Assembly: GCF_016811105.1 (NCBI RefSeq) | Contig: NZ_JAFBGM010000002.1 | Span: 1,302,001-1,366,000 of the forward strand | Direction of reading: 5' to 3' | Origin: Aurantibacter crassamenti | GTDB taxonomy: Bacteria; Bacteroidota; Bacteroidia; Flavobacteriales; Flavobacteriaceae | Length of the DNA: 64,000 nucleotides | Shown here: piece by piece, positions 1 through 64,000 of the stretch | Numbering within the stretch: the first letter of the stretch is position 1 | How the letters are laid out: every line of letters starts with the position of its first letter | Made by a program: the position numbers and the translations under genes | Notes under the pieces: generated by a model | What the model saw: only the letters and a program-made list of their open reading frames with translations | What the model was told of the DNA's origin: nothing | Databases searched by the model: none

Positions 1-1198
1 CTGATTTATTATTATACCGCACCGGAATTATTGCATTAGCATGTAGTGTTCGTTTGAATTCAAGAATTCCGTTTTTAATAATTAACAGGTGTCTCATCAC
101 TTTAATTCCACCTGCAGTTGACCCTGCGGATCCACCAGCAAACATCAAACCAAAGAAAAATATTGTCAAAAATGGTGACCAACTAGTAAAATCAGCGGTG
201 ACAAAACCTGTGGTAGTTACTACAGCTATAATCTGAAATAAAGCATGTCTAAATGAGCTTTCAGTTTTACCCCAAACCATATAATAACCTGGAATATCAG
301 TAGTAATATGCGCGTTAAAGTAGATAACCATTGCCGTAACAATAGTAAAAACTAAAATAAGTCCGCCGTAGTAACGAAATTCTTCATCATTTAAAACACG
401 TTGCACTTTTCCTTTAAAAGCAAAATAACTCAATACAAAATTGCTTCCTGCTAAAAACATAAAAACAATAATAATGTATTGAATAACCGGCTGATCATTC
501 CAATATGCAACACTGGCATTTTTTGTAGAAAATCCACCTGTTGACAAAGTTGCTAGCGAGTGATTAATAGCATCAAAAAAGCTCATACCTGCCATTTTGA
601 GTAATAATGTTTCAGCTAAGGTATAGCCCACATAAATTAACCAAAGGCGTTTTGCGGTGTCAGTAATTCTTGGATGCAATTTATCTGCACTAGGCCCGGG
701 AGCTTCAGCTGCAAAAAGTTGCATGCCGCCAATACCTAGAAGCGGTAAAATTGCAATAGCCAGTACAATGATACCCATTCCACCAATCCAGTGTGTAAGA
801 CTTCTCCAAAACAATATTCCTTCTGGCATCGATTCAATATCATCTAAAATAGATGCACCGGTAGTTGTATAGCCAGACATAGTCTCAAAAAAAGCATTTG
901 TTACATCAGGTATTGCACCAGAAAACAAATAAGGTGTAACTCCGGAAAGCGCCATAACAAGCCAACCACAGGTTACAATAATATAACCCTCTTTTTTCTT
1001 GACTTCTTTTCTGTGATCTCTAGTATAAATCATTGCTAGAAATCCGATAAACAAGGTTGTTACTGCAGCAATAAAAATACTTAACGTTACTCCGTCTTTA
1101 TAAATGCCACTAACTAGCGTGGCCAAAAGCATAAAAAAACCATTGCAAAGTAGCAATAGCCCCATAAGGTGAACAATAATTTTTACGTTCAATCCCAT
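1..1198 (-). CDS. trkH: Trk-type potassium uptake protein TrkH (partial, C-terminus cut by window edge)
   Basis: Membrane subunit of a Trk K+ uptake system. About 399 N-terminal codons are visible; the last 90 or so residues of a usual 480-500 residue TrkH lie beyond position 1. The start at 1198 reads MGLNVKII and is followed by dense hydrophobic segments. The four pore-loop signatures of the SKT family are visible: TTTGAS near residue 111, STGGFST near 220, TTTGF near 328 and GGSAGSTAGG near 356. The start lies 2 nt after the trkA stop codon, so the regulatory subunit and the channel are transcribed together. No frameshift is visible. The family assignment is secure; the choice between Trk and Ktr naming is by convention. 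Confidence 0.93.
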   Translation of the reverse strand, partial: MGLNVKIIVHLMGLLLLCNGFFMLLATLVSGIYKDGVTLSIFIAAVTTLFIGFLAMIYTRDHRKEVKKKEGYIIVTCGWLVMALSGVTPYLFSGAIPDVTNAFFETMSGYTTTGASILDDIESMPEGILFWRSLTHWIGGMGIIVLAIAILPLLGIGGMQLFAAEAPGPSADKLHPRITDTAKRLWLIYVGYTLAETLLLKMAGMSFFDAINHSLATLSTGGFSTKNASVAYWNDQPVIQYIIIVFMFLAGSNFVLSYFAFKGKVQRVLNDEEFRYYGGLILVFTIVTAMVIYFNAHITTDIPGYYMVWGKTESSFRHALFQIIAVVTTTGFVTADFTSWSPFLTIFFFGLMFAGGSAGSTAGGIKVMRHLLIIKNGILEFKRTLHANAIIPVRYNNKS

Positions 1199-1200
1199 GT

Positions 1201-2550
1201 TTACAGAAAGAGTTTTTCAATTTTTGGTATGGCTTCAGGCAAGCAACAAACCACTACCCTATCACCAGCTTGAATAAGAAAATCACCTAAAGCAATTTTT
1301 CCTGTATCTCCACGTACCACGCCACCAATAGTTGCAGTTCTCGGAAAATTAAGTTCCCGAATAATTCGTCCTGTCACTTTAGATTTCGGTTTTACAACAA
1401 ATTCTAAAATCTCAGCATTCAAATTGTTTAAACGCATTAAAGCGACAACTTCACCCTTACGAATATGTCTAAAGATATTATTGGCAGCAAGTAATTTTTT
1501 ATTGATTAAAGTATCAATACCTATAGAGTGTGACAGTTGAAAATAATCCATATTTTCAACTAAAGCGATTGTCTTCTTAATGTTTTTAGACTTTGCGACC
1601 AAGCATGACATTATATTAGTTTCAGAATTTCCGGTAACCGCAATAAAGGCATCCATTGATTCTAAACTTTCTTCATCTAATAATTCAACATTTCTACCAT
1701 CACCATTAATAATTAAAGCATTTGGCAATAAGTCGGCAAGATCAATTGACTTTTCTTTGCTCTTTTCAACCAATTTAACATTAAACTTATTGGCACAAAG
1801 GTCTCTAGCAGTTTTAAAACCCACTTTACTTCCACCAAGAATCATGACATTCTTAATTTCTTCATTTCTTTTACCAGTAAGCTTATAAAGTTCATCTACC
1901 CCTTCTTTAGTAGTAATAAAATAAACTTGATCTCCTGGTTTGAAATTAGTATCACCACGTGGTATTAATGTACGTTGTGTACCGGTTCTCTTAAGAGCTA
2001 TTGGCATAAAATTTAGCTCCGGAAAAATCTGCGCAGCTTCTTTTACACTTTTACCTACAAATGGCGCTGATTTGGGTAAAGACACGCCTACCATAATCAA
2101 TTTGCCTTCTTCAAACTCATAGGTATCATTAAAGCCTGATTTATTCAAAAGCATTTGAATTTCAGTTGCTGCTAATTCTTCTGGTGAAATTAATTCATCA
2201 ATGCCCAATTCTTCGAACTTAATTAGCTCTTTCTTATCAACAAATTCGGTATTTGAAATTCTAGCAATTGTTCTTTTACAACCCAATTGTTTGGCCAACA
2301 TACAAAGCGTAATGTTTGTAGTTTCAGACGCCGTTACCCCAATAACCAAATCAGATTTTGAAACCTCAGCATCTAATAACAGAGAAATAGAAGTAGCATC
2401 GCCTCTTAAAACCCTAATATCTAAATGTGTGTCTGCATATGCAAGACTCTCCTTATCAGTATCAATTAAGGTAATATTCTGTGACTCATATGATAGTAAC
2501 TTCGCCAAATGAAAACCTACTTCACCAGCACCTGCTATTAAGATTTTCAT
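1201..2550 (-). CDS. trkA: Trk system potassium transporter TrkA (NAD-binding regulatory subunit)
   Basis: Cytoplasmic gating subunit that binds NAD(H)/nucleotide and controls TrkH. The 449 residues hold two tandem RCK modules. The first Rossmann fold starts at residue 1 with IAGAGEVG, the second near residue 235 with MILGGSKVG, and each is followed by an RCK_C domain, the last ending the protein. The length equals the family norm of about 450-458. It is first in a two-gene operon with trkH, 2 nt apart. A TAATTTTG -7 box lies about 100 nt upstream on the same strand. Confidence 0.95.
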   Translation of the reverse strand: MKILIAGAGEVGFHLAKLLSYESQNITLIDTDKESLAYADTHLDIRVLRGDATSISLLLDAEVSKSDLVIGVTASETTNITLCMLAKQLGCKRTIARISNTEFVDKKELIKFEELGIDELISPEELAATEIQMLLNKSGFNDTYEFEEGKLIMVGVSLPKSAPFVGKSVKEAAQIFPELNFMPIALKRTGTQRTLIPRGDTNFKPGDQVYFITTKEGVDELYKLTGKRNEEIKNVMILGGSKVGFKTARDLCANKFNVKLVEKSKEKSIDLADLLPNALIINGDGRNVELLDEESLESMDAFIAVTGNSETNIMSCLVAKSKNIKKTIALVENMDYFQLSHSIGIDTLINKKLLAANNIFRHIRKGEVVALMRLNNLNAEILEFVVKPKSKVTGRIIRELNFPRTATIGGVVRGDTGKIALGDFLIQAGDRVVVCCLPEAIPKIEKLFL

Positions 2551-2647
2551 CTTTTAAGATTGTTTATTAATATCATAGAATGTAATTACTACGTGTGTTT
2601 ATTATAGAATACAGTATAAAGCATTTCATATAATAAATTTCGAAGGC

Positions 2648-2655
2648 CAAAATTA
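2648..2655 (-). promoter_or_regulatory. Predicted -7 promoter box for trkAH
   Basis: On the minus strand this reads TAATTTTG, an exact match to the Bacteroidota -7 consensus TAnnTTTG. It is about 98 nt before the trkA start and diverges from the ubiE promoter. Position and consensus are the only support. Confidence 0.45.
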
Positions 2656-2754
2656 CGCATTTATTCGGTTGTCATTGTAAAAACCTAACTATAATAACTT
2701 GTGTTAATTCTCCTATATTCAATGTATAACAAACGTGAAATTGAGCTTATATCG

Positions 2755-2762
2755 TATCTTTG
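2755..2762 (+). promoter_or_regulatory. Predicted -7 promoter box for ubiE
   Basis: TATCTTTG matches TAnnTTTG exactly and ends 15 nt before the ubiE ATG at 2778. A transcript would begin only about 10 nt before the start codon, giving a nearly leaderless mRNA. No clear -33 element is seen. Confidence 0.55.
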
Positions 2763-2777
2763 AACCAAAATTTCTAA

Positions 2778-3506
2778 ATGGCGGATAAAGTAATTCCTTA
2801 TAAAGATTCAGATTTAGGTAAAAAAGAACAAGTAACACAAATGTTCGATACCATCTCAAAAAATTATGATGGGTTAAACCGAGTAATATCTTTTGGCATT
2901 GATATAAAATGGCGTAAACGCGTAGTTGCTATTTTAAAAATGAAAAATCCGTCTACCATATTAGACATTGCAACAGGTACAGGAGATTTGGCCATTAATT
3001 TAGTTCAGACAGGTGCTGAAAAAATAATTGGTCTTGATATTTCGCCAGGTATGCTTGAAGTTGGAAAAGAAAAAATATCAGCAAAAAATCTTGACAAAAA
3101 AGTTGAAATGATTTTAGGAGATAGTGAAAACCTACCTTTTGAAGAAAATACATTTGATGCAATCACAGTTGCTTTTGGAGTTAGAAATTTTGAGAATTTA
3201 GAAAAAGGATTGCAAGAAATATTACGCGTTCTAAAACCTAACGGAACATTTATAGTTCTTGAAACCTCTGTACCCACTAAGTTTCCGTTTAAACAAGGGT
3301 ATAAATTCTATACAAAATACATACTACCAACCATAGGTAGAATCTTTTCAAAAGATACATCAGCCTATGCGTACCTATGTGAATCTGCTTCAATTTTTCC
3401 ACATGGTGAAGATTTCAACAATATTTTAAGAAAAACAGGGTTTATAGGTGTAGAGAATAAGCCTCAAACATTTGGGGTTGCGTCAATTTATGTTGCCACA
3501 AAATAG
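2778..3506 (+). CDS. ubiE: Demethylmenaquinone methyltransferase (MenG/UbiE)
   Basis: SAM-dependent C-methyltransferase catalysing the last step of menaquinone synthesis (demethylmenaquinone to menaquinone). The 242-residue protein has the expected family length. Motif I of the methyltransferase fold is LDIATGTGD near residue 62, followed by GLDISPGML and the UbiE signature FGVRNFE. Menaquinone is the usual quinone of Flavobacteriaceae, so the menG role is the likely one. The stop codon is 4 nt before the porT start, which suggests co-transcription. Confidence 0.95.
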
Positions 3507-3510
3507 ATCA

Positions 3511-4230
3511 ATGAAATACTTTGTTTTTATATTATTTGGCGCTTTGTTAATGTGCCAACCTTTAACAGCCCAGTTTAAAGAAAACCCAATTATTAATTTA
3601 GAGAACAAAGACAAAAAGTTCTTAAACTACGGGTATTTCTTAGGATTTAATCAATATGATTTTAAATTCGATTACACCAACGATAGAGGTACTAATTTAA
3701 CCGATATTTTAGTAGACAAGTCAATGGGTTTTAATGTAGGTTTGATTGGTGAAATGAACATCAATGAGTTTGTTGATATACGTTTTGAACCAGGATTACA
3801 TTATACATCTAGAACTTTAGGTTTCCCAGGATTTGACAATACAGACGAAGGAAGAAGAAATGCATTTAGAGAAGTTAAGTCTACCTATATTAATTTTCCT
3901 ATTTTACTTAAATTAAGCACCAGACGTTTTGGCAACTGGAAACCATTTTTAATCGGTGGTTTTTCAAGAACCTTAAATTTAGGAAGTAACGAAACTAGTT
4001 TAGATGATAATCTTGCTGGTACTTTTAGAATGAAAAAATGGGTGAATAATTATGAAATGGGCTTCGGCATAGATTTCTATTTAGAATACTTCAAATTTAC
4101 CCCATCAATACGTGGTGTGTTTGCAATAAATGATGAATTGGTTCGTGATAAAGACGCTAATAGTCCATGGACAGGCAACGTTGACGCAATGCGTTCTCGT
4201 GGTTTATTTATCAACTTTACTTTTGAATAG
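3511..4230 (+). CDS. porT: PorT-like outer membrane protein (type IX secretion)
   Basis: A 239-residue exported protein with a clear signal peptide (MKYFVFILFGALLMCQPLTAQ, cut after AQ) followed by a beta-rich body of the PorT outer-membrane-barrel type. The start at 3511 is preferred over an in-frame start at 3472 because the signal peptide begins here and the upstream part overlaps ubiE. PorT is a component of the type IX secretion system that exports adhesins and enzymes in gliding Bacteroidota, and location directly after ubiE is, as I recall, common in flavobacteria. Gliding genes gldB and gldC elsewhere in the window agree with this. Assignment as PorT rather than another PorT-family barrel rests on context and overall look. 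Confidence 0.78.
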   Translation: MKYFVFILFGALLMCQPLTAQFKENPIINLENKDKKFLNYGYFLGFNQYDFKFDYTNDRGTNLTDILVDKSMGFNVGLIGEMNINEFVDIRFEPGLHYTSRTLGFPGFDNTDEGRRNAFREVKSTYINFPILLKLSTRRFGNWKPFLIGGFSRTLNLGSNETSLDDNLAGTFRMKKWVNNYEMGFGIDFYLEYFKFTPSIRGVFAINDELVRDKDANSPWTGNVDAMRSRGLFINFTFE

Positions 4231-4231
4231 T

Positions 4232-4954
4232 CTACCCTCTTCTAATTTCACTTAAAAATATTGCAGCTGCAGTAGCTACATTTAAACTTTCTGTAGTTGA
4301 ATTTCCGAAATGTGGAATGCTAATTCTTTGGCTGCATAATGCTTCTATTTCTTTTGAAACACCATTTGCTTCATTGCCCATTACAAGAATACCTGTGTTG
4401 TTGAATTTTTGCTGATAGCAGCTTTCGCCATCCATAAAAGTTCCACATATAAGCACTTTCGCATCTTTTAAAATTTTAGGTAAATTATCATAAACAATAT
4501 TGATTCTTGAAATAGAACCCATAGTTGCTTGTAAAACTTTTGGGTTGTAACAATCAACAGTATTTGGTGAACAAAGTAAATTACGTATCCCAAACCAATC
4601 ACAAAGTCTTATTATAGTGCCTAAATTACCAGGGTCAGAAACACCGTCAAGCGCAATAACCCAATTTGAAAAATCAATTGTTTTAGTTTCAGGAATTCTA
4701 AAAATACCTAAAACTTTATTAGGCGTTTTCAAATTACTCATTTGGTTTAACTCTTTTTCAGTAATTTGTTGAACCGTTGATTCATCCGCAGAAAAAAGAG
4801 ATGGATCAGTTGAATAAACTTGATAACATTGTATATCAGATTTCAATAATTCTTTTACAGTCTTTACACCTTCAACTACAAAAAGTGAATGTTGATTTCG
4901 GTACTTTTTTTGTAGTAGACTTTTTATAAGTTTTATTTGGCTTTTAACAACCAT
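4232..4954 (-). CDS. TrmH/SpoU family RNA 2'-O-methyltransferase
   Basis: A SPOUT-class methyltransferase that places 2'-O-methyl groups on rRNA or tRNA; the target nucleotide cannot be told from sequence. The N-terminal third resembles the SpoU substrate-binding domain (MVVKSQIKLIKSL start, basic). The catalytic knot motifs are clear: DPGNLGTIIRL in the middle, GNEANGVSKEI, and ESLNVATAAAIFLSEI at the C-terminus. The start at 4954 gives 240 residues; an upstream in-frame start at 4990 would intrude on the tamL promoter. It is convergent with porT (1 nt between stops) and divergent from tamL with only 27 nt between start codons. Confidence 0.9.
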   Translation of the reverse strand: MVVKSQIKLIKSLLQKKYRNQHSLFVVEGVKTVKELLKSDIQCYQVYSTDPSLFSADESTVQQITEKELNQMSNLKTPNKVLGIFRIPETKTIDFSNWVIALDGVSDPGNLGTIIRLCDWFGIRNLLCSPNTVDCYNPKVLQATMGSISRINIVYDNLPKILKDAKVLICGTFMDGESCYQQKFNNTGILVMGNEANGVSKEIEALCSQRISIPHFGNSTTESLNVATAAAIFLSEIRRG

Positions 4955-4964
4955 GCAAATAATG

Positions 4965-4972
4965 TATTTTTG
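4965..4972 (+). promoter_or_regulatory. Predicted -7 promoter box for tamL
   Basis: TATTTTTG matches the TAnnTTTG consensus and ends 9 nt before the tamL ATG at 4982. Initiation 5-8 nt downstream would give a leaderless or nearly leaderless mRNA. The box lies inside the 27-nt gap between two divergent start codons. Confidence 0.5.
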
Positions 4973-4981
4973 ATTTCTAAT

Positions 4982-7585
4982 ATGTGGCACCCCTTATGTT
5001 CTAGAGATAACATTGCTAAAATAAGTCTATTATTTTTAGCTATAGTCTTGGCTTCATGTAATACCTTAAAACGTGTTGATGATAATGAACTTTTAATTAC
5101 CAAAAACACAATCTACGTTGACAGCCTTAAAATTGGTAATGAAGACATTAATAGCTTACTAGTTCAAAAACCAAATAGTGCTTTACTAGGTTATCCTCTA
5201 CGACTTAACTTATACAATCTTGCAAAAAAAAATCCTGATTCTTCATTTCAGACATGGTTGCATAAAAATGATAAAAGAGAACAGCGTTTAAATAAACTAC
5301 TCTCTAAAAAGCAAGTTCGTAGACTAGGCGAATCTTTTTTAGTAAAAGGCGTAAATGATTGGCTGAAAAAAATAGGAGAGCCACCGGCAATTCTAGACAC
5401 TACGCAATCCCAAAGATCATTAACTAGACTAAACGCTTATTATCACAGTAAAGGCTATTTCAATAATACAGGTAACTTCACCATTGATAGCTTACCAAAA
5501 AAGAAACGAATTGGGGTAAACTATAATATCAATTTAGGTAAACCCTATATGATTGATACCTTATCTCAAAAGATTAGTTCACCAGCATTAGATTCAATTT
5601 ATCGTTTACATACATCTAATTCTTATGTAGTACCGGGTGAAAAATTCGACATAGACAATTTCAACAATGAACGAGAACGATTAACTACCTTATTCAGAAA
5701 TACGGGTATTTATAATTTTCAAGAAAGCTCTATTTCATATACCATTGAACGTGATACAGCGGTTGCAAAAGACGATCAAGGAATGGAGATTCAATTAAAC
5801 ATTGATGATTTACGAAGAAGAGGAGAAGGCGCAACTACCACCTCAAAATATGAGGTACACCGTTTTAAAGACATCAACATTCATACTGATTATGATTTTA
5901 ATAGCACAGCTACCGAAAAATTTATACGCTATGAAGATTACACCATATATTATAGAGGCAAATTACGATTCAAACCAAAAACCTTAGCTAACGCAATATT
6001 TTTTAAAACAGATAGCATCTATAGAGATATTGACCGTGTTCGTACCTACAGACAAATTGCGAATCTCAATGTATTTCGATACCCAACAATTTCTTATGCC
6101 CAAGATCCGAATAAACCAACCGACCTAACTGCAAATATTTATTTACAGGCTAGACCAAAATATTCTTTAGGTTCTGATTTTGACATCAATCACTCAAACA
6201 TTCAAAGAGTAGGTTTAGCGTATAGTCCGTCTTTACAAGCAAGAAATATTTTTAAAGGCGCTGAAAACCTGAGTTTAACGGGCCGTTTAAGTATTGGTAA
6301 TTCACGTGATGAGTCTATCAGTGACAAGCAATTTTTTAATATTTTAGAATTTGGTGCCGATCTCAATTTAAATTTTCCTAGAATATGGCTACCATTTATT
6401 AATACGGATAAAATAATACCAAGCTATACACTACCACGAACTAGGATGTCAATTGGTGCTACCGCTCAACAAAATATTGGTTTAGACAAACAAACTTTCA
6501 ACACCGTTTTGGGGTATAACTGGACCCCTTCTGACTTAAAAAAACACAACCTTGAACTATTGAATGTTCAATTTGTACGCAATGTCAACCAAGAACGATT
6601 CTTTAATGTGTACACCAATTCATTTTCCACATTAAATGATATAGCTACAGATGATAGCTCATTTGATTATAGGGCTGTAGCACCAGAACTTTTTGAATCT
6701 CCTGACGGAACAAATGATCCGAATTTATTAATTCCAGATGGCGCAAATGAATTTATTTCTCAAATCGAAAATGGAACCTTAAATAGCACTACAGAAGATT
6801 TTATTGATGTTAATAGAATCAAAGAAAGACGAGACCGACTTACACAAAACAACCTGATTTTTGCAAGCAATTACACATTTAATTTAACCAACAGATCTGA
6901 TGTTACTGACAATCAGTTTTATTCGTTTCGTTTTAAGGTTGAAAGTGCCGGAAATTTACTGTCTGGCCTATCCTATTTATTTCCATTTAATGAAGATGAC
7001 AATGGTAATTTATTGGTTTTCAATGTACCCTATTCGCAATACATAAAAACAGAATTTGATTATGTAAAGTATTGGGATCTTACAAAATCGCAAGTAATAG
7101 CTCTTAGAACTTTCTTTGGTATCGCTGTACCCTATGGCAATGCAGACAACATACCTTTTGTACGTAGTTATTTTGCAGGTGGCTCAAATGATATTAGAGC
7201 TTGGACCCCTTATTCTCTTGGGCCAGGACGCGTCGATGCTATAAATGACTTTAATGAAGCTAATTTAAAAATAGCAGCAAGTCTAGAATATCGATTTCCT
7301 ATAGTTGGAGATATTAATGGAGCCCTTTTTGCTGATGCAGGTAATATTTGGAATGTTTTTGATAATGTAGAAGATCCTGATGCGACATTTAATGGAATTA
7401 GCTCTTTAGCTGACATAGCACTAGGCACAGGTTTTGGAGTTCGGTATGATTTCACCTACTTCTTATTTCGATTAGACCTTGGTTTCAAAACTTATAATCC
7501 AGCCGAAGAGGTATCAAAACGTTGGTTTAGAGACTACAATTTTGCGAATTCCGTACTTCAGATCGGTATCAATTATCCTTTTTAG
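4982..7585 (+). CDS. tamL: Translocation and assembly module lipoprotein TamL (BamA/TamA family)
   Basis: An 867-residue outer membrane protein of the Omp85 superfamily. The start at 4982 (MWHPLCSRDN) leads into a hydrophobic segment ending in the lipobox LASC, so the protein is lipidated, the feature that separates Bacteroidota TamL from proteobacterial TamA. Residues about 60-400 form POTRA-like repeats; the C-terminal half is a 16-strand barrel with an FxGGxxDIRAW-type motif (YFAGGSNDIRAW) and a terminal beta-strand ending in F. The family inserts barrel proteins with a TamB partner, not seen here. An in-frame start at 4937 was rejected because it lies upstream of the -7 box and weakens the signal peptide. 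Confidence 0.88.
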   Translation: MWHPLCSRDNIAKISLLFLAIVLASCNTLKRVDDNELLITKNTIYVDSLKIGNEDINSLLVQKPNSALLGYPLRLNLYNLAKKNPDSSFQTWLHKNDKREQRLNKLLSKKQVRRLGESFLVKGVNDWLKKIGEPPAILDTTQSQRSLTRLNAYYHSKGYFNNTGNFTIDSLPKKKRIGVNYNINLGKPYMIDTLSQKISSPALDSIYRLHTSNSYVVPGEKFDIDNFNNERERLTTLFRNTGIYNFQESSISYTIERDTAVAKDDQGMEIQLNIDDLRRRGEGATTTSKYEVHRFKDINIHTDYDFNSTATEKFIRYEDYTIYYRGKLRFKPKTLANAIFFKTDSIYRDIDRVRTYRQIANLNVFRYPTISYAQDPNKPTDLTANIYLQARPKYSLGSDFDINHSNIQRVGLAYSPSLQARNIFKGAENLSLTGRLSIGNSRDESISDKQFFNILEFGADLNLNFPRIWLPFINTDKIIPSYTLPRTRMSIGATAQQNIGLDKQTFNTVLGYNWTPSDLKKHNLELLNVQFVRNVNQERFFNVYTNSFSTLNDIATDDSSFDYRAVAPELFESPDGTNDPNLLIPDGANEFISQIENGTLNSTTEDFIDVNRIKERRDRLTQNNLIFASNYTFNLTNRSDVTDNQFYSFRFKVESAGNLLSGLSYLFPFNEDDNGNLLVFNVPYSQYIKTEFDYVKYWDLTKSQVIALRTFFGIAVPYGNADNIPFVRSYFAGGSNDIRAWTPYSLGPGRVDAINDFNEANLKIAASLEYRFPIVGDINGALFADAGNIWNVFDNVEDPDATFNGISSLADIALGTGFGVRYDFTYFLFRLDLGFKTYNPAEEVSKRWFRDYNFANSVLQIGINYPF

Positions 7586-7614
7586 CTATTCGTGTCTAAA
7601 GCTAAATATTTTAT

Positions 7615-7622
7615 TACATTTG
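7615..7622 (+). promoter_or_regulatory. Predicted -7 promoter box for fba
   Basis: TACATTTG matches TAnnTTTG exactly and lies 27 nt before the fba ATG at 7650, so the predicted leader is about 20 nt. No clear -33 element is seen. Confidence 0.5.
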
Positions 7623-7649
7623 TCGCTTAACAAAAAAGATAAAAAACAT

Positions 7650-8717
7650 ATGTCCCACAATATTAAGGCGGGTGTAGCCACAGGAGATGAAGTACAAGCA
7701 ATTTTCAATTATGCTAAAGAAAAGGGATTTGCCCTTCCTGCAGTAAATGTAATCGGATCAGACACTATTAATGGTGTTTTAGAAACGGCTGCTAGTTTAA
7801 ATGCGCCAGTAATTATTCAGTTCTCAAATGGTGGAGCTCAATTTAATGCTGGTAAAGGACTTTCAAACGAAGGCCAAAAAGCAGCTGTTGCAGGTGCTGT
7901 TGCAGGTGCAAAACATGTACATGAATTGGCAGAAGCCTATGGTGCTACTGTGATTTTACATACAGACCATTGCGCTAAAAAATTATTACCTTGGATAGAT
8001 GGACTTTTAGATGCTAGTGAAAAACATTTTGCTGCAACTGGCAAGTCTTTATTCAGTTCTCATATGATTGACCTTTCTGAAGAGCCAATTGAAGAGAATA
8101 TTGAAATCTGCAAGACCTACCTTGAGCGCATGAGCAAAATGGGAATGACTCTTGAAATTGAACTTGGTATTACAGGTGGTGAAGAAGATGGTGTTGACAA
8201 CTCAGATGTAGATGATTCTAAATTATATACTCAACCAGAAGAAGTTGCTTACGCTTATGAAGAACTTTCTAAAGTAAGTCCTAAGTTCACAATTGCAGCA
8301 GCTTTCGGAAATGTTCATGGGGTGTACAAGCCAGGTAACGTGAAATTGACTCCGAAAATATTGAAAAATTCTCAAGAATTTATTTCAGAAAAATATGGCG
8401 TTGAGCACAATCATATTGATTTTGTTTTTCACGGTGGATCAGGATCAACAGTTGAAGAAATTAGAGAAGGTATCAGCTACGGCGTAATTAAAATGAATAT
8501 TGACACAGACTTACAATATGCATTTCTTGCAGGTGTAAGAGATTATGTTCAAGACAAAAAAGATTATCTTCAAGGTCAAATAGGGAACCCTAATGGTGCA
8601 GATGAGCCTAACAAAAAATATTATGATCCACGTGTTTGGTTACGCGAAGGAGAAAAAACTTTTGTTGCGCGCTTAAAAAAGGCCTTTGAAGATCTTAACA
8701 ATATCGATACATTATAA
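7650..8717 (+). CDS. fbaA: Class II fructose-bisphosphate aldolase
   Basis: Zinc-dependent cleavage of fructose 1,6-bisphosphate to dihydroxyacetone phosphate and glyceraldehyde 3-phosphate in glycolysis, and the reverse in gluconeogenesis. From the ATG at 7650 the protein has 355 residues, the size of the long (E. coli FbaA-like) class IIa type. Metal-ligand and phosphate motifs are visible: HTDHCAKK, ELGITGGEEDG, GNVHGVYKPGNV and FHGGSGS. A longer reading frame from 7479 overlaps tamL and has no homology before MSHN. It is followed by accD after a 44 nt gap without a terminator, so the two are probably co-transcribed. Confidence 0.96.
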   Translation: MSHNIKAGVATGDEVQAIFNYAKEKGFALPAVNVIGSDTINGVLETAASLNAPVIIQFSNGGAQFNAGKGLSNEGQKAAVAGAVAGAKHVHELAEAYGATVILHTDHCAKKLLPWIDGLLDASEKHFAATGKSLFSSHMIDLSEEPIEENIEICKTYLERMSKMGMTLEIELGITGGEEDGVDNSDVDDSKLYTQPEEVAYAYEELSKVSPKFTIAAAFGNVHGVYKPGNVKLTPKILKNSQEFISEKYGVEHNHIDFVFHGGSGSTVEEIREGISYGVIKMNIDTDLQYAFLAGVRDYVQDKKDYLQGQIGNPNGADEPNKKYYDPRVWLREGEKTFVARLKKAFEDLNNIDTL

Positions 8718-8761
8718 TCACATAGGATTTCCCAAACAATATAACCCTAAATATGGATAAT

Positions 8762-9622
8762 ATGTCGTCGTGGTTTAAAAGGAAGGAAAAAGGAATACAG
8801 ACTGCTACTGAAGAAAAGAAAGACACTCCCAAAGGTTTGTGGTACAAATCACCTACCGGAAAAATTGTTGAATCTGAAGTATTAGCTCAAAATTTTTATG
8901 TTAGTCCTGAAGATGATTACCATGTCAGAATCGGTAGTAAAGAATACTTTGAAATACTTTTTGATGATAATAAATTCAAAGAGCTAGACGCTAAGTTAAC
9001 ATCTAAAGATCCATTAAAATTTGTGGATACTAAGAAATATTCTGAGCGTTTAAAAGCTGCCGAGAAAAAAACTGGCTTAAAAGATGCCATTAGAACTGGT
9101 GTTGGCAAGTCATTAGGTAAAGATATAGTTATCTCTTGTATGGACTTTGCTTTTATTGGTGGATCTATGGGAAGTGTGGTTGGAGAAAAAATTGCACGAG
9201 CCATTGATTATTCAATTAAAAAGAAGATTCCTTTTCTGCTAATTTCAAAATCAGGCGGTGCAAGAATGATGGAGGCTGCATTATCACTAATGCAATTAGC
9301 TAAAACATCAGCTAAATTAGCACAGTTATCTGAAGCTGGTATTCCATACATTTCACTATGTACAGACCCAACAACGGGTGGTACAACCGCGTCATATGCC
9401 ATGCTAGGTGATATTAATATTGCCGAACCTGGTGCTTTGATAGGTTTTGCTGGGCCAAGAGTTGTGAAAGATACAACTGGTAAAGATTTACCTCCAGGGT
9501 TTCAATCGGCAGAATTCGTAAAGGAACACGGTTTTCTTGATTTTATCGTTCATCGTAAAGACCTTAAAACGAAGGTTAATCAATATATTGATTTAATTCA
9601 AAACAATCCTATTCGTAAATAA
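8762..9622 (+). CDS. accD: Acetyl-CoA carboxylase carboxyltransferase subunit beta, zinc ribbon degenerate
   Basis: Beta half of the carboxyltransferase that moves a carboxyl group from carboxybiotin to acetyl-CoA, giving malonyl-CoA for fatty acid synthesis. The crotonase-like core is intact, with SGGARMMEA and the [19 protein letters not shown] segment typical of AccD. The N-terminal zinc ribbon has lost its ligands: aligned on the E. coli protein, the first Cys is Ser30, the second falls in a gap or Gly33, and the last two are Ser48 and Asp51. The start at 8762 (MSSWFKR) resembles related proteins; 8753 ([10 protein letters not shown]) is equally open. The length of 286 is normal. Confidence 0.95.
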
Positions 9623-9723
9623 TCCTATTATTTTTAAGTTAGATGTATTGGAGGCTTTTTAGCATATATAATCTTGATATATAAAAAAAGAGCCATCCCA
9701 GTAAAAAAAACGTATAATAATAC

Positions 9724-9731
9724 TATATTTG
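9724..9731 (+). promoter_or_regulatory. Predicted -7 promoter box for rpsO
   Basis: TATATTTG matches TAnnTTTG exactly. Initiation near 9738 would place the small hairpin at 9736-9750 at the 5' end of the rpsO mRNA. Confidence 0.55.
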
Positions 9732-9735
9732 CACG

Positions 9736-9750
9736 CTGATTGAAAATCAG
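9736..9750 (+). promoter_or_regulatory. Hairpin at the 5' end of the rpsO leader
   Basis: CTGATT-GAA-AATCAG forms a 6-bp stem with a 3-nt loop right after the predicted promoter and 35 nt before the rpsO start. S15 represses its own mRNA through leader structures in several phyla, so this is a candidate binding site. No direct evidence supports that here. Confidence 0.35.
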
Positions 9751-9785
9751 TCAGATACATAATAATCATTTACAATAATATTTGC

Positions 9786-10055
9786 ATGTACTTAACAAAA
9801 GAAGTAAAAGCCGAAATCTTTAAGAAACACGGCGGAAAAGCACAGAATACTGGATCTACCGAAGGGCAGATTGCTTTATTTACACATCGTATCAATCATT
9901 TGACTGGGCATTTGAAGAAAAACCATAAAGACTATAACACAGAGCGATCTTTGGTAAAGTTGGTAGGTAAAAGAAGAAGTTTACTTGATTATATGATAAA
10001 GAACGATATTGTAAAATATCGTGAGTTAATCAAAGAATTAGGTATTAGAAAGTAA
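9786..10055 (+). CDS. rpsO: 30S ribosomal protein S15
   Basis: Primary 16S rRNA-binding protein of the small subunit platform, contacting helix 22 and forming a bridge to 23S rRNA. The 89 residues match the family length exactly. The S15 signature is present: GSTEGQIALFTHRINHLTGH, then KDYNTERSLVKLVGKRRSLLDYM. It has its own promoter and is followed at once by an intrinsic terminator. The rpsO-pnp gene order is the same as in many bacteria. Confidence 0.98.
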   Translation: MYLTKEVKAEIFKKHGGKAQNTGSTEGQIALFTHRINHLTGHLKKNHKDYNTERSLVKLVGKRRSLLDYMIKNDIVKYRELIKELGIRK

Positions 10056-10062
10056 TATTCGT

Positions 10063-10090
10063 AGGGGTTGAAATTTTCAACCCCTATTTT
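10063..10090 (+). terminator. Intrinsic terminator after rpsO
   Basis: AGGGGTTGAAA pairs with TTTCAACCCCT across a tiny loop, followed by ATTTTTAT. It starts 8 nt after the rpsO stop codon. Confidence 0.8.
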
Positions 10091-10103
10091 TATATTTAAA
10101 AGA

Positions 10104-10241
10104 CCTTGAATTAGTTTCAAGGCAAAACTAAAAGCTGCACACAGTTTTTCATTGGTCAAGTGCCACGGGCACGTACAACAACACAACTTTTCGGCCTCAA
10201 CATCCGAATGACCATTGTTTAACAGTCCGCCAATTGGCGGA
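10104..10241 (+). promoter_or_regulatory. Structured pnp leader with three hairpins
   Basis: The 200-nt gap before pnp holds three separate dyads: CCTTGAA/TTCAAGG at 10104-10122 (5-nt loop), GTGCC-ACG-GGCAC at 10160-10172, and the perfect 16-bp palindrome TCCGCCAATTGGCGGA at 10226-10241, which ends 14 nt before the pnp ATG. In enterobacteria pnp mRNA is autoregulated through leader stem-loops; the role here is inferred only by analogy. Confidence 0.5.
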
Positions 10242-10255
10242 TACAAATCAATTTT

Positions 10256-12478
10256 ATGATTCCAAAAGTATTTAGAGAGGTTATTGACCTCGGTGATGGA
10301 AGAGAAATTTCCATCGAAACCGGAAAATTGGCAAAACAAGCCCATGGCTCTGTTGTTGTCCAATCCGGAAAATGTATGTTATTATGTACAGTAGTTTCTA
10401 ACTACGAACAAAAAGATTTAGATTTTCTTCCTCTTACGGTAGATTATCGCGAGAAATTCGCAGCAGCAGGTCGTTACCCTGGTGGTTTCTTCAAAAGAGA
10501 AGCAAGACCAAGTGACGGTGAAGTATTGACTATGCGTTTAGTGGATCGTGTTTTACGTCCGTTATTCCCAAAAGATTATCATTCTGAAACTCAGGTGATG
10601 ATTCAATTAATGTCTCATGATGATGATGTTATGCCAGAGGCTATGGCCGGTTTGGCAGCATCTGCAGCTATTCAATTATCTGATTTTCCATTTGAATGTG
10701 CAATTTCAGAAGCAAGAGTTGGTCGTGTAAATGGTGAATTCATTATCAACCCAACAAGAGCGCAATTGGCTGAATCTGACATCGATATGATGATTGGTGC
10801 ATCAGCTGATTCTGTGATGATGGTTGAAGGTGAGATGGATGAAATTTCCGAAGAAGAAATGGCAGACGCTATCAAATTCGCACACGAAGCAATTAAAGTA
10901 CAATGTGCCGCTCAATTACGTTTAGCAGAAGCTTTCGGTAAAAAAGAAGCTCGTGAGTATCCTGAAGAGAGATCAGATGAAGATCTTGCTAAGAAGGTTC
11001 ACGATATGGCATATGACAAAGTATATGCAATTGCTAAAGCTGGTTCTGCAAAGCATGAAAGAAGTGCTGCATTCTCAGCAATTAAAGATGAAATAAAAGC
11101 AACTTTTTCTGAAGAAGAATTAGAAGACTTTGGAGGTTTAGTTTCTAAATATTACCGTCAGGCTGAAAAAGCTGCAATACGTGACTTAACCTTAAATGAA
11201 GGTTTACGTTTAGATGGTCGTAAGACTGATGAGATTCGTCCAATCTGGTGTGAGGTAGATTATTTACCTTCTACACATGGTTCTGCAATCTTTACGCGTG
11301 GAGAAACTCAGGCATTAGCTACGGTAACTTTAGGTACCTCTAGAGATGCAAATAAAATTGACATGCCATCTTTTGAAGGTGAAGAGAATTTCTATTTACA
11401 CTATAACTTCCCTCCTTTTTGTACTGGTGAAGCAAGACCTATCCGTGGAACATCTCGTAGAGAAGTTGGTCATGGTAACTTAGCGCAACGTGCATTAAAA
11501 GGAATGGTTCCTGCTGATTGTCCTTATACAGTACGTGTAGTATCTGAAGTATTAGAATCTAACGGTTCTTCTTCTATGGCTACAGTTTGTGCTGGTACAA
11601 TGGCAATGATGGATGCTGGTGTTCAATTAACAAAACCAGTTTCTGGTATCGCAATGGGATTAATTTCTGATGCTGAATCTGGAAAATATGCTGTTCTTTC
11701 TGATATTTTAGGTGATGAAGATCACTTAGGTGATATGGACTTTAAAGTAACTGGTACCGCTGATGGTATTACTGCTTGCCAAATGGACATCAAAGTAAAA
11801 GGATTGTCATACGAGATTTTAGTAAATGCCTTACAGCAAGCTAGAGCTGGTCGTTTACATATTCTTACGAAATTGACAGATACCATTGCTGCACCAGCTG
11901 CAGATGTGAAACCACATTCTCCGAAAATGGTAACACGTACAATTCCTAATGAATTCATTGGTGCTCTTATTGGTCCTGGTGGAAAAGTAATTCAAGAACT
12001 TCAAAAAGAAACGGGTACTACTATCGTAATTAACGAAGATCCAGTAACTGAAGAAGGTATTGTTGAAATATTAGGTACGGATCAAAACGGTATTGATGCT
12101 GTATTAACTAAGATTGATTCATTGATGTTTAAACCTCAAATGAATGAGTCGTATAAAGTTAAAGTAATCAAGATGCTTGATTTCGGTGCTGTAGTAGAAT
12201 ATCTTGATGCTCCTGGCAATGAGACTTTATTACACGTATCTGAATTAGCATGGGAACGTACTGAAAATGTAACTGATGTTGTAAACATGGGTGATGAGTT
12301 TGAAGTGAAGTATTTAGGTACAGATCCAAGAACACGTAAAGAAAAGGTTTCTCGTAAAGCTTTATTAGAAAAGCCAGAAGGCTATGTTGAAAGAGCACCA
12401 CGTAAACCTAGTGATCGTAGAGATGATCGTCGCGGCGGAAGCAGAGACAATAGAGATCGTAAGCCAAGAAGAGATTAA
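10256..12478 (+). CDS. pnp: Polyribonucleotide nucleotidyltransferase (PNPase)
   Basis: Phosphorolytic 3'-5' exoribonuclease of mRNA decay. The 740-residue protein shows the full domain order: RNase PH-like domain 1 (start [16 protein letters not shown]), an all-helical linker, RNase PH-like domain 2 with the catalytic region [16 protein letters not shown] and [10 protein letters not shown], a KH domain with the GPGG loop ([15 protein letters not shown]) and a C-terminal S1 domain. The tail after the S1 domain is short and very basic ([20 protein letters not shown]), probably an RNA contact or partner-binding tail. The leader is long and structured; an intrinsic terminator follows. Confidence 0.98.
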
Positions 12479-12500
12479 GTTTATCTCTTTTCAAATATTA

Positions 12501-12538
12501 AAAACCCCATTTACCAGTTGGTAAATGGGGTTTTTTGT
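12501..12538 (+). terminator. Intrinsic terminator after pnp
   Basis: CCCCATTTACCA pairs with TGGTAAATGGGG across a 2-nt loop, flanked by AAAAA and TTTTTT. The long perfect stem followed by a U tract makes this very strong. Confidence 0.92.
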
Positions 12539-12608
12539 ACCGTTTAACCATTATATAAAGTTTTTTCACCCATTTTGTAACATTTCTAACTTTTCTACGT
12601 ATAAGTAT

Positions 12609-12647
12609 ATGCAGTCTATGCAAATTGAACTTAATAAACTTACATGA
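12609..12647 (+). CDS. Possible upstream ORF coupled to rpoD
   Basis: A 12-codon frame ([12 protein letters not shown]) starts at ATG 12609, with a second ATG at 12618, and its TGA overlaps the rpoD ATG as ATGA at 12644-12647. The arrangement is that of translational coupling. There is no homology support and the start of the transcript is unknown, so translation is uncertain. Confidence 0.3.
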
Positions 12648-13507
12648 GACAGCTTAAGATTACAAAACAGGTCACCAATAGGGAGACCGCATCTTTGGAC
12701 AAGTACTTGCAAGAAATAGGCAAAGTTGACTTGATTACAGCAGATGAAGAAGTAGAATTGGCACAACGTATCAAGGCAGGCGACCAGATCGCTCTTGAAA
12801 AACTAACAAAGGCCAATCTTCGATTCGTTGTATCAGTAGCCAAGCAGTACCAAAACCAGGGACTTACTTTACCGGATTTGATTAACGAGGGCAACCTTGG
12901 TCTGATCAAAGCTGCACAACGATTTGATGAAACAAGGGGTTTTAAATTTATCTCTTACGCCGTATGGTGGATTCGTCAATCTATCTTACAAGCGTTAGCA
13001 GAACAATCACGTATTGTTCGTTTACCGTTAAACAAAATTGGATCTATCAACAAAATCAACAAAACTTTTGCTTTCTTAGAGCAAGCGCATGAACGTATGC
13101 CTTCTCCAGAAGAAATTGCAAAAGAATTGGACATGACTGTTGAAGATGTAAAACAATCTTTGAAAAATTCAGGTCGTCATGTATCTATGGATGCACCTTT
13201 AATTGATGGTGAAGATTCTAATCTTTACGATGTACTTCGTAGTGGTGAATCTCCAAACCCAGACAGAGAATTGTTACACGAATCATTGCGTACTGAAATT
13301 GAGCGCGCATTAGAAACATTGACACCAAGAGAAGCAGACGTAATTCGTTTATACTTTGGTTTGGCTGGTCAACATTCTATGACTTTAGAAGAAATTGGTG
13401 AAACTTTTGATCTTACAAGAGAAAGAGTTCGTCAAATTAAAGAAAAAGCAATTCGTAGATTAAAACATACATCAAGAAGTAAAATCTTGAAGACCTATCT
13501 TGGATAG
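12644..13507 (+). CDS. rpoD: Primary RNA polymerase sigma factor RpoD/SigA (short Bacteroidota type)
   Basis: Housekeeping sigma factor of 287 residues. It lacks region 1.1 and the long non-conserved insert of E. coli sigma-70, as is normal in Bacteroidota. Visible parts are region 1.2 ([16 protein letters not shown]), region 2 ([41 protein letters not shown]), region 3, and region 4 with [14 protein letters not shown] and the helix-turn-helix [18 protein letters not shown]. This subgroup reads the -7 box TAnnTTTG rather than TATAAT; matches to that box occur throughout this window. An overlapping upstream ORF may couple its translation. Confidence 0.96.
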
Positions 13508-13581
13508 AAAACAAGATACAAAATGTTAAAAGTATGAAGATTGTATTTTTGGCATATTAATTGTATTTTGTACAACGTAAC

Positions 13582-13609
13582 AACAGTTTATCATGACTGT
13601 TCGTTTTTT
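13582..13609 (+). terminator. First intrinsic terminator after rpoD
   Basis: AACAGT-TTATCATG-ACTGTT followed by CGTTTTTT. It lies 75 nt after the rpoD stop codon and is one of two in tandem. Confidence 0.6.
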
Positions 13610-13621
13610 GATTGATGAATA

Positions 13622-13649
13622 AACTCCGGCTGATTACCGGAGTTTTTTC
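13622..13649 (+). terminator. Second intrinsic terminator after rpoD
   Basis: CTCCGG-CTGATTA-CCGGAG followed by TTTTTT, with AAA in front. It is stronger than the hairpin at 13582. Confidence 0.85.
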
Positions 13650-13722
13650 ATTTAAATATTTTAGCATTTTGTTAAAAGATAATTTGTTTAAATAGTAATA
13701 CAATTTTAGTATTTTCATTTCC

Positions 13723-13950
13723 ATGGATATAAAATCGGAGCAACCAAACAACCCCCTTCACGGTATCAAATTATCTGATATCTTAGAAAAGTTAACCAAA
13801 ATATACACTTGGGAAGAATTAGCAGAAAAAATTAATATAAACTGCTTTAAAAGTAATCCAACAATAAAATCTTCATTGAAATTTTTACGAAGAACACCTT
13901 GGGCTAGAGAAAAAGTCGAACAATTATATTTAAAATCAATTCGTAAATAA
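13723..13950 (+). CDS. VF530/DUF2132 family small protein
   Basis: A 75-residue protein with the complete VF530 (DUF2132) signature: [32 protein letters not shown], and [20 protein letters not shown]. The family is a small helical fold suggested to bind DNA from the structure of a Vibrio member; its role is unknown. The stop codon overlaps the trmL start by one base (TAATG), so the two are translated from one mRNA. The pairing with a tRNA methyltransferase does not by itself show a function. Confidence 0.88.
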
Positions 13951-14405
13951 TGGGTTTTAATATTGTTTTAATTGAACCAGAAATACCAAATAATACGGGC
14001 AATATCGGGCGTTTAGCTTTGGCAACGGGATCAACTTTACACTTGATAAAACCCTTCGGATTTGAAATAAATGACGCACGATTAAAACGGGCAGGTTTAG
14101 ACTACTGGAAACATATTTCACTTTTCATCTACGAAAATATTGATGAATTTTATACTATCAATACCAATAAAAAAATGGTCTATTTTTCAAGTCATGGTAC
14201 TCAAAATCATTGGACAATACCGTATGAAGATGACTTGTTTTTAGTTTTCGGAAAAGAATCAGTCGGATTATCTGAAAAAATTACAGAAAACAATGCTGAC
14301 AAGCTCTATAAAATTCCATTGTACAGTAAACACATTCGCAGTTTAAATTTAGCAAACTCTGTTGGCATTGCAGTTTACGAAGGTCTAAGACAAATAGAAA
14401 TTTAA
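13950..14405 (+). CDS. trmL: tRNA (cytidine(34)-2'-O)-methyltransferase TrmL
   Basis: SPOUT methyltransferase that adds a 2'-O-methyl group at the wobble base of tRNA-Leu isoacceptors. At 151 residues it is a minimal single-domain knot enzyme, as TrmL is. Motifs visible are IEPEIPNNTGNIGRLA near the N-terminus, LVFGKESVGLSE in the middle and IRSLNLANSVGIAVYE at the end. It overlaps the VF530 gene by one base. No terminator follows within the next 190 nt. Confidence 0.92.
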   Translation: MGFNIVLIEPEIPNNTGNIGRLALATGSTLHLIKPFGFEINDARLKRAGLDYWKHISLFIYENIDEFYTINTNKKMVYFSSHGTQNHWTIPYEDDLFLVFGKESVGLSEKITENNADKLYKIPLYSKHIRSLNLANSVGIAVYEGLRQIEI

Positions 14406-14534
14406 TTCTATTTTTTCGTCAAAAGATAAGTTCATAATTATAATCTGTAAACTTCTAAATAAAAGACCAACTACCATATTTATAACTTTCATTTTAGAAT
14501 TGGTTATAAGTTTGACAATCCCTGAGTTTTACTC

Positions 14535-14566
14535 TTGTTTCTAAGCATTAGGTCAAAATATTTTTG
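14535..14566 (+). promoter_or_regulatory. Predicted promoter of the 881-residue lipoprotein gene
   Basis: TTG at 14535-14537 and TATTTTTG at 14559-14566 are separated by 21 nt, a good two-part match to the Bacteroidota promoter. The box ends 31 nt before the ATG at 14598. The rest of the 192-nt gap shows nothing else clear. Confidence 0.55.
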
Positions 14567-14597
14567 GTATCTTCATTTTTAGAAAACAAACTACAAA

Positions 14598-17243
14598 ATG
14601 AAACAGACCAAACTCCTCTTTTTATTACTAATTATTGTATTCTCTTGTAAAGAAGATAATACAAAAACAGCCGATGATTCGGCAGCACTAAATACTGTTG
14701 TCTTAGACAGTATATCTATTAACCTACCAACAGGTTTTGAACTCGAAGAATTATATAGTCCTAGTGACCATGAACAAGGTTCATGGGTAGCCTTAGCTCA
14801 AGGACCAGATCAAAAGATGTTCGCTTGTGATCAATATGGTAAAATATATCAATTTAATGCTCCTGCAAAAGGTGGCACCATAAATGCCGCAGATATTAAA
14901 GCACTTGATTTACCAATTGGTGAAGCCCATGGTTTGCATTGGGCATTTAACAGCCTATATGTAGCTGTTAACAAAAGATGGCAAGAAGGTGAAGAATATG
15001 GTAGCGGTATTTACCGACTAACTGACAGTAATAATGATGGTGAGTTAGATAAAATTGATTCACTATTAAAGTTAGATGGAGCAGGTGAACATGGCCCACA
15101 TAGTTTTGTAACCTCACCTGATGGAAAAGAATTATATTTTATCGCAGGTAACCATGTATTGGTTCCTGATGCTTTAAAAACAAACAGTCGACTACCAACC
15201 AATTGGGGAGAAGACAATCTTTTTACTCCTTATCTTGATGCACGTGGTCATGCTAATGACATTAAAGCACCAGGTGGGTGGATTGCAAAATTTAGTCCTG
15301 ACGGTACTGATTGGGAATTAATTTCAGCCGGATTTAGAAATCCGTTTGATATGGCATTTAATAAAGATGGTGAACTTTTCGCCTATGATGCTGATATGGA
15401 ATGGGACATAGGAATGCCTTGGTACAGACCAACTAGAATCTGTCACGTTACTAGTGGTAGTGAATTCGGGTGGCGTACTGGCTCAGGTAAATGGCCAGCT
15501 TATTACCCTGACGGACTACCTGCAGTTCATAATTTAGAACAAGGCTCACCTACCGCTGTTTTGGCAGGAAATCGTTTAAACTTTCCAGCTAAATATGATG
15601 ACGGAATTTTAATAATGGACTGGAGTTTTGGTACAATTTATTTTATCGATTTAACTCCAGAAGGAAGTTCTTATAAAGGGGAACGTGAAGAATTTTTATC
15701 AGGTACTCCCCTACCTTTAACAGATATGATTGCTGGCGCAGACGGAAACTTATATTTTGCAACTGGTGGTAGAAGAATAGATTCACATTTTTACAGACTT
15801 ACCTATACAGGTGCAGATGCTGAGAAAGCAGCGTTAACTGAAAATACAGAAGGTAAGGATGCTCGACAACTAAGAAGAAGTATTGAGAAATTTCATTCAG
15901 TTCAATCAGAAGAAGGTGTTACACTTGCGTGGGATAATCTAAATAGTGAAGATAGATTCATACGTTACGCATCAAGAGTAGCCTTAGAGCATCAACCAAC
16001 ATCTAGCTGGCAACAGAAATTCTTTGATGAAAAAGACCCAGTAAAAACAATAGAGGCTGGTCTTGCTTTGGCACATCAGGGCAATAAAAATTTAGAATCA
16101 AAAATTCTAGAAAAATTAAATAAAATAAACTTAGAGACATTAACGCAAGGCGCACAACTTGACTTATTACGTACGTATCAAGTTATTTTTATTAGAATGG
16201 GTGAGCCTGCATCAGCAATTGGAGCTGCTACGGGTAAAAAACTGAATAGTTATTTTCCGCATGCTAATAATGCAATAAATAGAGAACTCGGACAACTATT
16301 ATTGTATCTAAAAGCTGATGGAGCAACAGAAGGATTAGTTAATCTTCTTGAAAAACATGCCAAAGAAAAAACTGTAACGGAGGGTGTTGAAATGCTTTCA
16401 GAAGAAGCGTCTTTACGTAGTGAGCAATATGGTCAGTTAATTAGAGATGTTATTGCTAAAATGCCTCCAAGCGAATCTATTTACTACGGTATGCTTTTAA
16501 GTCACGCAGATAAAGGATGGACAAAAGAGTTACGTGAGAAATATTTCAAATGGTTCTTTGATGTAATGAGCTCTAAAGGTGGAATGAGTTTTAAGGCATA
16601 TATTGAAAATGTGCGTCAAGAAGCAATGGCAAAAGTACCTATTTCTGAAAAAGAATATTTTGAAGAAATTTCTGGTATTTATTCACCTGCAGATGATTTA
16701 GCAGATTTGCCCGAGCCAATAGGTCCTGGCAAGGCATATACAATGCCTGAAGCAAGAGGAATTTATAATGATAACATTAAGAATTACAAAGGCACGGTAG
16801 CTGATGGTGAACGCGCTTATAAAGCAGCATTATGTATTACTTGTCACAGAATGAAAGGTGAAGGTGGTGCTACAGGGCCTGATTTAACACAGATGCATAC
16901 TAAATTTAGTAGTTATGATTTGACCTTTGCTTTGGTTAGTCCTAGTGAAGAGATATCGGATCAATATTCGAATTCAATTTTCCATACAAAAGATGGTAAG
17001 CAAGTGATTGGTCGTTTAATATCTGAAGAAGGTGATTCATTAAGCATTATGCCAAATGCATACAATCCTGCTTATACTTTAAAATTAGCCAAAACTGATG
17101 TAGAGAAACAAGAATTATCATCTGTTTCTCCAATGCCTCCAGGACTACTTAACCGATTAAATGAAAAGGAAATTACAGACCTTTTCGCCTATTTACTTTC
17201 TGGTGGAGACAAAAATCATAAAATTTATACTGGTGAAAATTAG
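14598..17243 (+). CDS. Lipoprotein with beta-propeller dehydrogenase-like and cytochrome c domains
   Basis: An 881-residue exported lipoprotein (lipobox VFSC near residue 17). Residues about 40-400 form a beta-propeller of the PQQ-dependent sugar dehydrogenase / membrane-bound dehydrogenase type, with repeated motifs such as GEAHGLHW and ISAGFRNPFDMAF. A helical HEAT-like middle follows, then a C-terminal single-heme cytochrome c domain with CITCH and a PDLTQM segment; a GDKNHKIYTGEN tail ends the protein. This layout is common in large families of Bacteroidota and Planctomycetes surface proteins linked to sugar oxidation. The substrate is unknown, and PQQ binding is inferred from the fold only. 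It appears to be a single-gene transcript with a strong terminator. Confidence 0.82.
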   Translation: MKQTKLLFLLLIIVFSCKEDNTKTADDSAALNTVVLDSISINLPTGFELEELYSPSDHEQGSWVALAQGPDQKMFACDQYGKIYQFNAPAKGGTINAADIKALDLPIGEAHGLHWAFNSLYVAVNKRWQEGEEYGSGIYRLTDSNNDGELDKIDSLLKLDGAGEHGPHSFVTSPDGKELYFIAGNHVLVPDALKTNSRLPTNWGEDNLFTPYLDARGHANDIKAPGGWIAKFSPDGTDWELISAGFRNPFDMAFNKDGELFAYDADMEWDIGMPWYRPTRICHVTSGSEFGWRTGSGKWPAYYPDGLPAVHNLEQGSPTAVLAGNRLNFPAKYDDGILIMDWSFGTIYFIDLTPEGSSYKGEREEFLSGTPLPLTDMIAGADGNLYFATGGRRIDSHFYRLTYTGADAEKAALTENTEGKDARQLRRSIEKFHSVQSEEGVTLAWDNLNSEDRFIRYASRVALEHQPTSSWQQKFFDEKDPVKTIEAGLALAHQGNKNLESKILEKLNKINLETLTQGAQLDLLRTYQVIFIRMGEPASAIGAATGKKLNSYFPHANNAINRELGQLLLYLKADGATEGLVNLLEKHAKEKTVTEGVEMLSEEASLRSEQYGQLIRDVIAKMPPSESIYYGMLLSHADKGWTKELREKYFKWFFDVMSSKGGMSFKAYIENVRQEAMAKVPISEKEYFEEISGIYSPADDLADLPEPIGPGKAYTMPEARGIYNDNIKNYKGTVADGERAYKAALCITCHRMKGEGGATGPDLTQMHTKFSSYDLTFALVSPSEEISDQYSNSIFHTKDGKQVIGRLISEEGDSLSIMPNAYNPAYTLKLAKTDVEKQELSSVSPMPPGLLNRLNEKEITDLFAYLLSGGDKNHKIYTGEN

Positions 17244-17274
17244 CAGTTGATTTTTATAGAAAATTATATTATCA

Positions 17275-17315
17275 AACTAGCGTCGGTTTTAATAAAACTG
17301 ACGCTAGTTTTTTTT
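17275..17315 (+). terminator. Intrinsic terminator after the propeller-cytochrome gene
   Basis: AACTAGCGTCGGTTTT pairs with AAAACTGACGCTAGTT (one mismatch), followed by TTTTTT. The stretch from 17316 to 17495 holds nothing I can identify. Confidence 0.9.
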
Positions 17316-17495
17316 ATATACAGTCAAAATTTCTATTCAATTTTAAGGTCTAAAACAACTAATGACATGAATATAAATTGGAATTATTTCTACAGTAATA
17401 ATTAACGAACCATATGCTACTTCACATTAAAAAACCACAAAAATAAATTCATGCCTAACTCACCTAAACGACAATGCTAGGAAAACACATTTGCT

Positions 17496-17503
17496 TACCT
17501 TTG
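17496..17503 (+). promoter_or_regulatory. Predicted -7 promoter box for rpe
   Basis: TACCTTTG matches TAnnTTTG exactly and lies 24 nt before the rpe ATG. Confidence 0.5.
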
Positions 17504-17527
17504 CTTTAAACCGTTTTTATTTACATA

Positions 17528-18187
17528 ATGAGCAAAACTAAAATAGCACCTTCATTACTAGCCGCAGATTTTGGCAACTTACAACGTGATGTTGAAATGG
17601 TTAACAATAGCACAGCTGACTGGCATCATATTGATGTGATGGACGGTGTATTCGTACCCAATATCTCATATGGTATGCCTGTTGTTAAATCGATTGCTCA
17701 ACACGCTACAAAGCCGTTAGATGTGCATTTGATGATTGTTGACCCTGATCGGTATATTGAAACTTTCGCAAAATTGGGAGCAACTAATCTTACAGTACAT
17801 TATGAAGCTTGCACCCATTTACATAGAACGCTACAAGCTATTAAGTCAGCGGGTATGAAAGCAGGTGTTGCTATGAATCCGCACACCAATGTTTCGTTAT
17901 TAGAAGATGTTATAAATGACATTGACTTGGTTTGCTTAATGAGTGTCAACCCAGGTTTTGGCGGACAATCATTTATTGAAAACACCTATACTAAGATCAA
18001 GACTTTAAAAGAACTTATTACAAGAAAAGGTTCAAATACACTAATTGAAATAGATGGCGGTGTTACTTCAAAAAATGCGAAAACTTTAGCAGACGCTGGT
18101 GCAGATATTCTTGTGGCCGGAAGCTTTGTTTTCAAAAGTGAAAATCCGACAGAAACGATAAAGGAATTAAAAGAAATTACGGCATAA
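17528..18187 (+). CDS. rpe: Ribulose-phosphate 3-epimerase
   Basis: Interconverts ribulose 5-phosphate and xylulose 5-phosphate in the pentose phosphate pathway. The 219-residue TIM barrel carries the expected motifs: APSLLAADFGNL at the N-terminus, HIDVMDGVFVPN with the catalytic Asp, LDVHLMI, LMSVNPGFGGQSFI and EIDGGV with the second catalytic Asp, ending with the phosphate loop AGSFVF. The stop codon shares one base with the next start (TAATG), so the reductase downstream is translated from the same mRNA. Confidence 0.97.
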   Translation: MSKTKIAPSLLAADFGNLQRDVEMVNNSTADWHHIDVMDGVFVPNISYGMPVVKSIAQHATKPLDVHLMIVDPDRYIETFAKLGATNLTVHYEACTHLHRTLQAIKSAGMKAGVAMNPHTNVSLLEDVINDIDLVCLMSVNPGFGGQSFIENTYTKIKTLKELITRKGSNTLIEIDGGVTSKNAKTLADAGADILVAGSFVFKSENPTETIKELKEITA

Positions 18188-19149
18188 TGAGTCATTATGA
18201 TGTTGTTATTATTGGAGGAGGTCCCATTGGTATTGCCTGCGGATTAGAAGCTAAAAAAAAGGGATTAACTTATCTTATTATTGAGAAAGGTCCAATTGTA
18301 AATTCACTTTACAACTACCCAAAGAACATGCAATTCTTTTCAACATCTGAACGATTAGAATTAGATAACATTCCATTCATTAGTATAGAGGCAAAGCCAA
18401 AAAAAAGTGAAGCCTTAGAATACTATAGAAGAATAGTCAGTTCAAATGAAATCGCAATCCACCTTTTTGAAAAAGTAAAATCCGTAGTAAAAGTTAATAC
18501 TAATTTTGACATCACTACTGATATAAATAGTTATACGGCCAATCATGTGGTTGTTGCTACAGGTTTTTATGACCTGCCGAATACGCTAAATGTCACTGGT
18601 GAAGATTTGCCAAAAGTATCACATTATTATAATGACCCTCATTACTATGCAAATCAAAAGGTGGCCATTTTAGGCGCTAGTAATTCAGCAATAGATGCAG
18701 CTTTAGAATGTTGGCGAAAAGGGGCTGAAGTATCTCTTATAATTCGTGGACCTGAAATAGGTCACCGGGTCAAATACTGGGTACGACCAGATATTATAAA
18801 TAGAATAGAAGAAGGAAGTATTACAGCATATTATAATTCAACTGTACAAGAGATTAATGAAACCAGTATTATAATAAATACATCAAAAGGTAAAACAACA
18901 CTTGAAAATGATTTTGTTTTAGCACTAACCGGTTATAAACCAAATTTTGATTTCTTAATCAATATGGGCATTACACTTTCTGAGGATGAAAAACGGTTAC
19001 CGCAGTATAATCCTGAAACGATGGAGACCAATATTGAAGGATTGTATTTAGCAGGAGTTGTATGTGGTGGAATGGAAACACACAAATGGTTTATTGAGAA
19101 CTCAAGAATACATGCTAAGCTTATAATGAAAGATATAGTGCAAAGCTAA
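18187..19149 (+). CDS. ypdA: YpdA family FAD/NADPH-dependent reductase (putative bacillithiol disulfide reductase)
   Basis: A 320-residue flavoprotein. The N-terminal FAD motif is VIIGGGPIGIACGLEA and the second Rossmann motif is AILGASNSAIDAALE; the YpdA signature NSLYNYPKNMQFFSTSE follows the FAD motif. Unlike thioredoxin reductase, no CxxC active site is seen, as in YpdA. In Firmicutes YpdA reduces oxidised bacillithiol with NADPH, and some Bacteroidota make bacillithiol; no bsh gene is in this window, so the substrate is inferred. It overlaps rpe by one base. Confidence 0.85.
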   Translation: MSHYDVVIIGGGPIGIACGLEAKKKGLTYLIIEKGPIVNSLYNYPKNMQFFSTSERLELDNIPFISIEAKPKKSEALEYYRRIVSSNEIAIHLFEKVKSVVKVNTNFDITTDINSYTANHVVVATGFYDLPNTLNVTGEDLPKVSHYYNDPHYYANQKVAILGASNSAIDAALECWRKGAEVSLIIRGPEIGHRVKYWVRPDIINRIEEGSITAYYNSTVQEINETSIIINTSKGKTTLENDFVLALTGYKPNFDFLINMGITLSEDEKRLPQYNPETMETNIEGLYLAGVVCGGMETHKWFIENSRIHAKLIMKDIVQS

Positions 19150-19193
19150 ATAGCACCGCGATTTATTACAAATTCCTACCATTTTATAAAATC

Positions 19194-19245
19194 AAAAAAA
19201 CCGTACTTACAATTTCAAGCAAGCTTGAAATGTTGTACGGTTTTG
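19194..19245. terminator. Bidirectional terminator between ypdA and tRNA-Arg
   Basis: A long dyad: CCGTAC at 19201-19206 with GTACGG at 19235-19240, and an inner TTTCAAGC/GCTTGAAA stem, flanked by A7 on the left and T4 on the right. It can stop transcripts from both sides: ypdA on the plus strand and the tRNA on the minus strand. Confidence 0.82.
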
Positions 19246-19254
19246 TAATAAAAG

Positions 19255-19328
19255 TGACCGCGAAGGGATTCAAACCCCCAACCCTCAGAGCCGAAATCTG
19301 ATGCGCTATTCAGTTGCGCCACGCGGCC
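19255..19328 (-). tRNA. tRNA-Arg (anticodon UCG)
   Basis: The minus strand folds into a complete cloverleaf: acceptor GGCCGCG/CGCGGTC (one G-U pair), D stem GCGC/GCGC, anticodon stem TCAGA/TCTGA with loop TTTCGGC (anticodon TCG, reads CGA codons), T stem GGGGG/CCCTT, and discriminator A at 19255. CCA is not encoded. Confidence 0.96.
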
Positions 19329-19346
19329 TTTAATTTTATGCGACTG

Positions 19347-19793
19347 CTAAGATAATTTATTCTTTACAATGGTAGAAATAGTTTTTCCATCAGCCTGACC
19401 AGCCAACTCTTTTGAAACTAAGCCCATTACTTTTCCCATATCTTTCATACCAGCAGCACCAGTTGATTCTATGACACTTATAACAACCTTTTCAACTTCT
19501 TCTTCTGTCAATTGCGCTGGCAAAAACTTTTCAATTATAGCTACTTCAGCTAGCTCAGGTTCAGCTAAATCAGCACGACCTTGTTCAGTAAAGATAGCAG
19601 CGCTATCTTTTCGTTGTTTGACCAACTTCTGAATCATTTTTATCTCATCATCTTCTGACAACTCCCCAGCCCCACTTTCAGTACTTGCCATTAACAAAGC
19701 TGATTTTATTGCTCGCAATGATTGTAAGGCGACGCTATCTTTAGCCTTCATAGCTGCCTTCATTTGTTCCATCACCTCTTGTTGTAAACCCAT
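19347..19793 (-). CDS. GatB/YqeY domain protein
   Basis: A 148-residue protein made up of the YqeY domain, the helical tail domain also found at the C-terminus of GatB, where it contacts tRNA. Typical segments are LRAIKSALL near the N-terminus, DEIKMIQKLVKQRKDSA in the middle, and MGKVMGLVSKELAGQADGK at the end. The function of free YqeY is unsettled. An upstream in-frame ATG at 19802 adds three residues; MGLQQEV looks more like related starts. It lies downstream of the ftsZ terminator on the same strand and needs its own promoter; TATCTTCG just upstream is a possible -7 box. Confidence 0.93.
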   Translation of the reverse strand: MGLQQEVMEQMKAAMKAKDSVALQSLRAIKSALLMASTESGAGELSEDDEIKMIQKLVKQRKDSAAIFTEQGRADLAEPELAEVAIIEKFLPAQLTEEEVEKVVISVIESTGAAGMKDMGKVMGLVSKELAGQADGKTISTIVKNKLS

Positions 19794-19821
19794 AACTTTC
19801 AATTTCTAAAGGATTGCGAAG

Positions 19822-19860
19822 ATAAAAAATAAACCCGAAAGCGTTGTTCACTTTCGGGTT
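19822..19860 (-). terminator. Intrinsic terminator at the end of the dcw cluster
   Basis: On the minus strand AACCCGAAAG-TGAACAACG-CTTTCGGGTT is followed by TATTTTTTATC. It lies 24 nt after the ftsZ stop codon and ends the long division/cell-wall transcript. Confidence 0.9.
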
Positions 19861-19883
19861 GTATATAAAGTATATCTTAAAAT

Positions 19884-21830
19884 TTAATCTACATTATCTT
19901 CTAAGAATGAATTATTAGTACGTAGTTGTATTTCACCATTACTATCTTCACCTAAAGAGGTTCTTGAAATTTTACTTTCAGACGATCTTTCTGTCAAATT
20001 GATGCCTTGTCTTCTAAAAGCAGGTTCCTTTTCTATATCATCAATCTCAATGCTATTCACATTTCTTTGAAACTTGTAATTGAAATCTTTCAACTTTTTT
20101 CTTCGTTCATCAGCTCTTTGTTTTAAAAGAACTTCAAATGGACTATCAATAGGATCAACCTCTTCTTCAGTTTCAACTTGTTTAGTTTCCTTTAGAATTT
20201 TTTTTTCAAATATCAACTCGTCTTCAACAATCTTTGGCTCAAACTCCTCAGCTTTTGATTTAGCACCAGTTAACTTGTTTTCAAGCTCCATATAATCATC
20301 AAGACTATAGCGTGTTTCTCCTTGTTTATTGTACTCAAGAACAGGAATAACCTCTATGTGATCTTTCACATCAAGTTCATTTACTTCCTCATCTAAGTTA
20401 AAACTAACCATGTCGTCTTTCTCTTCTTGAAAATTTTCATTTTCAGTAACCAAAGGCAAATCAAAACTCATAGCAAATTGATCTTCTTCTTCATCAGAAG
20501 TAAGTTCTTGTGGGTCTACTACTTCAATATTCTTAGCAGCTTCTGATGTATCTATAATAACAAAATCATCTTCGCTTACTTCACCTTTTGCAACTTCTTC
20601 AATTACTTCATCGTAAAAAACATTGAAATTTTTGATGTAATTGGTAGTAGGTATTAAATCCATACCTAATTCGGTTTCAGAATCATCAATCAAAGTATGT
20701 TTTACAATAGGTTCAGGCTCAGGAGCAACTTCTTCCTCTAAACGATGCACTACATTTTGAGCTGTTAAATCACGTTCTGCACGTTGTTCTTCTTCTAATG
20801 TGTGAATGATTTTCTTAGCCTCAGTATTGACTATTTCATTTTGCTGATCGATGTTAAATCCTGTAGCAATTACAGTAACCGCAATAGCTTCTCCTAAATC
20901 TTCATCTTCGCCAACACCCATAATGATATTAGCACCATGGCCAGCCTGCACTTGAATATGGTCATTAATTTCACCTATTTCATCAATGGTGATTTCTTGT
21001 GATCCAGAAACAATTAATAGTAAAACGTTTTTAGCACCTGCGATTTTATTATCATTCAATAATGGAGAATCTAAGGCTTTCATGATTGCTTCATTAGCTC
21101 TTGATGAACCTGATGCAATCGCAGAACCCATAATGGCAGTTCCACTATTAGATAATACCGTTTTAGCATCTCTAAGGTCAATATTTTGAGTGTAATGATG
21201 CGTAATTACTTCAGCAATACCTCTTGCTGCAGTAGATAATACTTCATCGGCTTTTGAGAAACCTGCTTTGAATCCTAAATTTCCGTAAACTTCACGAAGT
21301 TTATTATTGTTTATAACAATTAATGAATCTACGTTAGCACGTAATTTTTCAATACCTATTTGAGCTTGTTCGCAACGTGTTTTACCTTCAAATTCAAAAG
21401 GCATTGTAACTATACCAACAGTAAGAACATCTAAATCTTTTGCCTGTCTAGCAATAACCGGAGCAGCACCAGTACCTGTGCCCCCGCCCATGCCTGCAGT
21501 AATGAAAATCATTTTAGTTGTTGGAGATAACATTTGTTTAATTTCCTCCATACTTTCAAGAGCAGCCTGTTCACCTACTTCAGGATTGGCACCAGCACCC
21601 AAACCTTCAGTTAATGAAACGCCCAATTGAATTTTATTTGGAACGGAACTACTATTTAGTGCTTGAGAATCGGTATTACAGATAATGAAATCGACTCCAT
21701 TAATTCCTGATTGGAACATATGGTTGATAGCGTTGCTTCCGCCACCACCGACTCCAATCACTTTAATTACATTACTCTGGTTCTTTGGGAGGTCAAATGA
21801 GATATTATCAAAATCGTTATTATTGCTCAT
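19884..21830 (-). CDS. ftsZ: Cell division protein FtsZ with long acidic linker
   Basis: Tubulin-like GTPase that builds the Z ring. The GTP-binding core covers roughly residues 1-330, with GVGGGGSNAINHM near 27 and the tubulin signature GGGTGTGAAPVIA. The protein has 648 residues against 383 in E. coli: a linker of about 260 residues, very rich in Glu and Asp, separates the core from a conserved peptide EPAFRRQGINL, the likely FtsA-binding tail, and a further tail ends in NSFLEDNVD. A long linker is usual in Bacteroidota. It is last in the dcw cluster, 44 nt after ftsA, followed by a strong terminator. Confidence 0.97.
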   Translation of the reverse strand: MSNNNDFDNISFDLPKNQSNVIKVIGVGGGGSNAINHMFQSGINGVDFIICNTDSQALNSSSVPNKIQLGVSLTEGLGAGANPEVGEQAALESMEEIKQMLSPTTKMIFITAGMGGGTGTGAAPVIARQAKDLDVLTVGIVTMPFEFEGKTRCEQAQIGIEKLRANVDSLIVINNNKLREVYGNLGFKAGFSKADEVLSTAARGIAEVITHHYTQNIDLRDAKTVLSNSGTAIMGSAIASGSSRANEAIMKALDSPLLNDNKIAGAKNVLLLIVSGSQEITIDEIGEINDHIQVQAGHGANIIMGVGEDEDLGEAIAVTVIATGFNIDQQNEIVNTEAKKIIHTLEEEQRAERDLTAQNVVHRLEEEVAPEPEPIVKHTLIDDSETELGMDLIPTTNYIKNFNVFYDEVIEEVAKGEVSEDDFVIIDTSEAAKNIEVVDPQELTSDEEEDQFAMSFDLPLVTENENFQEEKDDMVSFNLDEEVNELDVKDHIEVIPVLEYNKQGETRYSLDDYMELENKLTGAKSKAEEFEPKIVEDELIFEKKILKETKQVETEEEVDPIDSPFEVLLKQRADERRKKLKDFNYKFQRNVNSIEIDDIEKEPAFRRQGINLTERSSESKISRTSLGEDSNGEIQLRTNNSFLEDNVD

Positions 21831-21874
21831 AGTACTTATATTACTGGTTTATGTTCTATTTTTTATTAGGGGGC

Positions 21875-23233
21875 TTACTCTGCGTTATCTAAAAATTCTT
21901 TCAACTTTTCAGACCATTTATCAAAAACAGATTTTCGATGTTTCATAGTTTTATCTGAAGCAGCGTTAATATCCTCTTCTTTATCTTCTTCTGTGTTATC
22001 GTCTTCTTTTCCGGCCTTAACCGGCTCAGGCTCTACCATTTCAGGTTCTAAACCATCATCAAATCCTTTATGGTCATTCTTAATAGCATTCATAAGTAGA
22101 CCAACAGCTGTAGCATATAAAGGACTAGCAATTTCTTCATCAGAGTTACCGGCTAAATGTTCATTCGGATAACCAATTCTGGTATCCATACCAGTAATAT
22201 ATTCCACCAATTGCTTAAGGTGCTTCAACTGGCTTCCACCACCTGTAAGAACTATACCTGCTATTAATTTTTTCTTTTGCTCTTCATGGCCGTAATTCTT
22301 GATTTCAACATATACTTGTTCAATAATCTCAACTACCCTTGCATGAATAATTTTAGAAAGATTTTTAAGTGTAATTTCTTTTGGTTCACGACCTCTTAAT
22401 CCAGGTATTGAAACTATCTCATTGTCTTTATTTTCACCAGGCCATGCAGAACCAAACTTCAATTTCAATAACTCAGCCTGCTTTTCAATAATTGAACACC
22501 CTTCTTTTATGTCTTCAGTAATAACACCACCACCAAATGGTATTACCGCTGTATGACGAATGATACCGTCTTTAAAAACTGCCAAATCAGTTGTACCACC
22601 ACCTATATCAATTAATGCTACACCAGCTTCTTTTTCTTCTTTACTTAAAACCGCATCAGAAGAAGCTAAAGGCTCTAAAGTTATGTTACCTAAATCTAGA
22701 CCAGCGCTTTTAATACATCGTCCTACATTTCTAATTGAAGAAATTTGACCAACTACAACATGAAAATTAGCCTCTAAACGACCACCATACATGCCTATTG
22801 GTTCTTTGATTTCGGCCTGCCCATCAATTTTATACTCTTGTGGTAGCACATGAATAATCTCTTCACCAGGTAGCATTACCAAAGTATAAACTTGATTCAC
22901 CAACCTATCTAAATCATCATCATTGATAACCTCTTCAGAATCCGATCTTGTGATATAATCACTATGCTGTAAACTTCGAATGTGTTGCCCAGCAATGCCA
23001 ACAACAACAGAACCAATTTTAAGTCCTGAATTAGCTTCAGCTTCTTCAACAGCTTGTTGAATTGACTTGATAGTTTGGGTAATATTATTTACCACCCCTC
23101 TGTGCACACCAAGACTTTTAGACTTGCCGATACCTAGCACTTCTATTTTGCCGTATTCATTTTCTTTACCTATGATTGCAACAATCTTGGTTGTACCGAT
23201 ATCGAGACCTACTGAATATTTTGTTGTTTCCAT
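21875..23233 (-). CDS. ftsA: Cell division protein FtsA
   Basis: Actin-like ATPase that anchors FtsZ to the membrane. The 452-residue protein starts with VGLDIGTTKIVAIIG, has the phosphate-2 motif ALIDIGGGTTDLAVF and the adenosine motif IVLTGGGSQLKHL. The 1C domain lies between the ATP-binding halves. A charged stretch of about 60 residues precedes a C-terminal amphipathic helix (SVFDKWSEKLKEFL), the membrane-targeting segment. It follows ftsQ by 4 nt and precedes ftsZ by 44 nt in the dcw transcript. Confidence 0.96.
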   Translation of the reverse strand: METTKYSVGLDIGTTKIVAIIGKENEYGKIEVLGIGKSKSLGVHRGVVNNITQTIKSIQQAVEEAEANSGLKIGSVVVGIAGQHIRSLQHSDYITRSDSEEVINDDDLDRLVNQVYTLVMLPGEEIIHVLPQEYKIDGQAEIKEPIGMYGGRLEANFHVVVGQISSIRNVGRCIKSAGLDLGNITLEPLASSDAVLSKEEKEAGVALIDIGGGTTDLAVFKDGIIRHTAVIPFGGGVITEDIKEGCSIIEKQAELLKLKFGSAWPGENKDNEIVSIPGLRGREPKEITLKNLSKIIHARVVEIIEQVYVEIKNYGHEEQKKKLIAGIVLTGGGSQLKHLKQLVEYITGMDTRIGYPNEHLAGNSDEEIASPLYATAVGLLMNAIKNDHKGFDDGLEPEMVEPEPVKAGKEDDNTEEDKEEDINAASDKTMKHRKSVFDKWSEKLKEFLDNAE

Positions 23234-23237
23234 TCTT

Positions 23238-23957
23238 TTAAATTTTGGTGCACACTACTTGGTTATTGAATTCTAAATTGACCATTGCGTATTCGTTCAA
23301 AGTTTCATCTTTATCAGCTTTGCTGTAAAATGCCTTGAATTTTTTAAACTTCACTTCAAGGTCCTCTATATTTCCCAAATTCACCACAAACTGCTCCATT
23401 CGGAATTTTAGTTGATAATTTTCTACACTTTCAATGTGAATACCTATTACATTTTTACGTAAAAATTCATCAGTATTTATAAATTTCAATATTTCATATG
23501 CATCTTCAAGACCTTTACCTGTAATGTCACCAGTAATAATTGGCACTCTTGCCGAATGACTGCTCGAAAAAGGCATGTGTTTTCCCTCATCATCCAAATA
23601 AAATTTGGTTTCACCTTCTACACGCCCAATTGGTTGTCGTTGAATAATTTTCGACGTGAGCTCACCACTTACCGTTAGATAAACTTCGGCACTTTTAACC
23701 ATTTCATTGGCCTCGATGACATCTTCAATAGTATTCAAAACTAATTTTTCTTTAGGCACATTAGTAAGCGGTCCGTAATTTTGTATTAACAATTTATTAA
23801 CCGCTCCTTGAGTGATATACAAATTTTGATCACCAACGAATTCAATATTGATTCCGTTAACCTTTTTTTGCATATTTCTATGATTAGAAAATGCGTAAAG
23901 CCCTGTAACTAATAGCAATAAGCCAGATAGTTTAATAAAGTTCATATTAATTCGCAT
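23238..23957 (-). CDS. ftsQ: Cell division protein FtsQ
   Basis: Bitopic inner membrane protein of the divisome. One transmembrane segment (residues about 8-24, LSGLLLLVTGLYAF) precedes a periplasmic part with a POTRA-like region (INIEFVGDQNLYIT) and the FtsQ/DivIB domain. Three in-frame starts are possible: 23963, 23957 (MRINMNF, chosen) and 23945. The first two overlap murC; 23945 starts 1 nt after its stop. Sequence is divergent, as is usual for FtsQ in this phylum, so the call leans on the murC-ftsQ-ftsA order. Confidence 0.88.
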   Translation of the reverse strand: MRINMNFIKLSGLLLLVTGLYAFSNHRNMQKKVNGINIEFVGDQNLYITQGAVNKLLIQNYGPLTNVPKEKLVLNTIEDVIEANEMVKSAEVYLTVSGELTSKIIQRQPIGRVEGETKFYLDDEGKHMPFSSSHSARVPIITGDITGKGLEDAYEILKFINTDEFLRKNVIGIHIESVENYQLKFRMEQFVVNLGNIEDLEVKFKKFKAFYSKADKDETLNEYAMVNLEFNNQVVCTKI

Positions 23958-25299
23958 ATTCAAATTCTTTTGTAATTTTTACCACTTCTAATCCGATATC
24001 ACCAGCTCCCATAGTTACCAGAACTTCAGGATTTTGACTTCTTATTTCACCAATTATCTCGTCTTTTTTAATTACTTTTTTATTCGGATTTTTTATTTTT
24101 TCCATAAGCCACTCAGAACTAACACCTTCTATTGGCTTTTCTCTTGCAGGATAAATATCTAACAATAGAATACTATCAAATTTTGACAGGCTTTCTGCAA
24201 AATCATCAGCAAAATCTTTTGTTCTTGAAAATAGATGTGGCTGAAAAACAACTAACACTTTTTTATTCGGATGCATTTCACAGATAGCATCATAAATAGC
24301 ATTAATCTCTGTTGGATGATGTGCGTAATCATCAATAAAAACAAAATCTTTTTCTTTGATTTTATATGAAAATCTACGTTGCACACCTTTAAATGTTTCA
24401 AGCGCTTTAGCAAGGCGGTCTGGTGGGGAACCAGCTTGTACCGCCATCGCAAAAGCAACCAAACCATTAAGCAAATTATGCCTTCCTGGTTTGTTGAACT
24501 TAACCCCTGTTAAATTAATTTCAGGAGTGCCCAAATCAAAAACGTAGGTGCCATGTACTATTTTTAAATTTCGGATACAAAAATCCGAATTGTCTTCTAT
24601 TCCATATGTGACTCCGTCTATAGGAAGTCCGTTTCTAACAAATAATTTTCCGTTAGGCTTCATGCAACCCACAAAATCTTTAAATGATTGATGTAAAGTT
24701 TCTGCATCACCATAAATATCAAGATGATCCGCATCCATTGAAGTAATGCATGCTACATCAGGAAAAAGCCGTAAAAAAGAACGATCAAATTCATCAGCCT
24801 CAACTACAGAAACTTCATTTCCTTGAAAATAAAAGTTACTATTGAAATCTTCAGAAATACCACCTAAAAAAGCTGTAAACGGTGTACCGGTTTCTTTTAG
24901 CAAATGTGCAAGAATACTACTTGTAGTAGTTTTACCGTGAGTACCTGCAACAGCAAGACAAAAAGTATCTTTTGTAATTAAACCCAATACCTCAGATCGT
25001 TTTTTAATCTGAAAATTATTGTTTAAAAAGAATTGATACTCTGAATGAACTGTTGCAACAGCAGGGGTATAAACCACAAGTGTATTTTCAGGATTTTTAA
25101 AATTTTGTGATATCAGTTCAATTGAATCATCATAATGAATTGCAATACCCAAATTTTCTAATTCTTCAGTAAGCGGTGTTGCAGTTTTATCATAACCAGC
25201 AACATTTTTATTAATGAACTTAAAATAACGCGCAAGTGCTGACATACCAATGCCACCAATACCTATAAAGTAGACGCTATGTATATTATTTAAGTTCAA
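23947..25299 (-). CDS. murC: UDP-N-acetylmuramate--L-alanine ligase
   Basis: Adds L-Ala to UDP-MurNAc, the first peptide step of peptidoglycan synthesis. The 450 residues have the Mur ligase order: N-terminal UDP-binding domain (FIGIGGIGMSALA), ATPase domain with AGTHGKTTTSS and VVEADEFDRSF, and C-terminal domain with DDYAHHPTEI. It lies 29 nt after murG and overlaps the ftsQ start. Length and motifs are standard. Confidence 0.97.
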   Translation of the reverse strand: MNLNNIHSVYFIGIGGIGMSALARYFKFINKNVAGYDKTATPLTEELENLGIAIHYDDSIELISQNFKNPENTLVVYTPAVATVHSEYQFFLNNNFQIKKRSEVLGLITKDTFCLAVAGTHGKTTTSSILAHLLKETGTPFTAFLGGISEDFNSNFYFQGNEVSVVEADEFDRSFLRLFPDVACITSMDADHLDIYGDAETLHQSFKDFVGCMKPNGKLFVRNGLPIDGVTYGIEDNSDFCIRNLKIVHGTYVFDLGTPEINLTGVKFNKPGRHNLLNGLVAFAMAVQAGSPPDRLAKALETFKGVQRRFSYKIKEKDFVFIDDYAHHPTEINAIYDAICEMHPNKKVLVVFQPHLFSRTKDFADDFAESLSKFDSILLLDIYPAREKPIEGVSSEWLMEKIKNPNKKVIKKDEIIGEIRSQNPEVLVTMGAGDIGLEVVKITKEFEYAN

Positions 25300-25328
25300 A
25301 ATCAGACTATATATTTTATTTACAACTA

Positions 25329-26420
25329 TTAATTCTGCAACAGTTTCTCTATTTCGTTCACTATATTTTTGGTGGCATTTGGTAGCGCTAATTTTTTAAT
25401 ATTCGCGCTTAGCTCTATTTGTTTTTCTACGGATTGAAACAATTCTGAAAACGTTGCTTCAAAGTTTTCATCTAAATCTTTTTCACGTAACATTAATGCC
25501 GCATTCTCAGAAACCAATGCCTGCGCATTTTTTGTCTGATGATCTTCCGCTACATTTGGTGAAGGAATAAAAAGTGTAGGCTTACCAACAATACACAGTT
25601 CAGAAACTGACCCCGCCCCTGCTCTAGAAATAATAAAATCAGCAGCTGCATATGCATAATCCATATTATTTATAAAATCAAGAACCTTTACTGTATCTGA
25701 ATCATACTTTTTATACTCATCTATGTAAAGCTTACCACATTGCCATATCACTTGTAGATTTTTAGACTTAAAAAAATCAAGCTCCTTTTCAATAAGTTGA
25801 TTAACTCTTCTTGCACCAAGACTACCACCTAGTATAAAAATGGTTTTCTTTTCGACATTCAATTTAAAAGAATTAATTGCTTCATTTTTATTGACATTCA
25901 ATGCAACTAAGTCACCACGAACAGGATTACCTGTTTTAATAATTTTATCAGCAGGAAAAAACTTTTCCATGCCGTCATAAGCCACACAAATTTTAGCAAC
26001 TTTATCTTTTAGCAACTTATTGGTCATACCTGCATATGAATTTTGTTCTTGTAAAACACAAGGAATACCACGACCAGAAGCTACTTTTAAAAGTGGCCCA
26101 CTAGCAAAACCACCGGTGCCAATGACAACGTCAGGTTTAAATTGTGATACTATTTTACGTGCTTTCAACAAACTACTTATCAATTTAAATGGAAACATCA
26201 AATTTTTAAATGTCAATTTCCGTTGCAATCCTGTTATCCAAAGACCTTCTATTTTATATCCGGCATTTGGTACTTTTTCCATTTCCATGCGATCTTTTGC
26301 TCCAACAAACAAAAACTCAGCATCAGAATATCTTCTTTTCAACTCATTAGCTATGGCTATGGCCGGATAAATATGTCCGCCTGTACCTCCTCCAGATAAA
26401 ATAAATTTATAACTGCCCAC
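25329..26420 (-). CDS. murG: UDP-GlcNAc--undecaprenyl-PP-MurNAc-pentapeptide GlcNAc transferase
   Basis: Membrane-associated GT28 glycosyltransferase that converts lipid I to lipid II. The 363-residue protein starts with the G-loop [19 protein letters not shown] and has the second G-loop [13 protein letters not shown], and the acceptor region [12 protein letters not shown] that reads the donor. The gene overlaps ftsW by 14 nt, which suggests tight co-translation of the lipid II maker and the polymerase. Confidence 0.97.
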
Positions 26421-27618
26421 TTAGTACTTCTAAAGGGTTTGTTATTTGTATATCTGAACTCTCACTATCACTTTTCTTTCTGTCTTTATCTTTTACGCTA
26501 GCACTTAAAATGATGCCTATTGCTAAACAGGTCATCCAACTTGAGGTACCACCACTACTAATTAAGGGTAATGTTTGCCCCGTTACCGGAAATAATTCAA
26601 CAGCTACCGCCATATTAATTAAAGCTTGAAATACAATTGGCAAGCCAACCCCTAAAACCAATAATTTTGTAAAAATTGATGAATTTGCATTTGCAACAAC
26701 AGCAATTCTAAACAGCAACAACAGATAAAAAAACATTACTACAATACCACCGACAAGTCCGTATTCTTCAACAATAATTGCATAGATAAAATCTGATGAA
26801 CTCTGTGGCAAGAAATTCTTTTGTACACTTTTACCGGCACCTTTACCAACAATACCTCCGGTTGCAATTGCAATTTTTGCTCTTTCAATTTGGTAACTTG
26901 CATCACTATCAACTTCATCATTGTTGAAATTTGTAATTCGATGTTCCCAAGTACTTACTCTATTACTAAATGCATCAGGAAAAGCTTTAGCTGTAAGTAT
27001 AAAAAGTGTAAGACACAACAAACCAGTACCTACGATACTTAGCAAGTATTTAGCAGGATATCCTCCTAAAAAACAAAGCAATAAAACCATTGAAAAGATG
27101 ATACCTGCTGTAGAAAAATTCGCCGGCAATATTAAAATAATCACCAGAAAAACAGGCACCCATAACGGAAGTATACTTTCTTTAAAAGTGATTTCTTGAT
27201 CTTTAATTTTAGACAAGTATCGCGCTACGTATATCATTAATACAACCGACGCTAAATTTGATGTTTGAAACGTAATACCTACAAGTGGTAATTGAATCCA
27301 TCGGCTAGCATTAGCACCATCAATAGTAGTTCCTTGTGCTATTGTAAAAATTAAAAGCACTAAAACAATGGGCATTGCAATAAGTGACAAACCTTTAAAA
27401 TAGTGACTAGGTATGCGGTGAATGCCAAAAATAATTCCGAATCCAAGAATTAATAACATTGCATGCTTTACCAAATACCCCATAGTAGTACCACTACCTA
27501 CAACATAAACCAAATTACTACTGGCACTATACACCGGTAAAAATGAAAACAAAGCCAAGAGTGCCACAACGGCCCAAATGGTTTTATCTCCTTTAATATT
27601 TTGGAATAATGTTTTCAC
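26407..27618 (-). CDS. ftsW: SEDS peptidoglycan glycosyltransferase FtsW
   Basis: Polytopic inner-membrane protein of the RodA/FtsW/SpoVE family, which polymerises lipid II at the septum with its cognate class B PBP (ftsI, upstream in this cluster). The 403 residues contain about ten hydrophobic segments. The SEDS signatures seen are [24 protein letters not shown] with the EE pair near the active site, and [12 protein letters not shown]. The cytoplasmic tail is short. Position between murD and murG within dcw favours FtsW over RodA. Confidence 0.94.
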
Positions 27619-27628
27619 TTATATCGAG

Positions 27629-28963
27629 TTATAAATTTTTAATCGCCTCTTTAAATTGATTACCGCGATCTTCATAGTTTTCAAAAAGATCAAAACTCGC
27701 ACATGCTGGTGAAAGCAAAACAGTATCGCCTCTTTCTGCAATTTTATATGCCACTTTAACCGCTTCTGACATTGCATAAGTTTCAACCACAAGGTCAACT
27801 ACATTGCCAAAGAATTCTTTAATCTTGGTATTATCTTCACCTAAACAAACAATAGCTTTTACCTTTTCACGCACCAACGGCATCAATTCTCTATAGTCAT
27901 TGCCCTTGTCAACCCCGCCGACAATCCAGACGGTCGGGGTGCTCATACTATCTAGGGCAAAAAAGGTGGCATTAACATTCGTTGCTTTTGAATCATTAAT
28001 GTATTGTACATGATGAATCTTTAACACTTTTTCTAGGCGATGAGGCGCACCTTGAAAGCTTGTTATGCTTTCTCTAATGGTCTCTTTTCTAATTTTGACC
28101 AATCTAGCAGCTAATGATGCTGCCATGGTATTTTTAAGGTTGTGTTTGCCTTCAAGTGCTAAAGAGTCGCTGGTCATGTGTATGGTATTATTATTAATTG
28201 TTATTACTATTTTATTGTTCTCGAGATATGCGCCTTCTTCCATTTTTCTTTGGATTGAAAACGGCAATAATTGGGACTTAACAGGATGTTCTTTTAACCA
28301 GCTCACTAACACTTCATCATCAGCATCATAAATCAGATAATCATCTTTTGTCTGATTCTTAGTGATAAGAAATTTAGAAGCGATATAGTTTTCAAACTTA
28401 TAATTATACCGATCTAAATGATCCGGTGTAATGTTTGTAATAATGGCTATATGTGGTTTAAAAGTTTTAATACCGTCTAGCTGAAAACTGCTGATTTCTA
28501 ATACATAAAAATCAAAATTGTTCTCGGCCACCATTTTTGCATAACTATCACCAATATTGCCTGCCATTGCTACATTCAAATCTGCTGATTTAAAAATGTA
28601 ATTTGTTAGCATAGTGGTCGTAGTCTTACCATTGCTACCTGTTATTCCAACAACTGTTGCATCAGTATATCTAGTCGCAAATTCTATTTCTGAAATAACC
28701 GGTATTTCTTTCGCAATTAGAGTCTGCACTAGGGCCACCTTTTCAGGTATACCAGGACTCTTCATTACTATATCAGCATTCAAAATTTTGGCTTCGGTAT
28801 GTTTACCTTCTTCCCAATCAATCCCAAAATGTATAAGAACTTTTTTATATTTTTCTTTGATTAAACCTTTGTCAGAAACAAAGACTTCAAAGCCTTTTTT
28901 TAATCCTAAAATTGCCGTACCCACCCCACTTTCTCCTGCACCTAAAGCAACTAACCTTACCAT
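27629..28963 (-). CDS. murD: UDP-N-acetylmuramoyl-L-alanine--D-glutamate ligase
   Basis: Adds D-Glu to UDP-MurNAc-L-Ala. The 444 residues show GAGESGVGTAILG at the N-terminus, the ATP loop GITGSNGKTTTTML, the ITPDHLDRY segment, and the C-terminal INDSKATN and LLSPACASFD motifs specific for MurD. Its start codon directly follows the mraY stop codon with no gap. Confidence 0.97.
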   Translation of the reverse strand: MVRLVALGAGESGVGTAILGLKKGFEVFVSDKGLIKEKYKKVLIHFGIDWEEGKHTEAKILNADIVMKSPGIPEKVALVQTLIAKEIPVISEIEFATRYTDATVVGITGSNGKTTTTMLTNYIFKSADLNVAMAGNIGDSYAKMVAENNFDFYVLEISSFQLDGIKTFKPHIAIITNITPDHLDRYNYKFENYIASKFLITKNQTKDDYLIYDADDEVLVSWLKEHPVKSQLLPFSIQRKMEEGAYLENNKIVITINNNTIHMTSDSLALEGKHNLKNTMAASLAARLVKIRKETIRESITSFQGAPHRLEKVLKIHHVQYINDSKATNVNATFFALDSMSTPTVWIVGGVDKGNDYRELMPLVREKVKAIVCLGEDNTKIKEFFGNVVDLVVETYAMSEAVKVAYKIAERGDTVLLSPACASFDLFENYEDRGNQFKEAIKNL

Positions 28964-30184
28964 TTATCTGACTTTTAAGGTCACGACTGACAAAATTGCC
29001 AGTACAATACTGATAATCCAAAATCGGGTTACAATTTTACTTTCGTGATATCCCTTCTTTTGGTAGTGGTGATGTATAGGCGCCATTAAAAAAATGCGTT
29101 TTCCTTCACCAAATCTTTTCTTAGTGTATTTGAAATATCCTACTTGCATCATAACCGAAACAGATTCGGCAAGAAACAATCCGCATAGAATAACAAGCAA
29201 TAATTCTTTTCTTACGATGATTGCAATTACAGCTATAACACCACCAATAGTTAGACTACCCGTATCACCCATAAATACTTGTGCTGGATATGCATTATAC
29301 CATAAGAATCCAATAAGAGCTCCTGCAAATGCTGTAATAAATACAAGTAGTTCACCTGCACCAACGATGTACATTATATCTAGATATTCAGAAAATATAA
29401 TGTTACCTGAAACCCATGCGAAAATACCTAGCGTAAAAACTATTATAGCCGAAGACCCTGCAGCCAAGCCATCAATACCATCCGTTAGATTTGCACCATT
29501 AGAAACTGCGGTAACAATTAATATTACTATGGGGATAAACAATAACCACCCATAATCTTTAGCACCTTCACCAGCCCAAGATATAAGACTGCTATACTCT
29601 AACTCATTATGTTTAAGAAAAGGCACGGTAGTCATGGTAGACTTTACATCTTTACCTTTTACCTCTTCAACTGTAAATTGCTCTGTAATAATCGTTTGAT
29701 TATTCTCGCGCATGGTGACCTCTGGATGGAAGTACAAAACCGTACCCACAAAAAGTCCTAAACCAACTTGGCCCATAACTTTAAATCTACCTTTTAGGCC
29801 CTTTTTATCCTTCTTAAATATCTTTATGTAATCATCTATAAAGCCAATTACACCCATCCAAATAATTGTAATAATCAAAAGAATGATGTAAATATTCAAA
29901 ATGTCTGCAAAAAGTAAAACCGGTATTAAGGTTGACATGATGATAATTAAACCACCCATTGTAGGCGTACCTGATTTTTGTTTTTGTCCGTCTAACCCTA
30001 AATCACGAACCGTTTCACCTATTTGTTTACGTTGTAGAAAAAGTATGATTCTCTTACCGTATGTTGTAGCTAATATTAAAGAAAGCAAAACCGCCAATGC
30101 AGCTCTAAAAGTCTGAAATTGGAACAGACTAGCGCCAGGCACTTGGTAATGTTTTTCTAAATATTCAAATAGATAATACAGCAT
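28964..30184 (-). CDS. mraY: Phospho-N-acetylmuramoyl-pentapeptide-transferase
   Basis: Ten-helix membrane enzyme that moves phospho-MurNAc-pentapeptide onto undecaprenyl phosphate to form lipid I. Conserved polar motifs are [19 protein letters not shown] with the Asp pair, [23 protein letters not shown] and [11 protein letters not shown]. At 406 residues it is about 45 longer than the E. coli enzyme; the extra residues lie in the loop near 180-215 (after [11 protein letters not shown]), as is typical of Bacteroidota. It follows murE by 14 nt. Confidence 0.97.
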
Positions 30185-30198
30185 ACTTTTTTATTGTA

Positions 30199-31662
30199 CT
30201 ATTTATTAAGACTAGCTAAATGACTTTTGATAATTTTAAAATCATCAAAATCAATTCGTTTTCCGTTTGTTTCTTGATACGTCTCATGCCCTTTACCCGC
30301 AACTAAAATGATGTCTTTAGCCGAAGCAAATTGACATGCTGCTTTTATTGCCTGATCACGATTTTCAATAGACAAGACTTTCTGTTTGTTTTGCATCTCA
30401 ACACCAGCTTCCATTTCTTCAATAATTGAAGAAGGAGATTCTGATCGTGGATTGTCAGATGTAAAAATGGCTTTGTTACTCATTTCTGATGCGATATAAC
30501 CCATAACCGGACGCTTAGATCTGTCTCTATCGCCACCACACCCCACAACGGTGATGACGTTTTCATTTCCAGTTCTCAACGTGTTGATAGTTTCAAGCAC
30601 GTTTTTTAGAGCATCCGGAGTATGGGCATAATCAACAATAGCCGTAATTTTTTCTTTTGATATAAAGTATTGAAACCTTCCATCTACATTTTCTAATTCG
30701 CTTTGTAGTCGAAGTGTTTCGAGTTTTTCTAATCCTAATAATTCAGCAGTAGCATAAATAGCCAACATATTGTATGCATTGAAATCACCAATAAGTTGAG
30801 ACCATAATTCATTATCATTGATTTTCAACAATTGACCATCAAATTGATTCTCGAGAATTTGTGCTCTGTAGTCAGCAAAAGTTTTCAAAGCATAGGTATA
30901 CTTTTTAGCTTTTGTATTCTGCAACATTACCGCACCATTTTTATCATCAATATTGATCAATGCAAAAGCATGTTTATCTAGTTCATCAAACAATACTTTT
31001 TTGGTATCTCTATATTCTGCAAATGTTTTATGGTAGTCTAAATGATCGTGTGATAAGTTGGTGAAAATGGCACCTTCAAATACAAGTCCTTTCGTTCTTT
31101 TTTGATGTATGCCGTGAGAACTCACTTCCATAAAACAAAATTCAACACCAGCTTTTGTCATTAAATCAAGATGCTGATTGATTGTTAAAGCATCTGGGGT
31201 AGTATGTTTTGTAGGATATACTGTATCATCAACCATAATTTTTATTGTTGATATCAATCCTACTTTAAATCCTGCCTTCTTAAATAGTTGATACAAAAGA
31301 CTGCTAACGGTAGTCTTACCATTTGTACCTGTAACGCCTACCAATTTTAAATTCTTAGAAGGATTTCCATAAAAATTTGAAGCCATAATAGCCAAAGCTT
31401 CATTTCCACTTTTAACTTCTACAAAAGTGACTTCACTAGTCATATTCTCTGGAAGCTCTTCACACACAATAGCCTTAGCACCTAAAGCGATAGCCTTTTC
31501 AATATACTCGTGACCATCAGTAATTGTTCCGCGTACCGCAACAAAAACATCATCAAGACCAACTCGTCTTGAATCAAAACAAATGGAATTTATTTCAACC
31601 GCAGTACTGCCATTAACAGCAGTTAGGCTTACTCCATATAATATGTCTTTCAATACCATCAT
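30199..31662 (-). CDS. murE: UDP-MurNAc-tripeptide synthetase (meso-diaminopimelate-adding)
   Basis: Adds the third peptide residue. The 487 residues carry the ATP loop GVTGTNGKTTVSSL and the specificity motif DNPRSE near residue 408, which selects meso-diaminopimelate, so the organism has DAP-type peptidoglycan. The start at 31662 overlaps the ftsI stop as ATGA; an adjacent ATG at 31659 is equally possible. murF, which often follows murE in other phyla, is absent from this cluster. Confidence 0.97.
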   Translation of the reverse strand: MMVLKDILYGVSLTAVNGSTAVEINSICFDSRRVGLDDVFVAVRGTITDGHEYIEKAIALGAKAIVCEELPENMTSEVTFVEVKSGNEALAIMASNFYGNPSKNLKLVGVTGTNGKTTVSSLLYQLFKKAGFKVGLISTIKIMVDDTVYPTKHTTPDALTINQHLDLMTKAGVEFCFMEVSSHGIHQKRTKGLVFEGAIFTNLSHDHLDYHKTFAEYRDTKKVLFDELDKHAFALINIDDKNGAVMLQNTKAKKYTYALKTFADYRAQILENQFDGQLLKINDNELWSQLIGDFNAYNMLAIYATAELLGLEKLETLRLQSELENVDGRFQYFISKEKITAIVDYAHTPDALKNVLETINTLRTGNENVITVVGCGGDRDRSKRPVMGYIASEMSNKAIFTSDNPRSESPSSIIEEMEAGVEMQNKQKVLSIENRDQAIKAACQFASAKDIILVAGKGHETYQETNGKRIDFDDFKIIKSHLASLNK

Positions 31663-33665
31663 GAAAGTTCGAGTATTATTTTTTCAACCTTACTAATTGC
31701 GGTTCCGTGTGAAATAGATTGTTTTTTCACTTTACCATTGCCTCTTACTTCGACTTGAATTCCTAAATTTTCAAGAATTGCTACAGCATCCATACCACTC
31801 ATACCCTTTACATTAGGCACATTACTTTGATTTTTTTGAACCTCGGTATAGTACTCCTGATACGCATCATCGAGCTTCTTATTTTCAGCAGTCATCAATT
31901 CCACTTCATTTATCAATGGGTTGTTGGCATATATTTTTTGAGCTATTGATTTAAATACAGGACCCGCAACATCAGCACCATATATACCAACTTTTTTATC
32001 CGGATTATGAATAACTACAATACACGAATACTTCGGATTATCAGCAGGAAAGTAACCTGAGAAACTTGAGATATAACCCAGTTTAGAAGCATCTTTAGAA
32101 GCGTAGTCTTTTTGTGCCGTACCTGTTTTGCCTGCCATTGAAAAATTAGGCGAATACAATTTATGTGCCGTTCCAAATTTTTCAGATACTACGTTAGCCA
32201 TTAATTGCTGAACTTTTTTTGCTGTTTCCTTAGAGCAAATTGAAGGGTCAATAATTTCCTTTTCAAATTTTTGAATTGTGGTATTCCATTCCTTCACTTC
32301 TTTAATTAAGCGAGGCTTAACCATTTCACCATCATTTGCAATGGCATTATAAAATGTAAGAATTTGCAAAGGTGTCATTGAAACTTCATAACCATAAGCC
32401 ATTTGTGCTAACGAAAGACCTGACCATCCTTTTTCACCGGGATATCGTAACACTGGTTTACCTTCTCCTTTTATAGGCAAGCCTAGCTGTTGATGCAATT
32501 TCATTTTACGTAAACGATCAACATACATCTCAGGGTTGTCTTTATATTTGGTATGCACCATTTTAGCAAAAGCTGTATTAGATGACACTTCAAATGCTTT
32601 CGCCATAGAAATTTCACCATAACCCCGATGATTAGAATCTTCTACCCAATGCCTGTAAATTTTCCATCGCCCATTTTCTGTATCAATAATAGTGCTAGTA
32701 TCAATCACTTTATCTTCTAGTGCAGCAACCATATTCATTAATTTGAATGTAGACCCAGGTTCACTAGATTCACCAATCGCATAATTCAAACGCTCATAGT
32801 ACTTACCTTCTTTAGTGATGCCTAAATTTGAAATTGCTTTTATTTCGCCAGTGGCAGTTTCCATTACAATAACACAACCATGATCTGCATTATATTTTTC
32901 TAATTGACCCAATAACCCATGATGTGCTATATCTTGAATATTAATATCAATAGTTGAAACAACATCATAACCATCTTTAGGTTCAACTATATTATCTAGC
33001 CCAATTGGTTTCCATTGACCTTTGGCAATTTTTTGTTTTAGGCGTTTTCCTTCTATACCTCTTAAGTACTGACCAAAAGCACCTTCAAGTCCTACTCTTG
33101 TTGAATAGCCATTTTCATCAAAACGCTCATAACCAACACTACGTTCTGCAATTTTTCCTAAAGGATGTTCACGAACCGTTTTCTGCTCGATAATCAAACC
33201 ACCTTTATATGGGCCTTTCTTAAAAAGTGGAAATTGCTTCAATGCCGTGTAATCAGAATAGTCTAAATTTCTAGCAATAAGTGCGTACCTATTTTTATGA
33301 GCTTTTGCTTTACGAAGTATCTGTTGGTAATGCGAAGAAGTTTTACCCAAAAGTTTCGACAACTCATTCGCTAAGGGTTTTACATTTTCTTGAAAATCAT
33401 CGTTATCAACAGTAACCGCATCAAAACGCACTGTGTACCTCGACACCGATGTTGCCAAAAGACTGCCATCATCAGAGTACAAGTTGCCTCGGTTAGGCTC
33501 TATAGTGAACATTTTTTCAGTACGCTTTTCAGCAAGATCACGGTACTTATCACCATCAACCATTTGAATGCTTACCAATTTCACGATAACAGCCATCGCA
33601 AACAGGAAAAGTCCTGCCGATACCACGTATAGGCGTTTCAGTATTTTCTTTTCAGAAACCGGCAT
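31659..33665 (-). CDS. ftsI: Septal class B penicillin-binding protein FtsI (PBP3) with PASTA domain
   Basis: Transpeptidase that crosslinks septal peptidoglycan with FtsW. The 668-residue protein has an N-terminal membrane anchor (residues about 10-30), a dimerisation/pedestal domain, and a transpeptidase domain with the three motifs STFK (in EPGSTFKLMN), SSN and KTGTAQ. A C-terminal PASTA domain follows from about residue 615 (VPNVKGMSGMDAVAILENLG). E. coli FtsI has no PASTA domain, but its presence is usual in Bacteroidota and Gram-positive homologues. It overlaps ftsL by 14 nt. Confidence 0.95.
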   Translation of the reverse strand: MPVSEKKILKRLYVVSAGLFLFAMAVIVKLVSIQMVDGDKYRDLAEKRTEKMFTIEPNRGNLYSDDGSLLATSVSRYTVRFDAVTVDNDDFQENVKPLANELSKLLGKTSSHYQQILRKAKAHKNRYALIARNLDYSDYTALKQFPLFKKGPYKGGLIIEQKTVREHPLGKIAERSVGYERFDENGYSTRVGLEGAFGQYLRGIEGKRLKQKIAKGQWKPIGLDNIVEPKDGYDVVSTIDINIQDIAHHGLLGQLEKYNADHGCVIVMETATGEIKAISNLGITKEGKYYERLNYAIGESSEPGSTFKLMNMVAALEDKVIDTSTIIDTENGRWKIYRHWVEDSNHRGYGEISMAKAFEVSSNTAFAKMVHTKYKDNPEMYVDRLRKMKLHQQLGLPIKGEGKPVLRYPGEKGWSGLSLAQMAYGYEVSMTPLQILTFYNAIANDGEMVKPRLIKEVKEWNTTIQKFEKEIIDPSICSKETAKKVQQLMANVVSEKFGTAHKLYSPNFSMAGKTGTAQKDYASKDASKLGYISSFSGYFPADNPKYSCIVVIHNPDKKVGIYGADVAGPVFKSIAQKIYANNPLINEVELMTAENKKLDDAYQEYYTEVQKNQSNVPNVKGMSGMDAVAILENLGIQVEVRGNGKVKKQSISHGTAISKVEKIILELS

Positions 33666-33996
33666 TGGCTCTTTCGGTGTTTTGAGATTTGACTTGTATT
33701 TTTCTTGGTGGTATCTCAGAAGGATATAAACCTGTTTCTAAGAGTATTTGAGATAAATTAGATTCTAATTTCAATCGCTGTACGTCAGAACGTATATCAA
33801 CAAATTCGCTTCGTAATTCTTTTACTTCTTCATTCAATGCAGCAAGCCTGTGTACTTGCGTATCTGCACTGTGCGAGCTACCTATCATAATAGTTGCTAA
33901 AAAAGAAGTGAAGATGATAAACAACCAATTTTTAGGAGCATCTCCGCTCACTAAAAATTTACCTCTCAATATGTCGAGTATTCCGTTTTTCATCAC
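33652..33996 (-). CDS. ftsL: FtsL-like cell division protein
   Basis: A 114-residue bitopic protein: about 20 cytoplasmic residues, one transmembrane helix (WLFIIFTSFLATIMIGSS), then a periplasmic coiled coil with heptad-like LNEEVKELRSEFVDIRSDV and a short tail. FtsL recruits and activates the FtsWI synthase together with FtsB and FtsQ. Sequence conservation in this family is low; size, topology and position between rsmH and ftsI decide the call. Confidence 0.88.
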   Translation of the reverse strand: MMKNGILDILRGKFLVSGDAPKNWLFIIFTSFLATIMIGSSHSADTQVHRLAALNEEVKELRSEFVDIRSDVQRLKLESNLSQILLETGLYPSEIPPRKIQVKSQNTERANAGF

Positions 33997-34010
33997 TATT
34001 ATTTATTCTT

Positions 34011-34904
34011 TTAAATGCGCTCAGCTATTCTGAGTTTAGCACTACGTGCTCTGTTGTTCTTTGCTATTTCTTCTTTTGATGGAACTATTAGTTTGCCTAC
34101 TTTTTTAAAAGGGACATCTACGTTTCCGTAAAAATCTTTTTCAGCTTCACCTTCAAACTTTCCTGCTCTTATAAAGTTCTTTGCTAGTCGATCTTCTAAT
34201 GAGTGGTAGCTTATTAAACTTAATCTGCCGCCAACTTCTAATAAATCAACACTCTGCTGCAACAACTCTTCAATTGCAATTAATTCTTGATTCACCTCTA
34301 TTCTAATAGCCTGGTAAACCTGTGCAATTATTTTATGCTCTTTACGCTGCGGCAAAAACCGTCTTAAAACTTCTTTTAATCTTAAAGTGGTTTTTATTGG
34401 TTCAATTGCTCTTTCTTCAACTATCGTTTTTGCCATTGCATCGGCATTTCTTAACTCACCATATTGAAAAAGCACTTTTCGCAAATTGTCTTGCTCATAT
34501 GTATTAACCACTTCAAAGGCAGACAACTCACTCTTTTTATTCATTCGCATATCAAGATCAGCCTCAAAACGAGTTGAAAAACCACGTTCTGCTTTATCAA
34601 ATTGATGCGATGACACCCCAAAATCTGCCAAGATTCCATCTACTTTCCGAATGCCATAGAACTTTAAAAACTGTTTGAGATATCGAAAATTTTCATTTAT
34701 CAATGTGAAACGTTCATCATCAATAGAATTTTCAAGTGCTTCAGTATCTTGATCAAAAGCAATCAATTTACCTTCAGCACCCAAGTATTTCAATATTTCA
34801 TTTGAATGTCCTCCACCACCGAAGGTTACATCCACATATATTCCACTCTCTTTAATATTGAGTCCTGCAACAGACTCTGCTAACAATACCGGATTATGAT
34901 ACAT
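34011..34904 (-). CDS. rsmH: 16S rRNA (cytosine(1402)-N4)-methyltransferase
   Basis: Methylates N4 of C1402 in the decoding centre of 16S rRNA. The 297-residue protein from MYHNPVLLAESV has the SAM motif DVTFGGGGHS, the ILADFGVSSHQFD motif, and SYHSLEDRLAKNF near the C-terminus. Starts at 34910 and 34931 are in frame but less like relatives. The gene begins inside the mraZ coding sequence, an 11-nt overlap, as in many dcw clusters. Confidence 0.97.
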   Translation of the reverse strand: MYHNPVLLAESVAGLNIKESGIYVDVTFGGGGHSNEILKYLGAEGKLIAFDQDTEALENSIDDERFTLINENFRYLKQFLKFYGIRKVDGILADFGVSSHQFDKAERGFSTRFEADLDMRMNKKSELSAFEVVNTYEQDNLRKVLFQYGELRNADAMAKTIVEERAIEPIKTTLRLKEVLRRFLPQRKEHKIIAQVYQAIRIEVNQELIAIEELLQQSVDLLEVGGRLSLISYHSLEDRLAKNFIRAGKFEGEAEKDFYGNVDVPFKKVGKLIVPSKEEIAKNNRARSAKLRIAERI

Positions 34905-35370
34905 CAGCATTGTTATCGATATGATCACCACCCATCACTTCTTCAGCCATAGCTTCAAAATCTAAAGCATCAATTTTAATTTCATCTTCATAGCGATCCT
35001 TATCCCATATCTCAATATAGTTCACCGCTGAGCTCAATGCTATTTCTTTCTTAATAGCAGCAAATGGCAATAATTTTTTAGGTATCAACAACCTTCCTGC
35101 ATTATCAATTTCAATTTCTTTGACACCTGCCATGAAAATTCTAATGAAATCATTGTTCTTTTTCACATATCGGTTAAGCTTCTTAATCTTAACCATTTCA
35201 ACGTCCCACTCAATTCTAGGCCACAACTCTAAACATTTACCATTAACTGATCTTTTTATAATAAACCCGTCTTTCAACAATGGCAACAGCTGATTCTTTA
35301 GGCCAGAAGGTAGCATTAGCCTACCTTTGGCATCAACTTTACAATCGTAAGAGTTATTAAAATGTATCAC
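34894..35370 (-). CDS. mraZ: Division/cell wall cluster transcriptional regulator MraZ
   Basis: A 158-residue protein with two copies of the MraZ (AbrB-like) fold, each with the DxxGR core: VDAKGRLMLP near residue 13 and IDNAGRLLIP near residue 89. In E. coli and Mollicutes MraZ binds direct repeats at the promoter of its own operon. The start codon is GTG at 35370; no in-frame ATG near the N-terminus keeps the first domain. The three AAAGTGG repeats at 35420-35446 are its likely target. It is the first gene of the dcw cluster. Confidence 0.95.
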   Translation of the reverse strand: MIHFNNSYDCKVDAKGRLMLPSGLKNQLLPLLKDGFIIKRSVNGKCLELWPRIEWDVEMVKIKKLNRYVKKNNDFIRIFMAGVKEIEIDNAGRLLIPKKLLPFAAIKKEIALSSAVNYIEIWDKDRYEDEIKIDALDFEAMAEEVMGGDHIDNNADVS

Positions 35371-35399
35371 CTAAGTGGTTGATTTTTTATTTACTATGT

Positions 35400-35407
35400 C
35401 AAATATA
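35400..35407 (-). promoter_or_regulatory. Predicted -7 promoter box of the dcw cluster
   Basis: On the minus strand this reads TATATTTG, an exact TAnnTTTG match 30 nt before the mraZ GTG. The MraZ repeats begin 13 nt upstream and cover the -33 region, so MraZ binding should compete with RNA polymerase. Confidence 0.65.
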
Positions 35408-35419
35408 TAAATATTATTA

Positions 35420-35446
35420 CCACTTTTTACCACTTTCTACCACTTT
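35420..35446 (-). promoter_or_regulatory. MraZ box: three AAAGTGG direct repeats at 10-bp spacing
   Basis: On the plus strand CCACTTT occurs at 35420-35426, 35430-35436 and 35440-35446; on the coding strand this is AAAGTGG three times with 3-nt spacers (TAG, TAA). The repeat unit and helical spacing match the MraZ site known from Mollicutes (AAAGTGT/G) and have the same period as the E. coli TGGGN boxes. Confidence 0.85.
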
Positions 35447-35482
35447 GTTGATAAAACGAAGTGAATCTTTGTATTTATTTAT

Positions 35483-35579
35483 GTGCAAACACCACCAATT
35501 CGATTCAACTTGAAGAATTTCTGATTCAACAATAGATGATTTACAACAGTGTATAACCCATTCTAATTAGGGTTTGCAC
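35483..35579. repeat. Unexplained inverted repeat in the mraZ-hydrolase gap
   Basis: GTGCAAAC at 35483-35490 and GTTTGCAC at 35572-35579 form a perfect 8-bp inverted repeat 81 nt apart, extendable by two pairs with one bulge (ACC/GGG). A smaller AACCC/GGGTT hairpin at 35555-35574 sits inside. The 411-nt gap 35371-35781 holds this, the dcw control region and the hydrolase promoter; I see no gene in it. Confidence 0.35.
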
Positions 35580-35749
35580 CAAAATAACTAGCTACATTTA
35601 GAATCACGATTATCGATTAGAAAATAGCCTCTGATTTTTAACCCATTTCAACAATTCAAAATTGTTAATTAATAGATTCATTCAATTGGCTGTTGCAATT
35701 TTCAGAAAAGTGTTATATTTCAGCTCAATACTTGTAATGGGTAATTGCC

Positions 35750-35757
35750 TATATTTG
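35750..35757 (+). promoter_or_regulatory. Predicted -7 promoter box for the alpha/beta hydrolase-engB pair
   Basis: TATATTTG matches TAnnTTTG exactly and ends 24 nt before the ATG at 35782. A TTG at 35732-35734 is a possible but rather close -33 element. Confidence 0.55.
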
Positions 35758-35781
35758 TCAGCAGACTTGATTCGATCTTGA

Positions 35782-36546
35782 ATGAATGAAAACTTAATTT
35801 CAGAAGGAAAATTTAAATACATTGAAATTGGGGAAGGTACCCCGCTTATTATTTTACATGGCCTTATGGGCGGGTTGAGTAATTTTGAAGGTGTATTAGA
35901 ACATTTTCCGAAAAAAGGATATAGAGTACTTATTCCGGAATTACCAATTTACGATATGCCGATGTTGAAGACCAACGTCAAGCAATTCGCAAAATTTCTT
36001 GAAAGTTTTATTAAATTTAAGGGATTATCTGACGTTATTCTTTTGGGAAATTCCCTGGGTGGTCACATTGGCCTTTTACACACAAGATTATTTCCTGAAA
36101 CAGTTAAAGCACTTGTAATAACAGGAAGTTCAGGTCTTTATGAAAGTGCTATGGGTGATGGATATCCGCGTCGTGGTGATTACGAATTTATAAAAGCGAA
36201 AGCTGAAATAGTTTTTTACGACCCAAAAATAGCCACCAAAGAAATTGTTGACGAAGTTTTCGCAACCGTTAATGATCGTAATAAAATATTGAAGACACTA
36301 GCAATTGCAAAAAGTGCTATACGCCATAATATGTCAGACGATTTACCCGACATGAAAACACCAACATGTATCATTTGGGGTGAAAATGATACGGTAACAC
36401 CACCAGATGTAGCTAATTTATTTAATGAATTACTACCAGATTCTGACCTCTATTGGATTGAGAAATGTGGCCACGCACCAATGATGGAACATCCCACAGA
36501 ATTCAATACAATTTTAGAAAATTGGCTCACAAGTAGAGGCTTTTAA
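35782..36546 (+). CDS. Alpha/beta-fold hydrolase
   Basis: A 254-residue cytoplasmic hydrolase of the alpha/beta family. The oxyanion region is ILHGLMGG, the nucleophile elbow is [10 protein letters not shown] with Ser in GNSLGG, the acid is in the [11 protein letters not shown] segment and the catalytic His is in [10 protein letters not shown]. The substrate cannot be told. Its place beside engB and the dcw cluster seems, from memory, common in flavobacteria. It has its own promoter and lies 11 nt before engB. Confidence 0.9.
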
Positions 36547-36557
36547 GACCCACATTC

Positions 36558-37181
36558 ATGTTAATTAAATCGGCAAAATTTATCATCAGTAATTCTGAGG
36601 TGGCAAAATGCCCCAATGAATCAATACCAGAATACGCATTTATTGGTCGTTCTAATGTCGGTAAGTCTTCTTTAATTAATATGCTCACTCAAAGAAAGAG
36701 TTTAGCCAAAACTTCAGGCAGACCCGGAAAAACTCAACTTATTAATCACTTTAAAATTAATGACAATTGGTTTTTGGTAGATTTACCCGGCTACGGTTAC
36801 GCTAAGGTTTCTAAAAAGGATAAAAGAACTTTTCAAAAATATATCACCAATTATTTTTTACAACGCGAGCAATTGGTTTGTTCATTTGTATTAGTAGATA
36901 TTAGGCATGAGCCACAGAAAATAGATATGGAATTTATGCAATGGTTGGGTGAAAATCAGATTCCGTTTTGCATCATTTTCACTAAAGCAGACAAATTAAA
37001 ACCAAAAGTTATTGAAAGAAATGTTGATGCTTATATTAAAGAATTGTTAACCGGTGTTTGGGAAGAAGCACCTCAATATTTTATTACTTCATCATCTAAA
37101 AATATTGGTCGCGATGATATTCTACCATTTATTGGATCAATAAATGCGGATTTTTATGAACGTCAAAAAAAACCTTTTTAG
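36558..37181 (+). CDS. engB: Ribosome biogenesis GTP-binding protein EngB (YihA/YsxC)
   Basis: Essential GTPase for late 50S subunit assembly. The 207 residues show G1 [10 protein letters not shown]2 around [11 protein letters not shown]3 DLPGYGYAK and G4 TKADK, with the family feature [14 protein letters not shown] near the N-terminus. The start [11 protein letters not shown] at 36558 is standard for the family. It is probably co-transcribed with the hydrolase upstream. Its stop codon overlaps the stop of the convergent small gene. Confidence 0.96.
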
Positions 37182-37552
37182 ATACGCTTACTTAAAAGAT
37201 TAATCAAAGAATTAGCATCTACTAAAGTATTCAACTCTTCCGATTGAATAATAACTTCTAGTCCGTTATCAGTTTCAGCAAGTACAATTGGGAAGGTGAA
37301 ATTATGTTTAAATTTAGAGGCATATTGTTTGCCAAATTCATTTTTGTGTAAAAATTCCATTTCGGTCGCAGAAGCTTTTCTGAAATTTTTCCAAGTTGTA
37401 TTTTCAGTAAAAGCTCCAAAAGTTATTGCGCATAATTTACATTCATAAGTACTTGGACTTAATATTTTGTGCGCACCATCAATCAATTGATTTCGCAGAC
37501 CTGTATCAGCATTATAGACAAAAATCAGCCTTTGTATTTTATTGAATTTCAT
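37178..37552 (-). CDS. Conserved hypothetical protein with CxxC motif
   Basis: A 124-residue soluble protein that I do not recognise by function. It begins [18 protein letters not shown], contains [11 protein letters not shown] with a CxxC pair near residue 37, and ends in short helices. Similar proteins occur widely in Bacteroidota and are sometimes labelled GTPase, but no P-loop or other GTPase motif is visible. The CxxC could be redox-active or bind a metal. It is convergent with engB; the two stop codons share two bases. Confidence 0.82.
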
Positions 37553-37599
37553 AATTGATACCGAAAACTATATATTTATACGTCTAATTAATTCAATCA

Positions 37600-38343
37600 A
37601 TGTTCATCAAAAAAATTAAACTACTTTTTTTATTTGCGCTACTTCTTCATATTCAATGTAAGTCTCAAAAAGCAGCTGAAGCTTACACTTCTGAAACTCT
37701 GAAAATAATGCCAATTTCTGAGAATAGCTTTGTGCATATCTCATACTTAAATACAAATGATTTTGGTAAAGTAGCATGCAACGGATTACTATACATTAAA
37801 AATAATGAAGCTATTGTATTTGACACACCCACCAGTAATGAGGTATCAGATGAATTATTAAAATGGATAACTGAAGTTAAAAATGCTGATGTAAAAGCTA
37901 TAGTAGTAAATCACTTTCATTATGATTGTTTGGGTGGTCTAGACGCATTTCATAAGGCTAAAATTCCATCGTACGCTAATAACTTAACAATTGATTTAGC
38001 GAGAGCAAATAAATATACTTTACCTCAAATAGGTTTTGAAGTAAAAAATGAATTAGAAATAGGTGGTGAGAAAATAGTGAATAGTTATTTCGGAGAAGCC
38101 CACACAAAAGATAATATCATTCACTACATTGCTAGTGAAGAATTGATTTATGGCGGATGCATGATAAAATCGTTAAACGCTTCAAAAGGGAATCTTGAAG
38201 ATGCCAATACAAATGAATGGAGCATCACGGTTCAAAAAATAAAAGACCACTACCCTAACCTAAAAACCATTGTACCAGGCCATGGTGCTATTGGAGATTC
38301 CGAATTACTTGATTACACCATCGCACTTTTTAATGCAAAATAA
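37600..38343 (+). CDS. Subclass B1 metallo-beta-lactamase-like lipoprotein
   Basis: A 247-residue lipoprotein (lipobox HIQC at residues 17-20) with the metallo-beta-lactamase fold. The zinc ligands of subclass B1 are all in place: HFHYD with following LGG (site 1 His pair and site 2 Asp), GEAHTKDN (third His), GGCMIKS (site 2 Cys) and PGHG (last His). The Cys ligand and the HxHxDxxGG spacing separate B1 from B2 and B3. Chromosomal B1 enzymes are found in several marine flavobacteria. Hydrolysis of beta-lactams is inferred from family. The PhoD-like gene follows after 1 nt, so they share an mRNA. Confidence 0.87.
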   Translation: MFIKKIKLLFLFALLLHIQCKSQKAAEAYTSETLKIMPISENSFVHISYLNTNDFGKVACNGLLYIKNNEAIVFDTPTSNEVSDELLKWITEVKNADVKAIVVNHFHYDCLGGLDAFHKAKIPSYANNLTIDLARANKYTLPQIGFEVKNELEIGGEKIVNSYFGEAHTKDNIIHYIASEELIYGGCMIKSLNASKGNLEDANTNEWSITVQKIKDHYPNLKTIVPGHGAIGDSELLDYTIALFNAK

Positions 38344-38344
38344 A

Positions 38345-39970
38345 ATGAAAAACCTGTCACTCACTTGCCTTTTAATGGTAATTATTTTCGGATGCAAATC
38401 GAAGAATGAAACTCCAGCAGAAAGAATACCACCCGTTATTGCGCCTTTTTCAAATGTTGACACTTTAGCAATAAATGATTGGTGGAATCGTGAAGAAAAC
38501 CCGATTATCAATTTAAAAGTAAGTCGTGATAGTGTTGTTGCATTTGGTATTTACACTGTGTCAAACAAAACTTTAAAACTTAGTGCCCAATTATATCCGC
38601 TATATCCTGAAGAAACAAGAGAAGTTCGATTAGAAATACAGGAAGGGTTTGTATGGAAAGAAATTCAAACACAAAATGTAAACGACTTAGGATGGTCAGC
38701 TACTTTCAAAATTAAAAATTGGAATGACACCAAAGATTGGAAATATCGAATTCGACATGGTGAAAACTCATTATACGAGGGTTTAATAAGAAAAAATCCA
38801 AAAGGTAAAGATCAAATTTCTTTAGCTGCACTTTCCTGTAATTCAAACCAAGACCGTGGATCGCGTGAAAACTATGTGCGAAATATAAATCACCAGAATC
38901 CTGACTTAATCTTTTTTGCTGGTGATCAATCGTATGACCATACAGAACATACTGCAGCTTGGTTAAAATTCGGACTTCAGTTTCGCGAAACATTTCGTAA
39001 TAGACCGGCAATAAGCATACCTGATGATCATGACATAGGGCAAGGAAATCTTTGGGGCGAAAACGGCAAAAAATCTATAGAAAAAGGATCGAATGACGGT
39101 GGTTATACTTACCATCCAGAATATGTGAAAATGGTTGAACGCTGCCAAACTTCACATTTACCAGACCCTTATGACTCTACACTCATTGAACAAGGAATTG
39201 GAGTGTATTATACCAGTTTATATTGGGGAGATGTTGATTTTGCAATACTTGAAGATCGAAAATTCAAATCTGGACCTAATGGCAAAATTCCACAGCAAGG
39301 TCCAAGACCTGACCATATTCGTAATCCTGATTATGATCCAAATTCTATAGATATTCCCGGTCTTAAATTATTGGGTGATCGACAACTTAAATTTTTAGAT
39401 GATTGGGGTGGAACAAATTCAAATGCCATTAAGGTAGTTTTATCGCAAACCGGTTTCTGTGGCGGAGCTCATATTCATGGCCAAAAAGAAAATCGTTTAC
39501 ATGCGGATTTAGATTCTAATGGATGGCCACAAACTGGGCGCAATAAAGCTTTAGAAAAAATTAAAAAAGCAAACGCTGTACATATTGCCGGCGACCAACA
39601 TTTAGCTACAATTATAAAACAAGGTATTAATGAATATGGCGATGGCCCATGGTCTTTTATAGTTCCGGCTATAGTAAATGATTATTACAGTCGTTGGTGG
39701 TGGCCAGAGGATGAAAAAGCAGGCGAAAATCCTAATAAAAACACAACATTACCATGGACCGGAGATTACCTAGATGGTTTTAATAACAAAATTAGCATGA
39801 TGGCTTATGTTAACCCTGAAAGCAATTCAAAAGGCGGTGGTTATGGACTTATTCGATTCAATAAAAATGAACAAACAGCAACTTTTGAATGCTGGCCAAG
39901 ATACGCGGACGTAACCAAAGAAAGCGCACAGCAATTTGAGGGTTGGCCCATGACCGTCTCCATAAAGTAG
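38345..39970 (+). CDS. PhoD-like alkaline phosphatase family lipoprotein
   Basis: A 541-residue exported protein (lipobox IFGC). An N-terminal immunoglobulin-like domain of about 150 residues precedes the PhoD-like metallophosphatase domain with DLIFFAGDQSYDH, the IPDDHDIGQGNLWG block, and HIAGDQHLATI towards the C-terminus. PhoD enzymes cleave phosphodiesters or monoesters, usually with Ca/Fe; the substrate is not known here. The start at 38345 follows the beta-lactamase stop by 1 nt; the reading frame is open from 38270, inside the preceding gene, but the signal peptide begins at 38345. Confidence 0.88.
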   Translation: MKNLSLTCLLMVIIFGCKSKNETPAERIPPVIAPFSNVDTLAINDWWNREENPIINLKVSRDSVVAFGIYTVSNKTLKLSAQLYPLYPEETREVRLEIQEGFVWKEIQTQNVNDLGWSATFKIKNWNDTKDWKYRIRHGENSLYEGLIRKNPKGKDQISLAALSCNSNQDRGSRENYVRNINHQNPDLIFFAGDQSYDHTEHTAAWLKFGLQFRETFRNRPAISIPDDHDIGQGNLWGENGKKSIEKGSNDGGYTYHPEYVKMVERCQTSHLPDPYDSTLIEQGIGVYYTSLYWGDVDFAILEDRKFKSGPNGKIPQQGPRPDHIRNPDYDPNSIDIPGLKLLGDRQLKFLDDWGGTNSNAIKVVLSQTGFCGGAHIHGQKENRLHADLDSNGWPQTGRNKALEKIKKANAVHIAGDQHLATIIKQGINEYGDGPWSFIVPAIVNDYYSRWWWPEDEKAGENPNKNTTLPWTGDYLDGFNNKISMMAYVNPESNSKGGGYGLIRFNKNEQTATFECWPRYADVTKESAQQFEGWPMTVSIK

Positions 39971-40082
39971 ATAAATCTATCTTTTTAACAAGAGACTATT
40001 CTTAATAGACTATCACAATTATATTAATTAATAAGATTTCATCCAAATCGTTAATTTACAATGAATTAATTCAATTGTTAAG

Positions 40083-41555
40083 ATGATGAATATTGCAAAA
40101 CACAATATGTTTAAAGGATTTATAATAGTCCTTATTAATACATTAATGATTCAAATATCCTACTCGCAACGGATAAAAAATGATTTGGTAAAGCCTAGAA
40201 TTATTGTCACCACCGATATTACTAACGAACCCGATGACCAAGAATCACTTATTAGACTTCTATTATATTCAAATGATATTGATATTGAAGGTTTGATAGG
40301 CTCTACTGGGGTTTGGAAACTTTCAAACCCTGCAACAAATGTGATACATGAGTGTATAGATGCTTATAGCAAAGTAGTTGATAATCTTAAATTACACGAC
40401 AAGGAATATCCAAGTGCTCAATATTTACATAAAATTACCACTACAGGTAATATTGGTTATGGAATGAGCCATGTAAGCGGAAGAGGTTCAGACGGAGCTA
40501 GACTAATAATTAAAGCAGTTGACAAGGAAGACTCTAGACCTATTTGGTTATTAGCCTGGGGAGGCGCAAATACCATTGCACAAGCAATATGGACAGTTAG
40601 CCAAACAAGATCAGAGATTGAATTAAATAAATTCTTGAGTAAACTACGAATTTACGACCTTGCTGGTCAAGATGATGCAGGTGCTTGGATAGCTAAAAAT
40701 TACCCGCAAATTTTCTTAATACGAAATGTTGTGGCGTATAAAGGGATGTCGTTTCGTTTTAGTGGGAATGATTGGTCACATACTCGTGGTGGCGATGAAT
40801 CTGTGGTGACAAAAGAATGGGTCAAAAATAATATTCAAGAAAATCATGGTCCATTAGGAAAGTTATATCCGACTGCTTTGCATTTATGGGAAGGCGATAC
40901 ACCAACTTATTTTTATCAAATGCCTAATGGACTAAATGATCCAGAACAGCAATGGCAAGGCAGTTGGGGAGGTCGATTTACTAAAGAAAAGCAAAAAAAT
41001 GTAAATATAATTGCACAAGAATATGCTGGCGCAGATTGCTCAAAAGGCTGTTTTATTAACGAAAACCAATATAAAGACTATTGGCTATATGCAGATGCTG
41101 AAGATTCATGGACATTTGAAAATCAAAACTACAAAAATGTATGGGCACCAATTTTTCGGTGGCGTACCGATTTTCAAAATGATTTTGCTGCAAGAATGGA
41201 CTGGTGTGTTCAACCTTATAATTCAGTTAACCATCCTCCTATTGTTGTAATTAATAATGACTTCACCAATAAAGTTACTTACATTGATGTAAAGCCTGGA
41301 AGCGTTTTATCATTTTCTGCGAGAAAATCTTTTGACCCAGATGGCAATGCTTTAAATTATCAATGGTGGGTGTATCCTGAAGCTGGCACTTATAAAGGCG
41401 AAGTAGTTTTAAAAAATTCTAAAAACAACAGAATAAAGTTTAAAACACCAAACGACCTAGGCTTAGGTGAAACTATTCACATAATCCTTACGGTTAAAGA
41501 CGACGGTGTTCCAAATCTCACCAGATATCGTAGAGTTGTTTTAAGACATAATTAA
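40083..41555 (+). CDS. Sde182-like (DUF1593) nucleoside hydrolase-related secreted protein
   Basis: A 490-residue exported protein. After a signal peptide ending near SYSQ, residues about 35-330 form the DUF1593 domain, a nucleoside hydrolase-like fold with the Asp-rich start TTDITNEPDDQESLIRLL, and LLAWGGANTIAQAIW. The C-terminal part (from about 385) is a beta-sandwich with SFDPDGNALNYQWWVYPEAG, as in the cellulose-binding Sde182 family. A role at polysaccharide surfaces is inferred from that family only. ATGs at 40083, 40086 and 40107 are in frame; 40107 gives the tightest signal peptide. Confidence 0.85.
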   Translation: MMNIAKHNMFKGFIIVLINTLMIQISYSQRIKNDLVKPRIIVTTDITNEPDDQESLIRLLLYSNDIDIEGLIGSTGVWKLSNPATNVIHECIDAYSKVVDNLKLHDKEYPSAQYLHKITTTGNIGYGMSHVSGRGSDGARLIIKAVDKEDSRPIWLLAWGGANTIAQAIWTVSQTRSEIELNKFLSKLRIYDLAGQDDAGAWIAKNYPQIFLIRNVVAYKGMSFRFSGNDWSHTRGGDESVVTKEWVKNNIQENHGPLGKLYPTALHLWEGDTPTYFYQMPNGLNDPEQQWQGSWGGRFTKEKQKNVNIIAQEYAGADCSKGCFINENQYKDYWLYADAEDSWTFENQNYKNVWAPIFRWRTDFQNDFAARMDWCVQPYNSVNHPPIVVINNDFTNKVTYIDVKPGSVLSFSARKSFDPDGNALNYQWWVYPEAGTYKGEVVLKNSKNNRIKFKTPNDLGLGETIHIILTVKDDGVPNLTRYRRVVLRHN

Positions 41556-41600
41556 AGTCCTAAAAAATATCCAATTATTATTATATTACTTCAAAATCTA

Positions 41601-41933
41601 TTATTTCAACTCAAGCTTCTCTGCGAAATATTCACAAAAATCTTTCATTGTGGCCGTCATTTTTTCGTCTTGGGTAGCCTTCATGAAAGTATCAGAAAGC
41701 GAAACTAGAGTTTGATGAAAAAATATTTTCATATCATCAACAGGCATATCTTTTGTCCAAAGATCAATTTTTAATGACTCCCTATTTTTACTATCCCAAA
41801 CTGATAGTAGCATTGCTTTAGCTTCTTCATTGTCAACACCACCATCTTGAGCCGACCAATTTAATTTTTCTGGAACTCGATTTTCATCAAGTCCTACAGT
41901 TAGTGTTATTTTAGATTCGTGTAAATCAGCCAT
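41601..41933 (-). CDS. gldC: Gliding motility protein GldC
   Basis: A 110-residue cytoplasmic protein of the GldC family, which supports but is not fully required for gliding in Flavobacterium johnsoniae. Recognisable blocks are SKITLTVGLDENRVPEKLNWSA near the N-terminus, and SLKIDLWTKDMPVDDMKIFF. Its start shares one base with the gldB stop codon, so the pair is translated from one mRNA. Together with gldB and porT it marks this organism as a glider or a descendant of one. Confidence 0.93.
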   Translation of the reverse strand: MADLHESKITLTVGLDENRVPEKLNWSAQDGGVDNEEAKAMLLSVWDSKNRESLKIDLWTKDMPVDDMKIFFHQTLVSLSDTFMKATQDEKMTATMKDFCEYFAEKLELK

Positions 41934-42895
41934 TATTTTCTTGGTTTATAGTTTGCTTCCCTAAATATTTCTTCTGCTGACAAAGGCAAAAGTTGTTGCG
42001 GGGTTAAATCATTTTTATCCATATAAGACCTAACTATTTGCCAGCCTAAATATCTACCTAATCTAGAAGGTGATTCATTATCAAGTTCAAGTCCAAATTT
42101 AGAGAAAGGTGCAAGATCTAAAAATCTTGGTTCAAGCTTAATGTCAGTACTATAAAGTAGTTCTCGTTCAATAAAATAGCGCCAAATTGGTTCTTCATTT
42201 ACTAAAGCCCAATCATACTGTTCTTGTGAGTAACCTATTTTTTGAGCATCCGTTTCTAAGGGCAATAATTTATCTTTTAAGTAGAGTATTTTACCATAAT
42301 AAATCATTTTAGACAAAAATGTGCGTTCAGTTGGGTAATTCAGAACTTTGGTCGCAAAAGCTGAAGCAACATCACTAGTAAGAAATTGTTTATCTAAAAT
42401 AGCAGCAATATATTTTTGCATGCCTTGATAAAATTTATGATCAGGGCCTAGGTAGTTGTCCAACCCTATTAATAGTAAACTATCAGTTAAAATAATTCTA
42501 TTCGGATAATCTACATTAGTTGTAATTGTTAAAACCTTCGGTTTATTTATCCGAGGAAAAAAGTGCTTAATATGTTTATAGAGTAATTCTAATTCTTGTT
42601 TTTCACTATTAAAATCAGGAAAAGCCTTATCTACTTCTTCTAAAAGCTCAATTTCTATAGTATCATGTAACTTTTGAATCCACACGCTATCTGAATACTG
42701 TGCTGGAAACAAATAAGGAAATTCATTTTTCGTTTCCTGTAAAGTTTCTTCAGTTGTTTCAGCCAATTCACGATCAAAACGCAGTATTTCTATATCCATC
42801 GGAATATTTTGAATCTCATCACTAACCTTTTTTTCATCACCACATGAAAAAAGTACTATTGATATTGAGAATAAAGCAAAAATTCGTCTAAGCAT
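41933..42895 (-). CDS. gldB: Gliding motility lipoprotein GldB
   Basis: A 320-residue lipoprotein essential for gliding in F. johnsoniae. The start at 42895 (MLRRIFALFSI) gives a compact lipoprotein signal with lipobox LFSC; an in-frame start at 42916 adds seven residues. Downstream blocks include EILRFDRELAET, DSLLLIGLDNYLG with a putative metal-like DNYLG motif, and RLGRYLGWQIVRSYM near the C-terminus; GldB shows distant likeness to zinc-peptidase-like lipoproteins. It is divergent from nadE, a neighbour also seen with gldB in other flavobacteria. Confidence 0.92.
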   Translation of the reverse strand: MLRRIFALFSISIVLFSCGDEKKVSDEIQNIPMDIEILRFDRELAETTEETLQETKNEFPYLFPAQYSDSVWIQKLHDTIEIELLEEVDKAFPDFNSEKQELELLYKHIKHFFPRINKPKVLTITTNVDYPNRIILTDSLLLIGLDNYLGPDHKFYQGMQKYIAAILDKQFLTSDVASAFATKVLNYPTERTFLSKMIYYGKILYLKDKLLPLETDAQKIGYSQEQYDWALVNEEPIWRYFIERELLYSTDIKLEPRFLDLAPFSKFGLELDNESPSRLGRYLGWQIVRSYMDKNDLTPQQLLPLSAEEIFREANYKPRK

Positions 42896-42952
42896 GTAAA
42901 GTAATTGTAAGTTCATTATATTTTTTGGTTGCTACACGTTATTTTTATCGAA

Positions 42953-42960
42953 CAAAGTTA
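42953..42960 (-). promoter_or_regulatory. Predicted -7 promoter box for gldB-gldC
   Basis: On the minus strand TAACTTTG matches TAnnTTTG exactly, 57 nt before the gldB start. It also lies only 12 nt upstream of the divergent nadE start. Confidence 0.45.
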
Positions 42961-42972
42961 AATGAATTCTTC

Positions 42973-43758
42973 ATGAAGACCGAAAAAGTTGTTGACCATA
43001 TTGTAAATTGGCTACAAGATTATGCCAATAAAGCGGGAATGAAAGGTTTTACTATTGGTATTTCTGGTGGAATAGATTCTGCTGTAACCTCAACATTATG
43101 CGCTAGAACTGGCCTTGACCTACTATGTCTTGAAATGCCAATACACCAACATGCACATCAGGTGGGTAGAGCTGCAAACCATATTGAATGGTTACAAAAC
43201 AATTTTGATAAGGTTTCTAGGCAAGAAATAGACTTAACTCCAGTTTTTGACAGTTTTGTTTCTGCTTTACCTAAAGTTGATGAAGAAAGTCGTTTTTTAA
43301 CTTTAGCGAACGCAAGAGCTCGACTTCGAATGACAACTTTATATTATTTTGCTGGTTTAGAACGTTATCTAGTTGCAGGCACTGGAAACAAAGTTGAAGA
43401 TTTTGGTGTAGGATTTTTCACAAAATACGGTGATGGAGGTGTTGATTTAAGCCCAATTGCAGATCTTGTTAAAAGCGAAGTGTACGAAATAGCTGAATTC
43501 TTAGGAATTAATGCCGAAATAATAAATGCAGCCCCTACAGATGGGCTTTGGGCTGATAATAGATCAGATGAGGATCAGATGGGTGCATCCTATCCAGAAT
43601 TAGAATGGGCAATGAAAATGCAGGAAGCAGGAAAAACAAAAAATGATTTTTCTGGACGAGAAAAAGAGGTTTTTCTTATATTTATAAAATTAAATTCAGC
43701 CAACCGTCACAAGATGCTTCCCATACCAATTTGTAGCATACCCATTAGCATAAAATGA
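42973..43758 (+). CDS. nadE: NAD+ synthase (ammonia-dependent)
   Basis: Converts deamido-NAD+ to NAD+ with ATP and ammonia. From 42973 (MKTEKVVDHIV) the protein has 261 residues with no glutaminase domain, the short ammonia-using form. The PP-loop ISGGIDSAVTSTL is near residue 30; VAGTGNKVEDFGVGFFTKYGDGG binds the substrate; APTDGLW and the C-terminal NRHKMLPIP complete the family pattern. An earlier ATG at 42925 overlaps the gldB control region and adds no conserved sequence. Confidence 0.95.
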   Translation: MKTEKVVDHIVNWLQDYANKAGMKGFTIGISGGIDSAVTSTLCARTGLDLLCLEMPIHQHAHQVGRAANHIEWLQNNFDKVSRQEIDLTPVFDSFVSALPKVDEESRFLTLANARARLRMTTLYYFAGLERYLVAGTGNKVEDFGVGFFTKYGDGGVDLSPIADLVKSEVYEIAEFLGINAEIINAAPTDGLWADNRSDEDQMGASYPELEWAMKMQEAGKTKNDFSGREKEVFLIFIKLNSANRHKMLPIPICSIPISIK

Positions 43759-43793
43759 CCATTCAACTGAATTTCAGGCACATAAAACGAAAA

Positions 43794-43903
43794 AAACCTC
43801 GTAAATAATGCGAATTCGCAAAAATATTGGAGTTTTGTTTACCAAATCAGATAATTAAGTCTTACATTAGCATGTCAGTAATTATAGACATGCTCCGAGG
43901 TTT
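43794..43903 (+). promoter_or_regulatory. Nested dyads before the response regulator gene
   Basis: Three dyads lie in 110 nt: an outer AAACCTCG (43794-43801) / CGAGGTTT (43896-43903), a perfect 12-bp palindrome TGCGAATTCGCA (43809-43820), and an 8-bp hairpin AGCATGTC/GACATGCT (43869-43894, 10-nt loop). The last overlaps TACATTAG (43863-43870), a near match to the -7 box. Operator sites or an RNA structure are both possible. Confidence 0.5.
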
Positions 43904-43927
43904 ATACTTATCCAAAAAATATCAATA

Positions 43928-44557
43928 ATGATTAAAATTTTAATTGCGGACAATCACCCTATTGTAAGAATGGGAGTAAGAAGTGTTTTAGAAACCGCTA
44001 ATGGATTTCAAGTAGTAGGAGATGTATCAACGACTGGTGAACTTTTTGAGAAATTAGAAGAGGTAACACCTGACGTAGTGATGTTAGAAATGGACATTCC
44101 AGAAATTAATGGAATTGCGGCACTACGCAAAATTAAAAAATCGTTTCCTGATGTAAAAGTACTTATGTACAGCGGACAATCTGAAGATGTGTACGCCTTG
44201 AGTTCAATTAGAGCTGGTGCCTTCGGATACTTAGCAAAGACTTCAGAAGTTGATTACATAATTTCAGCAGTGAGAAAAGTAGCTGAAGGTAATATGTTTA
44301 TCACCAATGAACTTGCACAACGTTTAGCCTTTGATGAAGGCACACAAAAGCCAAGAAGATTTTTCAGAAAACTTTCAACTAGAGAGGTAGAAGTATTGAA
44401 ATTATTGGCTAGTGGAAAACGAAATAAAGATGTAGCCTTAGGTCTTAACTTAAATGAAAAGACTGTAAGCACATATAAAGCACGTTTGATGAAAAAGTTA
44501 AATGTTGACAATATGGTTGACCTTTTACAACAAGCAAAAGCTTTAGAGTTATACTAA
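43928..44557 (+). CDS. Atypical LuxR-family response regulator (phospho-acceptor Asp replaced by Glu)
   Basis: A 209-residue regulator: receiver domain (residues 1-120) and a C-terminal LuxR/NarL helix-turn-helix (about 145-205, LSTREVEVLKLLASGKRNKDVA). In the receiver, the site that is normally Asp in PDVVLxDxxMP reads PDVVMLEMDIP, so Glu54 stands at the acceptor position with Asp56 two residues on. The acidic pair is Asp8-Asn9 rather than Asp-Asp. Lys in GYLAKT and Ser in MYSG are kept. It is thus unlikely to be switched by ordinary phosphorylation. No histidine kinase is adjacent. Confidence 0.9.
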   Translation: MIKILIADNHPIVRMGVRSVLETANGFQVVGDVSTTGELFEKLEEVTPDVVMLEMDIPEINGIAALRKIKKSFPDVKVLMYSGQSEDVYALSSIRAGAFGYLAKTSEVDYIISAVRKVAEGNMFITNELAQRLAFDEGTQKPRRFFRKLSTREVEVLKLLASGKRNKDVALGLNLNEKTVSTYKARLMKKLNVDNMVDLLQQAKALELY

Positions 44558-44576
44558 ATACCTTACCAAAAAGGTT

Positions 44577-44618
44577 AAAAGTCCCTGTCTACCTTTGGTA
44601 GGCGGGGCTTTTTTTTAT
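44577..44618. terminator. Shared terminator between the response regulator and dnaG
   Basis: AAAAGTCCCTGTCTACC pairs with GGTAGGCGGGGCTTTT (several G-U pairs), followed by more T. It stops the plus-strand transcript; its T tract overlaps the dnaG stop codon, so it may also stop dnaG from the other side. Confidence 0.8.
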
Positions 44619-46594
44619 GACAAAACCCGATTAAGCTTTTTATTGAGTAACATATTCAACTGTAAATAATTTACTATTTCTTCTAAGGTCTCACTATTGT
44701 CATCATTCTTGTTTTCTGTATTTTTTTGTAATGCTTCCATTCGCTTTTTAATCAGAAAACAGCGCAAAGTTAAAATAGTCTCACTAACTAATTGAGATAC
44801 CCCTATCTTCTTATCTTTCGGGTAAATTTGTTTGCTTTCCCAATTGTGCAAACTATACTTTTCTTCCTCCATTAAAATAGAAGAGATTTCAGCAACTAGA
44901 CTTTGATCCATTTCAGCCATAAACGTGTTAATTGAAAAATCTTCTTTTTCATTCAACTCCGCAATTAATTTGTAGTAGATATCTCTAAACCGCTCATTGG
45001 TCAATTCAATTTCATCTTCTTGTAAATCAAGAAAAATTTTCTCATATACCTTTACTTCTGATGATTCAGGTTCTAATTCTAGATTACCATCTTCATTTTC
45101 TTTAAGAATTAAATCTTCAAACTTCTGCTCTTCATTACCATAAAGCAAGAGCATCTCAATAATTTTACGTTCTAATTCATATTGAACATCAACTTTTTCA
45201 GCAACAGGTTCAGTTTTAACTACCTCAAAAGCCTTTTGCTCTTGACGATCCTTTTTATTCTGATCAGACTGATCCTTTTTGCCAATTTGCGCTAAGGTGT
45301 TGAATAGTACGGATTCTGAAACATTCATGATTCGCGCACATTCTTGAATGTAGATTTCCTTTTGAATTCGATCAGGAATCTTAGCAATGCTATTCACAAT
45401 ATCACGAACCGTATCAGCTCTTTTTATAGGATCATCAGAGGCTTCTTGCATAAGAAGTGAAGCCTTAAATTGAATAAAATCTTTTGCGTTTTCTTGTAAA
45501 TAAAGAACAACGTCATCATACGTATTATTCTTAGAAAAACTATCAGGGTCTTCACCTTCCGGAAAAGTACAAACCTTGACATTCATACCCTGTTCAAGAA
45601 TCAAATCTATACCACGTAATGAAGCACGTAAACCAGCCGCATCACCATCAAAAAGCACGGTAATATTTTTTGTTAAACGATTAATTAATCGAATTTGCTC
45701 AGGTGTTAATGCAGTACCACTTGAAGCCACTACATTCTCAATACCACGCTGATTGAACTGTATAACATCAGTATACCCTTCAACCAGATAACAATTATCT
45801 TCTTTGGCAATTGCTTGTTTAGCATAATAAATACCATACAATACTTTACTCTTATGATAGATATCGCTTTCAGGCGAATTAAGGTACTTAGCAGCCTTTT
45901 TATCATTGGTTAGTATTCGACCTCCGAAACCCAAAACCCGGCCACTCATTGAATGAATAGGAAACATTACGCGACCTTTAAAACGGTCAAATTTTCTAGT
46001 TTTACTTGGCTCAAAAGAATCTTCTTTGACAATCGTCAATCCAGTTTTCTGAAGATAATTTAGTTGATAACCTTTATCGAGGGCAGTATTTGTAAAACTA
46101 TCCCATTGATCTAAACAATACCCAAGACTAAACTTCTTAATAGTTTCATCGGTGAAGCCTCTTTCTTTAAAATAAGTTAAAGCTATGGCCTTACCTGGTT
46201 CTGTATCATAAAGTGTTTCTTGAAAGTATTTACTAGCATATTCAGAAACTAAATACATGCTCTCACGCTCATCGGCTACCGCCTTTTCTTCATCAGTACG
46301 TTCAGTCTCTTCAACTTCAATATTATACTTCTTTGCAAGATATTTTATTGCTTCAGGATACGTGAAGTGCTCATGTTCCATTAAAAAGGCAACAATATTA
46401 CCACCTTTACCGCTACTAAAATCTTTCCATATTTGCTTAACCGGCGACACCATAAAACTTGGTGAACGTTCATCAGTAAACGGACTCAAACCTTTAAAGT
46501 TGGTTCCAGATTTTTTTAACTGTACAAAATCGCCAATAACCTCCTCAACACGGGCGGTTTCATAAACTTGATCTATGGTAGATTTTGAAATCAA
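44615..46594 (-). CDS. dnaG: DNA primase DnaG with degenerate zinc site
   Basis: Makes RNA primers at the replication fork. The 659 residues follow the DnaG order: N-terminal zinc-binding-type domain, TOPRIM core with YLVEGYTDVIQF and VLFDGDAAGLRAS, and a helical C-terminal region for the helicase. The CHC2-type zinc site is gone: aligned with E. coli, the Cys, His, Cys and Cys ligands read Ser37, Thr40, Asp58 and Ser61 (LSPFTDERSPSF and KQIWKDFSSGKGG). The scaffold around them is conserved, so the domain is kept without metal. Confidence 0.96.
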   Translation of the reverse strand: MISKSTIDQVYETARVEEVIGDFVQLKKSGTNFKGLSPFTDERSPSFMVSPVKQIWKDFSSGKGGNIVAFLMEHEHFTYPEAIKYLAKKYNIEVEETERTDEEKAVADERESMYLVSEYASKYFQETLYDTEPGKAIALTYFKERGFTDETIKKFSLGYCLDQWDSFTNTALDKGYQLNYLQKTGLTIVKEDSFEPSKTRKFDRFKGRVMFPIHSMSGRVLGFGGRILTNDKKAAKYLNSPESDIYHKSKVLYGIYYAKQAIAKEDNCYLVEGYTDVIQFNQRGIENVVASSGTALTPEQIRLINRLTKNITVLFDGDAAGLRASLRGIDLILEQGMNVKVCTFPEGEDPDSFSKNNTYDDVVLYLQENAKDFIQFKASLLMQEASDDPIKRADTVRDIVNSIAKIPDRIQKEIYIQECARIMNVSESVLFNTLAQIGKKDQSDQNKKDRQEQKAFEVVKTEPVAEKVDVQYELERKIIEMLLLYGNEEQKFEDLILKENEDGNLELEPESSEVKVYEKIFLDLQEDEIELTNERFRDIYYKLIAELNEKEDFSINTFMAEMDQSLVAEISSILMEEEKYSLHNWESKQIYPKDKKIGVSQLVSETILTLRCFLIKKRMEALQKNTENKNDDNSETLEEIVNYLQLNMLLNKKLNRVLS

Positions 46595-46726
46595 AACTTA
46601 ATTTTCTAAAAATAATTGTGAAGGTAAATATAAGCTAAAATCAACCTATCTAAAAAGCAATTTAAGAGTTCTCTGCTCTTTAGTTAGTGGTAATAAATTG
46701 ATTATTTTTATTCAAATTTCATTAAA

Positions 46727-46963
46727 ATGATATTCTTTTTCGGAACGCGTCCAGGAAAAACAGAAATTAAACCGCTTAAAAACGTTATTTGCAGTTATTG
46801 CGAACAAATGCAAACGCTCACCTTATCAAAAACAAATAATTGGTTTCATATTTTCTGGCTTAAAATCTTTAAAATATCAAGCAATAATATCATAGAATGT
46901 TCACATTGCAAACGATTATATTTTGAAGAAGAATTTACTAACGAAATGCGAAACGAATTATAA
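46727..46963 (+). CDS. Small zinc-ribbon protein
   Basis: A 78-residue protein with two CxxC knuckles, CSYC near residue 22 and CSHC near residue 58, on each side of a hydrophobic stretch (WFHIFWLKIFKI). It starts MIFFFGTRPGKTEIKP, a beginning shared by a Bacteroidota zinc-ribbon family. The function is unknown. It lies between dnaG (divergent) and the polyprenyl synthase (convergent, 3 nt between the stop codons) and has no obvious partner. Confidence 0.85.
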   Translation: MIFFFGTRPGKTEIKPLKNVICSYCEQMQTLTLSKTNNWFHIFWLKIFKISSNNIIECSHCKRLYFEEEFTNEMRNEL

Positions 46964-46966
46964 AAA

Positions 46967-47947
46967 TTACTTTTTACGATCCACAACATAATTCACCATA
47001 AGCTCTAGTGAATTTCTATATGATGATTCTGGGTAATTTCTCAATATTTTAAGTGCCTCATCTTTAAACTCTAGCATTTTTTTAACGGCATAATCTAATC
47101 CGCCATTAGCCTGTACAAAAGCAATAACTTCTTTTACTCGTTTTTTATCTCGATTATGATTCTTAATTGAGTTAATCAACCAGCTTTTCTCCTTTTTTGA
47201 GCAATTATTAAGCACAAAAATCAGCGGAAGCGTCATTTTCTGTTCTTTGATATCAATACCAATGGGCTTTCCTATTTTGTCTTCTCCGTAGTCAAAAAGG
47301 TCATCTTTAATCTGAAATGCCATTCCACAGAGTTCACCGAACTTTCTGAAAATTTCAACTTCAGGACTTTCTGGTTTTACAGAACAAGCCCCTAAAGCAC
47401 AGCAAGCGGCTATTAGTGTTGCCGTTTTTTGCCGAATAATCTCATAATAAACATCTTCAGTGATATCTAATCTACGTGCCTTTTCTAATTGCAAAAGTTC
47501 GCCTTCGCTAATTTCACGCATAGCAACTGAAATGATTTTCAAAAGGTCAAAATCATCATTATCAACCGATAGCAACATTCCCCTAGCTAATAAAAAATCA
47601 CCCACTAAAACGGCAATTTTATTTTTCCAAAGTGCATTAATAGAGAAGAAGCCTCGGCGTTTATTACTGTCATCAACAACGTCATCATGTACCAGTGAAG
47701 CAGTATGAATCAATTCAATTACTGAAGCACCCCGATAGGTACGGTCATTAACAGAGCCATTGTTCAATAATTTAGCCGTGAGAAATACAAACATTGGCCG
47801 CATTTGTTTACCCTTACGATTTACAATGTAATATGTAATACGATTTAAGAGCGCAACCTTAGACGTCATTGATTCAAGAAATTTAGCTTCAAAAAGCTCC
47901 ATTTCTTTTTCAATCGGTTCTTTTATTTGGGATACTATTTTCAACAA
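46967..47947 (-). CDS. Polyprenyl (long-chain) diphosphate synthase
   Basis: Head-to-tail prenyl transferase of 326 residues making the C30-C40 side chain used for menaquinone, or a related polyprenyl diphosphate. The first Asp-rich motif is HDDVVDDSNKRRG and the second is DDLFDYGEDKIGK; GKQMRPMFVFL near residue 48 binds IPP. Chain length cannot be read with certainty. The menaquinone methyltransferase gene near the left end of the window fits the first role. Confidence 0.92.
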   Translation of the reverse strand: MLKIVSQIKEPIEKEMELFEAKFLESMTSKVALLNRITYYIVNRKGKQMRPMFVFLTAKLLNNGSVNDRTYRGASVIELIHTASLVHDDVVDDSNKRRGFFSINALWKNKIAVLVGDFLLARGMLLSVDNDDFDLLKIISVAMREISEGELLQLEKARRLDITEDVYYEIIRQKTATLIAACCALGACSVKPESPEVEIFRKFGELCGMAFQIKDDLFDYGEDKIGKPIGIDIKEQKMTLPLIFVLNNCSKKEKSWLINSIKNHNRDKKRVKEVIAFVQANGGLDYAVKKMLEFKDEALKILRNYPESSYRNSLELMVNYVVDRKK

Positions 47948-48036
47948 CTATTGCAGTTTTAAAGAAAGGCTAAAGTGTTTCCATAAAAGTACTTAAAATA
48001 GGCTGATATGTACTATTTACGCTGATGAAATCTAAA

Positions 48037-49077
48037 TTATTGCTTATTAGCCAATTGTCCACAAGCAGCATCAATATCTTTACCTCTTGAACGACGCACA
48101 GTTACTGTAATACCATTTCGCTCTAAGGTGTTTACATATGTTTGAATGGCAGTGTCTTGCGCTTGTTTAAATTCACCATCATCAATAGGATTATATTCTA
48201 TTAAATTGACTTTTGAAGGCGCAAAGCGACAAAATTCAACTAGGGCATTAGCAGCCTCTTGGGTATCATTAATACCTTTCCAAACTATATACTCATATGT
48301 AATTCTGCTTTTGGTCTTTTCATACCAATATACTAACGACGCACGTAAGTCAGTAAGTGTAAATTTTGCATTAAATGGCATAATGGACGTTCGCACATCT
48401 TCAATAGCCGAATGTAACGATACAGCTAACTTAAATTTCACCTCATCATCGGCCATTTTACGTATCATTTTAGGCACCCCCGACGTAGAAACGGTTATTC
48501 GCTTTGGTGACATGCCCAAACCTTCTTCAGAAGTAATCTTATCAATTGCCTTTAAAACATTATTATAGTTCATTAAAGGCTCTCCCATACCCATAAAAAC
48601 AATATTACTCAACCTGCGGCCAAAATAGAGTCTACTTTCATTATCAATAGCTACAACTTGATCATAAATTTCATCAGGATTCAAATTTCGCATTCTTTTC
48701 AAACGCGATGTTGCACAGAATTTACAGTCCAAACTACAACCAACTTGACTAGAAACGCATGCTGTGGTTCTGCTTTTAGTAGGAATTAATACCGATTCAA
48801 CTACCAAGTCATCATGCAAACGAACAGCATTTTTAATTGTGCCATCGCTACTGCGTTGCATTAAGTCAACTTTTATATGATTGATAACAAAATTGTCTTC
48901 AAGCATTTTTCGGGTTTCTTTCGAAAGACTAGTCATTGCTTCAAAAGAATGAGCAGATTTTTGCCACAACCATTCATAGACTTGATTACCTCTAAACGAC
49001 TTATCGCCTTGAGAAACAAAAAAATCACGTAGTTGCTCTTTTGTTAAAGCCCTAATATCTTTCTTAACCGATTTCAT
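48037..49077 (-). CDS. rlmN: Dual-specificity RNA methyltransferase RlmN
   Basis: Radical SAM enzyme that methylates C2 of A2503 in 23S rRNA and A37 in some tRNAs. The 346-residue protein carries CSLDCKFC (radical SAM cluster), with VGCSLDCKFCATS intact, the MGMGEPLMNY motif, and the C-terminal CGQL with the resolving Cys in DAACGQL. It has its own transcript: the queA terminator lies just before its start. Confidence 0.97.
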   Translation of the reverse strand: MKSVKKDIRALTKEQLRDFFVSQGDKSFRGNQVYEWLWQKSAHSFEAMTSLSKETRKMLEDNFVINHIKVDLMQRSSDGTIKNAVRLHDDLVVESVLIPTKSRTTACVSSQVGCSLDCKFCATSRLKRMRNLNPDEIYDQVVAIDNESRLYFGRRLSNIVFMGMGEPLMNYNNVLKAIDKITSEEGLGMSPKRITVSTSGVPKMIRKMADDEVKFKLAVSLHSAIEDVRTSIMPFNAKFTLTDLRASLVYWYEKTKSRITYEYIVWKGINDTQEAANALVEFCRFAPSKVNLIEYNPIDDGEFKQAQDTAIQTYVNTLERNGITVTVRRSRGKDIDAACGQLANKQ

Positions 49078-49097
49078 TGTGCTAAAGATAGTGCAAT

Positions 49098-49134
49098 AAA
49101 AAATCCCGCTAATGCAACTAGCAAAGCGGGATTC
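49098..49134 (-). terminator. Intrinsic terminator after queA
   Basis: On the minus strand AATCCCGCT pairs with AGCGGGATT around a loop containing a GCTA/TAGC inner stem, followed by TTTTATT. It separates queA from rlmN. Confidence 0.85.
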
Positions 49135-49151
49135 TTATATTGAATTTTAAT

Positions 49152-50201
49152 TTATATAATCAACATCGCATCACCGTACGAGTAGAATTTATATTGTTCT
49201 AGTATCGCCTCTTTGTACGACTTTTTCATTAAATCGTGTCCCATAAACGCTGAAACCATCATTAATAATGTAGACTTTGGAAGGTGAAAATTGGTTACCA
49301 TCGCATTAGCAATACTAAACTCATACGGTGGAAAAACAAATTTATTTGTCCATCCATCAAAAGTATTTAAAGTATGCTGTGAAGAAACGGCACTCTCTAG
49401 TCCGCGCATTGCAGTTGTACCAACGGCACAAATTCTTCGTTTTCTTTCTTTAGCACCATTAACTATTTCAGTAGCTTTCTCATCAATGATTAGCTCTTCA
49501 CTATCCATTTTATGCTTAGACAAATCTTCAACTTCAACTGGGTTAAAAGTACCTAAACCTACGTGAAGTGTTAGCTCAGCAAATTTTATTCCTTTAATTT
49601 CTAAACGTTTCAATAAATGTTTAGAAAAGTGAAGTCCAGCTGTCGGAGCTGCAACAGCGCCCTCATGTTTGGCGTAAATTGTCTGATAGCGATCTTCATC
49701 ATCAGCCTCAACATCACGTTTAATGTATTTTGGTAAAGGTGTTTGACCTAAATCTCTAAGTTTTCTTCTGAAATCAATATAAGACCCATCATAAAGAAAA
49801 CGAAGTGTTCTACCTCTAGAGGTCGTATTATCTATAACTTCAGCAACAAGCGTATCATCATCACCAAAATACAATTTGTTACCAATTCTTATTTTTCTAG
49901 CAGGATCAACTAAAACATCCCAAAGACGTTGCTCTTCATTAAGTTCTCTCAACAAAAACACTTCAATTCTAGCACCCGTTTTCTCTTTATTACCATATAA
50001 TCTTGCAGGAAAAACCTTTGTATTGTTCAAGACCATCACATCGTCTTCATCAAAATAGTCAATCATGTCTTTGAACATCTTGTGTTCAATTTTACCTGTT
50101 TCTCTATGGATGACCATTAATTTTGATTCGTCCCTGTTTTCTGCGGGATATTCTGCCAAAAGGTTGTCAGGCAGTTCGAAACTGAAGTTTGATAATTTCA
50201 T
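49152..50201 (-). CDS. queA: S-adenosylmethionine:tRNA ribosyltransferase-isomerase QueA
   Basis: Forms epoxyqueuosine in the wobble position of GUN-anticodon tRNAs. The 349-residue protein starts [11 protein letters not shown] and shows [16 protein letters not shown], the central [19 protein letters not shown], and [10 protein letters not shown] with the typical C-terminal [14 protein letters not shown]. The length agrees with the family. A promoter match lies 34 nt upstream and an intrinsic terminator follows, so it is its own unit. Confidence 0.97.
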
Positions 50202-50234
50202 TTATCGTATTTAGATTAGCAATTTTTGCGGCTG

Positions 50235-50242
50235 CAAATATA
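50235..50242 (-). promoter_or_regulatory. Predicted -7 promoter box for queA
   Basis: On the minus strand TATATTTG matches TAnnTTTG, with TTG 21 nt upstream (plus-strand CAA at 50264-50266), a good two-part promoter. Confidence 0.6.
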
Positions 50243-50288
50243 CAATGTGGAGATAGGGGTTGTCAAGTAAATTGATGTTTAATTACAT

Positions 50289-51518
50289 CTATATCTCATT
50301 GATGTCAAAATCTAGACCTTTTAAGTCACTCCAATAATCAGGATATGATTTAGAAACCACCTCAGCCTCATTGATAAAAAGCACTGTTTTCATTGCCAAA
50401 GGAGCAAATGCCATAGCCATTCTATGATCTTTGTATGTGTCAATTGCAATTCCACTTTTTATTTCTGAAGTAGCATTTATAGTTAAACTTTTATCAGTTA
50501 CAGAAATAGCACAACCTAATTTAGAAAGTTCTGTATGTAATGCTTCAAGCCGATCCGTTTCTTTAATCTTCAAGGTATGCAAACCTGTTAAATGACAACC
50601 AACACCTAAACCGAAGCATGTTACAGCAATGGTTTGCGCTATATCGGGGGCATTTGACAAATCACAAGAAATTGTAGCTTGTTCAATTTCTAAAACCTTT
50701 TTTAAAGTGATTTCATTCGCTTCAAAAGTAGTAGTTACCCCAAATTCTTTATAAATCTCAGAAAGTACACTGTCACCCTGAAGACTATCTTTTTTATATG
50801 CCGATAGTTTTATTTCGCTACCAATAGCACTTAAGGCAATAATGCTGTAAAAATACGATGCCGAGCTCCAATCGGACTCTACAACTAAAACACCATCATT
50901 CACTTCAGCTTTATAACTAACTTTAATTAAATTACCCTCAAAAGAATTAGCAACGCCAATTTGGTCCAACAAAGCCAAGGTCATTTTAATATACGGCACT
51001 GACGTAATTTTACCAACTAATTCAAGTTCTAAACCATTCGGAAGACTTGCACCCACCATCAACAATGATGAAATATATTGACTGCTTATGTTGGCAGGAA
51101 TACTCACTTTATTTTTTATTAAAGACGAGCCCTGAATATTTAAGGGTGGATAGCCTTCATTTTTGGCATATTCAATTTTAGCACCAAGTGAACGTAAAGC
51201 ATCTACCAGAACCCCAATTGGTCTTTCAGTCATTCGTTGTGAACCCGTAAGTAAGACACTTTTACCCGACTGCGACGCGAAATAACTTGTTAAAAAGCGC
51301 ATAGCAGTACCGGCATGATGAATATCTACCGTACCGTTTTCTACGGCTAGGCCTTTAGCCATTACTTGAGCATCATCAGAATTTGAAATATTTTCTATTG
51401 AAATATTGGGATACAAGGCTTTTAATAAAAGCAATCTATTTGATTCACTTTTTGAACCTGTAATTCTAATATTATTTTTAAGAAGGTCTTGAGGTGGTGG
51501 GCCGAGTTGTAATTTCAA
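50289..51518 (-). CDS. aroA: 3-phosphoshikimate 1-carboxyvinyltransferase (EPSP synthase)
   Basis: Sixth step of the shikimate pathway: joins phosphoenolpyruvate to shikimate 3-phosphate. The 409 residues contain the N-terminal ITGSKSESNRLL (substrate Lys and Ser), HHAGTAMRFLTSYFA in place of the usual NAGTAMRPL, and the C-terminal KETDRLEAL and DHRMAMAFAPL. The start codon is TTG at 51518; an in-frame stop lies upstream and no ATG keeps the conserved N-terminus. Its product feeds the Phe/Tyr operon further along. Confidence 0.95.
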   Translation of the reverse strand: MKLQLGPPPQDLLKNNIRITGSKSESNRLLLLKALYPNISIENISNSDDAQVMAKGLAVENGTVDIHHAGTAMRFLTSYFASQSGKSVLLTGSQRMTERPIGVLVDALRSLGAKIEYAKNEGYPPLNIQGSSLIKNKVSIPANISSQYISSLLMVGASLPNGLELELVGKITSVPYIKMTLALLDQIGVANSFEGNLIKVSYKAEVNDGVLVVESDWSSASYFYSIIALSAIGSEIKLSAYKKDSLQGDSVLSEIYKEFGVTTTFEANEITLKKVLEIEQATISCDLSNAPDIAQTIAVTCFGLGVGCHLTGLHTLKIKETDRLEALHTELSKLGCAISVTDKSLTINATSEIKSGIAIDTYKDHRMAMAFAPLAMKTVLFINEAEVVSKSYPDYWSDLKGLDFDINEI

Positions 51519-51566
51519 TGCTGTTTTCTCTTTTTCAATTGAATGGTAGAATCATTTTTTGAATAA

Positions 51567-51620
51567 CCTAAAAACAATTCTTTTTAGGTTACTGCTACTG
51601 TCTTTTTATGAGAGACAGTA
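51567..51620 (-). promoter_or_regulatory. aroA leader with two hairpins
   Basis: Between the predicted promoter and the aroA start are ACTGTCT/AGACAGT near 51598-51620 and TAACCTAAAAA/TTTTTAGGTTA near 51567-51594. The second is not followed by a U tract, so neither is a classic terminator of aroA. They may serve as terminator-like structures for the MazG-like gene upstream or as mRNA stability elements. Confidence 0.4.
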
Positions 51621-51627
51621 TATGCAA

Positions 51628-51635
51628 CAAAGATA
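51628..51635 (-). promoter_or_regulatory. Predicted -7 promoter box for aroA
   Basis: On the minus strand TATCTTTG matches TAnnTTTG, about 110 nt before the aroA TTG start, and lies just beyond the MazG-like gene's stop codon. Confidence 0.45.
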
Positions 51636-51637
51636 AG

Positions 51638-51964
51638 CTATTTCAGTTTTTCATTGTTTTGATGCCGGTTATGATCTCGTTTTGTTTTTATATCAAGTTT
51701 TTTATAAAAAGCTTCTTCAATATCAACACCTGTTTGATTTGCCAGACATAAAACTACAAAGAGCACATCTGCCAATTCTTCACCTAAATCTTTATTCTTA
51801 TCAGATTCTTTCTCACTTTGCTCACCATACCGTCTGGCAATTATACGAGCAACCTCGCCAACTTCTTCTGTAAGTTGGGCCATATTGGTCAATTCATTAA
51901 AATAACGAACCCCATGGTCATTTATCCACTTATCTACTTCCTGCTGCGCTGTCTTCAAACCCAT
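51638..51964 (-). CDS. MazG-like nucleotide pyrophosphohydrolase
   Basis: A 108-residue all-alpha NTP pyrophosphohydrolase of the MazG-like family, which hydrolyses (often aberrant) NTPs to NMP and PPi. The metal-binding pattern is visible: EEVGEVARIIARRYGE followed by EELADVLFVVL, with ExxE and ExxD-type acidic pairs. The start MGLKTAQQEV overlaps the end of the preceding DUF3857 gene by 35 nt. A gene of this type near dtd is common in flavobacteria. Confidence 0.9.
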   Translation of the reverse strand: MGLKTAQQEVDKWINDHGVRYFNELTNMAQLTEEVGEVARIIARRYGEQSEKESDKNKDLGEELADVLFVVLCLANQTGVDIEEAFYKKLDIKTKRDHNRHQNNEKLK

Positions 51965-53915
51965 TTCCAGTAATTTTAGACAAAACTACCTTTTCTGATT
52001 GTTTTTCGACTAATTGGTTGTAAAATTCTTTTAATAACAAATAATCTTGAGATGGAACAATACTTGTGTTCATCGCAACATTAGAATTTAAAACTAAAAA
52101 GCCGTCACGCTCAACAATTTCATATTTAAAAACTCCCATTCTTTCAGGTAATGAAAGTATTGCAGCTTCTGGGATAGACTCTACTTGATAACCTTCTGGA
52201 ATTTTAATTTTAACAACAAACGTATCTTCCCATGGAAAACCATATTCTACAGGGAACTCTCGAATTTCAGATTTAAATGGATTCTCATTTAGACCCTTAT
52301 AGAACAGGGGTGAAAAATAAAGCTTCCCTCCTGCTTCATCAACCACATCTTCTTTGTAAACATCATATGACTGAACAACTGGTTTTGATATATCTTCATT
52401 ATTTTTAATTTCATAATTAGATATTTCAATATCATCATTTTCTTTTTCTAAATTTTCAAGAAAACTATCTTGCGTGCCCTTGTTATATAAAGTTCTAAAA
52501 AGCATAGCATTATGCTCTGTATAACGTTGCTTACAATTACCTTCGATAGACCCGTCTTCATTAAGACTTACTTCAAGAACAGATATGTCAACTGATTTCT
52601 TTTTCGGTGTTAATTCAACCATAGTAGAAGTACCGCCATCTGAAATCATTCTTCCCCACCAATTTATTGCTCGTAATGGCAAAATATCAATTGAACTATA
52701 AGGATCAGTACCATCAACTAAGTAAACTTTACCTTCAATTTTTGCAGATGCAATTACATAATTAAAACCTTGTATTGTTGGAAAAAGTGGAATACCATTA
52801 TCTCTTGTACTCAATAATACCGGATACGCTTTGATCCCCGCATGTTTCAACATTGCAACAATCATTAAATTAATATCACCACTATTACCTACCTTTTCAT
52901 CATAGGCATTTTTTACACCTTCATCACAACCAACGCCTTTATGTTCATTCCATTTTACTTTGTTCTTAACGAAATTCACAACTATCTCAAGCCTTTTTTT
53001 CTGATCACTTATTTTAGCTAATTCAGCATCTAATTCGTCTTCAAAGTATTTTTTCTTTTTCAATTCTTTACCAAATGAGCTACTGTTATATATTGTCTCA
53101 ACCACATCATCCCAAGATTTAGAAAAATTTTCTTGTCGTACACCTGGTATTTCAAGTGATACAATTTCAAATTTCACTGCTGAACGGTAGTTATCAATAT
53201 TGGTTACAAAATGTTCTTCTTTTAGTGCAGGTACATCTGTTAAATTATATTCTGTTTTTATAGCTTGAACATCTAAAGAATTATTTAAAACACTTGTAGT
53301 TATTGGTTTTAACGGTAGAAAACCTTTCTGCCTTTGATTGAATTTAAAGTAATCAAAGATTCTCATTGAAGCTTCTATCTTTTTAATGGGTATTTCTTCT
53401 TGAAATCTAAATTCATCAATACTCTGAATAAAAGGTGAAGTAATTCTATATTTATATTCAACAACAGAACCTTCCTTTAAATTTGGCATTGTTAATTTAA
53501 CTTGCTTAATATTTTTGGAATATTCTGATTTAAAAATATTCTCTTTTTCAAGTTTAGTCTCAACAATTTTATCATCAACCAAAGCATAAGAGTATCCTTT
53601 CAGGCCACCAATTTCTTCATCGGTACTTCCGCTTTGGTAGAGGTTAATTATTTTGGTTGCATAGTCAAATCCATCATTATTATAAATCTTAATTCGCTCA
53701 TGAACTTCAGTAACCAATTCCAATCCTAAACCCTTATTATAATTATAATAAGAACTACGATAGCGATATAAATATGCAGCATTTGCTGAAGAGTCTTTAG
53801 CATATGATTTTTCAAGCAATTCAGCTTTAGAAACCTTTCCAAATTTTATTTCTTGAGCTTGTAATTCAAGACAAAAAACAAAAACTAATAGCAATAAAAA
53901 TTTAGACTTAATCAT
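51930..53915 (-). CDS. DUF3857/transglutaminase-fold protein, catalytically degenerate
   Basis: A 661-residue exported protein (signal peptide MIKSKFLLLLVFVFCLELQAQ). An N-terminal DUF3857 beta domain precedes a transglutaminase-like core at about residues 300-405. At the positions of the Cys-His-Asp triad it reads Ser345 (GNSGDINL), Tyr386 (GFNYVIAS) and Asp401 (LVDGTDP), so the nucleophile and the His are lost. The C-terminal part is beta-rich. It stands 4 nt after a homologous gene that keeps Cys and His; the pair looks like a duplication. Likely periplasmic or outer-surface; function unknown. Confidence 0.87.
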   Translation of the reverse strand: MIKSKFLLLLVFVFCLELQAQEIKFGKVSKAELLEKSYAKDSSANAAYLYRYRSSYYNYNKGLGLELVTEVHERIKIYNNDGFDYATKIINLYQSGSTDEEIGGLKGYSYALVDDKIVETKLEKENIFKSEYSKNIKQVKLTMPNLKEGSVVEYKYRITSPFIQSIDEFRFQEEIPIKKIEASMRIFDYFKFNQRQKGFLPLKPITTSVLNNSLDVQAIKTEYNLTDVPALKEEHFVTNIDNYRSAVKFEIVSLEIPGVRQENFSKSWDDVVETIYNSSSFGKELKKKKYFEDELDAELAKISDQKKRLEIVVNFVKNKVKWNEHKGVGCDEGVKNAYDEKVGNSGDINLMIVAMLKHAGIKAYPVLLSTRDNGIPLFPTIQGFNYVIASAKIEGKVYLVDGTDPYSSIDILPLRAINWWGRMISDGGTSTMVELTPKKKSVDISVLEVSLNEDGSIEGNCKQRYTEHNAMLFRTLYNKGTQDSFLENLEKENDDIEISNYEIKNNEDISKPVVQSYDVYKEDVVDEAGGKLYFSPLFYKGLNENPFKSEIREFPVEYGFPWEDTFVVKIKIPEGYQVESIPEAAILSLPERMGVFKYEIVERDGFLVLNSNVAMNTSIVPSQDYLLLKEFYNQLVEKQSEKVVLSKITGNGFEDSAAGSR

Positions 53916-53919
53916 GGTA

Positions 53920-55827
53920 TTATATTTTACTTTTTAAAATCATTTTAAGATTATCACCTTTAGCAATAGCCCTTTTAAAATCTCTAAAACTGGTATAATC
54001 TTCTTTGGAATATTTACCACTTAATATCAAAAGTTTTCTTTTGTAGATCAAGGTAGTAGCATCTATTGATCCAATAGTTACTTTATATGATCCGAACTTA
54101 CCTTCTATTTCAATTGGTGTTGGAATTTCAGACAAATCAAAACCTTCTGGAAGGGAGATAGTGAACTCACTTTCATTCAAATAGCCTCGTGATATTTGAA
54201 ATGGAAACTTTCTATTTCTATACCTATCTGGCACAAAATCATCTTGATCAAAAGGGTTAGGGTTGAATAGGAGCTCATTACCTACCAAACTTGCAAATCC
54301 ACTTGCCTCTAACTTTATTTTCTCAACAAATTGAACGTCACTTTTATTATTTTCTAAAGAGATATCATCGACTTTTAGACCGTTTATGTTATCCCAATAC
54401 TCTTTATAATATTCATCTTTCTTTTTCTCTTCAAGACTATAAACACGAGAATGCCTGTCATACTGAATTCCACTAGTCTTTATTTTAACTGATCCTTTAA
54501 TACTACCATCTGCCATTAAGGCAAAGTTCGCTGTAGTAATTTTAGAATTATGTTCATTCAAATATGCATCAGTTCGTTTGACGACACCTCCATTTGGCGT
54601 TATTACCAGTACATCACGATCATCTGTAAAAGAACTTAAGAAACCGAATGGCATACTTTGACTTGTACACTCTAACCAAATATCGTTTTCTTCATTAGGC
54701 ACATTTAAAATAACGTGGTTACCTTCCATAGAAGCAAAGTCAGGTTCAATACTTCGTTTGTAATTCCCTGCCCAAACAACACTGTAGTAAGATTCAATAC
54801 CCTGAGACTTTAAAAGTGCTTTTGTATAATTAGTTAAGCCCTTACAATCACCATATTTAACACGGTCTACTTCAGCAGCTTCAATCGGCATCCAACCACC
54901 AATACCTAATTGCACACTTATGTAACGCGTATTATCTTGTACATATTGATAAATTTTCTTGGTTTTCTCAAGAGTATTATCAATACCTGAAACCAGTTTA
55001 CCCACTGTATTTTTAGTACTTTCTGGTATTATATCTTTTTCTATTAATAAATTCTCAAATTGCCATTTACCCATTGAAGCCCAGTCGTTACCTTGACCGT
55101 CAACACCTTCTAAATGAAAATCAGATAAACTCACCAATAATTGTGGTTCAATTTCATAAAATGCAGGGCTCAACATTTCCCTTTTTGAAGCAGGTATGTT
55201 TTTAAGACTGTATGAGAGCATTGAATTGGTAGACCTATTCTCTATCGGGTAATTCTCAAAATTTTTTTCTTTTTTACGAATTTCAAAATCAGTAGGCAAC
55301 GTTAATTTATAGGTACTCTTCTCAGTGCTTACTAAATATTCATCTACCGGTGACCACTTTGGCAAAAAGACTGTATTAGATGTATCATAGCTATAAGTGA
55401 AATCAATTGTATATGGATATTCGATTGGTGTATATTCAAAATATTTAACACGTGAATCACCGTATAATGTACCTCCATCAACAGCACTTACATCTTTAAA
55501 ATCTTTCTTTTTTAGTTCTTCAATTTCTTTACCTTTTTTATCATATACTATGACACTCAAATTATTAATTCTGGTAACTGGGTCATAAAAAGCATAGGGG
55601 TTAATTGCAGATTGCCCAGTTTTTTTAAGAATTGTTATGACACGTCTTTTAGAAACAGTCATTCTTTTCTTAGATGAAATCTCAACAATTGTTTCATCTA
55701 ACCGAACAACTGCGTTGGCATTATTAGTAAGACTTTTATCTAATGTAAGTGATTGGTATTCATTCTCTTGGCCAGTGCCAATAAAACACAGCATTAGGCA
55801 ACTAATAAGTGGTACAAATAAGCGCAT
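53920..55827 (-). CDS. DUF3857/transglutaminase-like protein
   Basis: A 635-residue exported protein with an N-terminal signal peptide ending near IGTGQ. Residues about 40-250 are the DUF3857 domain, followed by a transglutaminase-like core in which YGDCKGLTNYTK supplies Cys328 and GNHVIL supplies His371; the third position reads Glu386 (WLECTSQ) where Asp is usual. Such proteins are widespread in Bacteroidota and uncharacterised; protease or protein-crosslinking activity is possible. It is followed after 4 nt by a degenerate paralogue. Confidence 0.88.
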   Translation of the reverse strand: MRLFVPLISCLMLCFIGTGQENEYQSLTLDKSLTNNANAVVRLDETIVEISSKKRMTVSKRRVITILKKTGQSAINPYAFYDPVTRINNLSVIVYDKKGKEIEELKKKDFKDVSAVDGGTLYGDSRVKYFEYTPIEYPYTIDFTYSYDTSNTVFLPKWSPVDEYLVSTEKSTYKLTLPTDFEIRKKEKNFENYPIENRSTNSMLSYSLKNIPASKREMLSPAFYEIEPQLLVSLSDFHLEGVDGQGNDWASMGKWQFENLLIEKDIIPESTKNTVGKLVSGIDNTLEKTKKIYQYVQDNTRYISVQLGIGGWMPIEAAEVDRVKYGDCKGLTNYTKALLKSQGIESYYSVVWAGNYKRSIEPDFASMEGNHVILNVPNEENDIWLECTSQSMPFGFLSSFTDDRDVLVITPNGGVVKRTDAYLNEHNSKITTANFALMADGSIKGSVKIKTSGIQYDRHSRVYSLEEKKKDEYYKEYWDNINGLKVDDISLENNKSDVQFVEKIKLEASGFASLVGNELLFNPNPFDQDDFVPDRYRNRKFPFQISRGYLNESEFTISLPEGFDLSEIPTPIEIEGKFGSYKVTIGSIDATTLIYKRKLLILSGKYSKEDYTSFRDFKRAIAKGDNLKMILKSKI

Positions 55828-55927
55828 TAATCTAGATTCAAGGTTTTTACAAAAACGAAAACTAGATACTTTTCTTACTTTTTACCAATAAAAACGACCA
55901 AAATGGTAATTTACTTGATGAATTTAA

Positions 55928-56380
55928 TTATTCTCTATTCTTTGTATCAATCGATATAGTAACAGGCCCATCATTCAATAATTCTACTTTCATATCAGCA
56001 CCGAACACACCAGTACCAACCTTTTTCCCTAAATCTTTTTCGATTTGACTGACAAAATTCTCATATAGTGGAATGGCAATTTCTGGTCGTGCTACTTTCA
56101 AGTAACTAGGGCGGTTTCCTTTTTTTGTGGAGGCATGTAAAGTAAATTGGCTCACCACAATTACCTCTCCATCAACGTCTATTAGTGATTTGTTCATTAC
56201 CTGACTATCGTCACCAAAAATTCTAAGATTTACAATTTTACGAGAAAGCCATTCAACATCTTCATTGGCATCAGCTGTTTCAACACCTAATAAAACCAAA
56301 AGACCAGTATTTATTTCTGAAATTAATTTTGCGTCTACTGTGACACTCGCTCTAGAAACCCTTTGTATAATTGCTCTCAT
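55928..56380 (-). CDS. dtd: D-aminoacyl-tRNA deacylase
   Basis: Removes D-amino acids (and Gly from tRNA-Ala) from mischarged tRNAs. The 150-residue protein starts MRAIIQRVSRASVTVD and has the two catalytic signatures: SQFTLHASTKKGNRPSY and the cross-subunit Gly-Pro motif NDGPVTISID. Its start codon directly follows the rsgA stop codon with no gap. Confidence 0.97.
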   Translation of the reverse strand: MRAIIQRVSRASVTVDAKLISEINTGLLVLLGVETADANEDVEWLSRKIVNLRIFGDDSQVMNKSLIDVDGEVIVVSQFTLHASTKKGNRPSYLKVARPEIAIPLYENFVSQIEKDLGKKVGTGVFGADMKVELLNDGPVTISIDTKNRE

Positions 56381-57331
56381 TTACTTTTCTGCGTAATCAT
56401 CAATTCTATAATTATCATCATCACCCGCAACCATTTGCACATAGCTTCGATAGCGACTCCATGCCAATTCATCATTTTCTAGTGCTTCTTTTATCGCACA
56501 ATTTGGTTCATCTAAATGCAGACAATTATTGAATTTACAATTACCCTTTAGCTTGAAGATATCTCGAAAATAGTCACCAATCTCTTCTTTCTCCATATTT
56601 ACAATACCGAAACCTTTGATGCCGGGTGTATCAATTATTCGCGCACCAAAATCAAGATCAAACATTTCAGCAAAAGTAGTAGTATGTTGCCCTTGTAAAT
56701 GTTGTATTGATATTTCGGTAGTTTTTATATTTAGTCGCGGCTCAAGAATATTCACAAGAGTAGATTTACCAACACCAGAATGGCCTGCAAACATGCTGAT
56801 TTTATCAAGCATTAGCTCTTTGACTTTATCTATATTTTTACCGGTAGTAGCTGAAATTCCAATACAAGTGTATCCAATATTTCTATACAGTTCAGCCAAG
56901 TACTTTACTTCACCCAATTCTTCAGAACTATACGAATCAACTTTATTAAAAAGCAATACAGCAGGCACATCATACGCCTCTGCTGTTGCTAAAAAACGAT
57001 CAATGAATATGGTGTAGGTCTTTGGGTTATTTAAAGTAATCATTAAAAAGACCTGATCTAAATTCGCTGCAATTATATGTGTCTGCTTTGAGAGGTTGAC
57101 AGATTTACGAACAATATAATTTTTACGGTCTTCAATTTCAAAAATTACACCAACAGTAACATCTCCATTATTATCAATCTCAAACTTCACATGATCACCT
57201 ACAGCTACTGGATTGGTACTTTTAATTCCTTTAATTCGGAATTTTCCTTTGATACGGCATTCGTAAAAATCACCATCATCCGTTTTAACGGTATACCAAC
57301 TTCCTGTAGATTTATAGACAACACCTCGCAT
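56381..57331 (-). CDS. rsgA: Small-subunit ribosome biogenesis GTPase RsgA
   Basis: Circularly permuted GTPase that checks the decoding centre of maturing 30S subunits. The 316 residues are arranged as an N-terminal OB fold, a GTPase domain in the order G4 (LLFNKVD), G1 (AGHSGVGKSTLVN), G3 (DTPGIKGFG), and a C-terminal zinc domain with C-N4-C-x-H-x5-C (NCKFNNCLHLDEPNC). All zinc ligands are intact here, in contrast to AccD and DnaG in this window. It is co-transcribed with dtd. Confidence 0.97.
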   Translation of the reverse strand: MRGVVYKSTGSWYTVKTDDGDFYECRIKGKFRIKGIKSTNPVAVGDHVKFEIDNNGDVTVGVIFEIEDRKNYIVRKSVNLSKQTHIIAANLDQVFLMITLNNPKTYTIFIDRFLATAEAYDVPAVLLFNKVDSYSSEELGEVKYLAELYRNIGYTCIGISATTGKNIDKVKELMLDKISMFAGHSGVGKSTLVNILEPRLNIKTTEISIQHLQGQHTTTFAEMFDLDFGARIIDTPGIKGFGIVNMEKEEIGDYFRDIFKLKGNCKFNNCLHLDEPNCAIKEALENDELAWSRYRSYVQMVAGDDDNYRIDDYAEK

Positions 57332-57483
57332 TCATTCTATTTAGGATACAAAGAAAAGCAATACTTTTATAATACACTGATATTAAATATTCTTGGAGTT
57401 ATCGAAATAAAATTATCTGTCTATTAATATGCAACCATCCAATAAATTGTTTGTCTTTATTTATAAACCATAATAAATTGATC

Positions 57484-57930
57484 ATGAAGAAAATTACATT
57501 CCTAGCTTGCTTAGTCTTTTTAACTTATTTGGATGCTAATGCCCAACAGTTTAAAGTAATTACTAGTGTAGAATCTATAGTACCAAGTGGCATTGGACGG
57601 TCTAGAATAATAGACGCACAAGAAGAAAAAGATTTTGAAAGCTATACCACTGAACAGACGGATGAAGATAATACTAGAAACAAATCTAAGCGTGGAGATA
57701 TTAGAGTTAAGAATTTTGAAGAAACAAAACTTTTAAATTTTTACAATATTACGGGAATTCGTTTTCAGAATATTGCGGCAAACGACGCTGTAATTTCTTC
57801 TAAGTTAAGTGCCATGACAGCCGACGGTTGGGAACTTGCATTTGTTACAAGTGCAGTAGAAGCTGATGCCGGTGATAAAGATGGCCAAGGAATTTTTATT
57901 ACACGTTACATATTTAAAAGAGATGAGTAA
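57484..57930 (+). CDS. Small secreted protein of unknown function
   Basis: A 148-residue exported protein. The start at 57484 gives a normal signal peptide (MKKITFLACLVFLTYLDANAQ); the frame is open from 57451 without homology. The mature part is charged (SYTTEQTDEDNTRNKSK) and ends in a compact MTADGWELAFVTS / GIFITRYIFKRDE unit reminiscent of small DUF4177-like sheets, a weak resemblance. It is a single-gene unit, divergent from rsgA and ended by a bidirectional terminator. I cannot assign a function. Confidence 0.8.
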   Translation: MKKITFLACLVFLTYLDANAQQFKVITSVESIVPSGIGRSRIIDAQEEKDFESYTTEQTDEDNTRNKSKRGDIRVKNFEETKLLNFYNITGIRFQNIAANDAVISSKLSAMTADGWELAFVTSAVEADAGDKDGQGIFITRYIFKRDE

Positions 57931-57960
57931 ATTTCATTTTGATTAAAAAAATGCATAAAC

Positions 57961-57999
57961 AAAAAACAGCGTTTTGATGTACATCAATACGCTGTTTTT
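57961..57999. terminator. Bidirectional terminator between the unknown secreted gene and the Phe operon
   Basis: AAAAACAGCGT and ACGCTGTTTTT flank an inner TTGATGTACATCAA palindrome. A and T tracts on both sides let it stop transcripts from the plus-strand gene and from the minus-strand DAHP synthase gene that ends at 58033. Confidence 0.88.
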
Positions 58000-58032
58000 A
58001 TATCAAGCCAATTTTAAAGCTAATAGCAATTA

Positions 58033-59115
58033 TTATGCATTAACAATTTTCTCTTGATGATTAATTGATTCTTGGTGAATTGCTTTGAACATTTTCAAAA
58101 CAAATTCTTCACTCAAACCATTTGCTTCACCTTCTAAGATCATAGCACCAAGAATTTGGTTCCATCTATTAGATTGTAAAACAGCAACATTTTTCTGCTT
58201 TTTAAGAGCTCCAATACTGTCAGAAACTTTCATACGTTTCCCCATTGTATCGATTAATTGATGATCAAAAATATCAATCTGTGCTCTTAGATTACTCAAT
58301 TTAGAATTGTATTCAGCTTCCGAATCAGTTTCTTTTCTAATTTTAAGATCTTTCATTATCTGCACTAATGCGGCAGGTGTAACTTGTTGTGCAGCATCAC
58401 TCCATGCATTATCAGGATCGTGATGTGTCTCAATCATCAAACCATCAAAATTAAGATCAAGAGCTGTTTGAGAAACATCAAAAATCATATCACGCTTACC
58501 TGTAATATGCGAAGGATCACATATTAATGGTAAATCAGGAAACTTATTTTGGAACTCAATAGCCAATTGCCATTCAGGAATATTTCTATACTTTGTTTTT
58601 TCGTATGTAGAAAAACCACGGTGTATAGCACCTAAGTTTTTAATACCCGCTGTATATAAACGCTCAATACCACCTAACCATAATGATAAATCAGGATTAA
58701 CTGGGTTTTTTACCAAAACTGTTTTATCAGTACCGGCAAGTGCATCAGCAATCTCTTGCATGATAAACGGACTCACCGTTGAACGTGCACCAATCCATAA
58801 CATATCAACATCATATTCTAATGCTAATTTCACGTGTGCTGCATTTGCTACTTCAGTAGTAGTTTTCATTCCGGTTTCTTCCTTAACCTTTTGCAACCAT
58901 TTTAAGCCTAAAGCACCTACGCCTTCAAAGTTTCCAGGACGAGTACGTGGTTTCCAGATACCTGCACGGTAATAGTTCACATCAGTATCTTTCAAGCTAT
59001 GGGCAATGCCCAAAACTTGCTCTTCTGTTTCAGCGCTACAAGGCCCTGCAATCACTAATGGATGGTCTAACTTCATGTTATCTAACCAACCTCTCATCTC
59101 TTTTTTATTTTCCAT
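58033..59115 (-). CDS. Bifunctional DAHP synthase / type II chorismate mutase
   Basis: A 360-residue fusion of the entry enzyme of the shikimate pathway and of the first step towards Phe and Tyr. Residues about 1-260 are a DAHP synthase of the KDO8PS-like type with VIAGPCSAETEEQV, KPRTRPGNF, CDPSHITGKRDM and IETHHDPDNAWSD. Residues about 270-355 are an AroQ-type chorismate mutase (LRAQIDIFDHQLIDTMGKRM, LKKQKNVAVLQSNRW). The fusion allows the mutase part to act as a sensor for feedback. It is last in the Phe/Tyr operon, 1 nt after tyrA. Confidence 0.95.
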   Translation of the reverse strand: MENKKEMRGWLDNMKLDHPLVIAGPCSAETEEQVLGIAHSLKDTDVNYYRAGIWKPRTRPGNFEGVGALGLKWLQKVKEETGMKTTTEVANAAHVKLALEYDVDMLWIGARSTVSPFIMQEIADALAGTDKTVLVKNPVNPDLSLWLGGIERLYTAGIKNLGAIHRGFSTYEKTKYRNIPEWQLAIEFQNKFPDLPLICDPSHITGKRDMIFDVSQTALDLNFDGLMIETHHDPDNAWSDAAQQVTPAALVQIMKDLKIRKETDSEAEYNSKLSNLRAQIDIFDHQLIDTMGKRMKVSDSIGALKKQKNVAVLQSNRWNQILGAMILEGEANGLSEEFVLKMFKAIHQESINHQEKIVNA

Positions 59116-59116
59116 T

Positions 59117-59977
59117 TTATTGTTTGTTAAGCGGTATTCCTTTTAGTATTTCCTTTATTTTATTTGTGTCGTTCATTTCATTGTAAATTCCTTCAAAATC
59201 ATCTTTTTCAAGAAGTTCTTTAAAGTCTTGAAGGTTTTGTATGTACTCATTTAATGTCTCAACTACATTCTCTTTATTCTGCTCAAAAATTGGTGTCCAC
59301 ATTGCAGGTGAACTTTTTGCCAAACGCACAGTGCTTTCAAATCCACTGCCCGCCATGTCAAAAATATCACGTTCATTTTTCTCCTTCTCAATAACGGTCT
59401 TTCCCAACATAAAAGAGCTGATATGTGACAGATGAGACACATATGCAATATGCTTGTCGTGTGCCTCAGGATTCATATATCGAATTCGCATACCCATTTG
59501 TTGAAAAATTGCCAATGCTCTTTCTTGTAATTTAAAAGCAGTTTTTTCAACTTCACAAATAATATTTGCTTTGCCATTATACAAATTCTCAATTGCCGCC
59601 GATGGGCCAGAAAATTCTGTACCAGCAATTGGGTGACATGCTAAGTAGTTTCTTCTCTTTGGATGATCTTTCAGCGTTTCGCAAATTAAATTTTTGGTTG
59701 AACCACCGTCTATTACCACACAATCGTCATTTACAGCATCCAAGATTTTAGGAAGTTCTGCTACCAAAACATCCACCGGAATACTAACAACTACCATATC
59801 AGCTATAGTCAAATCGGCATAACTTGCCTTTGCATCAATAATTTTTAAATCAATTGCCTCATCAAGATGTGACGGATTATTATCGACACCAAAAACCTTA
59901 GTTTCTGGATGAATTCTTTTGATGTCTTTTGCGAAAGAACCACCAATTAAACCAATACCGATTATAAATACATTCAT
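59117..59977 (-). CDS. tyrA: Prephenate dehydrogenase (TyrA)
   Basis: Oxidative decarboxylation of prephenate to 4-hydroxyphenylpyruvate on the way to tyrosine. The 286 residues start with the NAD motif VFIIGIGLIGGSFAKD and contain CHPIAGTEFSGP with the catalytic His and DKHIAYVSHLSHISSF further on. No ACT or mutase domain is attached. The start at 59977 (MNVFIIG) is preferred over 59995, which adds MLISNI. It lies 43 nt after the aminotransferase gene. Confidence 0.94.
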   Translation of the reverse strand: MNVFIIGIGLIGGSFAKDIKRIHPETKVFGVDNNPSHLDEAIDLKIIDAKASYADLTIADMVVVSIPVDVLVAELPKILDAVNDDCVVIDGGSTKNLICETLKDHPKRRNYLACHPIAGTEFSGPSAAIENLYNGKANIICEVEKTAFKLQERALAIFQQMGMRIRYMNPEAHDKHIAYVSHLSHISSFMLGKTVIEKEKNERDIFDMAGSGFESTVRLAKSSPAMWTPIFEQNKENVVETLNEYIQNLQDFKELLEKDDFEGIYNEMNDTNKIKEILKGIPLNKQ

Positions 59978-60020
59978 TATATTACTTATTAGCACCCAAC
60001 TTAGAGCACCCTTATATTTC

Positions 60021-61166
60021 TTAAAATCTGCTTATCGCTTCTTCTATTTTATCTTCTGTTACACATAATGAAAACCGAATATAGCCTTCACCATTACTAC
60101 CAAAAATGGTACCTGGCACCAAAAATATGTTTTTATCATACAGAATCTCATCTATAAAAGCTTCTGAACTTTTACTGCCCAAAGGCAATTTTGCCCACAC
60201 AAACATACCAACGGCATCTGTGTCATACGTACAATTTAGCAAATCAGCTAACTTGAATATCAAAGCTCTTCTCTTTCGGTATACTTCATTCAAATCATCA
60301 TACCAACTTTGACTACTCTTTAGCGCTTCTATAGCCCCTTTTTGTATGCCGTAGAACATGCCAGAGTCCATATTACTTTTTACTTTCAATACAGCGTTTA
60401 TATGATCAGAATTTCCGAGTACCATGCCAACACGCCATCCGGCCATGTTAAAAGTTTTACTCAAAGAATTTAATTCTAAGGCTACATCTTTAGCGCCATT
60501 TACTGCTAAAATACTCGTAGGCTCATCATTTAAAACAAAACTATACGGGTTATCATTAACTAACAGAATATCATTCCGCTTCGCAAAAGAAACCAATTTC
60601 TCAAGCTCAATTTTTGCTATACGTGCACCAGTTGGCATATGCGGATAATTCACCCACATAATTTTCACTTTGTCAAGATTCTCATCTTCCAAAGCATCTA
60701 AATCAGGTAACCACCCATTTTCTTGCTTTAAACCATAATATTTTGGAACAGCCCCCACCAGTTTGGTTACGGAGCTATACGTTGGGTATCCCGGATTTGG
60801 AATTAAAACCTCATCTCCCGGATTTAAAAAAGCCATGCTAATATGCATAATGCCTTCTTTAGAACCCATTAATGGAAGAATTTCAGTTACTGGATCAGCA
60901 GTCACTCCGAATTTTGAATTATAAAAAGCAGCAAATGCCTCACGCAATTCAGGTAATCCTTGATAACTTTGATACTGATGTGCTCCCTCTTCTAAAACAG
61001 CATTTTGAATACTTGCTACTATGTCAGCTGAAGGTTGTAAATCAGGACTACCAATACCCATATTGATTATTGGTCGGCCTTCAGCCATAAGCCCCCTAAC
61101 CTCTCTCAATTTCTTAGAGAAGTAGTATTCTTCAACCGTATGTAATCGATCAGCGGTGCGAATCAT
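60021..61166 (-). CDS. PLP-dependent class I/II aminotransferase (aromatic pathway)
   Basis: A 381-residue fold-type I aminotransferase. The PLP lysine is in SLSKTFNMAGWRVGM; NMGIGSPDLQPS is the N-terminal arm; NPGYPTYSSV and the C-terminal YIRFSLC bind substrate. Located between pheA and tyrA, it most likely transaminates phenylpyruvate and 4-hydroxyphenylpyruvate to Phe and Tyr, or prephenate to arogenate; sequence alone would also permit an aspartate or LL-DAP-type role. It overlaps pheA by 4 nt. Confidence 0.92.
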   Translation of the reverse strand: MIRTADRLHTVEEYYFSKKLREVRGLMAEGRPIINMGIGSPDLQPSADIVASIQNAVLEEGAHQYQSYQGLPELREAFAAFYNSKFGVTADPVTEILPLMGSKEGIMHISMAFLNPGDEVLIPNPGYPTYSSVTKLVGAVPKYYGLKQENGWLPDLDALEDENLDKVKIMWVNYPHMPTGARIAKIELEKLVSFAKRNDILLVNDNPYSFVLNDEPTSILAVNGAKDVALELNSLSKTFNMAGWRVGMVLGNSDHINAVLKVKSNMDSGMFYGIQKGAIEALKSSQSWYDDLNEVYRKRRALIFKLADLLNCTYDTDAVGMFVWAKLPLGSKSSEAFIDEILYDKNIFLVPGTIFGSNGEGYIRFSLCVTEDKIEEAISRF

Positions 61167-61990
61167 AGCATTGCATTTTTATATTCACCAAGTACTTTAA
61201 TATCATCTAACATGATGTTCAACAATGATTTTGCTTTATCAAAATGTGCATAATCATCAAATGTGACATCTACAAAGAATGCATACTTCCAAGGTTTTTC
61301 AATCACGGGTAAAGACTGAATCTTAGTAAGACTCAAATTACAATCACTCATTACATTCAATACTGTCGCTAAACTACCGCGTTTATGGTCGGTTATAAAA
61401 CGAATAGAGGCCTTGTTGATTTCTTCCTTAGGTAACTCTCTATTTTTTGTTTTTACAATAATAAAACGAGTAGAGTTATTTTTGATCGTTTGAATATCAG
61501 ATGCTATGATGTTCAAACCATATAACTCAGCCGCCACTTTAGGAGCAATGGCCGCTACACCCATTAATTGATTTTCTTGAATCTGCTTTGCAGTCTCGGC
61601 TGTATCAACATCTTCAATCAATCTAATTTTAGGATATTGTCTAAAAAAATCTTTGCACTGTAGTAATGCCATAGGGTGAGAGCGTACTTCAACAATGTCT
61701 TCTATTGATTGCCCGTTAAGCACCATTAAATTATGATGTATATTCAAATAATGTTCACCAATAATATGCAAGTTGTGGTCGTTCACCAATGCATAATTTG
61801 GAATAATAGAACCGGCAATTGAATTTTCAATAGCCATTATACCCTTATCAGCCGTACCGTCTAATAATCTATCGACCAAATAATCAAAAGACATGCATTC
61901 AATAAGTTCGGTAACATCGCTACAGCGTTCACGAACCACCTGATGGTGATTTGAACCTTTGATACCTTGTATGGCTATTTTAATTGACAT
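61163..61990 (-). CDS. pheA: Prephenate dehydratase with altered ACT motifs
   Basis: Converts prephenate to phenylpyruvate. The 275-residue protein starts MSIKIAIQGIKGSNHHQ and has the catalytic NSTRFIIV (TRF motif) before a C-terminal ACT domain. In the ACT domain the Phe-binding signatures differ from E. coli: GALV reads GSLA (HKRGSLATVL) and ESRP reads QSLP (KIQSLPVI). No chorismate mutase domain is attached; that activity is fused to DAHP synthase further down. It is the first gene after the attenuator leader at 62013-62135. An ATG at 62014 would lie in the terminator U tract, so 61990 is chosen. Confidence 0.94.
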   Translation of the reverse strand: MSIKIAIQGIKGSNHHQVVRERCSDVTELIECMSFDYLVDRLLDGTADKGIMAIENSIAGSIIPNYALVNDHNLHIIGEHYLNIHHNLMVLNGQSIEDIVEVRSHPMALLQCKDFFRQYPKIRLIEDVDTAETAKQIQENQLMGVAAIAPKVAAELYGLNIIASDIQTIKNNSTRFIIVKTKNRELPKEEINKASIRFITDHKRGSLATVLNVMSDCNLSLTKIQSLPVIEKPWKYAFFVDVTFDDYAHFDKAKSLLNIMLDDIKVLGEYKNAML

Positions 61991-62012
61991 TATTTTAATA
62001 ATTCTAATAAAC

Positions 62013-62039
62013 AAAAAAGTCCCGTATTTAACGGGACTT
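62013..62039 (-). terminator. Attenuator (intrinsic terminator) in front of pheA
   Basis: On the minus strand AAGTCCCGT (62039-62031), loop TAAAT, ACGGGACTT (62025-62017), then TTTTTT down to 62013. It ends 22 nt before the pheA start, so it must be bypassed for the operon to be expressed. Its 5' arm can instead pair with 62079-62071. Confidence 0.92.
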
Positions 62040-62071
62040 CAATTTGCTTATATATTCAATACTTCACAACA
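62038..62071 (-). promoter_or_regulatory. Antiterminator pairing of the pheA leader
   Basis: AACGGGGCT (62079-62071) pairs with AGTCCCGTT (62038-62030) over 9 bp with a single G-U. It consumes the 5' arm of the terminator, so the two structures exclude each other. A ribosome at the leader stop codon would cover the first arm; one stalled on the Phe codons would leave it free. Confidence 0.85.
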
Positions 62072-62135
62072 GCCCCGTTCTTCTCTTAAAAAAGAAGTAA
62101 AAAAAGAAACCGTTAAAAAAGAATTGCGTATTCAT
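62064..62135 (-). CDS. pheL: Phenylalanine leader peptide of the pheA operon
   Basis: A 23-codon frame from ATG 62135 to TGA 62064. Codons 5-7, 10-12 and 14-16 are Phe (TTC TTT TTT each time) and codon 13 is Tyr (TAC), so 10 of 12 residues in the core are aromatic. It starts MNTQ and ends KRRTGLL. It lies between a likely promoter and a terminator 24 nt after its stop codon. The antiterminator arm AACGGGGCT (62079-62071) lies inside codons 19-22. It has no sequence likeness to E. coli PheL beyond Phe content. This is a control peptide, not a functional protein. Confidence 0.9.
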   Translation of the reverse strand: MNTQFFFNGFFFYFFFKRRTGLL

Positions 62136-62152
62136 AAAACTTAAACTTGCCG

Positions 62153-62160
62153 CTAATGTA
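62153..62160 (-). promoter_or_regulatory. Likely -7 box of the pheA operon
   Basis: On the minus strand TACATTAG differs from TAnnTTTG at one position and lies 17 nt before the leader peptide ATG. Initiation near 62147 would give a leader of about 135 nt up to the attenuator. No clear -33 element is seen. Confidence 0.4.
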
Positions 62161-62275
62161 TGAATTTAATTTAAAATAAAAGCTTTACTCCAAATTTTTA
62201 CTTATTTACAGACATTTGAACTAAAAAAATAACAATAATTTTACATTTAAATGTAATTGCTAAGAATAATTAAAA

Positions 62276-62308
62276 ACAAAAAAAGGCTTCCAAATTTGAA
62301 AGCCTTTA
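62276..62308 (-). terminator. Intrinsic terminator after the unknown lipoprotein gene
   Basis: On the minus strand AAAGGCTT pairs with AAGCCTTT around TCAAATTTGG, followed by TTTTTTTG. It isolates the Phe operon leader from the gene upstream. The 340-nt gap 61991-62329 is fully accounted for by this, a short A/T-rich stretch and the leader. Confidence 0.88.
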
Positions 62309-62329
62309 TATTAAAGATATAATTTTATC

Positions 62330-63448
62330 TTATTTTTTATTGAAATGATATTGGTACACTTCTTCTTCACCTTCATAGGTATCAGTTTCAGTAATTACTA
62401 AATTATCAGCAGTAAGTGTTATTTTTCCATCAAAAATTAAATATCCATCTTCTTCGACACCGTTCTCAGTTTGTCCATCGTAGGTATCCGTATACTCAAA
62501 TTCTACTAACGTAAGTCTGCTTTGTTCTTCGTCATAAGCCCAATTACCTTTAGAAGAATAACTTGAATTTTCTTCAACATAAACTAATTCACAAGATGCT
62601 TCCGAAGCGTCCCAATCAACATCTTTATCCGTGTCATCAGAAACATATGAGTATGAACCATCACTTTTAAAAGTAATTTCTAATCCATCGGTAGTATAAC
62701 AATAATCTACGGTAACCTCTTTAGTTACCCCACTATTGCAATCTAAATTACGTGTATAATCATAATCATCACAATATTCTTCACCTACATTTATTGTTTC
62801 ACCATTATCAACTTCTTTAGTAAATTCCCAATCAGCAACAAGATTAACATTTCCTCCCCAAGATTCTACTGTTACACAGACTTCTGAAGGCTGGCTTACA
62901 AAGCCCTGCCCATCATATACACAAATTATATAACAGAAAGTTCCTGCAGAGACTGCTGCTTCAAAGTTCACATCAATAGAAGTATCTTCCCCTTTACTTG
63001 CTAAACTTCCTTTAGCAGCATTTTTATTGGCAAAAAATCCTCTTTCTATTGTTTTTGGTGCTTTATTACTAACTCCAGTAGTAGCACTGGCCGGAATATC
63101 AAAATAAGTATCTGCCATTCCGTTTTCGTCTTTCAACTGAACATATGCTCCAGCGAATCCTTCAGGAGCCTTAAATTCAATGTTAAAACCATTTTTTTGA
63201 AAAGCAGTTTGTTTCTTATAATCTAAGCTGAATTCTATATCACCATTTGGAACAGGGCTTCCTTGTTTTTTTGTAGCTCCATCAATAGTAACGCCATTAC
63301 TAACAGCATTAACATCTAATAAAACTTCTTCTTGCGCATTTACTCCGTCAGGATCAGGATCACTTGCAAGTTCTTTTGCATCATCTTTAGAACAGGATAA
63401 AGCAGCAATTGCTAAACAGCTCGTTAAGAATACGTTTACTTTTCTCAT
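62330..63448 (-). CDS. Lipoprotein of unknown function
   Basis: A 372-residue lipoprotein (lipobox ALSC near residue 19). The N-terminal half is beta-rich with an immunoglobulin-like part (residues about 60-200, SPVPNGDIEFSLDYKK, VSAGTFCYIICVYDGQG). The C-terminal half is a lipocalin-like sheet of Tyr-, Glu- and Asp-rich strands (SSYSSKGNWAYDEEQSRLTLVEFEY), with several Cys that could form disulfides. Such combinations occur among surface lipoproteins of flavobacteria. No catalytic motif is seen and I cannot assign a role. Confidence 0.82.
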   Translation of the reverse strand: MRKVNVFLTSCLAIAALSCSKDDAKELASDPDPDGVNAQEEVLLDVNAVSNGVTIDGATKKQGSPVPNGDIEFSLDYKKQTAFQKNGFNIEFKAPEGFAGAYVQLKDENGMADTYFDIPASATTGVSNKAPKTIERGFFANKNAAKGSLASKGEDTSIDVNFEAAVSAGTFCYIICVYDGQGFVSQPSEVCVTVESWGGNVNLVADWEFTKEVDNGETINVGEEYCDDYDYTRNLDCNSGVTKEVTVDYCYTTDGLEITFKSDGSYSYVSDDTDKDVDWDASEASCELVYVEENSSYSSKGNWAYDEEQSRLTLVEFEYTDTYDGQTENGVEEDGYLIFDGKITLTADNLVITETDTYEGEEEVYQYHFNKK

Positions 63449-63558
63449 AATTTATTGGTTTTAGTTATTTAGGTTTAATCCCCAGCGAAAACGAAAAACC
63501 AACTTACTTTATTGTTAAATTGAAGAGAAATTAATGTGTAGCTATTTAATACAGGTGC

Positions 63559-64000
63559 TTAATCTAACAGCAATGAAACAACCTGATCTAAATATTCTTG
63601 AATTTTAGGATCGGTACAATTCGTAAGAAGTGCAAATACCAATTGTTCATTGGGGTAGACGAAAAAATTAGAATAGCCGCCTACACCATTACCAACATGA
63701 CCATAAAAAGTACGACCACTGGCATCTTCACTTACCTGCCAACCAAGACCGTAATACGTTTTAACTCCATTTATTTCTTCGGATGTCAAAAATGTAGCTT
63801 TTGTGGTTTCGTTAAAAACCTCACCATTTAGAATAGACTGTCCAAATTTTGAAATATCTGTTACTGTTGAAAGATACCCACCACCAGCTAACTTGTAATA
63901 ATTGTCTACAGTAATAGCTTTTCTAAAACCTAATTTATTTTTTGAATAAAAAGTTGCGAATTCATCTTGATTTAAATTTTCTGCTACTATTTGATTCAAA
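63559..64000 (-). CDS. Serine beta-lactamase family hydrolase (partial, N-terminus beyond window)
   Basis: The C-terminal 147 residues of a class C-type beta-lactamase / D-alanyl-D-alanine carboxypeptidase family protein (peptidase family S12). The third active-site motif appears as YGHVGNGVGGYSNFF, and GGGYLSTVTDISKFGQSIL and YGLGWQV are typical of the family. The SxxK and Tyr motifs lie outside the window. Substrate cannot be told: such genes in flavobacteria are often serine esterases or peptidases. The visible frame is open to the right edge. Confidence 0.85.
   Translation of the reverse strand, partial: LNQIVAENLNQDEFATFYSKNKLGFRKAITVDNYYKLAGGGYLSTVTDISKFGQSILNGEVFNETTKATFLTSEEINGVKTYYGLGWQVSEDASGRTFYGHVGNGVGGYSNFFVYPNEQLVFALLTNCTDPKIQEYLDQVVSLLLD

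Follow-up and report, generated by a model that had tools for sequence, protein, structure and literature searches.

The window, by which we mean the whole 64,000-nucleotide stretch of the Aurantibacter crassamenti genome analyzed here, contains a leftwards-transcribed operon for aromatic amino acid synthesis in which pheA is followed by an aminotransferase gene, tyrA, and a fused DAHP synthase/chorismate mutase gene (Table 1); the original prediction had proposed this gene order, and the domain content of the products confirms it. The operon products make Phe and Tyr, and also provide the entry step common to Trp. Upstream of pheA is a small open reading frame with the codons ATG AAT ACG CAA TTC TTT TTT AAC GGT TTC TTT TTT TAC TTC TTT TTT AAG AGA AGA ACG GGG CTG TTG, in which Phe occupies codons 5-7, 10-12 and 14-16 (nine in total) and Tyr occupies codon 13, and re-reading of the sequence leaves this leader exactly as first described. 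No other ORF of 10-60 codons on either strand of the 64-kb window has six or more Phe codons in 12, and when the upstream region was shuffled 5000 times with its dinucleotide content preserved, no ORF reached the nine Phe in 12 codons found here. The start context is TTTTATG, without an A-rich stretch, which counts against reading the region as an attenuator; initiation in Bacteroidota uses little Shine-Dalgarno pairing. As is typical of attenuators, an ORF with clustered codons for end products, predicted from its sequence to be translated, stands ahead of a Phe/Tyr operon, and an intrinsic terminator is located between this ORF and the first structural gene, with the pheA start only ~23 nt past the U tract.

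Table 1. Features of the leader region and the operon, in window coordinates.
Feature	Coordinates	Strand	Remarks
-7 promoter-like box, Bacteroidota type, TACATTAG	62153..62160	minus	motif TAnnTT[T/A]G
Leader peptide ORF, 23 codons, MNTQFFFNGFFFYFFFKRRTGLL	62064..62135	minus	ATG at 62135, stop TGA 62066-62064
Arm 1, AACGGTTTC, codons 8-10	62106..62114	minus	pairs with arm 2 as protector stem (fold)
Arm 2, AACGGGGCTGTT, last base of codon 19 into codon 23	62068..62079	minus	frame-registered in 131 sequences
Arm 3, terminator 5' arm, GAAGTCCCGT	62031..62040	minus	alternative partner of arm 2
Arm 4, ACGGGACTT and U tract, 3' half of intrinsic terminator	62013..62025	minus	hairpin -15.3 kcal/mol
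pheA, prephenate dehydratase (PDT and weak ACT), first operon gene	61163..61990	minus	
Aminotransferase class I/II	60021..61166	minus	
tyrA, prephenate dehydrogenase	59117..59977	minus	NCBIfam NF006307 over cut-off
DAHP synthase fused to chorismate mutase (DAHP_synth_1 and CM_2)	58033..59115	minus	

The terminator is formed by AAGTCCCGT (62039-62031) and ACGGGACTT (62025-62017), followed by T's to 62013, and its 5' arm can alternatively pair as an antiterminator with AACGGGGCT (62079-62071, within arm 2). Both elements and their 9-bp complementarity are positioned as originally proposed, and one of the nine pairs is G-U. A third helix, absent from the original prediction, joins AACGGUUUC (62114-62106) to GGGGCUGUU (62076-62068) and constitutes a classical 1:2 protector stem. 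The leader-strand transcript has a predicted fold of -38.7 kcal/mol (z -3.9 relative to shuffles), and the full transcript folds in two parts, the 1:2 stem and the terminator. If the final bases of the terminator are left off, the 3' fragment instead adopts the antiterminator fold (-16.4 kcal/mol), with 9 bp between AACGGGGCU and AGUCCCGUU. As isolated helices the 2:3, 3:4 and 1:2 stems are calculated at about -14 to -15, -15.3 and -11.4 kcal/mol respectively, and the full 3' part at equilibrium adopts the terminator fold even with arm 2 free. These equilibrium values count against the attenuator reading; with terminator and antiterminator close in energy, the switch must depend on co-transcriptional order and timing and on the ribosome, as in known attenuators.

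The motif TAnnTT[T/A]G, which is the Bacteroidota -7 motif, is present no more than 90 nt upstream of the leader ATG at 177 of 198 loci, mostly at a distance of 24-28 nt and here at 25 nt. With the box at this position in most loci, the transcript very likely begins just ahead of the leader, and we predict a start ~10-15 nt before its ATG. The gene upstream (window 62330-63448), which codes for a lipoprotein-like product of 372 aa without any Pfam match, has a terminator-like hairpin of its own near 62307-62280.

The leader is widely conserved. A search with the pheA protein yielded 80 named Flavobacteriaceae loci (from Kriegella, Maribacter, Zobellia, Arenibacter, Flagellimonas and others), and 79 of these have a leader of 21-23 codons located 130-210 nt upstream of pheA, with MTKQYFWNGFYFYFFFKRGTGLL as the typical form; the exception (L113) has 155 nt of upstream sequence, maybe too short for a leader. 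Among 91 sampled Flavobacteriaceae relatives, comprising two congeners and 89 further genera, an aromatic-rich leader precedes pheA in 90 (88 found directly), and G025 is the only one without a leader upstream of pheA. The test of conservation put forward in the original prediction, a Phe-rich ORF kept in frame in relatives, thus finds an aromatic leader kept in frame in both samples. The leader of G082 is further upstream of pheA than in the other relatives, and that of G130 is intact but also further upstream, with an ORF resembling an inserted transposase between it and pheA. This intervening ORF (L281, G130:C8:144000-146200) is similar to REP-type (Y1) transposases, as judged by eye.

Of 233 regions upstream of pheA across the Bacteroidota, 198 pass a strict test that requires both an ORF with at least five aromatic codons and a G+C-rich hairpin with a U tract, and many of the others have visible leaders with hairpins below the G+C threshold used. 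Leaders are present in several other Flavobacteriales families and in other families of the class, as well as in three genomes assigned to the phylum but not to this class (L206, L208, L212), whose pheA genes are unusually similar to those of the class such that transfer is possible. Among these regions no leader is seen in the large family f4, where pheA is mostly divergent, or in f15, whose 0.6 Mb genomes look endosymbiont-like. A covariance model of the leader matches 125 of 149 genomes, including 121 of the 130 with pheA and four of the 19 without it (p ~3e-11, from counts tallied by hand from listings). Secondary matches to the model at E ~1e-4 in G070, G134 and G121 were rejected as unrelated terminators without aromatic leaders.

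The codon content of these leaders is not restricted to Phe. All 198 scored leaders contain both Tyr and Phe codons, and 125 contain Trp codons in addition and so cover the full aromatic set. In the window lineage codons 5, 7 and 11 specify Phe where most near relatives carry Tyr, Trp and Tyr respectively, and the window genome therefore has a version of the aromatic leader that is shifted towards Phe; the designation as a phenylalanine attenuator in the original prediction fits this lineage, but the leader family is an aromatic one. Aromatic identity is preserved through synonymous substitutions (TTT/TTC and TAT/TAC, at codons 6, 10-12 and 16) and through exchanges among TTT, TAT and TGG. Mixed aromatic codons suit an operon with tyrA and DAHP synthase among its genes. 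Codons 13-15 (TAC TTC TTT, window 62091-62099) are near-invariant in nucleotides among near relatives, including at synonymous sites, and may contribute to the apical hairpin of the 1:2 stem.

The pairing arms change jointly between taxa. In a comparison of 131 sequences, with arm 2 registered by reading frame and stop codon, the terminator by alignment, and one free offset allowed per leader class, 98.5% of cells are paired in the 3:4 stem, with many two-sided changes, and 86% in the 2:3 stem (~97% for its central five pairs). At one antiterminator pair, 99 of the 131 sequences have G-C and 29 have A-T. Leader classes with TGL and ETL endings are one base apart in register, and a misregistered joint alignment hides the covariation. 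A codon-shuffle control for arm 2 is weak, as it keeps the complementary codons, and was replaced by interspecies terminator swaps. None of 2000 trials in which whole arms were swapped between species reaches the observed pairing, and across 91 distinct terminator arms the leaders tend to fit their own terminator better than foreign ones (p ~2e-14; such values are not true probabilities, because the sequences are related and kinship inflates significance in the wider comparisons). Terminator arms as unlike as AAGCCTCG, AATCCCGCCT, GGGAGTTCTC, AATCCCGAC and CCTCTTGA each have a matching arm 2. Among 23 near relatives the terminator covaries, and the 2:3 and 1:2 stems are retained but show no informative substitutions; a shuffle test on this set detects no covariation of either stem, both being too conserved, and the 1:2 pairing is kept in 93.7% of cells without compensatory changes. 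The covariation anticipated in the original prediction is thus found between taxa for both the terminator and the 2:3 arms, but in near relatives the 2:3 pairing hardly varies.

The placement of arm 2 relative to the reading frame is likewise similar across taxa, while its sequence co-varies with that of arm 3, an arrangement appropriate to the antiterminator arm of an attenuator. In nearly all leaders it begins 7-12 nt past the final aromatic codon, the distance from the last Phe codon being 8 nt in the window leader. Its 3' end mostly falls 7 or 13 nt short of the last base of the stop codon (7 nt in the window leader). A ribosome covers roughly 9-10 nt beyond the A-site codon; with this spacing and footprint, stalling at any aromatic codon would free the core of arm 2, and a ribosome at the stop codon would cover it. 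Such a constant distance from aromatic codons to arm 2 is what the predicted attenuation mechanism needs.

We predict, with a probability of about 0.92, that the operon from pheA to the DAHP synthase/chorismate mutase gene is under the control of a classical ribosome-mediated transcription attenuator. RNA polymerase would start just upstream of 62135, with a ribosome translating the leader behind it. When charged tRNA-Phe is scarce (or, in most relatives, also tRNA-Tyr or tRNA-Trp) the ribosome would stall in the aromatic cluster, covering arm 1 but not arm 2, such that arm 2 pairs with the newly emerging arm 3, no terminator forms, and the operon is read. When aromatic amino acids are plentiful the ribosome would reach the stop codon and cover arm 2, the 3:4 terminator would form, and a leader RNA of ~130 nt would be released near 62013; if the leader is not translated at all, the 1:2 stem would sequester arm 2 and termination should again result. 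These bacteria would very probably sense aromatic amino acids by the speed of the ribosome on a tiny leader gene. The comparative evidence argues strongly for the ribosome-mediated attenuation of the original prediction, although not for the Phe-only label or the lack of precedent in the phylum that accompanied it.

In principle the terminator could simply be that of the upstream gene, with a chance ORF next to it and with pheA transcribed from its own promoter. The intergenic region is indeed T-rich, and Phe codons are TTT and TTC, but shuffling of this very region fails to yield such an ORF, a separate terminator-like hairpin belongs to the upstream gene, and a promoter-like box is located ahead of the leader. 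The ORF, the aromatic identity of its codons, and the distance to arm 2 are moreover kept across genera, and as we regard this conservation as already refuting a chance origin, its probability is close to nil. It is scarcely credible that the leader couples translation to some other outcome, such as Rho-dependent termination or translational control of pheA. The proximity of pheA to the U tract would allow RNA structure to affect its translation as well, and termination itself is a prediction; nonetheless the hairpin and U tract are retained at nearly all loci and co-vary, and across loci pheA is 57-138 nt from the leader stop, beyond both alternative helices.

Sensing of a ligand by the nascent or free peptide, with arrest of the ribosome by the peptide rather than by codon-dependent stalling on uncharged tRNA, would account for the core NGFYFYFFF conserved in the nearest relatives and for the near-invariance of codons 13-15. 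We nevertheless regard it as quite improbable, given that the order and number of aromatic residues vary freely in distant leaders while aromatic content stays, that F, Y and W interchange at the same codon, and that Trp, His and Tyr leaders in the same family match the product of the downstream gene. Codon-dependent attenuation is our preferred reading, and as attenuation works only with the ribosome close behind RNA polymerase, conservation of the leader predicts tight coupling of transcription and translation in Bacteroidota.

An Rfam search at the pheA locus reveals no riboswitch, T-box or known leader at cut-off. The proteobacterial pheA leader (PheL, RF01859) shares with the locus a short Phe-rich ORF, a terminator and alternative helices ahead of a prephenate dehydratase gene, and the RF01859 alignment to the locus places the AUG and terminator in register; its score is 29.6 bits (E 0.005 in a 431-base search), far under the curated cut-off of 55, and the locus is not assigned to that family. 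The leader is unrelated in sequence to PheL, as originally stated. The systems also differ in that the Bacteroidota family mixes Phe, Tyr and Trp, and in that the first gene here is a monofunctional PDT in an operon with tyrA and the DAHP synthase/chorismate mutase. In enterobacteria, the thr leader carries Thr and Ile codons, and the ilv leader Ile, Val and Leu codons. The present family resembles these in that a single leader carries codons for multiple end products of one branched pathway, but it covers all three aromatic amino acids and occurs in another phylum, and the mixed composition looks unusual.

The original prediction knew of no example from this phylum, which does not hold for this kind of attenuator, as Bacteroid-trp (RF01692) is a Bacteroidota Trp peptide leader (PMC2864571). 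It is found before trpE of the same genome (C2:1193391), at 49.6 bits against a cut-off of 49, where a Trp leader MTKIWWWSNSRKKS (WWW) is followed by a terminator (L237:1311-1425). RF01692 has no match at the pheA locus; the two share the phylum, a short ORF, a terminator and a biosynthetic operon, but are different leaders of different operons. Leader-peptide attenuators outside the Proteobacteria have been described for Firmicutes his genes (PMC2965389, PMC9413887) and in Actinobacteria (PMC1262725), and are, like the present one, independent leaders found by comparative genomics; aromatic operons of Bacteroidota are not treated in the accessible text of these papers. The literature searched, which excluded subscription papers, yielded no description of a Phe or aromatic leader from Bacteroidota.

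The aromatic pheA leader is thus apparently an undescribed family absent from Rfam, although of a known kind. On balance we favor the view that this family is old within Bacteroidota, reads the supply of Phe, Tyr and Trp through one leader, and controls a shared aromatic operon. If so, the textbook attenuation of trp, phe and his operons would extend to a conserved control of aromatic synthesis across Bacteroidota, and together with the His and Trp leaders would make ribosome-mediated attenuation a standard form of control in this phylum. Because the leader is so widespread in Flavobacteriaceae, finding a laboratory species that carries it, and testing it there, should be easy.

Other leaders were noted at additional loci. 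No leader is seen at the two ilvD loci. Upstream of hisG in the window genome (C2:24822) is a His leader MRNNNTHHHFYFCAQAR (HHH) with a terminator (L236:1336-1500), which has no Rfam match and is a candidate His attenuator. At all 30 Flavobacteriaceae loci examined (relatives L240-L268), hisG is preceded by a leader rich in His, which in most cases ends near QAR, and a hairpin with a U tract comes after this leader. In G035, which lacks this pheA, a leader MTNNNTWWSNSKFYLKR with a terminator (L279:168-320) precedes the DAHP synthase/chorismate mutase gene and resembles the trp leader WWWSNS. In G044, also without a pheA homologue, a leader MKNLNNTYYYYPILTRRIGQ (L280:196-344) precedes a gene whose product, an aromatic amino acid hydroxylase, would convert Phe to Tyr. 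The sensing logic holds in these two exceptions. The leaders in general also reveal, at the level of codons, which amino acids are important to a given lineage. The leaders of G044 (L280; TYYYY) and of G091 (L291; YTIYMYTFY), the latter likewise without a pheA homologue, are Tyr-rich and are followed by terminators ahead of the aromatic amino acid hydroxylase gene, and are candidate Tyr attenuators.
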